From positions 1 through 35,603 of the forward strand of contig VGQX01000015.1 in NCBI GenBank assembly GCA_016882305.1: DNA of 35,603 nucleotides. Direction: 5' to 3'. This DNA comes from Cyanobacteria bacterium K_Offshore_surface_m2_239. GTDB lineage: Bacteria > Cyanobacteriota > Cyanobacteriia > PCC-6307 > Cyanobiaceae. The notes below the pieces were generated by a model. It was given only the letters and a program-made list of their open reading frames with translations. It made no database searches and was not told the origin of the DNA. This document shows positions 1 through 35,603 of this stretch, in pieces. The number at the start of each line of letters is the position of its first letter. The first letter of the stretch is position 1. The position numbers and the translations under genes were made by a program.

Positions 1-1
1 A

Positions 2-172
2 GTTCCGGATCTAAAACAATTATTTGATCCGTTTTCCACCAGTATTACGGCACGTATCCATGGTGGCGAGGAGCTCCAGGACCCAGAGATTCTTGCCAAA
101 AATGACCTTTTTTCCCCTCTGGTGAGACGCTTCCACGCTGTTGGCTCGATCCTCATTACCAACAATGATTAG
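2..172 (+). CDS. C-terminal fragment of an unrecognised protein (cut by the left edge)
   Basis: Frame 2 is open from the first bases to a TAG at 170-172 and encodes the last 56 residues of a protein whose start lies outside the window. The fragment is mixed hydrophilic and hydrophobic, contains LFDPFSTSITARIHGGEE and ends in SILITNND. It has no membrane segment and no motif I can assign. The absence of stops over 170 bp in AT-richer DNA and an ordinary soluble-protein composition support coding. It converges on chlP, whose stop lies about 300 bp downstream. The family is not recognised and no function is proposed. Confidence 0.45.
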   Translation, partial: VPDLKQLFDPFSTSITARIHGGEELQDPEILAKNDLFSPLVRRFHAVGSILITNND

Positions 173-349
173 AAAACGCATAATAGCAACAGATTTCATT
201 CAATGAACTGAACTATTTTCAGCGAAGCATTCACTACAAACAGTGTGGGAGCTGCAGGGCAGCGATCTTAATTTTTCACTCATTTGCTTGTTTACGCAGG
301 CATAACGATGACCCACTACAAAACGGCTTCCAACTTTTCGTGGTCAAGA

Positions 350-370
350 GATTAATTGTAACAATTAATC
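350..370. promoter_or_regulatory. 21-bp perfect inverted repeat between convergent genes
   Basis: Arms GATTAATTGT and ACAATTAATC flank a single central base. The site lies in the AT-rich spacer 173-469, which otherwise shows nothing I can identify: no RNA gene, and no ORF longer than a few codons that looks real. No T-run follows on either strand, so it is not a canonical intrinsic terminator. It could be a protein-binding operator or a hairpin protecting the 3' end of chlP mRNA. Confidence 0.4.
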
Positions 371-469
371 ACGAAGAATGGCCTGCAAAATATTAAGAAT
401 TGGACTTCATCAAAATTATACAATGAAACCATGCCGCATTTTTGATCCCCTAGGGGCTTGACCTGGCCC

Positions 470-1846
470 TCAAGTACGCGACAGGACACGTGCTTTTTCT
501 TGTGCGGTTGCTTCGCTTTCAGATCTCTGACCGCTTTTATTCAAGGATGCTCTCTCCTGAAGACTCTGCTCTAAGAGGTGATTCATTTCCTGCTCTGATC
601 GAACCACGCTGTTAATGGGTTCATACCCGGAGGGTGCCAAAGCCTGGCCTCTCAGGATGGACGCCAGTGTTCTAAACGTTAGCTTAAGTTGTTGCCAAGG
701 ATTCATAGCAACAACTCGCTTGTACAGATAGCTGTCAAATGTCAAACGTTGAACGTCCATATCGCTACACATTTCAACAAAAGCCTCACGGGCAGGATCA
801 TTGCTATAAAAGATGTTTTGAAGAATCTCCAGAACCTTATATGTAGGACCGTAGGTCTTGTCCCACTTCTTAAGGTACTTTTTCAAGTCTGCTTCGCTAG
901 GTATGCGTTGACCCTGAACACTTGACTCCACGACTTGCTCAGCACACATCCGACCACTTTTGGCAGCAAAGTAGATGCCCTCTCCAGAACTTTTCGTGAC
1001 GTATCCAGCTGCGTCGCCGACCAGCGCCATGCGGCCGACAACGCGACGAGGTCGGGGATGTTCAGGGATAGGATGAGCCTCGACCTTAATCACTTCGCCC
1101 AACAGAAGACGCTTGCTTGCGCGCGTACGAATAGCCTTCTGCAAACCTTTAATCAGTGACTGGTTTTTCTGCATCGTTCCAGTTCCAACGGCAACATGGT
1201 CGTATTTAGGAAAAACCCAGGCGTAAAAATCCGGAGAAACATCACTGCCAACGTACATTTCAGCAAGATCTTCATAGTAGGACATTTCTTCTTGGGGCAA
1301 TCTTATTCTCTCTTGAAAAGCAATAGCCATATTGTAGTCTCCTGCATCCATGGCTTTGGCAACACGACTGTTTGCACCGTCCGCTCCAATAATAAGATCG
1401 ACTTCAAGAGATTTCAGCTCGCCTGTAAGGCTTCCACTGCTGTAATCTGAATAATTCAGAACGTAAGGACCCTGACGATTGACACCGGTGTCGATATTCT
1501 GAACTAAGCCGTTAATCAAGGTAGCGCCAAGGCTTGCTGCTCGGTTCCTGAGAAAAGAATCAAGAACTTCGCGACGGCACATGCCAATATATTCGTTCCT
1601 GTTTTCAAGATGAATATCAACCTCACGGTTGGAGGGAGAGATCATCTTCATATTGCGAACCTTGCGATCAATGATGTCTTCTGGCAGCTCAAACTCACTG
1701 ACCATGCACAAGGGGATGGCGCCGCCACAAGGTTTGGCGTTGTCCAGCTTGCGTTCAAACAACCACGTGCGGATCCCAGCCTTTGCGAGAATCTCCGCAG
1801 CACATGACCCACTCGGGCCGCCACCGACAACAGCAACTCGCAACAT
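470..1846 (-). CDS. chlP: Geranylgeranyl diphosphate reductase (geranylgeranyl reductase)
   Basis: FAD/NADPH-dependent enzyme that reduces three double bonds of the geranylgeranyl chain to give phytyl diphosphate or phytylated chlorophyll a, needed for chlorophyll and tocopherol synthesis at the thylakoid. The 458-residue protein opens with a dinucleotide-binding fold (VVGGGPSGSCAAEIL near residue 5), followed by the family's KPCGGAIP segment, an IIGADGANSRVA motif in the middle and a second FAD motif (GDAAGYVTKSSGEGIYFAA) in the C-terminal half. The start at 1846 gives MLRVAVVGGG, the usual family N-terminus. An upstream in-frame start at 1888 would add 14 residues that do not fit the fold. 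No clear Shine-Dalgarno sequence precedes it. It is divergent from the carboxypeptidase at 1969 and about 60 bp of spacer separates their regulatory regions. Length and motifs are typical and the identification is firm. Confidence 0.95.
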   Translation of the reverse strand: MLRVAVVGGGPSGSCAAEILAKAGIRTWLFERKLDNAKPCGGAIPLCMVSEFELPEDIIDRKVRNMKMISPSNREVDIHLENRNEYIGMCRREVLDSFLRNRAASLGATLINGLVQNIDTGVNRQGPYVLNYSDYSSGSLTGELKSLEVDLIIGADGANSRVAKAMDAGDYNMAIAFQERIRLPQEEMSYYEDLAEMYVGSDVSPDFYAWVFPKYDHVAVGTGTMQKNQSLIKGLQKAIRTRASKRLLLGEVIKVEAHPIPEHPRPRRVVGRMALVGDAAGYVTKSSGEGIYFAAKSGRMCAEQVVESSVQGQRIPSEADLKKYLKKWDKTYGPTYKVLEILQNIFYSNDPAREAFVEMCSDMDVQRLTFDSYLYKRVVAMNPWQQLKLTFRTLASILRGQALAPSGYEPINSVVRSEQEMNHLLEQSLQERASLNKSGQRSESEATAQEKARVLSRT

Positions 1847-1968
1847 TTCGAAACCGATCAGGTCAGGAACGCATCTGCAACGTAACACCCCAGAGCAGGC
1901 GATGGGGGTGCCCGCAACCTATGTCTTAAGATAAGTGAAATTGGCCAGTTCCCCTCCCTAACAGGAGA

Positions 1969-2784
1969 TTGGTACCGGACTGCGCTCCACCTCATACCCC
2001 CCTATCCCCAAGACGATTGCGGAAATCCAGGAGGTCTCGGCAGGAATCCCGGACGTTCCCCCTTCCAGACGACATCCCCGTAGCCCGGAGAACCACGCTT
2101 CCGTCGAAGGCCGGCAGCCCTGCAAACAGGCCTGGGTCAATCCTCTTCGGAACTGTTGTCCTTGTGCTGATGGGCACTGGTTTTTGGCTTGCCAGCCGGT
2201 CGTTCAGGGCCCCAAGCAAGCAGGCCGCCCTGGCAGTCGTCCAGGAGCAGCGAAATCGGGATGGTCGGCTGCTTGGCCATTTTCCATACCCGGAGGCTAA
2301 GGCCTCTCGGTTGGTGTCGATTGCGCCTGGTATGAAACTGCATCGCGATGCTGCTGACAATTTTCGCGCCATGCAGCAAGCCGCCGCGGCAGATGGCGTT
2401 CCGTTTGTGGTTCTCAGTGCCTTTCGCTCAGTGGCGGACCAACAAAAGCTTTTCTTTGACATTAAAGCTGAGAGAAACCAGAGCGCACGGGATCGTGCCA
2501 GAGTCAGTGCACCACCGGGTTTCTCAGAGCACAGCACCGGATACGCGATCGATCTTGGTGATCCCGCTCGTCCGCAGACCAACCTGTCACCCGCGTTCGC
2601 GGACTCTCCGGTTTACCGTTGGTTGATCAAGAACGCGGCACGCTTTCAGTTTGCTCTCTCCTTCCCAACGGAGAACCCGCAGGGTGTCAGCTTTGAACCG
2701 TGGCACTGGCGCTACGAAGGGTCGATCGAGGCCCTGCGACTCTTTGAACCTGCGCATCGGCTGCAGCGCGCCGCCAAGCTTTGA
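1969..2784 (+). CDS. Membrane-anchored D-alanyl-D-alanine carboxypeptidase (VanY / M15B family)
   Basis: Predicted zinc D,D-carboxypeptidase acting on peptidoglycan stem peptides in the periplasm. The catalytic domain (about residues 110-260 of 271) shows the M15B signatures: SAFRSVADQ, SEHSTGYAIDL with the zinc-binding His and Asp, and EPWHWRY with the second zinc His. A single hydrophobic segment near residues 58-78 (ILFGTVVLVLMGTGFWLA) follows a basic, proline-rich stretch, consistent with an uncleaved signal anchor. The start is uncertain: the TTG at 1969 has AGGAG only two bases upstream, which is too close, and a later TTG/GTG just before the membrane segment is equally possible. It stands alone between divergent chlP and typA. 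Family assignment is confident; the exact substrate is inferred. Confidence 0.85.
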   Translation: MVPDCAPPHTPLSPRRLRKSRRSRQESRTFPLPDDIPVARRTTLPSKAGSPANRPGSILFGTVVLVLMGTGFWLASRSFRAPSKQAALAVVQEQRNRDGRLLGHFPYPEAKASRLVSIAPGMKLHRDAADNFRAMQQAAAADGVPFVVLSAFRSVADQQKLFFDIKAERNQSARDRARVSAPPGFSEHSTGYAIDLGDPARPQTNLSPAFADSPVYRWLIKNAARFQFALSFPTENPQGVSFEPWHWRYEGSIEALRLFEPAHRLQRAAKL

Positions 2785-2964
2785 GATCCATGAGACCTCC
2801 AAGGAGTAGGATGACATTACGCTTGCGCATGCCTCGCCGCCTGCCAGCGGCAATTGACTCGACCCTTCGCCCCTGTCCCTGTTCTCAACCATCCAAGCGA
2901 CCCTGCTGGGGGCGAGGTCAGATTCCACCCTGTCACTTCTTCTACTCACCTGTCTGACAACCAA

Positions 2965-4761
2965 ATGAAAGGAATTCAAATTCGAAATATTGCTATCATT
3001 GCCCACGTCGACCATGGAAAAACCACCCTGGTCGATGCCTTATTGACCCAATCAGGGGTGTTTCGCGAAGGAGAAGAGATCCCGGTTTGCATTCTTGACT
3101 CTAATGACTTAGAGCGTGAGCGTGGTATCACAATCCTTTCTAAGAACACAGCAGTTGACTACCACGGTGTCAGAATCAATATTGTTGATACACCAGGCCA
3201 TGCTGATTTTGGTGGCGAGGTAGAGCGCGTCTTGGGCATGGTCGATGGATGTCTCCTGATTGTTGACGCCAATGAAGGACCGATGCCTCAAACGAGGTTC
3301 GTGTTAAAGAAAGCTTTGGAGAAGGGTCTGCGTCCTATCGTTTTTGTCAACAAGATTGACCGCGCTCGTGTCGAGCCCGAACAGGCTCTTGACAAAGTTC
3401 TAGATCTCTTTCTAGAGCTCGGGGCTGATGATGATCAGTGTGATTTCCCTTTTCTTTTTGGAAGTGGCATGGCGGGCTACGCCAAACCAGATATGGCCAC
3501 AGAAAGTGATTCAATGGCACCACTGTTTGAAGCGATCTTGCGCCATGTTCCACCACCGGTAGGCGATCCTGAGAAACCACTTCAGCTTCAAGTCACTAGT
3601 CTTGACTATAATGACTTCCTGGGCCGAATAATTATTGGTCGCGTTCACAATGGCACGATAAAGAACAACCAAACTGTCGCTTTGATTCGTGATGATGGCA
3701 ACATCAAGCGCGGTCGCGTTTCGAAACTTCTAGGGTTCCAAGGCTTGCGACGCGTTGAGGTTGAACAAGCTTCTGCTGGTGATATTATCGCTCTAGCAGG
3801 CTTTGATGACGTCAATATTGGGGAAACCGTTGCGTGTCCTGATCACCCTGAAGCTCTTCCTCTGATCAAGGTTGATGAGCCAACCTTGCAGATGACATTC
3901 GTTGTCAATGATTCGCCTTTCGCCGGCAAGGAAGGTAAGTTTGTTACAAGCCGACAAGTTCGTGATCGCTTGCAGCGCGAACTGTTGACCAATGTGGCAC
4001 TTCGATTGGAGGATACGGATTCTCCCGATCGTTGGTTGGTAAGCGGTCGGGGAGAACTTCATCTCGGTATCCTTATTGAGACCATGCGTCGAGAAGGCTA
4101 TGAGTTTCAAGTGAGTCAACCTCAGGTGATCTTTCGTGAAATCGATGGTATTCCTCATGAGCCCTATGAATTGCTCGTGATTGATGTTCCTGAGGCTAAT
4201 GTCGGTGTCTGTATTGAAAAATTGGGGTCTCGGAAGGCAGAAATGAAGAATATGGAAAGTGCCACAGATGGACGTGTTCAATTGGAGTTTGTCGTACCTT
4301 CGCGCGGTCTGATTGGCTTTAGGGGTGATTTCATTCGCTCCACACGTGGAGAAGGCATTATGAGCCATTCGTTCTTGGATTATCGTCCTATCCAGGGCAA
4401 CTATGAAGTCAGGCGTAATGGAGTTCTAATCGCTTTTGAAGAGGGAGTTGCCACTTTTTATGCATTAAAGAATGCCGAAGACCGTGGTCAGTTCTTTATT
4501 TCTCCAGGCACAAAAGTCTATAAAGGTATGATTATTGGTGAGAACAACCGTACGCAAGACTTGGAAATTAATATCTGCAAAACGAAGCAATTGACGAACA
4601 TGCGATCGGCCGGCGCAGAAGAACTGGATACATTGCAAGCCCCTGTCCACATGACCCTGGAGAGAGCTCTTGAGTACATCGGGTCTGATGAAATGCTCGA
4701 AGTAACCCCTGCAAATATTCGTCTTCGTAAGATACCAGCCAAAAAACCTGTCAAACGATGA
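2965..4761 (+). CDS. typA: Ribosome-associated translational GTPase TypA/BipA
   Basis: GTPase related to EF-G and LepA that binds the ribosome and supports growth under stress and 50S assembly. The 598-residue product has G1 [10 protein letters not shown]2 with RGITI, G3 DTPGHADF, G4 NKID, then the domain-2 beta barrel and the EF-G-like C-terminal half, including the [18 protein letters not shown] segment and the TypA-specific C-terminal domain. The ATG at 2965 gives [21 protein letters not shown], matching family N-termini; upstream in-frame codons from 2854 read as low-complexity non-homologous sequence. Its stop overlaps the next gene's ATG (ATGA), so the two are probably translationally coupled. 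Base composition is notably AT-richer than most of the window (one sampled 60-base line, 4201-4260, is 42% GC), as is often seen for highly expressed genes here. Confidence 0.97.
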
Positions 4762-5153
4762 CATCAAACTGTCAGCATCTAGACTCACACGTGATGGATG
4801 AACGCCTGGCTCAGGCAATTCATCTCTTCAATCGCAGTGAATGGTATGCTGCGCATGATGCTTTTGAAGAACTTTGGTATGAAGCATCAGGAGACGAGCG
4901 CCATGTTTTCCATGGGATCATTCAAAGCGCAGTTGCTGAGCATCATCTACTAAACGGAAATACAAGAGGATCTCTACTCTTAATGGCAGAAGGTCTGAAT
5001 CATTTGAACCAGTCTCCTTCTGATCTTTTCGGAATCGATTTAGAGGCTCTAAAGGTCATCATCCGTCAGCGTCTGGCCCGGCTTCAGAGGGGCCAGTTGT
5101 TAGAAGATCTGCCACTGCCACACTTGCAGCCATCGGTGCCGGGCAAAGACTAA
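4758..5153 (+). CDS. DUF309 domain protein
   Basis: Small all-helical protein of 131 residues belonging to the DUF309 family, whose function is unknown. The signature is clear: FNRSEWYAAHDAFEELWYEA with the conserved His-Asp/Glu pair, then HGIIQSAVAEHHLLNGN with two more conserved His and the Asn-Gly turn. The clustered His and Glu could coordinate a metal, but that is inference. The ATG at 4758 overlaps the typA stop by four bases (ATGA). A second ATG at 4794 would give a slightly shorter protein starting MDERLAQAI, which is closer to where homology begins. It lies between typA and the Lpt genes, probably in the same transcript. Confidence 0.85.
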   Translation: MTSNCQHLDSHVMDERLAQAIHLFNRSEWYAAHDAFEELWYEASGDERHVFHGIIQSAVAEHHLLNGNTRGSLLLMAEGLNHLNQSPSDLFGIDLEALKVIIRQRLARLQRGQLLEDLPLPHLQPSVPGKD

Positions 5154-5180
5154 AGTGCTCTATAGACGATTGAGTAACCG

Positions 5181-5681
5181 ATGAAGTCCTTGCCAGGGCT
5201 GAAATCCTCACGGCTCTTGAATTTCAGGCTGCTTGCTGTAGGCGCTTGGGTCACCTCCCTAACAATCCTCGCCCATGCTGCACCAGCCACCACGCCGATG
5301 GCTCCACTCCCGGCACCTACTGCCCCAGACGCATCACCGCCTAAAAATGGACTTGTGACGATCGAGTCTGATCGTCAACAAGGTGATAATCAAACTGGAG
5401 TTGTTACAGCCACAGGTAATGTCAGGATAACTTATCCAGATCGCGGCATGGTTGCAACATCTCGGCAGGCGCAATATTTCACGAAGGAGGGCAGGCTCAT
5501 CCTGACCGGAGATGTTGATGTGATTGATGCCCAGGGCCAGCGCATTCGTGCTGAACGATTGGTCTACAACCTGGATCAGGAGCGGCTGGAGGCCCAACCG
5601 GCTCCTGGTCAGCAGGTGAAGAGTCGCCTTCGCCTTTCGATGCCGCTGAACAATTCTTCGCCTGGTGCGCAAAATCCATGA
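5181..5681 (+). CDS. lptA: LPS-transport periplasmic bridge protein LptA (OstA-like)
   Basis: Predicted periplasmic protein that carries lipopolysaccharide from the inner-membrane LptBFG-C complex to the outer membrane. The 166-residue protein has a signal peptide (basic N-terminus, hydrophobic LLAVGAWVTSLTILAHA at about 17-33), a proline/alanine-rich linker to about residue 54, and an OstA-like beta-jellyroll with alternating strands (VTATGNVRITYPDRGMVAT; GRLILTGDVDVIDAQGQRI; AERLVYNLDQERLEA). It is shorter than many cyanobacterial OstA proteins but close to proteobacterial LptA. It overlaps lptB by four bases, and lptF follows, which supports the assignment strongly. The AGTAACCG before the ATG is a poor ribosome-binding site. 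Confidence 0.85.
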   Translation: MKSLPGLKSSRLLNFRLLAVGAWVTSLTILAHAAPATTPMAPLPAPTAPDASPPKNGLVTIESDRQQGDNQTGVVTATGNVRITYPDRGMVATSRQAQYFTKEGRLILTGDVDVIDAQGQRIRAERLVYNLDQERLEAQPAPGQQVKSRLRLSMPLNNSSPGAQNP

Positions 5682-6406
5682 CCTTGGCTCTGGATCGCGT
5701 GGCCATCTCGCTCTCGGGACGACCCTTGGTGCAAGGTGTCAGCCTCCAACTGGAGCCTGGAGAGGTCATTGGTCTCCTCGGTCCCAACGGTGCCGGGAAA
5801 ACCACCACATTCAATCTTGTTACTGGACTCTTGAGACCGGACCATGGAGATGTTCGTCTTGATGGGCAATCTGTTTCTGCTATGCCGATGCCAGTCCGTG
5901 CGCGACTAGGGATTGGCTACCTACCACAGGAAGCGAGTGTCTTCCGCAACTTAACCGTGCGTGACAATCTTCGCTTAGCCCTGGAGGTCTCGGGAATACC
6001 TCCACAAGAAGCGAGGAAACGCCTAGAGTATTTAATCACAGAATTTCACTTGATTGCCTTCCAAACCCGTAAGGGTTACCAGCTGTCTGGTGGTGAGCGA
6101 CGAAGGACAGAAGTGGCAAGAGCTTTGGCTGTGGGCAAACACGGTCCTCGCTATTTACTTTTAGATGAACCATTTGCTGGGGTGGATCCTCTGGCCGTTG
6201 CTGATCTACAGGAACTCATTCACGGTCTTCGTTCCCGAGGGATGGGAATCCTGATCACCGATCACAATGTCCGTGAAACACTCGCGATCACTGACCGTTC
6301 ATACATTATGACGGATGGGCATATTCTGGCTTCCGGAACATCCGAGCAACTCGCCGCAGATGCTTTGGTTCGCCGACATTATCTTGGTGAGGCATTTAAA
6401 TTATAA
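5678..6406 (+). CDS. lptB: LPS export ABC transporter ATP-binding protein LptB
   Basis: Cytoplasmic ATPase that powers LPS extraction from the inner membrane with the LptF/LptG-type permease. The 242 residues contain Walker A GPNGAGKTT (about 35-43), a Q-loop, the ABC signature LSGGERRRTEVARAL, Walker B YLLLDEPFAGVDP and the H-loop ITDHNVRETL. GERRR in place of the more general GQQ/GQR signature is typical of LptB. The ATG at 5678 overlaps the lptA stop (ATGA), and the stop at 6404-6406 abuts the lptF start, so the three genes form a tightly coupled operon. Length and motifs are normal and the assignment is secure. Confidence 0.95.
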   Translation: MTLALDRVAISLSGRPLVQGVSLQLEPGEVIGLLGPNGAGKTTTFNLVTGLLRPDHGDVRLDGQSVSAMPMPVRARLGIGYLPQEASVFRNLTVRDNLRLALEVSGIPPQEARKRLEYLITEFHLIAFQTRKGYQLSGGERRRTEVARALAVGKHGPRYLLLDEPFAGVDPLAVADLQELIHGLRSRGMGILITDHNVRETLAITDRSYIMTDGHILASGTSEQLAADALVRRHYLGEAFKL

Positions 6407-7623
6407 TGAATATCTTATCTATCAAGCGCATCGTCTCTGAATCCAAAACCATCTTCCAAAGGCTGCTTCCCTATCTCCTGCTGAAAAAGCGGTGGTCTGT
6501 GACCCTTATCGATCGATGGTTGCTCGGTGAGCTGCTTGGTCCCCTTCTGTTTGGCATCGCGGCCTTCACGGCTGTTTCCCTTTCCGTCGGCGTGGTATTT
6601 GAACTTGTTCGACGGATTGCCGAATCGGGCTTGTCTGTTATCACAGCGGTGCAGGTGCTGGTTTTGCGACTGCCTGGTTTCCTTGTTTTAGCTTTTCCGA
6701 TGGCCACCCTGATGGCCACTCTGCTGGCATACAGCAGACTTTCAGGCAGCTTTGAACTCACCGCCCTGCGAAGCCTTGGCGTCCGGACATGGCGCATTGT
6801 CGTTCCTGCCCTAGCGCTTGCGCTGGTTATGAGCTTCTTGACGTTTGCGTTTAACGATTTAATCGTGCCACGAACGAACTTATTAGCAACACAGACACTT
6901 GAAACAGCCTTGGGCAAGGCCTTGACAAATGAACGAGGCGATAACATTATTTATTCACGTTTTGGTCGCATAGAAACGGATGAAGGTGAGAGCAAAAGGG
7001 CACTGACACACCTTTTCTACTCACGAATGTTTCGTCGTGGCGAAATGCTGGATGTCACACTTCTGGACTTCTCACGTTCGGGACAACGACAGATGTTGAT
7101 GGCAAAACGGGGAAAGTGGAATGAGAAGCAGTCGATGTGGGAGTTTTTTGATGGACGAATTGTGAGTCTTGACGAAAACACAGGAGCAACAACTTCGGCT
7201 GTTTTTGATCGCTACTTCTATCCATTGACCAGAGACCTTCTCGATGTTGCTAAGCTGCCTACAGATCCAGCCACGATGACCGTAGGACAGGCTTTGCGTG
7301 CCGAGCGGTTGCTGGTCCAGGCCAATAATCAGAAAGAAGCCCGACGAATTCGCGTTCGTATCCAAGAGAAGTTTGCTTTCCCAGCCATCTGTTTCGTCTT
7401 CGGTCTGATCGGCAGCAGTCTTGGTGTAAGACCCCATGCGAGAACGAGTCGTAGTCAAGGTTTTGGAATTAGCGTTTTGCTGATTTTTTCTTACTACCTC
7501 ATGTCCTTCATCTTCAGCTCGCTCGGAATCACCGGATCGTTGTCGCCTTTCTTCTCAGCCTGGCTCCCGGTTTTCATTGGTCTAGGGGCTGGTCTTTACC
7601 TTTTGCGCCAGTCCAGTCGCTGA
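6406..7623 (+). CDS. lptF: LPS export permease, LptF/LptG (YjgP/YjgQ) family
   Basis: Inner-membrane permease of the LPS exporter. The 405-residue protein has the family layout: an N-terminal membrane bundle (segments near 45-70, 85-110 and 135-155), a periplasmic beta-jellyroll domain of about 150 residues, and a C-terminal bundle (about 315-400). FELTALRSLGVRTWRIVVPAL is the conserved cytoplasmic coupling helix that contacts LptB. Only one permease gene is present in the cluster, whereas proteobacteria have two (lptF and lptG). Picocyanobacteria appear to use one, perhaps as a homodimer (inference). The first 30 residues are basic and not obviously conserved, so the real start may be a later codon near MLKKRWSVTLIDRWLLGE-type sequence; 6406 is used because it overlaps the lptB stop. 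Confidence 0.9.
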   Translation: MNILSIKRIVSESKTIFQRLLPYLLLKKRWSVTLIDRWLLGELLGPLLFGIAAFTAVSLSVGVVFELVRRIAESGLSVITAVQVLVLRLPGFLVLAFPMATLMATLLAYSRLSGSFELTALRSLGVRTWRIVVPALALALVMSFLTFAFNDLIVPRTNLLATQTLETALGKALTNERGDNIIYSRFGRIETDEGESKRALTHLFYSRMFRRGEMLDVTLLDFSRSGQRQMLMAKRGKWNEKQSMWEFFDGRIVSLDENTGATTSAVFDRYFYPLTRDLLDVAKLPTDPATMTVGQALRAERLLVQANNQKEARRIRVRIQEKFAFPAICFVFGLIGSSLGVRPHARTSRSQGFGISVLLIFSYYLMSFIFSSLGITGSLSPFFSAWLPVFIGLGAGLYLLRQSSR

Positions 7624-7680
7624 GGACCAGCGGTCTCCCTCGACGAGACGGCAAACTGGGAGGGTCTTATCTTCGATGAC

Positions 7681-8616
7681 GTGTCAGTGCCCGTTCTGAC
7701 GGCCGATCCCGTTCTTGGTCTTGGGCTTAGCGCCTTTGCCCTTCTGCTCCTGGCGCTCCCTGTGGCCTTCTGGTTCCTGAGCGCGAGACGCTCCAGTTCC
7801 GTCGTTCGCGTGCTCGTAGCCAGTGCCAATCTCTGCCTGACAGCACAGCTGGTCCTGCGCTGGTGGGACTCCGGACATTTTCCCATCAGCAATCTTTATG
7901 AGTCACTGTGCTTCCTGGCCTGGGGTTGCACCCTGACGCAGTTGCTTGTGGAACGGTCCTGGGCCAATCCGCTCGTTCCAGCAGCCGCAACTCCCATGGC
8001 GCTGGGCTGCGTGGCCTTCGCAAGTTTTGCCTTGCCTGATCGCCTACAAGAGGCGTCTCCCTTGGTTCCCGCTTTACGCTCCAGTTGGTTGGTGATGCAT
8101 GTCAGCGTCATCATGCTGAGCTATGCCGCTTTGTTGGTTGGTTCTCTGTTGAGCGTGGCGGTTTTGTTGACCGACCGAGGCGAGGTGATGGAACTCCGCA
8201 GCAGTTCCATCGGTTCCGGCAGCTTTCGTCAGGCAGAAGCCCTGTCATCCGCGTCGGTACCATCTCAACTGCACAGCACGCCCATCCGTACAAGTGAGGA
8301 ATTAGACAGCCTCAGTTATCGCACCATCACGGTGGGATTTCTCCTCCTTTCGGTAGGACTGATCAGTGGCGCTGTCTGGGCAAACGAAGCTTGGGGGGCT
8401 TGGTGGAGCTGGGATCCCAAGGAGACCTGGGCCTTCATCACCTGGCTGGTCTACGCGGCCTATCTCCATACGCGTCTCATGCGAGGCTGGCAAGGACGTA
8501 AACCAGCCATTGTCGCGGCTGCTGGTCTGGTGGTGATTGCGGTTTGTTATATTGGTGTTAACCTTTTGGGGATCGGTTTGCACAGCTACGGCTGGTTTTT
8601 TGGCACCCTCTTTTGA
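7681..8616 (+). CDS. ccsA: System II cytochrome c biogenesis protein CcsA (ResC-like haem handling protein)
   Basis: Polytopic thylakoid/inner-membrane protein that, with CcsB (Ccs1), delivers haem to apocytochromes c on the lumenal side. The decisive motif is the tryptophan-rich WWD loop [15 protein letters not shown] in the C-terminal third, followed by a conserved membrane segment with LHTR. Several hydrophobic helices precede it, and conserved His residues flank the loop ([21 protein letters not shown]). The 311-residue length is typical. The start is a GTG at 7681 or 7687; the nearby ATG at 7676 is out of frame. The gene follows lptF by about 57 bp and probably ends the operon. Its stop codon lies inside a strong hairpin. 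Confidence 0.92.
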
Positions 8617-8623
8617 GGGTGCC
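8602..8623. terminator. 9-bp perfect hairpin across the ccsA stop codon
   Basis: Arms GGCACCCTC (8602-8610) and GAGGGTGCC (8615-8623) enclose a TTTT loop; the stop codon of ccsA is within the structure. It sits between convergent ccsA and rpe and may stop or pause transcription from either side. It has no U-tract downstream on either strand, so it is not a standard intrinsic terminator; a six-T run precedes it on the + strand. An mRNA 3'-end-protecting hairpin is an alternative. Confidence 0.5.
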
Positions 8624-8665
8624 AGTCGTAACCCTGACAAAGAGCAGCCCAACTTAGGCAAGAAA

Positions 8666-9358
8666 TCAAACCAGCGCGGGCTCCGGACGCCGGCTTGCCC
8701 TGATCCCGCGAATCGCCTCCGCATAGTCGGCAGCTCCGAACACACCCGAGCCTGAAACAATGGCATTGGCGCCGGCTTCAATCACTTTCCAGGCATTGGC
8801 TGGTTTGATGCCACCATCGACTTCAATCCAAGGATCCAGACCCTTTTCATCACAGAGACGGCGCAGGTCACGAATCTTTTTCACCTGATTTTCGATGAAA
8901 CTCTGTCCACCAAAACCTGGGTTGACACTCATGATGAGAATCAGGTCACACAATTCCAGGCAGTAGTCCAGGGTGTCAATCGGCGTTCCGGGGTTGAGCA
9001 CCGCTCCAGCCTGCTTTCCCAGCTCCTTGATTTGAGCGAGATTGCGATGGAGATGAGGACAGGCCTCAACTTGCACGCTGATGATGTCCGCTCCCGCTTT
9101 GGCAAACTCCGGAACGTATTTCTCCGGCTCAACAATCATCAGATGCACATCCAGTGGTTTGGTGGTGACAGGTCTCAGGGCTTCCACGATCAGGGGACCG
9201 ATCGTGATGTTGGGCACGAAGCGGCCATCCATCACATCCACATGAATCCAGTCGGCCCCGGCCTGATCCACGGCGCGCACATCGTCTCCAAGTCTGGAAA
9301 AATCCGCGGAAAGGATCGATGGTGCGACCACGAGGGGTTTTGTGCTCATGGGTCTCAT
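8666..9358 (-). CDS. rpe: Ribulose-phosphate 3-epimerase
   Basis: Interconverts ribulose 5-phosphate and xylulose 5-phosphate in the Calvin cycle and pentose phosphate pathway (cytoplasmic TIM barrel). The 230 residues include [31 protein letters not shown] with the metal-binding His and Asp, [20 protein letters not shown] with the catalytic Asp, and the phosphate-binding GSGVFG. An ATG at 9349 ([13 protein letters not shown]) is an alternative start that fits the family slightly better than 9358. It is divergent from glpX, another Calvin-cycle gene, suggesting a shared regulatory spacer. The final residues [11 protein letters not shown] are a normal family tail. Confidence 0.96.
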
Positions 9359-9485
9359 GGGGCGACGGCTCAGGGATTTTAGTCACACCCAAGCACCCTC
9401 TCCCCGCGGGTCCGGGGTCGGCGGCCTCGATCTCCGCAAGGGGGTTGGGTCGCAAGCGCTGATACGATGACGCCGCTTCAAGGTG

Positions 9486-9509
9486 AGAGACCCACTTTCG
9501 GTCTCTTTT
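9486..9509 (+). promoter_or_regulatory. Leader hairpin with short U-tract upstream of glpX
   Basis: AGAGACC (9486-9492) pairs with GGTCTCT (9500-9506) around a 7-nt loop and is followed by TTT. It lies about 80 bp before the glpX start in the 231-bp rpe/glpX spacer. A TACGAT hexamer at 9463-9468 could be the -10 of a glpX promoter, which would put the hairpin about 10 nt into the transcript. The structure is seen directly; a role as attenuator or 5' stabiliser is inference. Confidence 0.35.
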
Positions 9510-9590
9510 CAGGCTTCGGCGAGACAGCTCCAGCAAGAGCCGCCACCCATTGCCCGTCCTTCCTGAGGCCCTTTCCCTTGCCCGCTTCCC

Positions 9591-10595
9591 GTGGATCGCA
9601 CCATCATCCAGGAACTGCTCGAGGTCGTTGAGCAGGCCGCCATCGCATCGGCCAAGCTCACCGGCCATGGTAAAAAAAATGAGGCAGACCAGGCGGCCGT
9701 CGAGGCCATGCGCCAACGCATGGGGCAGATCGCCATGCAGGGCCGCATCGTCATTGGTGAAGGGGAGCGGGACGAGGCCCCCATGCTCTACATCGGTGAG
9801 GAAGTCGGCAGCGGCATTGGTCCCGGAGTCGATTTCGCGGTAGACCCCTGCGAAGGCACCAATCTCTGTGCCAATGCCCAGGATGGCTCCATGGCCGTGC
9901 TGGCCGCCAGCGAGCGTGGAGGTTTGTTCAACGCTCCCGACTTCTACATGAACAAGCTGGCCGCGCCGCCAGCGGCCAAGGGAAAGGTGGACATTCGCAA
10001 TTCCGCTACTGAAAACTTGAGGATTTTGTCAGATTGCCTCGGTCTGGGATTGGATGAACTCGTCATCGTCTGCATGGATCGGGCCCGGCACAAGGGCCTG
10101 ATCGCCGAAATTCGCGCCGCTGGAGCCCGGGTGAAGCCCATCAGCGACGGCGATGTGAGCGCCGCCATCGCTTGCGGTTTCGATGGCACGGGCACCCATG
10201 CGCTGATGGGAATCGGGGCTGCACCAGAAGGGGTCATCTCCGCCGCGGCCATGCGTTGCCTCGGTGGTCACTTCCAAGGACAGCTCGTGTACGACCCCGC
10301 CGTTGCTCAGACCAAGGAGTGGGAAGGGCTCACCCGCGAAGGCAACTTGAAGCGGCTTGAGGAGATGGGAATCACCGATCCTGATCGTGTCTACGAGGCT
10401 TCTGAATTGGCTGGTGGCCAGCACGTGGTGTTCGCCGCTTCCGGGATCACCGATGGCCTCCTCTTCAAGGGAGTCAAATTCGAGCCTGACTGCACCCGCA
10501 CCAGCAGCTTGATCATCTCCTCCCTCGACAACAGCGCTCGATTCATCGACACCGTGCACATCAAGCCCGGGGCGAAGCGCGTGGCTCTGTCTTAA
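9591..10595 (+). CDS. glpX: Class II fructose-1,6-bisphosphatase / sedoheptulose-1,7-bisphosphatase
   Basis: Bifunctional phosphatase of the Calvin cycle in cyanobacteria, dephosphorylating fructose 1,6- and sedoheptulose 1,7-bisphosphate. The 334-residue protein shows the GlpX signatures: [20 protein letters not shown] with metal-binding acidic residues, [14 protein letters not shown] (the DPxEGT motif), a [22 protein letters not shown] segment and the C-terminal [18 protein letters not shown]. Translation begins at GTG 9591 ([17 protein letters not shown]), the family N-terminus. It is divergent from rpe and followed after 38 bp by hemA, so glpX and hemA may share a transcript. Length matches cyanobacterial homologues. 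Confidence 0.97.
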
Positions 10596-10633
10596 CCCTG
10601 GTCGTCCACGTTCGTCGTTTCCAGCCCTGCTCC

Positions 10634-11944
10634 ATGCACATCGCCGTTGTCGGCCTCAGCCACCGGACGGCTCCCGTTGAAGTTCGGGAGCGGCTGAGCA
10701 TTACTGAACAAGCCATGGAGGCTTCTCTTCAGAAGCTCAGGGCTGACGAGCAGGTGTTGGAGGCCTCCATCCTCAGCACCTGCAACCGCCTGGAGATCTA
10801 CGCCCTGCTTCGCCATCCGGAGCAGGGCATTGAGGCGGTGGGGTCCTTTCTCAGCCAGATGTCTGGTCTTGAGCTCGCGGATCTCACCCCTCATCTGTTC
10901 ACCTACCACCACGCCGACGCGGTCGCCCATCTCCTGCGGGTTGCTGCAGGGCTCGACAGTTTGGTGCTGGGTGAGGGCCAGATCCTTTCCCAGGTGAAGA
11001 AGATGGTGCGGCTGGGTCAGGAGTATCGCTCCGTCGGCCCCATCCTCAATCGCCTGCTCAATCAAGCCGTCAGCACAGGAAAGCGCGTCCGCTCTGAGAC
11101 GAATCTGGGCACAGGGGCGGTGTCCATCAGTTCGGCGGCGGTGGAGTTGGCGCAACTGAAGGTGGGTCAGGCCCGCGGTGTCGAGGAGCTGGTGCCCCTG
11201 GATCAGGAACAAGTGGCCGTCGTCGGCGCCGGGCGGATGGCCCGTCTTCTGCTGCAGCACCTTCGTTCCAAGGGATGCCCAGGTGCCGTGCTCTTGAATC
11301 GCACCCTGGCGCGAGCCGAGACCCTGGCCACAGACTTCCCCGATCTTCCCGTGCAATGCCGCCCTCTTGAGGATCTTGATCATTGCCTGAGCACCTGCTC
11401 CTTGGTGTTCACCAGCACCGCCGCCGAGGAACCGATGATCACGCGTGAGCGTCTGGACAAGTTGAACCGTCGCTCGGCGCTGATGTTGATTGACATCGGT
11501 GTCCCCCGCAACATCAGTGGGGATGTCGCGGGCCTTCCCGGGGTGTCCCGCTTTGATGTGGATGACTTGCAGGAGGTGGTCGCCCGCAATCAGGAAGCAC
11601 GCAAGGAGATCGCGGCCGAGGCCGAGGCTTTGCTGCAAGAGGAATCCCGCCTCTTCCTGGAATGGTGGGATGGACTGGAAGCCGTCCCCCTTGTCAATCG
11701 ACTGCGCCTCCAGTTGGAGGACATCCGTGAACAGGAGCTGCAGAAGGCGCTCTCCCGGATGGGCCCTGATCTTTCCTCTCGCGAACGCAAGGTCGTTGAA
11801 GCCTTGACCAAAGGCATTGTCAACAAGATCCTGCACGGACCGGTCACACACTTGCGCTCCCCCCAACCGCGCAGCCAGCGCCTTGCTGCCATGCGGGTTC
11901 TGGAAGAGTTGTTTGCCCTCGGTCATCCGCAGGAAGAGGACTGA
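10634..11944 (+). CDS. hemA: Glutamyl-tRNA reductase
   Basis: First committed enzyme of tetrapyrrole synthesis by the C5 route: reduces glutamyl-tRNA(Glu) to glutamate-1-semialdehyde with NADPH, feeding chlorophyll, haem, bilins and cobalamin. The 436 residues start MHIAVVGLSHRTAPVEVRE. The catalytic Cys50 lies in ILSTCNRLEIY, followed by the GEGQILSQVKK tRNA/substrate region, the NADPH-binding VAVVGAGRMARLL and DIGVPRNI motifs, and a C-terminal helical dimerisation domain. All key residues are present and length is normal. The next gene, glgC, begins 111 bp downstream and has a markedly lower GC content. Confidence 0.97.
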   Translation: MHIAVVGLSHRTAPVEVRERLSITEQAMEASLQKLRADEQVLEASILSTCNRLEIYALLRHPEQGIEAVGSFLSQMSGLELADLTPHLFTYHHADAVAHLLRVAAGLDSLVLGEGQILSQVKKMVRLGQEYRSVGPILNRLLNQAVSTGKRVRSETNLGTGAVSISSAAVELAQLKVGQARGVEELVPLDQEQVAVVGAGRMARLLLQHLRSKGCPGAVLLNRTLARAETLATDFPDLPVQCRPLEDLDHCLSTCSLVFTSTAAEEPMITRERLDKLNRRSALMLIDIGVPRNISGDVAGLPGVSRFDVDDLQEVVARNQEARKEIAAEAEALLQEESRLFLEWWDGLEAVPLVNRLRLQLEDIREQELQKALSRMGPDLSSRERKVVEALTKGIVNKILHGPVTHLRSPQPRSQRLAAMRVLEELFALGHPQEED

Positions 11945-12055
11945 TGACGACCACCCACCTTGATCTTGCGGAAGTGCATCGAAGTGTCGCCATGACTCCC
12001 GGTAAAGCAGGGTGCTCAGTTACGGTCAGCAGGCCATGAAGGAAGTTTGGCGAAC

Positions 12056-13351
12056 ATGAAATGCGTTCTGGCCATCATTCTTGGAGGAGGTGCCGGCACT
12101 CGCCTCTATCCCTTGACCAAGACGAGAGCCAAGCCTGCTGTTCCTTTGGCAGGGAAATATCGTTTGATCGATATACCTATCTCGAATTGCATCAATTCAG
12201 AGATTAATAAGATTTATGTCCTGACTCAGTTCAACAGTGCCTCGCTCAATAGGCACTTGACAATGAGTTACAACTTGTCTGCTGGTTTTGGTCAGGGATT
12301 TGTTGAGGTTCTCGCCGCCCAGCAAACACCCGACAGCCCAAGTTGGTTTGAAGGCACGGCAGACGCTGTGCGCAAGTATCAGTGGCTCTTCCAGGAGTGG
12401 GATGTCGAGTGTTACCTGATTCTTTCTGGTGACCAGCTCTACCGGATGGATTACGGCAAGTTTGTCCAGCATCACATCGATACGGGGGCCCAGCTCTCCG
12501 TCGGAGCTCTACCCGTCGACGCTGCCCAAGCTGAGGGTTTTGGCTTGATGCGCACAGCTGGGGATGGGCGTATTCTTGAATTCAAAGAAAAGCCAAAAGG
12601 AGCTGCCCTGGAGGCGATGAAAGTCGACACGGGGTTGTTGGGATTATCGGCAGAGGAGGCGGAAAAGCGCCCGTATCTTGCTTCTATGGGAATTTATGTT
12701 TTCAGCAGGGAAACTCTCTTTGACCTGCTGAACGCTAATCCACAGGCTACAGACTTTGGCAAGGAGATCATTCCTTCTTCCTTGGCACGAGGCGATCGTC
12801 TTCAGAGTTTTCTCTTCGATGATTACTGGGAGGACATCGGAACCATCGGTGCTTTTTATGAAGCCAATCTTGCCTTAACTGAACAGCCAAATCCCGCTTT
12901 CTCTTTCTACGATGAGAAGTTTCCGATCTATACACGTCCTCGCTACTTGCCACCCAGTAAATTGCAGGACGCTCAAGTCACTGAATCCATTGTCGGTGAA
13001 GGGTCTTTGTTGAAAGCCTGCAGCATTCACCACTGTGTTCTTGGCGTTCGCACGCGTGTAGAGGATGAGGTTGTTCTACAGGACACCTTGGTCATGGGCG
13101 CTGACTATTTTGAATCCTCTCATGAACGCCTGCTGCTTCGTGAGCGAGGTGGGATTCCCATCGGAGTAGGCCAGGGAACAACTGTAAGGAGAGCGATTTT
13201 GGACAAGAACGTCAGAATCGGTCGAAATGTTACAATTGTGAATAAGGATCAAGTTGAGGAGGCTGACCGGCCTGAACTTAATTTCTACATTCGTAACGGC
13301 ATTGTCGTTGTTGTGAAAAACGGTACAATTGCTGATGGTACTGTAATTTAA
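12056..13351 (+). CDS. glgC: Glucose-1-phosphate adenylyltransferase (ADP-glucose pyrophosphorylase)
   Basis: Makes ADP-glucose from glucose 1-phosphate and ATP, the regulated step of glycogen synthesis; the cyanobacterial enzyme is activated by 3-phosphoglycerate and inhibited by phosphate. The 431-residue protein has the nucleotidyltransferase N-terminus ([17 protein letters not shown], then [20 protein letters not shown]), substrate-loop segments including [10 protein letters not shown], and a C-terminal left-handed beta helix ending [17 protein letters not shown] with lysines typical of the cyanobacterial activator site. ATG 12056 (MKCVLAIIL) has GGAAG about ten bases upstream; a TTG at 12047 is too close to that site. 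GC content is much lower than in hemA and gnd on either side. Confidence 0.97.
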
Positions 13352-13393
13352 ATCCGGCGTCTAAATCTCTGTTCATAACCACCAACTGGCGTT

Positions 13394-13431
13394 GTCTCTC
13401 GCTTTCACCTGGGGCGGGAGACTTTTTGTTT
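13394..13431 (+). terminator. Rho-independent terminator after glgC
   Basis: GTCTCTCGC (13394-13402) pairs with GCGGGAGAC (13414-13422) with one G-U wobble and an 11-nt loop, followed directly by TTTTTGTTT. It lies 43 bp beyond the glgC stop, so it should end the glgC transcript and separate it from gnd. Confidence 0.8.
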
Positions 13432-13630
13432 GGTCTCTTTCGGTGCGCATGCAGGTGCTTGCCGCAGCACCTGCTTGCCGCAAGCTTGTCGCATAGGGTC
13501 GTCGCACCTACATGTTGTAACGGTTTTGCTCGCGCAAAATCACTTGTTGGAACGCGTCGCCGCCTCCTGCCCTTCCTGTCCGCTGGGCGGGGTGGCGCAC
13601 CACCGCAGCCACCCCATCTTTGAGGGCCGC

Positions 13631-13686
13631 TTCCAGGGGACTGGCCTCCAGGGACGGGCTTCCAGGGACGGGCTTCCAGGGAGGCC
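13631..13686. repeat. 14-bp GC-rich tandem repeat upstream of gnd
   Basis: Four head-to-tail copies of about TTCCAGGGACGGGC: 13631-13645 (15 bp variant), 13646-13659, 13660-13673 and a truncated copy 13674-13686. Unit length and drift suggest replication slippage. It is about 100 bp upstream of the gnd start. Confidence 0.85.
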
Positions 13687-13781
13687 TCAGACGTTCAGTT
13701 CCTGACATGGAGAGCACCATGGGCTGACCTGGAGCGGGGCGACTCGCCAAACTAGTAGGACTCCCAAACCCCGATCGTTTC

Positions 13782-15200
13782 ATGAGCAAGGCCCATTTTG
13801 GTCTGGTTGGTCTCGGCGTGATGGGTGAAAACCTGGTGCTCAACGCCGAGCGCAACGGTTTTTCCAGTGCTGTTTTCAACCGCACCTATGCAAAAACGGA
13901 GGAGTTCCTCGCCGGCCGTGGTGCCGGGAAGGACATTGTTGGTGCCCGAACGCTGGAGGAATTTGTGGGCTTGCTGGAGCGGCCACGGCGAATCTTGCTG
14001 ATGGTCAAAGCGGGTCAGCCGGTGGATGACATGATCCAAACCCTGGCGCCTCTCTTGGAGGATGGGGACCTGCTCATCGACGGCGGTAATTCCCTTTACA
14101 CCGACACCGAACGACGAGTGAAGGAGCTGGAAAGCCGCAGCTTCGGCTTTATCGGCATGGGCGTGTCCGGGGGGGCCAAAGGTGCTCTGGAAGGGCCCAG
14201 CATGATGCCAGGTGGGACGCTCAGCGCGTACGAGGCCATCGAGAGCATGGTGCGCAAAATGGCGGCTCAAGTGGAGGACGGCCCTTGTGTGACCTATATC
14301 GGTCCGGGTGGGGCGGGCCACTTCGTCAAAACCGTTCATAACGGCATTGAGTACGGCATTGAGCAGATCCTTGCCGAGGCCTACGACCTCATGAAACGGC
14401 AGGGGGGAATGAACGGGGATGAGATGGCGGACGTTCTGGCCGCTTGGAACCAAACTGAAGAGCTGGCCTCGTTCCTCGTGGAGATCACAGAACTCTGTTT
14501 ACGCACGAAGGACCCCGAGACGGGTGGCGATTTGGTGGAGTTCATCGTGGATGCAGCCGGACAGAAGGGCACGGGACTCTGGACCGTGATCAGCGCCCTG
14601 GAAATGGGGGTTCCGGTGCCAACGATCTATGCCGCTCTGAACGCGCGCGTGCTGAGCTCGTTGCGCAGCGAGAGGCTGGCCGCTGAGGCCTTTCTGCTCC
14701 CTCCAACCCCGGCCCCCTTTCCCCTCGGTGACCCCGCCGAGGGACTCCCACTCCTCCGCGACGCCTGCATCCTGGCCTGCATGGCCAGCTACGCCCAGGG
14801 CATGGCCTTGTTGCGGGAAGCCTCCGCGCTGCACGACTACAACCTTGATCTCAGTGCCATCGGCCAGATCTGGAAGGGAGGCTGCATCATTCGCGCCCGT
14901 CTCCTGCAACGGATCCAGGACGCTTATGCGACCAATCCCGCCTTGCCGAATCTGCTGATTGATCCCTGGTTCGCCGAGCAGGTCAACCGCCGCTTGCCAG
15001 GGTTGCGGCAGGTGGTGGCCGGTGCCGCTTTGGCGGGGATTCCTTTGCCTTGCCTGAGCAGCACCCTCGATTACATCGACAGCTATCGCACCGGTCGACT
15101 GCCTCAGAATCTTGTACAGGCCATGCGCGACTGCTTCGGTTCGCACACCTACGAGCGCACGGACCGTTCGGGAACCTTCCACACCGAGTGGCTGTCATGA
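13782..15200 (+). CDS. gnd: 6-phosphogluconate dehydrogenase, decarboxylating
   Basis: Oxidises and decarboxylates 6-phosphogluconate to ribulose 5-phosphate with NADP+, the third step of the oxidative pentose phosphate pathway used at night. The 472-residue protein begins MSKAHFGLVGLGVMGENLVLN (Rossmann fold), has DGGNSLYTDTERR, GMGVSGGAKGALEGPSMMPG, and the catalytic GAGHFVKTVHNGIEYG with Lys, His and Asn. It ends with the YERTDRSGTFHTEW signature. The TGA overlaps the ATG of pgl (ATGA), so the enzyme and the preceding pathway step are translationally coupled. GTGLWTVISALEMGVPVP is a mild variant of the usual GTGKWT segment. Confidence 0.97.
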   Translation: MSKAHFGLVGLGVMGENLVLNAERNGFSSAVFNRTYAKTEEFLAGRGAGKDIVGARTLEEFVGLLERPRRILLMVKAGQPVDDMIQTLAPLLEDGDLLIDGGNSLYTDTERRVKELESRSFGFIGMGVSGGAKGALEGPSMMPGGTLSAYEAIESMVRKMAAQVEDGPCVTYIGPGGAGHFVKTVHNGIEYGIEQILAEAYDLMKRQGGMNGDEMADVLAAWNQTEELASFLVEITELCLRTKDPETGGDLVEFIVDAAGQKGTGLWTVISALEMGVPVPTIYAALNARVLSSLRSERLAAEAFLLPPTPAPFPLGDPAEGLPLLRDACILACMASYAQGMALLREASALHDYNLDLSAIGQIWKGGCIIRARLLQRIQDAYATNPALPNLLIDPWFAEQVNRRLPGLRQVVAGAALAGIPLPCLSSTLDYIDSYRTGRLPQNLVQAMRDCFGSHTYERTDRSGTFHTEWLS

Positions 15201-15925
15201 CGCGGTATCGGCTCATCGTTGCCTCAGAACCGGAGGCCCTGGCTCGACACGCTGCCGAACAGGTTGCCCTCAGCCTGGATCTGGCGCTGGCCGAGCGTGA
15301 ACGCGCTCAGATTGCCCTGGCGGGGGGCACCACCCCCAGGCAGGCCTATGCCCTTCTGGCGGAGGAGCATCTGCCCTGGGAGCGGGTGGATGTGTTTTTG
15401 GGAGACGAGCGCTGGGTCAGTCCAGAGGATCCCTCCAGCAATGCGCGCCTTCTGCGGGAATCGCTCCTCGCCCAAGGGCCCGGTCGCCAGGCCTGCTTTC
15501 ATCCGGTGCCCACCGACCTGGCCAGCCCGGAACTGGGGGCGGAGCAGTACAGCGCATTGCTCGTTCAGCTTTGCGGAGGGGAACCGCCCTCGCTCGACTT
15601 TGTGCTCCTCGGCCTGGGAGAGGATGGACACACGGCCTCCCTCTTTCCCGGCACGGCCGCGCCGTTGGTGCGCGATCGTTGGGTCACCACGGGGGAAGGC
15701 AAGGGTTTGCCACGCGTCACACTCACAGCGCCGGTGCTCTGCGCCGCTCGCAAGGTGATGTTTTTGGTGAGCGGCGCGGGAAAACGACAGGCTCTGGGCC
15801 GCCTGCTGGATGCGCAGGAGTCGTGGGAACGCACTCCCGCGCGCCTGGTGCGCCCCCGTACCGAAGTCTTGATCCTGGCTGATCATGAGGCGGCGGCAGG
15901 ATTTCCGTCGCAGGTCATCGCCTGA
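15197..15925 (+). CDS. pgl: 6-phosphogluconolactonase
   Basis: Hydrolyses 6-phosphogluconolactone to 6-phosphogluconate, the step just before Gnd. The 242 residues show the DevB/SOL family pattern: LAGGTTPRQAYALL, VFLGDERWVSPEDPSSNARLLRE and LLGLGEDGHTASLFPGT, with the catalytic His in DGHTAS. The start at 15197 (MTRYRLIVASEPEALARHAAEQV) overlaps the gnd stop by four bases; longer readings back to 15050 run in the wrong frame through gnd and are not supported. The end overlaps upstream in-frame sequence of the CIA30 ORF, but the likely CIA30 start is 125 bp further on. Confidence 0.95.
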   Translation: MTRYRLIVASEPEALARHAAEQVALSLDLALAERERAQIALAGGTTPRQAYALLAEEHLPWERVDVFLGDERWVSPEDPSSNARLLRESLLAQGPGRQACFHPVPTDLASPELGAEQYSALLVQLCGGEPPSLDFVLLGLGEDGHTASLFPGTAAPLVRDRWVTTGEGKGLPRVTLTAPVLCAARKVMFLVSGAGKRQALGRLLDAQESWERTPARLVRPRTEVLILADHEAAAGFPSQVIA

Positions 15926-16049
15926 AGATCCGCTCGCCCCTCTGGTCAGCGGGTTTGGAGAGGTCCAGGACGCCTTGGGATCACCAGGCTGGCTCCATCG
16001 CGTCAGACTGACACGCAGCGCATCGGTCCCTTCACGGACTCTCCCTTCC

Positions 16050-16655
16050 ATGGACTCTCGGATCGGATCCCCCTCCCCTCCGTCCTCTTTCCCCGCAGGT
16101 TCCCTCGTGGTGGAGGGGGTGGGCTTCGCGGGCTGGCAGGCCTTGAACGACACGGTGATGGGGGGACGCAGCAGCGGCCATTGCTCCGTGGATCCGGAGG
16201 GGCTGGGGTTTGACGGTGTGATTGTCGAGGAGGGTGGCGGCTTCATTTCGATGCGCTCCCCGTTGTTTTCCCCGCCCCTGGACCTCTCCTCCGCTCGCGG
16301 GCTGGAGCTCAGCTTGCGGGGAGAGGGCCGCCGCTTCAAGCTGGCCGTCGCCTGCGCCGATGGCGTGGGGGGCCTCACAGAGATGATTCCCGGAGGTTTG
16401 CGCTGGGTGAAGGAATTCAGCACGGAGGTGGAGGGGGTGAGTCGCGTTGCCCTTCCCTTCGCTGAACTCATCCCCTCCTTGCGAGCCCAGCCGCTCGATC
16501 GCCTCCCCCTGGGCTTGCCCTTGCGCTTGGACATCAGCCGAATCACCCGGCTGCAAGTGCTCCACTCCCGCTTCAGCGATGACGGCGGGCCCAATCCTGG
16601 TTTTCGGGCCGGGCCGATCCATCTGCGGCTCCATGGGATCCATGCCTTGGCCTGA
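16050..16655 (+). CDS. CIA30 (NDUFAF1-like) domain protein
   Basis: Member of the complex I intermediate-associated protein 30 domain family. Homologues in mitochondria help assemble complex I; the role in cyanobacteria is not established. The 201-residue protein contains the family's opening WQALNDTVMGGRSSGHCSVD, the beta-sandwich strand pattern with GGGFISMRSP, and a C-terminal ITRLQVLHSRFSDDGGPNPGFRAGPIHLRL that matches the domain's usual end. The start is uncertain: ATG 16050 is used because residues encoded upstream (to 15885, inside pgl) look like random GC-rich translation. The 3' end overlaps the next ORF by about 20 bp. A link to NDH-1 assembly would be inference only. Confidence 0.8.
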   Translation: MDSRIGSPSPPSSFPAGSLVVEGVGFAGWQALNDTVMGGRSSGHCSVDPEGLGFDGVIVEEGGGFISMRSPLFSPPLDLSSARGLELSLRGEGRRFKLAVACADGVGGLTEMIPGGLRWVKEFSTEVEGVSRVALPFAELIPSLRAQPLDRLPLGLPLRLDISRITRLQVLHSRFSDDGGPNPGFRAGPIHLRLHGIHALA

Positions 16656-17037
16656 CGCCAGCAACACCGATCTGAGCCGTCTGGTGGCCGCCGCCGCCGA
16701 CCTCTGTCGCAAACCGCTGCGTCACGGTGTTGTGCTGGTCTCCAGCGCCGACGATGAGGACTGCAGTTTGAGACTGGAGGCGCGCTCCGCCGAGGGTGAG
16801 CGTCTGCGGGATCAGGATCTGGACCTGGAGATCTTTCGCAGCGGCGAGGATCTCCATCTCACCCTGGCCTGGCGGAATGATGACCACCGACCCATGCTGT
16901 GGCAAGGAAGTCATCCACTCTGGATGACGGCGACGGGGGAGCGGTGCCCATGTCCGCCGGACGGAACCCCGTTGGAGGCGTTGGCCCGCCGCCTGCGGGC
17001 CTTACTGGCTCCGCTCAGGTCGGAGGCTGGTCGGTGA
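16633..17037 (+). CDS. Small conserved-looking protein of unknown function
   Basis: A 134-residue soluble, acidic protein without membrane segments or a signal peptide. I do not recognise a named domain. It contains an N-terminal helix-like stretch ([18 protein letters not shown]), a beta-rich middle ([39 protein letters not shown]) and a helical C-terminus ending [13 protein letters not shown]. Starts at 16633 or 16642 overlap the CIA30 gene by 14-23 bp, suggesting coupling. The last 23 bp overlap the 3' end of ilvD on the other strand. Balanced composition compared with neighbouring spurious frames argues that it is real. Confidence 0.65.
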
Positions 17038-18691
17038 CCGCCCCCTGACTGCTGGAGCTGACCTGACGGGCGAACTTGCCGAGCACGCCGGTGCGGTAGC
17101 GGGGCGTGGGCGGGGTCCAGACGGCGCGGCGTCGGGCCAGCTCCTCCTCCTCCACGTTCAACTGGAGCAGAAGTCGCTCCGCATCCACCGTGATGCTGTC
17201 ACCGTCTTTCACCAGGGCGATGGTGCCGCCGACGGCCGCTTCCGGCGCCACATGGCCCACCACCAGGCCGTAGGTGCCACCGGAGAAGCGGCCATCGGTG
17301 ATCAGCGCCACCGACTCCCCCAATCCCTGTCCGACGATGGCGGAGGTGGGCGCGAGCATCTCCCGCATCCCCGGCCCGCCCACAGGACCCTCATTGCGGA
17401 TCACCACGACGTCATTCGCCTGGATCCGACCGTCCAGAATCGCTTCCAAACAGCTCTCCTCGCTCTCAAAGACCCTGGCCGGGCCAGTGAGAACTGGCTT
17501 TTTGACGCCACTGATCTTGGCCACCGCCCCCTCTTGGGCCAGGTTGCCCTTCAGGATGGCCAGGTGCCCCTTGGCGTAAAGCGGATGGCTGAGGGGGCGG
17601 ATCACGTCTTGCCCTGACGGGGGGACGGAGGGAACGGAAGCCAGCACCTCCCGCAACGTGCGACCCTCAATGGTGCGGCAGTCGCCATGAAGCAAGCCCG
17701 CATCCAACAAGAGTTTCATCACCTGGGGAATGCCTCCGGCCTGATGCAAGTCGACGGTGACGAAGCGTCCGCTGGGCTTCAAATCGCAGAAGACAGGAAC
17801 GCGTTGCCGGATGGTTTCAAAATCATCGATCACCAGAGGCACGCCAGCTGTGCGCGCGATGGCGAGGAGGTGCAACACCGCATTGGTGGAGCCACCCACC
17901 GCCATGATGACGCTGATGGCATTTTCAAACGCTTCGCGGGTGAGCAAATCAAGGGGCCGGATATTGGCCTTGATCGCCTGAACCAGCACTTCCGCTGAAC
18001 GGGCGGCGCTGTCGGACTTTTCAGGATCTTCTGCCGCCATCGTCGAACTTCCAGGCAGGCTCAAGCCCATGGACTCAATCACGGAGCTCATGGTGTTGGC
18101 TGTGAACATGCCCCCGCAGCTTCCGGCTCCAGGGCAAGCATTCTTTTCAATGGCGAGCAGTTCCGCCTCATTGATTTTTTTGGCGGTGATCTGACCCACG
18201 GCTTCAAAAGAACTGACGACGGTCAGATCGTGCCCATCAAGTTTTCCTGGTTTGATCGTACCTCCATAAACAAAGATGGCTGGGATGTTCATGCGAGCAA
18301 TAGCCAGCATGGCCCCTGGCATGTTTTTGTCGCAACCACCGATCGCCAGAACACCATCCATGCTTTGGGCGTTGCAGGCGGTTTCAATCGCATCGGCGAT
18401 GACTTCCCGTGAGACCAGGGAATACTTCATCCCCTCTGTCCCCATGGATATCCCGTCGCTGACGGTGATCGTGCCGAACAATTGCGGCATGCCACCAGCG
18501 CCGCGCGTGGCTTCCTCGGCGCGTCGCGCCAAATCGTTCAGCCCCACGTTGCAGGGGGTGATGGTGCTGTAGCCATTGGCAATGCCGATGATCGGCTTGC
18601 CGAAATCCTCATCTCCAAAGCCCACGGCCCGCAACATGGCCCGATTGGGAGAACGTTGGATCCCCTTGGTGATGGCGTCGGAACGCAACAT
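17015..18691 (-). CDS. ilvD: Dihydroxy-acid dehydratase
   Basis: Iron-sulfur enzyme that dehydrates 2,3-dihydroxy acids to 2-oxo acids in valine, isoleucine, leucine and pantothenate synthesis. The 558-residue protein has cluster-ligand candidates Cys47 (TPCNVG), Cys120 ([11 protein letters not shown]) and Cys192 ([13 protein letters not shown]), as in the [2Fe-2S] type, and the C-terminal [20 protein letters not shown] signature. ATG 18691 gives [20 protein letters not shown], the normal N-terminus. Composition changes sharply along the gene: a 60-base sample near the 5' end is 53% GC (18181-18240) and one near the 3' end 77% (17221-17280). Two overlapping hairpins lie directly upstream of the start codon. 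Confidence 0.97.
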
Positions 18692-18694
18692 GGC

Positions 18695-18729
18695 GGTCTG
18701 CTCAGACCCCTCGACCCTACTGAGGGGTC
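18695..18729 (-). promoter_or_regulatory. Two mutually exclusive hairpins in the ilvD leader
   Basis: Read on the minus strand, GACCCCTC (18729-18722) pairs with GAGGGGTC (18712-18705) across a 9-nt loop. The last four bases of that arm also begin GGTCTG (18708-18703), which pairs with CAGACC (18700-18695), ending three bases before the ilvD ATG. Only one can form at a time, and either would affect ribosome access. The only SD-like sequence (GAGG) is in the first hairpin. Confidence 0.5.
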
Positions 18730-18836
18730 GGTGGGGTCGGGTGGCTTCCAGTGCGGGCTCTACAGGAAAAATTTGGAGAGAACAGGACCTTCAAGATTTC
18801 ATCGCCAGCAAAGACGTTTCCGGGCTGAAACTGGAG

Positions 18837-19109
18837 TCAAGGCTGAGACGGAAGTGATTCCAACTGGCGCCGCACCTCCTCGATGGCCTGGTTGAGTTGT
18901 TGTACGCGATCTGGCAGAGCCTGCCGTTCGGAAGCCTGCTGATCCGTCAGGACCTTTGAGGCGGAGGACGACGCGCGATGGCGGCTTTGGCGCCACAGCC
19001 ACCAGGCGAAGCCACCGGCGCCAGCCAACACCCCCAGAGCGGCCGCCGTGAAGACTCCTCCAGAGGAAGCGGAGGCCTGGCGGTGAGGGTCTGCCATGGG
19101 AGAAGGCAC
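18837..19109 (-). CDS. Small single-pass membrane protein, unknown function
   Basis: A 90-residue protein with one hydrophobic segment (about residues 19-43, FTAAALGVLAGAGGFAWWLW) followed by basic residues and a C-terminal coiled-coil-like helix (RVQQLNQAIEEVRRQLESL). The layout suggests an N-out or N-in anchor with a cytoplasmic helix, but no family is recognised. It lies between upp and ilvD on the same strand with 29 bp to upp, so it is probably co-transcribed with upp. An ATG four codons downstream (MADPHRQ) is an alternative start. Charged, heptad-like organisation makes a spurious ORF unlikely. Confidence 0.65.
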   Translation of the reverse strand: MPSPMADPHRQASASSGGVFTAAALGVLAGAGGFAWWLWRQSRHRASSSASKVLTDQQASERQALPDRVQQLNQAIEEVRRQLESLPSQP

Positions 19110-19138
19110 TAAGGGCCGATCTTCTCACCTTAAAGGGC

Positions 19139-19819
19139 TCAAGCGGATTCCGCTTCCGGAGTGGCGTGTCCGTAGAGACGGGCGGCGGGATCGCCAAAGC
19201 CTGGAAGGATCTTCCCCTCTTCGCTCAGATCGGGGTCGATGCACGCCGCATAAAGCGTGAGTTCCGGGAAGGCCTCACCCACCACCTTCAGGCCTGGGGC
19301 CGCCGCCACGGTGGTGATCACCCGCAGGCGGGGGCCCTGGACCCCCGCGTCGGCCAGGCGTTCGAGGAGCGCCAGAAGAGTGCGGCCGGTGGCGAGCTGG
19401 GGGAGCCAGGCGAGCACGCCGACGCGGTCCCCGATCGTGGCGGGCAGATCATCCAGATACCAATGGGCCGCCCCATGGGGTGGGGCGTCAATGCCCACAT
19501 GGCAGATCCGGGCCGATGGCACCACGGCCCTCGCCCCCTCCCAAAGTCCCAGGCCACCGCGCAGAACAGGAATGGCCAGCAGCGGAATGGACGGATCGAC
19601 GATGGATCCCTCACAGGGACCCCCGGGGGTCTCAATCGTCACGCTTCGATGGGGGAGCCAGTCGCGAAGGGCCTCGTAGGTGAGCCAGCGACCCAGCTCC
19701 CCCATGGCGGTGGCAAACAGTGGCGAGGGTGTGGCGCTGTCCCGCAGGAGGGTGAGCCAGTGGGCGATCAGGGGATGGGGAGGGACCACCACCCGCAACG
19801 ACATGGCCATGGCTGCCAT
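19139..19819 (-). CDS. upp: Divergent uracil phosphoribosyltransferase-like protein
   Basis: Related to UPRT, which converts uracil and PRPP to UMP. The N-terminal region is clearly Upp (LRVVVPPHPLIAHWLTLLRD, then LGRWLTYEALRDWLP), as are PELTLYAACIDPDL and the C-terminal PGFGDPAARLYG. However, the PRPP-binding loop, normally DPMLATGG(S/T), reads LPQLATGRT, losing the aspartate and a glycine, and the uracil-site NEKGY reads SEEGK. Activity therefore cannot be assumed. The 226-residue length is normal. Possible starts are 19819, 19810 and 19804; MSLRVVV at 19804 is closest to the homologous region. It is divergent from the pentapeptide gene, with about 30 bp between them. Confidence 0.8.
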   Translation of the reverse strand: MAAMAMSLRVVVPPHPLIAHWLTLLRDSATPSPLFATAMGELGRWLTYEALRDWLPHRSVTIETPGGPCEGSIVDPSIPLLAIPVLRGGLGLWEGARAVVPSARICHVGIDAPPHGAAHWYLDDLPATIGDRVGVLAWLPQLATGRTLLALLERLADAGVQGPRLRVITTVAAAPGLKVVGEAFPELTLYAACIDPDLSEEGKILPGFGDPAARLYGHATPEAESA

Positions 19820-19849
19820 AACTTGTGCCCGAAGCGTAAGGCTGGAGCC

Positions 19850-20506
19850 ATGACCACCGAGTCCGCCAAAGGGGGCACCATGACCGTCACCCTGTCGCCG
19901 GAAGGCTCCCGAGGAAGCCGAACGGCGCGCTGGCCAGGGCTTGGCGCCGTTGTCACCCGGCTCTCCAGTCTGTGGCTTCTGATGTCACGGCCCTTTCAAG
20001 GCGGATGGGCGCGGGTCGCCCCCTTGAGTCTGCTGGTCGCCATGCTCGGCCTTGTGGCGGTGGGCGGACCACGGGAGGCGCTGGCGATCACCGCTCCGGA
20101 ATTGCGGGGACAGAGGGCCCTGCAGCAAATCGAGCCGGACATGCACGGTCGCAATCTGCGCCAGCGGGAATTTCTCAAATCGGACCTCGCGGGAGTGGAT
20201 TTCCACGGGTCGGATTTGCGGGGAGCCGTCTTCAATGGCAGCAATCTGAAGGGGGCGGATCTCCAGGCGGTGGATCTCCAGGACGCCGTCGTTTTCGCCA
20301 GCCGGTTGGACGGCGCGGATCTGCGGGGCGCGTTGCTGCGGGACGCGATGCTGCTGCAGAGCCGCTTCACCGACGCGCGCATCGCCAATGCGGACTTCAG
20401 TGGCGCCGTGCTCGATCGCTCCCAGAGACGCTCCCTCTGTGGCCGCGCGGAGGGGGTCCACCCCGAGACGGGGGTGGCGACGCGTGACAGCCTGGAGTGT
20501 GATTGA
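19850..20506 (+). CDS. Exported pentapeptide-repeat protein
   Basis: Predicted thylakoid-lumen or periplasmic pentapeptide-repeat protein of 218 residues. After a hydrophilic, variable N-terminus, a hydrophobic segment (VAPLSLLVAMLGLVAVGG, about residues 56-73) ends in EALA before ITAPEL, a plausible signal-peptidase site. The mature part has roughly fifteen A(D/N)LXX-type repeats (LAGVDFHGSDLRGAVFNGSN, then LKGADLQAVDLQDAVVF and LDGADLRGALLRDAML), which form a right-handed quadrilateral beta helix, and ends with an SLC...C pair that might form a disulfide. ATG 19850 and ATG 19880 are both possible starts; the former is chosen arbitrarily. The long reading back to 19166 is a shadow of upp. 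Function is unknown. Confidence 0.85.
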   Translation: MTTESAKGGTMTVTLSPEGSRGSRTARWPGLGAVVTRLSSLWLLMSRPFQGGWARVAPLSLLVAMLGLVAVGGPREALAITAPELRGQRALQQIEPDMHGRNLRQREFLKSDLAGVDFHGSDLRGAVFNGSNLKGADLQAVDLQDAVVFASRLDGADLRGALLRDAMLLQSRFTDARIANADFSGAVLDRSQRRSLCGRAEGVHPETGVATRDSLECD

Positions 20507-20529
20507 GCCGGCCTGAGTAAATTGCCCAC

Positions 20530-20661
20530 CATCGGTTCCGTGGGGGATCAGCCCATGGAGGAAACGGGGAAAGATCGGTGCACGGAGCCCCCCTCCGGAG
20601 TCCGACACTGTCCCGCAGCTGTGAAGGTCGCTCAACGACCCAGTCAGAACGCCCGCCGATG
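20530..20661 (+). ncRNA. Cobalamin riboswitch
   Basis: The 5' region of hupE shows the cobalamin aptamer pattern: closing stem CATCGG (20530-20535) with CCGATG (20656-20661), GGAAACGGGGAAAGATCGGTG, the highly conserved TCCCGCAGCTGTGAA (20611-20625), a GGTCG/CGACC hairpin and a B12-box-like AGTCAGAACGCCCGCC (20642-20657). The hupE start codon is 40 nt further on, so control is probably by hiding the GAGGA ribosome site (20682-20686) or by termination. The aptamer is compact (132 nt). It should repress hupE, and perhaps cobW, when adenosyl- or pseudocobalamin is plentiful. Confidence 0.9.
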
Positions 20662-20700
20662 CCCTTCCCATCCAGCCCGGCGAGGACCGGCCCCCCAACC

Positions 20701-21330
20701 ATGACGCATTTCCTGTCGCCGAGACCCGGGTCCTGGCGGCTTCCCTTCGGCGCCGGTCTGTCCGCGCTGCTTGTGACCCTGGCCGTCGCCGCCCCCGCTC
20801 TGGCCCACCATCTGATGGATCTCACCCGGATGGCGCCCTCTCCCTTGACGGGCTTCCTCAGCGGCCTGGCGCATCCGATCCTCGGTCCCGATCATCTGTT
20901 GTTTCTTTGCGCCCTCTCCTTGGTCGGGCTTCGCCAGCGGGCTCCCTGGCTGATGGCCCTGCTGGCCTCGGCGCTCGCGGGCAGCGTCGCGGGGCTGCTC
21001 CTGCCCGGACTGCCCCTGGCCGAGGCGGCCGTGGCCCTCACCCTGGTGCTGGTCGGCCTGATCTGGTTTCAGCGGTGGCCCAAGGGGCTTCTGCTGCCGG
21101 CCATCGCACTTCATGGCTACGTGCTCAGCGCCGCAGTGATCGGCTGGAGCCAGGGTCCCCTGGCCTTCTATGGGCTGGGCCTCCTGCTGAGCCAGGGCAC
21201 CCTGCTGCTGCTGGCGTTCACCTTGCTCCGCTCCTTGGCGGATCGTCTCAGCCCCCAGCGCCGGGCCTTCATCGGCGCGGCCCTGGTGGGGTGTGGCGCG
21301 GCCTGGACCTGGTCGGCGCTGGTGTCCTGA
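20701..21330 (+). CDS. hupE: HupE/UreJ-family membrane protein, probable cobalt or nickel transporter
   Basis: A 209-residue polytopic protein with an N-terminal signal-like segment ending APALAHH, then HPILGPDHLLFLCALSLVG, the HupE/UreJ signature His-Pro...Gly-Pro-Asp-His that is thought to bind a divalent metal. About five more hydrophobic helices follow (21000-21320). Family members move nickel or cobalt. The cobalamin riboswitch directly upstream and cobW directly downstream point to cobalt (or a cobalt-related step) rather than nickel for hydrogenase or urease. The ATG at 20701 starts MTHFLSPRPG; upstream in-frame codons lie in the riboswitch and are not translated in this model. Transport specificity is inference. 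Confidence 0.88.
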   Translation: MTHFLSPRPGSWRLPFGAGLSALLVTLAVAAPALAHHLMDLTRMAPSPLTGFLSGLAHPILGPDHLLFLCALSLVGLRQRAPWLMALLASALAGSVAGLLLPGLPLAEAAVALTLVLVGLIWFQRWPKGLLLPAIALHGYVLSAAVIGWSQGPLAFYGLGLLLSQGTLLLLAFTLLRSLADRLSPQRRAFIGAALVGCGAAWTWSALVS

Positions 21331-21331
21331 G

Positions 21332-22474
21332 ATGACCCTTTCTCCCTCCGCTCGCCTGCCGGTGACGGTGGTGACGGGCTTCCTGGGCGCGGGCAAGACC
21401 ACGTTGTTGCGTCACCTCCTGCTGAAGAGCGGCCAGCGGCTGGCGGTCATCGTCAATGAGTTCGGCGATGTGGGCATCGATGCCGAGCTCCTCTCCCATT
21501 GCGGTTTCTGTCCCGAGGAGGAACGGCGGGATCGCCTGGTGGAACTCACCAACGGCTGCCTCTGCTGCACCGTGCAGGACGACTTCCTGCCCACTATGGA
21601 ACGCCTGCTTGAGCGCGCCGACAGGCTGGATGGCCTGGTGGTCGAAACCAGTGGTCTGGCCCTGCCCGAGCCCTTGGTGGCCGCCTTCCAGTGGCCCGCA
21701 GTGCGCTCCCGCACCCGGGTGCATGCGGTGGTGACGGTGGTGGACGGGGAGGCTCTGGCCGCCGGCCATGTGGTCGGCGATGGGGCCGCCGTGGAGCGGC
21801 AACGTCAAGCGGATCCCAGCTTGGACCACCTCAACGCCTTGGAGGAGCTGTTCGAGGAGCAGCTGGAGCTGGCCGATGTGGTGGCGGTGAGCCGGGCCGA
21901 CACGGTGGACTCCACCGCCCTGGAGGCCGTCATGGCCGGGTTGCGCGCCAAGGTGCGAGCCGGCACTCCTGTTCTGCCGATGGCGCGGGGCGTCCTGCCC
22001 GTGGCTCTGCTGTTGGGTGGCGGCCAGGAGCCGTCCGGGGAGCGGGCGGAGCTGGAGGGGGGAGGCGCCGGCGCCGGGCCCGATCCGTTCGACGACCACG
22101 ACCACGACCATGGGCACGTCGCGATGGCGTCCCTGGTGCTGCGCCGTTGGGGGGCCCTTGGACGCCAAGAGGTCGAATCCGCCCTGCGCGACCTGCTGCG
22201 GCGTCAACCGGTGCTTCGCCTCAAGGGCCGCCTGCAAGAGCCTGGAAAACGACTGGCGCTGCAGGTGCAGGCCGTCGGTCCTCGCCTGGAGGGCTGGTAC
22301 GAGGGGCTGGCCAACCCGGATCCCGACTGCCCCGCCCTGGAACTGGTGGCGCTGGTGCCCGCCTCTCAGCTGGAGGCCCTGCGGTCGGCCAGCTCCTCCC
22401 TCTGGCCCGACGCCGCCATGGAGCCCCCGAGGAGAGGGGAGCGCGAGGTCGCCCCCGCGCCTGGCGCGCATTGA
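21332..22474 (+). CDS. cobW: CobW/COG0523-family metallochaperone GTPase
   Basis: G3E-family GTPase linked to cobalt delivery for cobalamin synthesis or zinc homeostasis. The 380-residue protein has Walker A GFLGAGKTTLL, VIVNEFGDVGIDAEL (switch I), the metal-binding GCLCCTV (CxCC), SRAD in the NKxD position, a His/Asp-rich linker DDHDHDHGH (about residue 255) and a C-terminal CobW_C domain. It starts 1 bp after the hupE stop, so the two are co-transcribed under the riboswitch; that context favours cobalt. Residues after about 355 (PRRGEREVAPAPGAH) are low-complexity and include a CGCGCC/GGCGCG palindrome in the DNA. Assignment to the family is firm, the metal is inferred. Confidence 0.9.
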   Translation: MTLSPSARLPVTVVTGFLGAGKTTLLRHLLLKSGQRLAVIVNEFGDVGIDAELLSHCGFCPEEERRDRLVELTNGCLCCTVQDDFLPTMERLLERADRLDGLVVETSGLALPEPLVAAFQWPAVRSRTRVHAVVTVVDGEALAAGHVVGDGAAVERQRQADPSLDHLNALEELFEEQLELADVVAVSRADTVDSTALEAVMAGLRAKVRAGTPVLPMARGVLPVALLLGGGQEPSGERAELEGGGAGAGPDPFDDHDHDHGHVAMASLVLRRWGALGRQEVESALRDLLRRQPVLRLKGRLQEPGKRLALQVQAVGPRLEGWYEGLANPDPDCPALELVALVPASQLEALRSASSSLWPDAAMEPPRRGEREVAPAPGAH

Positions 22475-22494
22475 AGACCTGACAGGGAGGGTGT

Positions 22495-22668
22495 TCAGTC
22501 CAGGGGGATGTCTCCCCGAACGCACACCCCGTTCCAGCAGAGGCTGCCATCCTTCTCCCAGCGAGGAGTGACCTCCCCTTGCGCACGGGCGGAGGGGCTG
22601 AGCGGGGACCAACCGATCCACAGCGTCAGCGCCAGGAGGACGAGGGCGATCCGCGCCTTGGTCCTGAT
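22495..22668 (-). CDS. Possible short exported protein without a canonical start codon
   Basis: On the minus strand, the gap between cobW and purS encodes 57 residues that look like a signal peptide plus a short mature domain: basic TKAR, hydrophobic IALVLLALTLWIGW, SPSARAQ as a cleavage site, then RWEKDGSLCWNGVCVRGD with two Cys five residues apart. It fits the spacer almost exactly. No ATG, GTG or TTG occurs in frame within the spacer; the next is a GTG near 22779 inside antisense purS. An ATC at 22650 has AAGG five bases upstream. Either a rare start codon is used, the start lies inside purS, or it is a degraded gene. Coordinates at the 5' end are approximate. Confidence 0.35.
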   Translation of the reverse strand: MRTKARIALVLLALTLWIGWSPLSPSARAQGEVTPRWEKDGSLCWNGVCVRGDIPLD

Positions 22669-22693
22669 GGGCTGCGAAGATTGGGAGGTTGCC

Positions 22694-22969
22694 GTGCGGC
22701 TGGTGCCTCTTTTTCGTGCCCGGGTCCAGGTGTCCCTGCGACCGTCCGTGCTGGATCCCGCCGGGGAAGCCACTCGCGCCGCCGCGGCGCGCCTCGGAGT
22801 GTCCGGCATCCAACGCTTGCGAATCGGCAAGGCGATCGAGGTGGAGCTGGAAGCCCCGGACCGCGGCAGCGCCCAAAACCAACTGGAGCTGCTCAGCGAT
22901 CGTCTGCTGGCCAACCCTGTGATCGAAGACTGGACCCTTGATGTGGCGGAGGCCCCGGAGCCGGCATGA
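22694..22969 (+). CDS. purS: Phosphoribosylformylglycinamidine synthase subunit PurS
   Basis: Small subunit of the three-part FGAM synthase (PurS, PurQ, PurL) in purine synthesis; it bridges ammonia transfer between PurQ and PurL. The 91 residues match the family: [41 protein letters not shown] and [16 protein letters not shown]. The GTG at 22694 has GGGAGG five bases upstream and gives [11 protein letters not shown]; an in-frame ATG at 22667 is possible but lacks such a site. The TGA overlaps the purQ ATG. purL is not in the window. Confidence 0.92.
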
Positions 22970-23622
22970 CCATCGGCATCGTGGTGTTCCCCGGCTCGAA
23001 CTGCGATCGGGATCTGCGCTGGGCCATGGAGGGCTGCCTGCGGCGGCCGACCCGCTTCCTCTGGCATGAGGAGCGGGACCTGGCCGGGGTGGAGGCTGTG
23101 ATCCTGCCCGGAGGCTTCAGCTACGGCGACTATCTCCGCTGTGGCGCCATCGCCCGGTTTGCACCCATCCTGGAGGAGGTGCGCCGGTTTGCCCTGGCGG
23201 GCGGCCCGGTGCTGGGGATCTGCAATGGATTTCAGGTGCTCACCGAAATGGGGCTCCTCCCCGGGGCCCTGACCCGCAATCGCGACCTGCACTTTCGCTG
23301 CGAGCCGGCCGTTCTGGAGGTCAGTCCCGGATGTTGTGGCTGGCTGCGGGGCTACAGCGAGGGAGCCACCATTGCATTGCCCATCGCCCACGGGGAGGGC
23401 CGGTATCAGGTGGATGCCTCAACATTGCACCGCCTGAGGGAGGGCGGCCAGGTGGTGCTGCGATATCACGACAATCCGAATGGTTCTGCGGGCGATGTGG
23501 CGGGGGTCTGCAATGAACGCGGCAATGTCCTCGGGTTGATGCCCCATCCCGAGCGAGCCTGTGATCCCCTCCTGGGTGGGGTGGACGGTCGTCCTCTTCT
23601 TGCGTCCCTCGGAAGAGGTTGA
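22966..23622 (+). CDS. purQ: Phosphoribosylformylglycinamidine synthase subunit PurQ
   Basis: Class I glutamine amidotransferase subunit that supplies ammonia to PurL. The 218 residues include [31 protein letters not shown], the nucleophile Cys in [18 protein letters not shown], and the catalytic His/Glu in [12 protein letters not shown]. It overlaps purS by four bases (ATGA). The downstream gene is a convergent peroxiredoxin; 155 bp separate them. Length and catalytic residues are normal. Confidence 0.96.
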
Positions 23623-23732
23623 GGCCTGCGAGAGGACCATTGGCGTTGCTGGGAAGCGCAGCGGAAGCCATGTCATTCCCGTGTCGGGAACGACGACCGC
23701 GGAAAGCGACCATCCCGGCGAAAACAAGGCAC

Positions 23733-23757
23733 AAAAAAGGGCCCCCGCAGGGGCCCC
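23733..23757 (-). terminator. Rho-independent terminator of the peroxiredoxin gene
   Basis: Read on the minus strand, GGGCCCC is followed by a 4-nt loop, a matching GGGGCCC arm and TTTTTT (complement of the A-run 23733-23738). The 7-bp all-GC stem plus six T is a textbook intrinsic terminator, about 20 bp past the stop of the peroxiredoxin gene. Confidence 0.9.
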
Positions 23758-23777
23758 GAGGAGGCGATGACGCAGGA

Positions 23778-24368
23778 TCAGCCGATGGCGGCGAAGAAGT
23801 CTTTGCTCTTCACCGGATCGGGATTCATGGTCTTGTCTCCAGGGGTCCAGTTGGCGGGGCAAACCTCGTCGGGATGGGATTGCACGTACCGGAAGGCTTG
23901 CAGGACTCGCAGGGTTTCATCGACACTGCGGCCGACGGGGAGATTGTTGATGGTGCTGTGCATGATCACACCTTCGGGATCGATGATGAATAGACCGCGC
24001 AAAGCGATACCTGCATCTTCGTCAAGAACGCCGTAGGCACGAGCGATTTCTTTTTTCAAATCGGCGACCAAAGGATAGGCGATATCGCCAAGACCGCCAT
24101 TCTTGCGATCGGTCTGGACCCACGCCAGATGGCTGAATTGGCTGTCAACAGACACGCCGATCACCTCAGTGTTGCGGCTGGAGAAGTCAGCGTGGCGATC
24201 ACTGAAGGCAGTGATTTCCGTCGGGCAGACGAAGGTGAAATCGAGGGGGTAGAAGAAGAGAACAACGTACTTGCCGCGATAGTGCGACAGGGTGATCTCC
24301 TTGAACTCCTGGTCAACCACGGCGGTGGCGGTGAAATCTGGAGCTGGCAGACCGACAAGCCTGGACAT
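23778..24368 (-). CDS. Typical 2-Cys peroxiredoxin
   Basis: Thiol peroxidase reducing hydrogen peroxide and alkyl hydroperoxides, normally recycled by thioredoxin or NTRC. The 196 residues contain the peroxidatic Cys in [14 protein letters not shown], the GGLG insertion ([12 protein letters not shown]), the resolving Cys in [13 protein letters not shown], and a C-terminal KDFFAAIG tail. GGLG plus a YF-like tail (here FF) is the pattern associated with overoxidation-sensitive enzymes. ATG 24368 ([14 protein letters not shown]) is the family start; the upstream ATG at 24416 adds unrelated residues. GC content is low for the region (45% in the sampled line 24001-24060). A 17-bp palindrome lies upstream. 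Confidence 0.95.
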
Positions 24369-24446
24369 GGGGAATGACAGTTGAGGGGAGGAACGGTTCA
24401 AGGGCGCCGACCACACGCATCAGACCGCAAGTGAAGCAGCGTACGC

Positions 24447-24463
24447 GAAGTCGGACCGACTTC
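24447..24463. promoter_or_regulatory. 17-bp palindrome upstream of the peroxiredoxin gene
   Basis: GAAGTCGG and CCGACTTC flank one central base. On the minus strand a TTTAAT hexamer (24474-24479) could be the -10 of the peroxiredoxin promoter, which would put the palindrome just after the transcription start, a common repressor position. No convincing -35 was found. The symmetry is seen; operator function is inferred. Confidence 0.45.
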
Positions 24464-24548
24464 CAGTTGAACGATTAAAATCTATCACAGAACTTTGCGA
24501 GTGCCCCCCTGTCCAGGGCATAGGCTGAGGAATCCTTGTTTTTCTCCC

Positions 24549-24845
24549 ATGGCCTGGGATCCCACGGTGCTTCGCAAATACAGCACCACCAGCCACTTCC
24601 GCCTCCTCAATCAGGTGCGTGCCGAGCTCAACGCCCAACCCATCGCCCGCCATCCTGGTGGCGAAATCAATCTGGGCATTTCGCGGCGAGGCTCCTCCTA
24701 TCGGGTGCCGGTGGAGGTGAGGGGAGCCAGCGGCGCCGCCAAGCCGGCGCGCCCGTCGGTGGCGGCGGACGGCTCTCCAGGAGAGGGGCAAGCCATGGAC
24801 AGCACGAGCTTCCGTGATCGGCTTCGGGCCATTGAAATGCGCTGA
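24549..24845 (+). CDS. Small conserved cyanobacterial protein of unknown function
   Basis: A 98-residue soluble basic protein starting MAWDPTVLRKYSTTSHFRLLNQVR, a sequence I recognise from short uncharacterised cyanobacterial proteins, and ending FRDRLRAIEMR. Conserved termini are joined by a variable, Gly/Pro/Ala-rich middle. The shape suggests two short helices that might bind a partner or nucleic acid, but nothing in the sequence proves that. It is divergent from the peroxiredoxin gene with a 180-bp spacer. A longer reading to 24495 adds non-homologous residues. Function unknown. Confidence 0.75.
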   Translation: MAWDPTVLRKYSTTSHFRLLNQVRAELNAQPIARHPGGEINLGISRRGSSYRVPVEVRGASGAAKPARPSVAADGSPGEGQAMDSTSFRDRLRAIEMR

Positions 24846-25008
24846 GTCGGGCTTGGAAGCCATGACAACAGGGTCACTGAGTCCCGTCCGATGGATCAGG
24901 GCGTCGGAATCACCCACCCTGGAGAGGGCGGGCTCATCGGGAGGGCCAGGGCTGGGTCGTCCATCCGTCAGGACAGAGGAAGACCAACCAGGATGGAATT
25001 GGAGAAAA

Positions 25009-25082
25009 TGACTCGGGGGAGACTTGAACTCCCGACCTTGGGGTTATGAATCCCACGCTCTAACCAGCTGAGCTACCGAGCC
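25009..25082 (-). tRNA. tRNA-Met (CAU), elongator type
   Basis: The minus strand folds into a complete cloverleaf: acceptor GGCTCGG with CCGAGTC (one G-U) and discriminator A, D-arm GCTC/GAGC, anticodon stem TGGGA/CCCCA-like around TTCATAA, and T-arm GGGAG/CTCCC around TTCAAGT. CCA is not encoded. The anticodon CAU could also be a lysidine-modified tRNA-Ile; the absence of initiator features (three G-C pairs in the anticodon stem, C1-A72 mismatch) excludes fMet. TTTT follows shortly after the 3' end. Confidence 0.93.
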
Positions 25083-25203
25083 TGATGAACAGACTGTAAG
25101 GGATCACAGGCCGAGGGCCGGAGGGCGGAACCATCGGCGGACAAGGGGAGGGGGACGGGCCCTGGACGCGGAGATCGCTCGGCCCGTTGGAATTGGACCG
25201 CCC

Positions 25204-26064
25204 TCAGGCTGAGGGACGCAGCAATTGCATCGGGTTGATGGCCCCAAGACCCGGGGCGTGAATTTCAAAGTGGAGGTGGGGGCCTGTGCTCCGTCCTGTG
25301 CTTCCCATCAGGCCGATCTGCTGACCTTGGACGACCTCCTCTCCGACTTGAACGAGAATGCGGCTGTGATGGGCGTAGAGACTGCGAGAGCCGTCCTCGT
25401 GGCTGATCTCCACCAGATAGCCGTAGCCGCCATCGTCCCAACCGGCAAAGGTGACACGACCGCTCTGGGCCGCAAGGATGGGCGTGCCCACGCTGTTGGC
25501 GATGTCGATTCCTTTGTGCATGCGGCCCCAACGCCAACCATAGGGAGAGGTGAAGACGCCACGGGCGGGCCAAAGCCAGCGACGGCTCGGGCCGGGTTGT
25601 GTTTCTGAGGGGGAATATTCGGGGGTGTCGGGCCAACCGACGCCACCACTGGTAGTGGGCCTGAGACTAAGGAGGGTTTGGACCCGCGGGGTTGCGGCAC
25701 CGGAGGGAATGCGCAAACGGCGGCCGACGACCAGAGGTGTTTGACGCAGCTCGGGATTCAGCCGCATCAACTGGTCCACGGAAAGGTTGTAACGCTGGGC
25801 GATGCCCTCCAAGGTGTCCCCGAAGCGAACCAGGCCGGGGGAGTTGACACTGGCCTCCCGCTCCACGGTGGTGGTGGTGGATGGCTTGGTCGACGGCATC
25901 TCCCCCGCCGGGGAGGCCGAGGCGTCTCTCTCGATGCCACGGAGGGCGGCAAAGAGGTCGTCCGCCCGAGTGCTCTCGCGCAGATCAGTGGCGATGGCCG
26001 CAGTCAGTGGCAGAGCCACGGGCATACAGAGCAGAGCCGTGAAAATGCGACGATTAAAAAGCAT
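25204..26064 (-). CDS. Secreted LysM and M23-family metallopeptidase
   Basis: Predicted periplasmic peptidoglycan endopeptidase or an EnvC/NlpD-like amidase activator, 286 residues. An N-terminal signal peptide (RIFTALLCMPVALPLTAAIA) is followed by a low-complexity Ser/Thr/Pro linker, a LysM domain (FGDTLEGIAQRYNLSVDQLMRLNP, about 80-120), and the M23 domain (about 165-286) with HKGIDI (zinc His and Asp), LYAHHS and HLHFEIH. The zinc-ligand residues appear intact, favouring an active enzyme. The start at 26064 (MLFNRRIF) is well placed for the signal peptide. A good sigma-70 promoter lies about 100 bp upstream. Confidence 0.92.
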   Translation of the reverse strand: MLFNRRIFTALLCMPVALPLTAAIATDLRESTRADDLFAALRGIERDASASPAGEMPSTKPSTTTTVEREASVNSPGLVRFGDTLEGIAQRYNLSVDQLMRLNPELRQTPLVVGRRLRIPSGAATPRVQTLLSLRPTTSGGVGWPDTPEYSPSETQPGPSRRWLWPARGVFTSPYGWRWGRMHKGIDIANSVGTPILAAQSGRVTFAGWDDGGYGYLVEISHEDGSRSLYAHHSRILVQVGEEVVQGQQIGLMGSTGRSTGPHLHFEIHAPGLGAINPMQLLRPSA

Positions 26065-26166
26065 GTCAATGCAGGCGGATGGTTTGACCTTGGAAAGGAA
26101 ATGGTTTTGACTGAATTGCTTGTGCTGGCGATTGCCAACTTGAGCAAAAAAAACAAAGTTCGGCAG

Positions 26167-26195
26167 AATGTAGCGACATTTTTAAACTTTGTCAA
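26167..26195 (-). promoter_or_regulatory. Sigma-70 type promoter for the M23 peptidase gene
   Basis: On the minus strand, TTGACA (26195-26190), a 17-bp spacer and TACATT (26172-26167) give a perfect -35 and a 4/6 -10 in an AT-rich spacer. The predicted transcript would start near 26160, leaving a leader of about 95 nt before the ATG at 26064. An eight-A run lies in the leader. Confidence 0.7.
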
Positions 26196-26219
26196 GCCTT
26201 GACGCGTTGAGACAGGGTC

Positions 26220-26690
26220 TCAGCCCAGTTGCCGCAGAGCTTCAAACACCACCACGCCCACCGACACTGACAGATTGAGACTCCTGACGCCACCAGGAAC
26301 AGCCTGTCGGGAGCAGGGCATCGGAATCGTCAACCGCGCGTCAGCGGCCTCCAGCAGGGTGGGGCTGAGCCCATCGGTTTCCCGACCAAACAGCAACCAG
26401 TCACCCGTCTGAAAACGGCAGGTGGTGTAGGGCTGGCTGGCGTGGCTGCTCAGAGCGAGCAGGCGGCCGCCTTCCCCCCGGCGATGGGCGAGAAAGGCGT
26501 CGGTGTCCGCATGCCGCCGCAGGCGGACCAGCGGCCAGTAGTCCAGACCTGCCCGCCGGAGATGGCGGTCGCTGAGTGAAAACCCCAGGGGATCGATCAG
26601 ATGAAGCTCAAGGCCCGTGGCGGCACAGATGCGGGCGACGTTGCCCGTGTTGGGAGGAATCTGGGGCTGGAACAGCACGACCCGGGGCAT
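26220..26690 (-). CDS. trmL: tRNA (cytidine(34)-2'-O)-methyltransferase
   Basis: SPOUT-class methyltransferase that modifies the wobble base of tRNA-Leu isoacceptors with S-adenosylmethionine. The 156 residues begin VVLFQPQIPPNTGNVARICAATG, contain LLFGRETDGLSP and end with the knot region IPMPCSRQAVPGGVRSLNLSVSVGVVVFEA, which binds AdoMet. It is six bases after the stop of cobU, in the same transcript as cobU, pxcA and psb32. All motifs and the length are normal. Confidence 0.95.
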   Translation of the reverse strand: MPRVVLFQPQIPPNTGNVARICAATGLELHLIDPLGFSLSDRHLRRAGLDYWPLVRLRRHADTDAFLAHRRGEGGRLLALSSHASQPYTTCRFQTGDWLLFGRETDGLSPTLLEAADARLTIPMPCSRQAVPGGVRSLNLSVSVGVVVFEALRQLG

Positions 26691-26696
26691 GGAACC

Positions 26697-27284
26697 TCAG
26701 CGTCCAAGATCCGGCCGGTGACTTGCGGGCTCTTGAGGAACGAGAACCCCGAGCTGGCTCAGGTTGACCGCCCGGCCCTGCAGCACCAGCCAGGACGTCG
26801 CGCAGAGCGGTGTCAACCGTTGTTGCAGGTCCCCAAGTCGATCGCGGAAACGCCCGCCGGCCTCGGTCATCGGCACGACGCCCCAACCCGTTTCCTCGCT
26901 GACGAGCACCACCGCGGCCCGGCTGGCTCGCAGGGCCGCCAGCAGGTTGGCCAGCTCCCGCTCCCACTCGGCGGTGGCGGTGTCCAGATGCGCCGCCACC
27001 CAGGTGCCGAGCGAATCCACCAGCGCCACCTCTTCAGCCTTCAAGGCTTGAAGGGCGGGGCTGAGCGCCCCGCCCACTTCCATGGTTCGCCAGGAGGGTG
27101 GGCGCCGCTGCCGATGCCGCTCCAGGCGCTGTTGCCAGGACACATCGTCGGGACGATCGGGTCCGGTGGCCATCACGACGACCGCTCGCCCGCTCCGCTG
27201 GACCAGATGTTCGGCCCAGCGGCTCTTGCCACTGGCCGCTGGACCGCTGACCAGGATCAAGCCAGGGTGTGAATCGCCGTTCAA
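26697..27284 (-). CDS. cobU: Adenosylcobinamide kinase / adenosylcobinamide-phosphate guanylyltransferase
   Basis: Activates adenosylcobinamide by phosphorylation and GMP transfer in the nucleotide-loop assembly of cobalamin. The 195 residues have a P-loop (VSGPAASGKSRWAEHL), an RHRQRRPPSW segment holding the guanylated His, DSLGTWVAAHL and VSEETGWGVVP, corresponding to the usual VSNEVGxGIVP. Several positions differ from proteobacterial CobU but follow the family plan. It lies between pxcA and trmL with 3- and 6-bp gaps. No riboswitch is seen before it, unlike hupE-cobW in this window. Confidence 0.9.
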   Translation of the reverse strand: MNGDSHPGLILVSGPAASGKSRWAEHLVQRSGRAVVVMATGPDRPDDVSWQQRLERHRQRRPPSWRTMEVGGALSPALQALKAEEVALVDSLGTWVAAHLDTATAEWERELANLLAALRASRAAVVLVSEETGWGVVPMTEAGGRFRDRLGDLQQRLTPLCATSWLVLQGRAVNLSQLGVLVPQEPASHRPDLGR

Positions 27285-27287
27285 AAC

Positions 27288-28433
27288 TCAACCCCCTCCC
27301 TGCATGTTGCGCAAGGTGGCCACCGAGGAGGGAGACACACGATTGAGATAGCGGAAAATCCAGTATTTGAAAATCGTGGCCAGAACCACAGGGAAGGTGG
27401 CGATGAAGAGGAGGATGAAATTTTCCCTCGCCGGCAGGCCGAGATGGTCGGCGACACCACCGAGCAAAACCGTCCAGCCTTCGGGGCTGTGAAAGCCGAC
27501 AAAAATATCCGTGAACAGAATGATGGCAAACGCTTTTGCGCTATCGCTCAAGCCATAGACCAGCTCGTCGAGAAAGCCGCGAAATACCTGGATGTCCCGT
27601 TGACCAAAGAAGCAAACGCCAACGAAGCCGATCAATCCAAACACATCAGCAAAAACATTCTTCACCGCATTTGTGCTTTCCCGATCCGCTTCATCCTTGA
27701 GCTCTTGGGCACGCACTTGCAGCTTCTGCTGCAGTTCTTCGCTCGAGGGCAGGGGCTGGTTATGGAGGAGATGATCAAACTCGATCTCCGCTTGGTAAAC
27801 ACGGAGCCGTTCCACGGCGCGCTCCTCCAGTTTCGGCTTGGGGTAGCTCAGGAATGGGGTGTCAGGAGAGAAGCGATCCACCAGCGGCGAGACGATCCAG
27901 GTGCGACTGATCTGCTGCACCAGGATTGGCACCAAAATCAACAGCAGCAGGATGCGCAACGCCACCAGGGTGGAATCGCGTCGCCGACGAAAGCCGGCGA
28001 TCATGCTGGCCTCCGCCTCAGGATCCAAGCGCTGACGCACTTGATCCACCACGCCCAACAGGCTGCGGGGGAGAATTTCCGGGCTGCGACTCAGGGTGGG
28101 CAGAAGCTCCCTGGAGGTGGCGTAGCGGTCGGTGACGCCCTCAAGGAGTTGCAGCTGGCGCATTTCCTGGCCGCTGAGCTCCTGGCGATAGGGCTGGATC
28201 GACTGCAGGGATTGCTGGCACACCTGGAGGGCGGCCCGAAAACGACGCAAGACCTGAGCCTGCATGGCCCTGGGAATGCGCAGCTCGATTTCTGGCCGTA
28301 CAGGGCGGTCCTGGTAGTACTCCAACTCAATGCTCTGAATCAGCAGCGCCGCCTCATAGCCACGCTCCAGATCACTGCTGATGTCAAGGGATTTGGCACT
28401 CCCCAGACGGCTCACCCAGTCGCGAAATCCCAT
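27288..28433 (-). CDS. pxcA: Proton extrusion protein PxcA (CemA/CotA homologue)
   Basis: Inner-membrane protein needed for light-induced proton extrusion and pH balance, homologous to chloroplast CemA. The 381-residue protein has a long soluble N-terminal domain (to about 195), a first membrane helix (LVALRILLLLILVPILVQQ), a helical charged loop, and three C-terminal hydrophobic segments (VFGLIGFVGVCFFG; FAIILFTDIFVGFHSPEGW; FILLFIATFPVVLATIFKYWIF), with FVGFHSPEGWE-type and YWIFRYLNR signatures. ATG 28433 gives MGFRDWVSRLGSAKSLD; the longer reading to 28640 overlaps psb32. The 3' part is AT-richer than the 5' part (43% in line 27601-27660). Confidence 0.93.
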   Translation of the reverse strand: MGFRDWVSRLGSAKSLDISSDLERGYEAALLIQSIELEYYQDRPVRPEIELRIPRAMQAQVLRRFRAALQVCQQSLQSIQPYRQELSGQEMRQLQLLEGVTDRYATSRELLPTLSRSPEILPRSLLGVVDQVRQRLDPEAEASMIAGFRRRRDSTLVALRILLLLILVPILVQQISRTWIVSPLVDRFSPDTPFLSYPKPKLEERAVERLRVYQAEIEFDHLLHNQPLPSSEELQQKLQVRAQELKDEADRESTNAVKNVFADVFGLIGFVGVCFFGQRDIQVFRGFLDELVYGLSDSAKAFAIILFTDIFVGFHSPEGWTVLLGGVADHLGLPARENFILLFIATFPVVLATIFKYWIFRYLNRVSPSSVATLRNMQGGG

Positions 28434-28440
28434 GATGGTC

Positions 28441-29175
28441 TTAACGGGAGAAGACCCACCAGGTGGCCATCGGCACCACCGTGCCGACGACGAGGAGCAC
28501 CACCACCCAGGTGAAGGCCTTGCTGTCCCGCGTTTCTTCCCGGCTGGGGATGTTGCTCGCCAGGGCCTGGGCTTCCTCCTGCGCCGGTTCCCCCGGGTCC
28601 TCCCCACCGCGGAGCACCGCCCCCAGGCGGGTGAGGGCATCGAGGCTGGCTTGGCGATAGCGATCAGCGGACCGCAAGGGCAGCGCCATGGTGGTGTCCG
28701 CCGTGCTTCTCAGCAGCTCCGCCGGCAACCTCCCCCCCAGGCCGGAGGAGGCGACGACCGCAGTTGCGCGGGTCTGGCTGTCGATGAGGAGGAGCAGCAG
28801 TGGCTCCGAGGAACCGTCCCGTCCGCTCTCGGCGGGCTGCCAGCGGGTCAGAAGGGTCTCCCCCAGCTGTTGAAGGTTGAGGTCATCGTCCACTCGACTG
28901 ACCGTGATCAGACGGGCATCCACCCGCTCGTCGCTGAAGCCGGCCAGCAGACGCTCCAGCTCTTGGGAGCTGGCGCGAGAGAGCACCGCGGCGCCATCCA
29001 GCACATGCTCAGGGGGCGCCTGGGCGGGAAAATCCTCCGCCGAGACCGCCACCGCCGGGCTGGCCGCGACGCCCATCACCAGCAGGGCCAGGACCGTGGC
29101 GAGGATCCCCCCCCTCCAACGGGCCAGGGGGCGGGTGAGCCAGGCGGGCGCACCGTTGAGGACTGGAGGAATCAC
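28441..29175 (-). CDS. psb32: TPM-domain protein Psb32 (photosystem II repair)
   Basis: TPM-fold protein associated with photosystem II protection and repair, located on the lumenal side. The 244-residue product has an export segment (GILATVLALLVMGVAASPAVAV), then DFPAQAPPEHVLDGAAVLSRA, which opens the TPM domain, a central LLLLIDSQTRATAVVASSGLG, and a C-terminal membrane anchor (TWVVVLLVVGTVVPMATWWVF). The start is uncertain: GTG 29175 leaves a 100-bp divergent spacer with the next gene, whereas ATG 29277 would share a CATG with its start codon. It is the first gene of the psb32-pxcA-cobU-trmL run. Confidence 0.85.
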   Translation of the reverse strand: MIPPVLNGAPAWLTRPLARWRGGILATVLALLVMGVAASPAVAVSAEDFPAQAPPEHVLDGAAVLSRASSQELERLLAGFSDERVDARLITVSRVDDDLNLQQLGETLLTRWQPAESGRDGSSEPLLLLLIDSQTRATAVVASSGLGGRLPAELLRSTADTTMALPLRSADRYRQASLDALTRLGAVLRGGEDPGEPAQEEAQALASNIPSREETRDSKAFTWVVVLLVVGTVVPMATWWVFSR

Positions 29176-29275
29176 GGCAGGCTCAGACCGATCGAAGGAT
29201 TCCAGTCTGACGTGCAGGGGCCACACCTGCCCCTGCGGGCGGCGGATGATTTCTTCACCAGCTCCCTGCCGTGTC

Positions 29276-29974
29276 ATGCCCGCTTCCCTGCCTGCTCGGA
29301 TTGTGCTGGTCGTCGGCCTGCTGGGACTCGTGGTGGCCGTGGCCAACCAGCTCACCGCCCCCAGCCTCGACCCCTCCCTGGAGCGGGCCTCGGTGCTCGC
29401 CAGCCTGCTGGCCGTGGTGTTGATGGTCATTGCCGCCCTTTGGCAGCGGGTGGTGCCCGAGGCGGCGGCTCGGACCGCGCTCGACGGAGAGGAAGGCTGC
29501 GAGCTGGTGGAGGGGCTGCCGGAGGATTTGGTGCGGGAGCTGGGGTGGGGCAGCGCCATGCTGCTCTCCGCCACCCCTGCCGCCACCCTGCTGCTGCACG
29601 ATGGCCGCCGCACCATCTTGAGACGTGGCGTGTTGCCTGGCGACCGGCCGCGTCCGGACGCCTTCGCTCCCGGGGCCATCTGCCGCCAGGCCAGCAGCCG
29701 CCAGAGGGCCATCTCCCTGGTGGACTTGCGCCCCTATCCCGGGCGCGGAGAGTTCGACAGCCTGCTGCCGGGATTGCCGGCGGTGGTGGTCCAACCGGTG
29801 GGCGAGCACGGCGTTCTGCTGCTCGGCGGCTGGTCGGCGCGTTGTTTCAGCGAAGCGGATCTGCGCTGGATCGAGGGCTGGGCCCGCAAGCTCAGAACAC
29901 AATGGGCTCCGGCTTGGCGGGCACCCGCGGACGGGACGGACCCTTCGCCGGAGGGGGCACCCGCACCCGCGTGA
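29276..29974 (+). CDS. Cofactor assembly of complex C subunit B (CCB2/CCB4 family)
   Basis: Thylakoid membrane protein of the CCB pathway that attaches haem ci to cytochrome b6 of the cytochrome b6f complex. The 232 residues begin MPASLPARIVLVVGLLGLVVAVANQL (first membrane helix), followed by a second helix (VLASLLAVVLMVIAALW) and a soluble domain with LGWGSAMLLSATPAATLLL, AICRQASSR, YPGRGEFDSLLPGLPAVVVQP and LGGWSARCFSEADLRWI, matching cyanobacterial CCB proteins as I recall them. The last 28 residues are low-complexity and overlap the 3' end of lptC by 83 bp. Family assignment is moderately strong; individual CCB number is not resolvable by eye. Confidence 0.82.
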   Translation: MPASLPARIVLVVGLLGLVVAVANQLTAPSLDPSLERASVLASLLAVVLMVIAALWQRVVPEAAARTALDGEEGCELVEGLPEDLVRELGWGSAMLLSATPAATLLLHDGRRTILRRGVLPGDRPRPDAFAPGAICRQASSRQRAISLVDLRPYPGRGEFDSLLPGLPAVVVQPVGEHGVLLLGGWSARCFSEADLRWIEGWARKLRTQWAPAWRAPADGTDPSPEGAPAPA

Positions 29975-31148
29975 TCACCCTGCCGCCCGGGGTGGTGGCG
30001 GTGATGCTCCCTCCGGTGCCCAGTTGCCCCGTGATCCGCTCGGCCCGGGTGAGCTGTTGATTGGCCTGGCGTTGAAACCGCACGTCGCCCTCAGCCTCCA
30101 CGGCCTGGCTGGACCAATTCCATTGACAGCGCTGGGCGCTCACGCCATCGCCGCCCTGCCGCAATTGGCAGGCGCGAGGGATGGTGGCGGTGGTGGACGC
30201 TCCGTCGAGCCGCAGCTCCTCTCCCCGGGCTTGCAACGCCCCGCGCTGCCCCTCAAAGGGCGCGGCGGTGCTCAGCGACTGTTCTTTGGCATCGACGGTG
30301 AGCGCTCCACCGCGGAACCAGCTGGCGTCCACCGGATCGTTCATCGCCACCGGTCCCCGCAGGGTGTAGAGCTGTCGCAGCGTGTTGCCCTCGAGGCGCG
30401 AGGCGGTCACAACCTGCGGGGCCTCCTTGGGGGACCGTCCAGGAGGGCGGCGCCGAATCGTCACAGGCCCCTCGCCGAGCAGGCTGCCCTTGCCGGGTTG
30501 CCAGTCCACCGCCCTCGCCGTGCCCACCATCTCCAGCCGGTTCGCGTCCGGCTTGGCGCTCAATGGCGTGGGCCGGCTCCAGCGCTCCAGCCGTGGCGTC
30601 CCGCGCAGTTCCAGCAGGTCACGATCCAGATGCAGAAGGGCGATTTTGGAGGTCACGCGGTTGCGCTCATCCCGCACGGCGGGGGCGAGATCGAAGCGCA
30701 TCAGCGACGCGCCAGGGATCCACAACGCTCGATCGGCCTCGACCACCAGCGGGTTGGGCCCCAGTCGCTGCAGGCGGATCACTCCCTCCAGGAGGATCAC
30801 GGCACCATCGTTGACCACGGTGCCCGTGGTGGCCGCCAGCCGATAAAGGGGCTGGCCCTTGACAAAGATCACTCCCTCGGGGCGCAGAGCCCGGGCCACG
30901 CCGCTGCGGATGTTGTAGCGGGCTTCCGGACTCTTGAGCGTCCACGCCGGCAGACCCTCTTTGGTGCGCTGCTGCAGGTCGAGGCTGCGGAAGGAAAAGG
31001 GAGGGGCGCTCTCTTCGGAGGCCTCCGTCAGAGGGCGGCCACAGCCCTGGGCAACCAGCAGGAGGGACAGGAGGAGCAGATGGCCGCCCCGTGTGACGGC
31101 CGGGGCGCGTCTCCCTGGCGCTGAGGGCCGACGAGGAAAGCGCTTCAC
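29892..31148 (-). CDS. lptC: LptC-family LPS transport protein
   Basis: Predicted inner-membrane-anchored periplasmic protein that receives LPS from LptBF and passes it to LptA. The 418 residues have a basic N-terminus, a hydrophobic segment (HLLLLSLLLVAQGCGRP) resembling a weak lipobox, and repeated OstA/LptC-like beta strands (TKEGLPAWTLKSPEARYN; SGVARALRPEGVIFVKG; GEGPVTIRR; LRQLYTLRGPVAMND). It is longer than proteobacterial LptC, as is common in cyanobacteria, where two jellyroll-like units may be present. The GTG start overlaps the metG stop by four bases (GTGA). The C-terminal 28 residues are Pro/Lys/Arg-rich and overlap the convergent CCB gene. lptA, lptB and lptF lie about 23 kb away. 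Confidence 0.82.
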   Translation of the reverse strand: MKRFPRRPSAPGRRAPAVTRGGHLLLLSLLLVAQGCGRPLTEASEESAPPFSFRSLDLQQRTKEGLPAWTLKSPEARYNIRSGVARALRPEGVIFVKGQPLYRLAATTGTVVNDGAVILLEGVIRLQRLGPNPLVVEADRALWIPGASLMRFDLAPAVRDERNRVTSKIALLHLDRDLLELRGTPRLERWSRPTPLSAKPDANRLEMVGTARAVDWQPGKGSLLGEGPVTIRRRPPGRSPKEAPQVVTASRLEGNTLRQLYTLRGPVAMNDPVDASWFRGGALTVDAKEQSLSTAAPFEGQRGALQARGEELRLDGASTTATIPRACQLRQGGDGVSAQRCQWNWSSQAVEAEGDVRFQRQANQQLTRAERITGQLGTGGSITATTPGGRVITRVRVPPPAKGPSRPRVPAKPEPIVF

Positions 31149-32755
31149 AGGGGGTCGAGGACCTCCAACCGTTGCATCACCGGACTGGCCTCCGGAAGTG
31201 GGGCCGAGCTCGGCAGCACGCCCCAGCGCCGCGCCGCCTCCCAGGCTGTCCGCGCGGTCTCCGCCGCGGCCAGGGCGGTCGCCGCCTCGCTGGTGGCCGG
31301 CCAGAGGGAGTCGCAGGGAAGGGGGGCGCAGGCCAGCTGGGCCAGGACCCGACTGGAGAGGTCGGGGAGCAAGGGCGTCAGGAGGACGCCGATCCAGCGG
31401 CAGCTCTCCAGCACCCCGTAGAGGTCTGCCCCGACGCTGGCGTCCTGGCCGGGCTGCTTCATCCGGGTCCAGGGGGCCTGCACGTTCAGATAACCATTGG
31501 CCGTTTCCGCCAGGCCCAGCACGGCTTCGGCGGCGCGGCGAAAATCAAGAGCCTCCATGGCCTGATCCACGCGGGCGGAGGCGTTCAGGGAGGCCACGGC
31601 CAGGGGATGGTCGGCGGAGGCCGCCTCGCCGCGCGGGGGGACTCCCCCCGCGAACCACTTGCGGGCCATGGAGACGCTGCGGTTGAGAAGGTTGCCGATC
31701 GTGTTGGCCAGATCGTTGTTGACGAGATCGCAGAAGCGCTTCTGTTGAAAGTCGCCGTCCTCGCCGAAGGGAATGTCGCGCAGGAGATACCAGCGCACGG
31801 CATCCCTGCCGCAGCGCTCCAGCAAGACCTCCGGATCGAGCACATTGCCGAGGGTTTTGCCCATCTTCTGGCCCTCCCGGGTAAGGAAGCCATGGCCAAA
31901 CACCCTCTCCGGCAGGGGCAGATCGGCGGACAGCAGCATGGCTGGCCAGAAGACCGCGTGAAAGCGAAGGATGTCCTTGCCGATCACATGGAGCTGGGCG
32001 GGCCAGCCGCGGGAGGCGAGTTGATCGAGATCCACCGGAGCCTCGGGGTCGAGGAGGGCGGAAAGATAGCCGAGGAGGGCGTCAAACCAGACATAAAACG
32101 TGTGACCAGGATGGCCGGGGACGGGTATGCCCCAGGGGAGATTCACCCTTGAGATCGAGAAGTCCCGCAAGCCACCGGCAACGAAGTTTTCCACTTCCCG
32201 CTGGCGTGACGCGGGGGCAATGAACCCTTCGCGCCGCACCAGCTCTTCGATCGGTTGCTGGTAGTGGGACAGCCGAAAGAAGAGATTGGGTTCATCACGC
32301 CATTCCAGGGGGCGCTGGTGAATCGGACAGCTGGGGGAGCTGGCGCTGGCGGGATCGTCCTTGAATTCCTCGCAGGCCACGCAATACCAGCCCTGCTGGC
32401 GCTTTTCCACCACATCGCCCTTGGCCTCGACGCGGGCGAAGAACCGCTCGACCAGGGCGCGATGGGCGGGGGTTGTGGTGCGGATGAACCGATCGTGGCT
32501 GATCCCCCAGCGGGTCCAGAGATCGCGAAAGCTCTCGCTGTTGCGATCGCAAAAGTCCAGTGGCGCGAGCGCCTTGGCGTCCGCCGTGCGTTGAATTTTC
32601 AGCCCGTGCTCATCCGTCCCTGTGATGAACACCACCGGTTGACCCCGCAAGCGCTGATAGCGGGCGATGGCGTCACAGGCCAGCGTGGTGTAGGTGCTCC
32701 CCAGATGGGGTTTGTCGTTGACGTAGTAGAGGGGAGTGGTGAGAGTGAAGGGCAT
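31145..32755 (-). CDS. metG: Methionyl-tRNA synthetase
   Basis: Charges tRNA-Met with methionine. The 536-residue protein begins MPFTLTTPLYYVNDKPHLGSTY (HIGH-type HLGS), has TGTDEHGLKIQ, a zinc-binding connective peptide with CVAC and CPIH, GKDILRFHAVFWPAML, and the KMSKS-type loop GQKMGKTLGNVLDP. It lacks the C-terminal tRNA-binding (EMAP-like) extension. The ATG at 32755 is the family start; upstream residues to 32926 are random. It is the first gene of the metG-lptC pair and is divergent from the TerB gene across a 210-bp spacer carrying phased GGCGCG motifs. The tRNA-Met at 25 kb is a likely substrate. Confidence 0.96.
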   Translation of the reverse strand: MPFTLTTPLYYVNDKPHLGSTYTTLACDAIARYQRLRGQPVVFITGTDEHGLKIQRTADAKALAPLDFCDRNSESFRDLWTRWGISHDRFIRTTTPAHRALVERFFARVEAKGDVVEKRQQGWYCVACEEFKDDPASASSPSCPIHQRPLEWRDEPNLFFRLSHYQQPIEELVRREGFIAPASRQREVENFVAGGLRDFSISRVNLPWGIPVPGHPGHTFYVWFDALLGYLSALLDPEAPVDLDQLASRGWPAQLHVIGKDILRFHAVFWPAMLLSADLPLPERVFGHGFLTREGQKMGKTLGNVLDPEVLLERCGRDAVRWYLLRDIPFGEDGDFQQKRFCDLVNNDLANTIGNLLNRSVSMARKWFAGGVPPRGEAASADHPLAVASLNASARVDQAMEALDFRRAAEAVLGLAETANGYLNVQAPWTRMKQPGQDASVGADLYGVLESCRWIGVLLTPLLPDLSSRVLAQLACAPLPCDSLWPATSEAATALAAAETARTAWEAARRWGVLPSSAPLPEASPVMQRLEVLDPL

Positions 32756-32774
32756 CGCTGGGGCTGGGATCGGT

Positions 32775-32836
32775 GGCGCGGCGCACTGGCGCGAATGGGG
32801 TGGCGCGTATGGAAACGGCGCGGATTCAGTGGCGCC
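32775..32836. repeat. Five phased GGCGC(G/C) motifs in the metG/TerB spacer
   Basis: GGCGCG starts at 32775, 32788, 32802, 32817, and GGCGCC at 32831, giving steps of 13, 14, 15 and 14 bp. Intervening bases are not conserved apart from AATG, TATG and GATG-like ends. The array lies immediately upstream of metG on its 5' side and opposite the TerB gene promoter region. It could be a decayed tandem repeat. Confidence 0.55.
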
Positions 32837-32965
32837 GATGTCGCCGGTTCGGCTCGGCGGTCCAGCCCTGGTTGGGGCGGATCCTAGCCAGCGGACTCCC
32901 CGGCGCCCTTCGTCGTCCCTCCGCATGCCCTCTTCCGCCTCCCGCCAGGCTCACCGCTCTCCCCC

Positions 32966-33643
32966 ATGACTGATCCTTCCTCCCCCCCTGGCTCCGCTCG
33001 GGACCGCTCAGCGGATCTGGCCCGTCGTCAGCTGTGGCTCGGCGCTCTCCACCATCTGGCTCTCGCCGATGGCGATTTCTCCCCCGCCGAGGAGCGCGTC
33101 CTCACGGAGGAGCTGCGCCTGGAGCTGTCGGGGGCCCGTTGGGAAGCGTTGCCCCTGCCCGGCGCCGAAGCCCTGGTCCATCGCTTCGGCCCGGCGACCC
33201 CTCTGGCGGAGGCCTTTCTGCGCTCCGCCGTCGTGGTCGCCCTGGCCGATGGTCATCTGAGTCCGCCGGAGATGGCGCTGCTGCGCCAGTGGAGCGAGGC
33301 GTTGAAGGTGGGGGAAGCGCTGCTGGCCGCCCTGCCCGACACCTGTTGCGACAGCGATGGAAACGTCGGCCTCCTCGAAGGGCTCAAGGCTTGGCTGGAT
33401 GAGCTGGATCCGGTGGATCCGGCCGTCGCAAGGTTTCTGGTGCGCCTCATTCCCGCCCAGTGCCCCTTCGAGCGGGATGTGAGGCTGTTCGGACACAAAC
33501 TGGTGCACATCCCTCCCATGTGCAAGATCAACCCGCTCTACGAGCAGCTCGTCGGCCTGCGGCTGCGGTGTCTCACCAGCCTGGAGGAGCGGCGGGAGAG
33601 CCCGGCCTCCGCTGACGCCGCTCCCGGCCCTCAGACGCCATGA
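32966..33643 (+). CDS. TerB-like domain fused to a Mo-nitro_C (Mo-dependent nitrogenase C-terminal-like) domain
   Basis: A 225-residue soluble protein with two parts. Residues about 20-130 resemble a TerB-type helical domain, with two copies of an acidic metal-binding-like pattern (HHLALADGDFSPAEERVLTEEL and VALADGHLSPPEMALL). Residues about 150-205 match the cyanobacterial Mo-nitro_C domain: LVRLIPAQCPFERDVRLFGH followed by KLVHIPPMCKINPLYEQL and RLRCL. Despite the family name, this domain occurs in non-fixing cyanobacteria and does not imply nitrogenase. The Cys and His are arranged as if to bind metal (inference). The stop overlaps the start of the FAD oxidoreductase (ATGA). Function is unknown. 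Confidence 0.8.
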   Translation: MTDPSSPPGSARDRSADLARRQLWLGALHHLALADGDFSPAEERVLTEELRLELSGARWEALPLPGAEALVHRFGPATPLAEAFLRSAVVVALADGHLSPPEMALLRQWSEALKVGEALLAALPDTCCDSDGNVGLLEGLKAWLDELDPVDPAVARFLVRLIPAQCPFERDVRLFGHKLVHIPPMCKINPLYEQLVGLRLRCLTSLEERRESPASADAAPGPQTP

Positions 33644-35505
33644 GCGCCCTTCAGCGAACGGTGTCCGTCGTCGTCTGGGGAGGCGGAACCGGGGGGGTGG
33701 CCGCCGCCCTGCAGGCGGCCCGGAGCGGGGTGGACACCGTGCTGCTCACGCCAGGCCCCTGGCTGGGGGGGATGGTGAGCGCGGCGGGCGTCTGCTGCCC
33801 GGACGGCAACGAACTCTCCCCTTGGCAGACCGGTCTGTGGGGGGCGTTGTTGCGCGCCCTGGCCGCCGGGACGCCGGGGGGGCTGGATCACAACTGGGTC
33901 AGCTGCTTCGGCTATCGGCCCGCCACGGCGGAGGCGATCCTGCGGGGCTGGGTAGAGCGGGAAGCGCGACTGAGCTGGTGGCCTCTGGCCCGGTTGGAGG
34001 CGGTGGAGCGCCAGGGGGATCGCCTCGTCGCCCTGGACGTGTGCTGGCGGGGGGAGGACTGGCGCCTGTCGCCCACCCTCGTGATCGACGGCAGCGATCG
34101 CGGCGATCTCTATCCCCTGGCCGCCGTGCCCCATCGTCTGGGCTGGGAGGCGAGGGAGACCTGGGAGGAGCCCAGCGCCCCGCCCCGCGCCGCTCTGGAG
34201 TCGGATCCATTCTTTCAGCGCCAGCGGGTGCAGTCCCCCACCTGGGTGGCGATGGCCCAGCTTGCCGCGAGCGGGGAGGGGCCGGGCGTCGCGCCTGGCG
34301 CGACGGCCCTCTCCGGCACGCCTGGCGATTCCGGCGGCGAGCCGACTCCCGCGGCGCCGTTCGCGGAGGCCACCCGTCGCTTCGGCCTGGAACGCACCCT
34401 CACCTACGGCCGGTTGCCGGGGGGGCTGCTGATGCTCAACTGGCCCCTGGCCGGCAATGACTGGCATGAGGGATTGGAGCGGGCGTTCGCGGAGGGTCTG
34501 CCCCCCGGGTCGGTGGCGGACGATCTGGCCGCCGAGATGCGGAACCACAGCCAAGCCTTCGCGGAGGCGTTGCGGGATCTCGCCCCGGGGCGCCTGGAGC
34601 GGGCCAGGGTTTTCCCCACGGCGGAGGACGCCGCCGCCGGCGCCCTGGAGGGGGCGGAGGACCTGGCCTTGATGCCCTACTGGCGGGAGGGTCGCCGCCT
34701 GGTGGCGCTGGACACCGTGGTGGAGCGGCAGCTCCTGCCCCTGGCCCCCGGGGCCGCCATCGGCCCGCTCTCGCGGGAGGGGACGGGTCGCCTGACGGCG
34801 ATCGCCGTGGGCAACTACGCCAACGACCACCATTACCCCGGACCCGACTGGCCCCTCGCCCCGAAGAGTTGTCGGTGGGGAGGGCGTTGGAGCGGCACGC
34901 CCTTCACTGTTCCCTACGGCGCTCTGGTGAGCGAGGGCGTGACCAATCTGCTGGCGGCGGACAAGGCGATCGGCGTGAGCCACATGGCCAACGGCGCCAC
35001 GCGCCTGCAACCGCTGGTGCTGAATCTGGGACAGGCGGCGGGATTGGCGGCGGCCCTGTGCGTGCGGCTGGGGGTGCGTCCGGCGGAGCTGCCGGTGCGT
35101 CGCCTGCAGGAGGCCTTGATCCTCGACCCCTTGGCGCCAGCGGGCCCCCTACCCCTGTGGGACACCCCCTGGCACCATCCGGAATGGCGGGAGCGACAGC
35201 TGGCTCTCCTGGAGGATCCGAGCCGCTTGGAGCCGAGTGGGCGTTGGAGTCCACGGGCGGGGGATCCCCACCAGGCTCCGAGCGAACCGGGCGAACGCCT
35301 CTGGCGGGGCGAGTTGCGTGGCGACGGCCAGGGGGGCTTCACCCTCCACGGCTCCCCGGGCCTGGCGGGGGAACCCTGGCCCCTGATCACCCTGGAGCCC
35401 GCCCTGAACGACTGGCTGGGGCAGCGGACACGGCCCGCTCCTGTGGCCCTGGTGGGTTGCGCCAACCCTTGGGGACCGTGGCTGCGGGTGTCACGACTGG
35501 CTTGA
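33640..35505 (+). CDS. FAD-dependent oxidoreductase (FAD_oxidored family)
   Basis: A 621-residue flavoprotein of unknown substrate. The N-terminus is a Rossmann fold for FAD (VVVWGGGTGGVAAALQAARSG) followed by LGGMVSAAGVCCPDGNE, and the C-terminal region has NLLAADKAIGVSHMANGATR and PLVLNLGQAAGLAAALCVRLG, the typical second FAD contact of this family. Middle sections (about 205-245) carry a Gly/Ala/Pro-rich insert that looks lineage-specific, in DNA of up to 83% GC in the sampled line 34261-34320. There is no signal peptide, so it is likely cytoplasmic. It is translationally coupled to the TerB/Mo-nitro_C gene. A 14-bp tandem repeat begins at its stop codon. Confidence 0.85.
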   Translation: MSALQRTVSVVVWGGGTGGVAAALQAARSGVDTVLLTPGPWLGGMVSAAGVCCPDGNELSPWQTGLWGALLRALAAGTPGGLDHNWVSCFGYRPATAEAILRGWVEREARLSWWPLARLEAVERQGDRLVALDVCWRGEDWRLSPTLVIDGSDRGDLYPLAAVPHRLGWEARETWEEPSAPPRAALESDPFFQRQRVQSPTWVAMAQLAASGEGPGVAPGATALSGTPGDSGGEPTPAAPFAEATRRFGLERTLTYGRLPGGLLMLNWPLAGNDWHEGLERAFAEGLPPGSVADDLAAEMRNHSQAFAEALRDLAPGRLERARVFPTAEDAAAGALEGAEDLALMPYWREGRRLVALDTVVERQLLPLAPGAAIGPLSREGTGRLTAIAVGNYANDHHYPGPDWPLAPKSCRWGGRWSGTPFTVPYGALVSEGVTNLLAADKAIGVSHMANGATRLQPLVLNLGQAAGLAAALCVRLGVRPAELPVRRLQEALILDPLAPAGPLPLWDTPWHHPEWRERQLALLEDPSRLEPSGRWSPRAGDPHQAPSEPGERLWRGELRGDGQGGFTLHGSPGLAGEPWPLITLEPALNDWLGQRTRPAPVALVGCANPWGPWLRVSRLA

Positions 35506-35572
35506 GGCGGGCCTGGTGAGGCGGGCCTGGTGAGGCGGGCCTGGTGAGGCGGGCCTTGTGGGGCGGGCTCAG
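35503..35572. repeat. 14-bp tandem repeat beginning in the stop codon of the FAD oxidoreductase gene
   Basis: TGAGGCGGGCCTGG is repeated exactly at 35503-35516, 35517-35530 and 35531-35544, then with one change at 35545-35558 and more degenerately at 35559-35572. The first TGA is the stop codon. A GGGCTC-rich stretch continues to the window edge, so the array may extend or change unit there. Confidence 0.9.
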
Positions 35573-35603
35573 GGGGCTCGCGGGCTCAGAGGGCTCGCGC
35601 GTC

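Follow-up and report, generated by a model that had tools for sequence, protein, structure and literature searches.

A uracil phosphoribosyltransferase orthologue retained in picocyanobacteria without its canonical active-site motifs: a probable pseudoenzyme

The stretch of cyanobacterial DNA analysed here, 35,603 nucleotides long and below called the window, carries on its minus strand, at positions 19139..19819, an orthologue of upp of the form termed type B. The gene starts with ATG, encodes 226 amino acids and lacks the canonical active-site signature of uracil phosphoribosyltransferases (UPRTs). The next gene downstream, at 18837..19109 on the same strand, encodes a small protein of 90 amino acids with a hydrophobic N-terminal stretch as judged by eye, and is followed by ilvD for dihydroxy-acid dehydratase (17015..18691, minus strand); both are conserved neighbours. 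On the other side, a divergent block on the plus strand (approximately 19930-22474) encodes a protein resembling pentapeptide-repeat proteins, whose N-terminus is signal-like as judged by eye, together with a HupE/UreJ-type membrane protein and a metal chaperone of the CobW type. The order of this block, and the place of the small protein between upp and ilvD, are conserved across much of the family Cyanobiaceae.

Membership of the window protein in the UPRT family is clear from the Pfam model UPRTase (PF14681), which matches residues 12-217 with 166.9 bits against a cut-off of 27. Among the NCBIfam models, NF001097 scored 151.6 bits (cut-off 114) and the upp equivalog TIGR01091 stayed below its threshold (140.4 against 208.35 bits); these two UPRT models were the only ones listed up to an E-value of 1, and PyrR was not among them. 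The TIGR01091 threshold is also missed by a cyanobacterial type-B protein with all four active-site motifs intact (L055, 198.9 bits). Solved UPRT structures (PDB 1o5o, 2ehj and 1i5e) are sequence matches of the window protein, with E-values down to 3.3e-31. An AlphaFold2 model, made with the window protein and nine relatives, reached a pLDDT of 86.1 and a pTM of 0.84, and in structural comparison the 14 best among the matches listed were UPRTs with Z scores of 22.8-27.8, the next listed phosphoribosyltransferases (PRTases) scoring at most 13.7. The UPRT fold is thus retained in the predicted structure. The best-kept part of the protein comprises residues 12-56 (19652..19786, minus strand) and contains the type-B signature P13, W21, P31, L42, G43, W45 and W54; these residues are constant in canonical and degenerate groups and differ in type A.

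The loops that bind PRPP, pyrophosphate and base or ribose in UPRTs are known from the literature on class-I PRTases, and their counterparts in the window protein can be located on the minus strand. The former PRPP loop reads LPQLATGRT (residues 139-147, 19379..19405), and the sequence-only reading had taken it as the counterpart of DPMLATGG[ST]; this was borne out by gapless alignment to the DPMLATGG(S/T) of canonical orthologues in Cyanobiaceae. It departs from the loop pattern of UPRT enzymes (EC 2.4.2.9), [DE]PxxATG[GNH][ST]. The same earlier reading had pointed to SEEGK (residues 199-203, 19211..19225) in place of NEKGY; the sequence is present as described but is not diagnostic, as canonical orthologues of the family also lack HGY (e.g. 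DDRYFIVPGLGDAGDR). Two further changes had escaped it. The former flexible catalytic loop, GIDAPPHG (residues 109-116, 19472..19495), has lost the conserved Arg (GLVRDE to GIDAPP), and the former base/ribose loop, PGFGDPAAR (residues 206-214, 19178..19204; canonical PGLGDAGDR), reads GDPAAR for GDAGDR, so that neither of these two hallmarks of the enzyme is present. The pyrophosphate-binding loop, PVLRGGL (19550..19570), keeps its Arg and has Gly for Ala. Since this Arg and the ATG of the PRPP loop (LATG) remain, weak UPRT activity in the window protein would be possible.

No UPRT homologue other than the ORF at 19139-19819 exceeds the cut-off in its own assembly (3.52 Mb, 95.6% complete, 343 contigs). 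The existence of a second, canonical upp had been raised as a check of the sequence-only reading, and none was found, though a copy may lie in an assembly gap; the two weak matches were PyrR (L003) and an ORF that by eye is ComF-like (L002). One profile-guided scan of viral contigs gave no relative, and a phage origin was set aside.

The spread of the motif loss was followed in 145 aligned sequences, of which 39 are from the genus of the window genome, 23 from cyanobacteria outside the family and 83 from the rest of the family (one of these being a foreign copy). The genus set consists of the window protein, 35 of 36 relatives and three more sequences; the relative left out, G017, is 64% complete and gave no UPRT match over the cut-off. 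The acidic-Pro start of the PRPP loop was found in none of the 39 genus sequences and in 22 of the 23 outside the family, and the flexible-loop Arg and GDAGDR were each absent from all 39 and present in all 23. The pyrophosphate-loop Arg was kept in 33/39 of the genus. All four motifs were intact in 0/39 genus sequences, 22/23 outside the family and 18/83 other family rows. The clade-wide conservation of the altered loop, proposed earlier as an argument for a new role, is thus present, and the occurrence of the same three losses throughout the genus rules out a sequencing error or a single odd genome. The replacement loops differ by lineage (LPVLASG, APQVARG, VDQIASG, AAEVGG and others). Several genera that have the acidic-Pro start, and were counted as canonical, carry ATAG or ARGA in the loop, and given these sequences the border between active and inactive forms appears soft and uncertain.

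The changes are concentrated in the active site. When the 55 positions that canonical type-B sequences conserve were divided into active-site loops and elsewhere, the genus had kept 11 and lost 11 positions in the loops, as against 32 kept and one lost elsewhere (Fisher p 5.5e-5). Other freshwater-type degenerate forms gave a similar picture (7 kept and 15 lost against 29 and 4, p 2.9e-5), as did marine-type forms to a lesser degree (6 and 16 against 21 and 12, p 0.013); these p values are descriptive, as the loop limits were drawn after the alignment had been seen and the sequences are related.

The marine-type clade is represented by 30 sequences from small or marine-looking genomes, the label being deduced from genome size and GC content. 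The flexible loop is deleted in its rows, the pyrophosphate-loop Arg is mostly replaced by Pro (in 90% of 31 rows) and a new motif, D-Q-I, has appeared in what was the PRPP loop, with Q and I found in 30/30 and D in at least 90%. Judged from the alignment, D-Q-I looks like a new constraint rather than mere decay. Both marine forms that were scanned fell below the NF001097 cut-off.

The sequence-only reading had also suggested that the protein may sense PRPP or nucleotides. We judge a PRPP sensor unlikely, since the losses affect the PRPP loop itself and the flexible-loop Arg and, across most of the marine clade, also the Arg of the pyrophosphate loop. Regulators of PRT fold that sense PRPP combine an intact PRPP loop with a DNA-binding part, and the window protein has an altered loop and, by Pfam scan, the UPRT domain only, with no DNA-binding domain. 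A sensor of nucleotides or bases would be conceivable. One may speculate that such a regulator would bind a pyrimidine base or nucleotide (e.g. UMP, UTP or GTP) through what remains of the C-terminal loop, without catalysis, and the invariance of P206, G207, G209 and R214 in 64/64 aligned sequences, canonical and degenerate, would suit this. However, the degenerate groups do not conserve the neighbouring D210, A211, G212 and D213, the conserved glycines may be structural, and no DNA-binding domain was found in the Pfam scan. We regard this explanation as doubtful, if the least improbable of the alternatives.

The gene is retained nearly everywhere. With a profile of the marine-type clade it was found in 272/300 family genomes and in 192 of the 197 with a completeness of at least 90% and a contamination of at most 5%; the general Pfam model at E 1e-15 recovered 251/300 and 177/197, respectively. 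All five good genomes in which it was not found are drafts (G142 of g75; G265, G273, G281 and G306 of g79), and since four of them belong to g79 real losses may have occurred there. Of the 23 g79 genomes sampled, 18 have the gene, among them all six that consist of a single contig, and those without it are drafts. In one genome, G096, the match was limited to the first 120 residues.

Selection on the gene was assessed in sets of sequences close enough to one another, 67 degenerate and 28 canonical. The seven degenerate sets gave omega values of 0.065-0.156, namely 0.065, 0.083 and 0.156 for three clades of the own genus and 0.081 (g32), 0.112 (g57), 0.081 (g40) and 0.088 (g79) elsewhere; the five canonical sets gave 0.036-0.128. 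Neutrality (omega=1) was rejected in all 12 sets with 2dLL of at least 105, in g79 for example 2 x (2385.19-2207.62) = 355. The erosion of the active site and the gene-less drafts among the sampled g79 genomes could be taken to mean that a decaying gene was caught before its loss. This explanation is already contradicted by the retention in the good genomes, by the low omega and by the pyrR genes described below, an example of actual decay within the same genomes, and we consider it extremely improbable.

The window gene is a positional orthologue of canonical upp. Canonical and degenerate members have the same gene order, CobW - HupE - pentapeptide protein (divergent) / UPP - small protein - ilvD, with exceptions: the downstream part differs in g60, g71 and g72, and the small gene was not called in a few others. 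These gene-order rows come from 57 of 64 loci, seven having been dropped by the simple gene caller, and they include some duplicates and three rows that are foreign or outside the family. No operon partner specific to the degenerate forms was seen in this comparison, as the same neighbours flank most canonical forms.

A quick gene tree contained five changes between the canonical and degenerate states, one of them a labelling artefact (L017, with DTML, counts as degenerate only under the strict label). In an rpoB tree of 30 genomes there were seven changes, at least four of which are forced by supported branches. In the gene tree the degenerate forms of g67 and g32 are nested together with canonical sequences from their own genera, and in the rpoB tree this nesting is well supported for g67 and weaker within g32. 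Together the trees indicate that the active-site motifs were lost several times independently in the family.

These repeated losses bear on the further suggestion of the earlier reading that the protein may be an enzyme with another substrate. According to this explanation, the protein would be a phosphoribosyltransferase or related enzyme whose altered loops reflect a new specificity. The intact predicted fold and the conserved D-Q-I motif of the marine clade would fit, and the low omega is equally compatible with an enzyme that has changed its substrate. The loops were, however, replaced differently in different lineages, several having lost the site on their own; no member of the genus retains the acidic residue that opens the PRPP loop or the flexible-loop Arg, and the flexible loop is deleted in marine rows. 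A new substrate is hence less likely, and we hold it to be improbable.

A second recognised UPRT, the bifunctional pyr regulator PyrR, is encoded in 280/300 family genomes, a count that includes fragments, and the PyrR of the window genome keeps its VDDVIYTGRT loop. In three single-contig genomes of g79 that are 99-100% complete (G143, G166 and G186) pyrR (L248, L249 and L250) is broken by stops and frameshifts, and this stretch contains no ATG-started ORF longer than 53 amino acids. The UPP-like gene in the same three genomes is an intact frame of 205 amino acids. With pyrR broken and the intact UPP-like gene degenerate, neither recognised UPRT appears to be left in these three complete genomes; they also appear to lack PyrR control of pyrimidine synthesis. 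The drafts G265 and G273 have pyrR matches with stops and no UPP-like gene. An uracil permease of the NCS2 type was found in 8/300 family genomes. A link between uracil import and the canonical state was considered and dropped, since NCS2, the only importer family searched, is nearly absent and discriminates nothing.

In two genomes of g53, G088 and G262, the native degenerate gene (L219 and L220) is accompanied by a separate foreign UPRT gene (L115 and L256). Both foreign proteins have DPMLATGQS and GDAGDL, and L115 lies outside the conserved gene context in G088. The presence of a foreign UPRT alongside the native gene speaks against the explanation that the native protein is a weakened but real UPRT that still serves in uracil salvage. 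That explanation can draw on two preserved features of the window protein, its LATG and its pyrophosphate-loop Arg, and on the fact that it passes one NCBIfam UPRT equivalog cut-off, NF001097. Three motifs have nevertheless been lost together throughout the genus, the gene also persists in marine forms that have no flexible loop and in which the Arg of the pyrophosphate loop has mostly gone, and the two marine forms that were scanned miss that same cut-off. A weakened salvage enzyme is in our view unlikely.

The distribution of type B was examined in a draw of 194 genomes, consisting of 13 from the family, 76 from the rest of the class Cyanobacteriia and 105 from other classes of the phylum. 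The type-B profile scored at least 340 bits in 76/76 class members outside the family. In the other classes none of the 105 carries type B (best score 219.8 bits) and three had no match at all. A separate set of 23 genomes from the class but not the family included G044, which had no UPRT over the cut-off, and the draft G042, in which the type-B upp (L257) is split by a frameshift; type B is accordingly not strictly universal in the class. The photosystem proteins PsaA/B were found in 87/194 genomes, namely 13/13 of the family, 74/76 of the rest of the class and 0/105 of other classes, where the by-class sub-counts are tallies and part of the misses is implied by the totals. Type B without PsaA/B occurs only in G472 and G500, which are the spheroid-body genomes of Epithemia and Rhopalodia, non-photosynthetic endosymbionts, as G468 is that of Cyanothece PCC 8801 (PMC5638926). 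A strict link of type B to photosynthesis fails on these two genomes, and their retention of the gene speaks against a role in photosynthesis proper. In the literature, UPRT is described as important for the establishment of photosynthesis, and uracil salvage as a pathway present in plastids (PMC9312225, PMC10652772).

The two spheroid-body genes (L251 and L252) keep open frames, with an omega of 0.116 over three sequences, these two and that of G468. Compared with G468 their active sites read HNEE/QNEE for RDEE, ATGRS for ATGGS and GNAGDR/GDAGNR for GDAGDR, and by sequence they are a further case of active-site erosion, outside the family. The change from ATGG to ATGR is the same as in the window protein.

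The most plausible explanation of these observations, to which we give a probability of roughly two in three, is that the window gene encodes a pseudoenzyme: a type-B UPRT orthologue that would have kept its fold, lost PRPP binding and UMP formation, and been maintained for a non-catalytic role. The earlier proposal of weakened or abolished PRPP use and a changed role gains support on the sequence side from the clade-wide loss, the focus of change on the active site, the purifying selection and the foreign UPRTs in two genomes, even though the sensor of PRPP and the new substrate offered with it fared less well. We infer that catalysis is gone, that there is a second job, and that residues 12-56 form its surface. 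Type-B UPP may long have had this second, non-catalytic job, and the job would be older than the loss of the active site, because that site was lost several times independently without loss of the gene. It would most simply be a protein-protein role that needs no PRPP, and a pyrimidine nucleotide or GTP might modulate it. Wherever UPRT activity became dispensable, the active site would have been lost and the rest of the protein would have stayed. Catalysis may have been expendable with PyrR as a second UPRT and importers of the NCS2 type rare in the family, and PyrR would since have been lost too in some relatives. Residues 12-56, the part most constant between canonical and degenerate forms, are the candidate working surface.

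More tentatively, this may extend to the whole class. Type B could have a non-catalytic function throughout the Cyanobacteriia, and perhaps in plastids, with picocyanobacteria, Prochlorococcus-like ones included, having repeatedly discarded catalysis until only that function was left, and with D-Q-I having evolved in the marine clade. We consider this extension conceivable and somewhat less probable than its opposite.

In abundant phototrophs, a gene to which automatic annotation would give the name of a uracil-salvage enzyme is probably not one, and pathway models based on names, as well as counterselection schemes with 5-fluorouracil, would then be wrong. If the extension to the class is true, the near-universal picocyanobacterial "upp" is a natural separation-of-function mutant. 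The plant relative of the protein reportedly has a second role, and with these naturally altered versions the role of UPP besides UMP formation becomes testable in small genomes. The open-access literature searched contained no report of a UPRT pseudoenzyme from picocyanobacteria.

Compared with Upp proper (PF14681, NF001097/TIGR01091), the window protein is alike in full-length homology, predicted fold, framework residues and positional orthology with canonical cyanobacterial upp, and differs in the lost PRPP loop, flexible-loop Arg and GDAGDR loop. The PurR-type regulators of Bacillus have a non-catalytic PRT fold, keep the PRPP loop and sense PRPP; the window protein would share the non-catalytic fold and, unlike PurR, has lost that loop. 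PyrR resembles it in the PRT fold, in the UPRT activity implied by the family name and in being encoded in the same genome, but is of a different family and keeps its VDDVIYTGRT loop. A PRTase isoform with negligible activity, APRT2, is described for Trypanosoma brucei (PMC8836349). APRT2, however, is a paralogue beside an active copy, whereas in the window genome the only upp copy found is affected. The plastid UPP of plants is a putative relative of type B, and work attributed to Ohler et al. 2019 is said to show that a catalytically dead version rescues Arabidopsis upp (chloroplast) mutants. The plant protein itself has an intact active site, and what is intact there has in the window protein been lost in nature.
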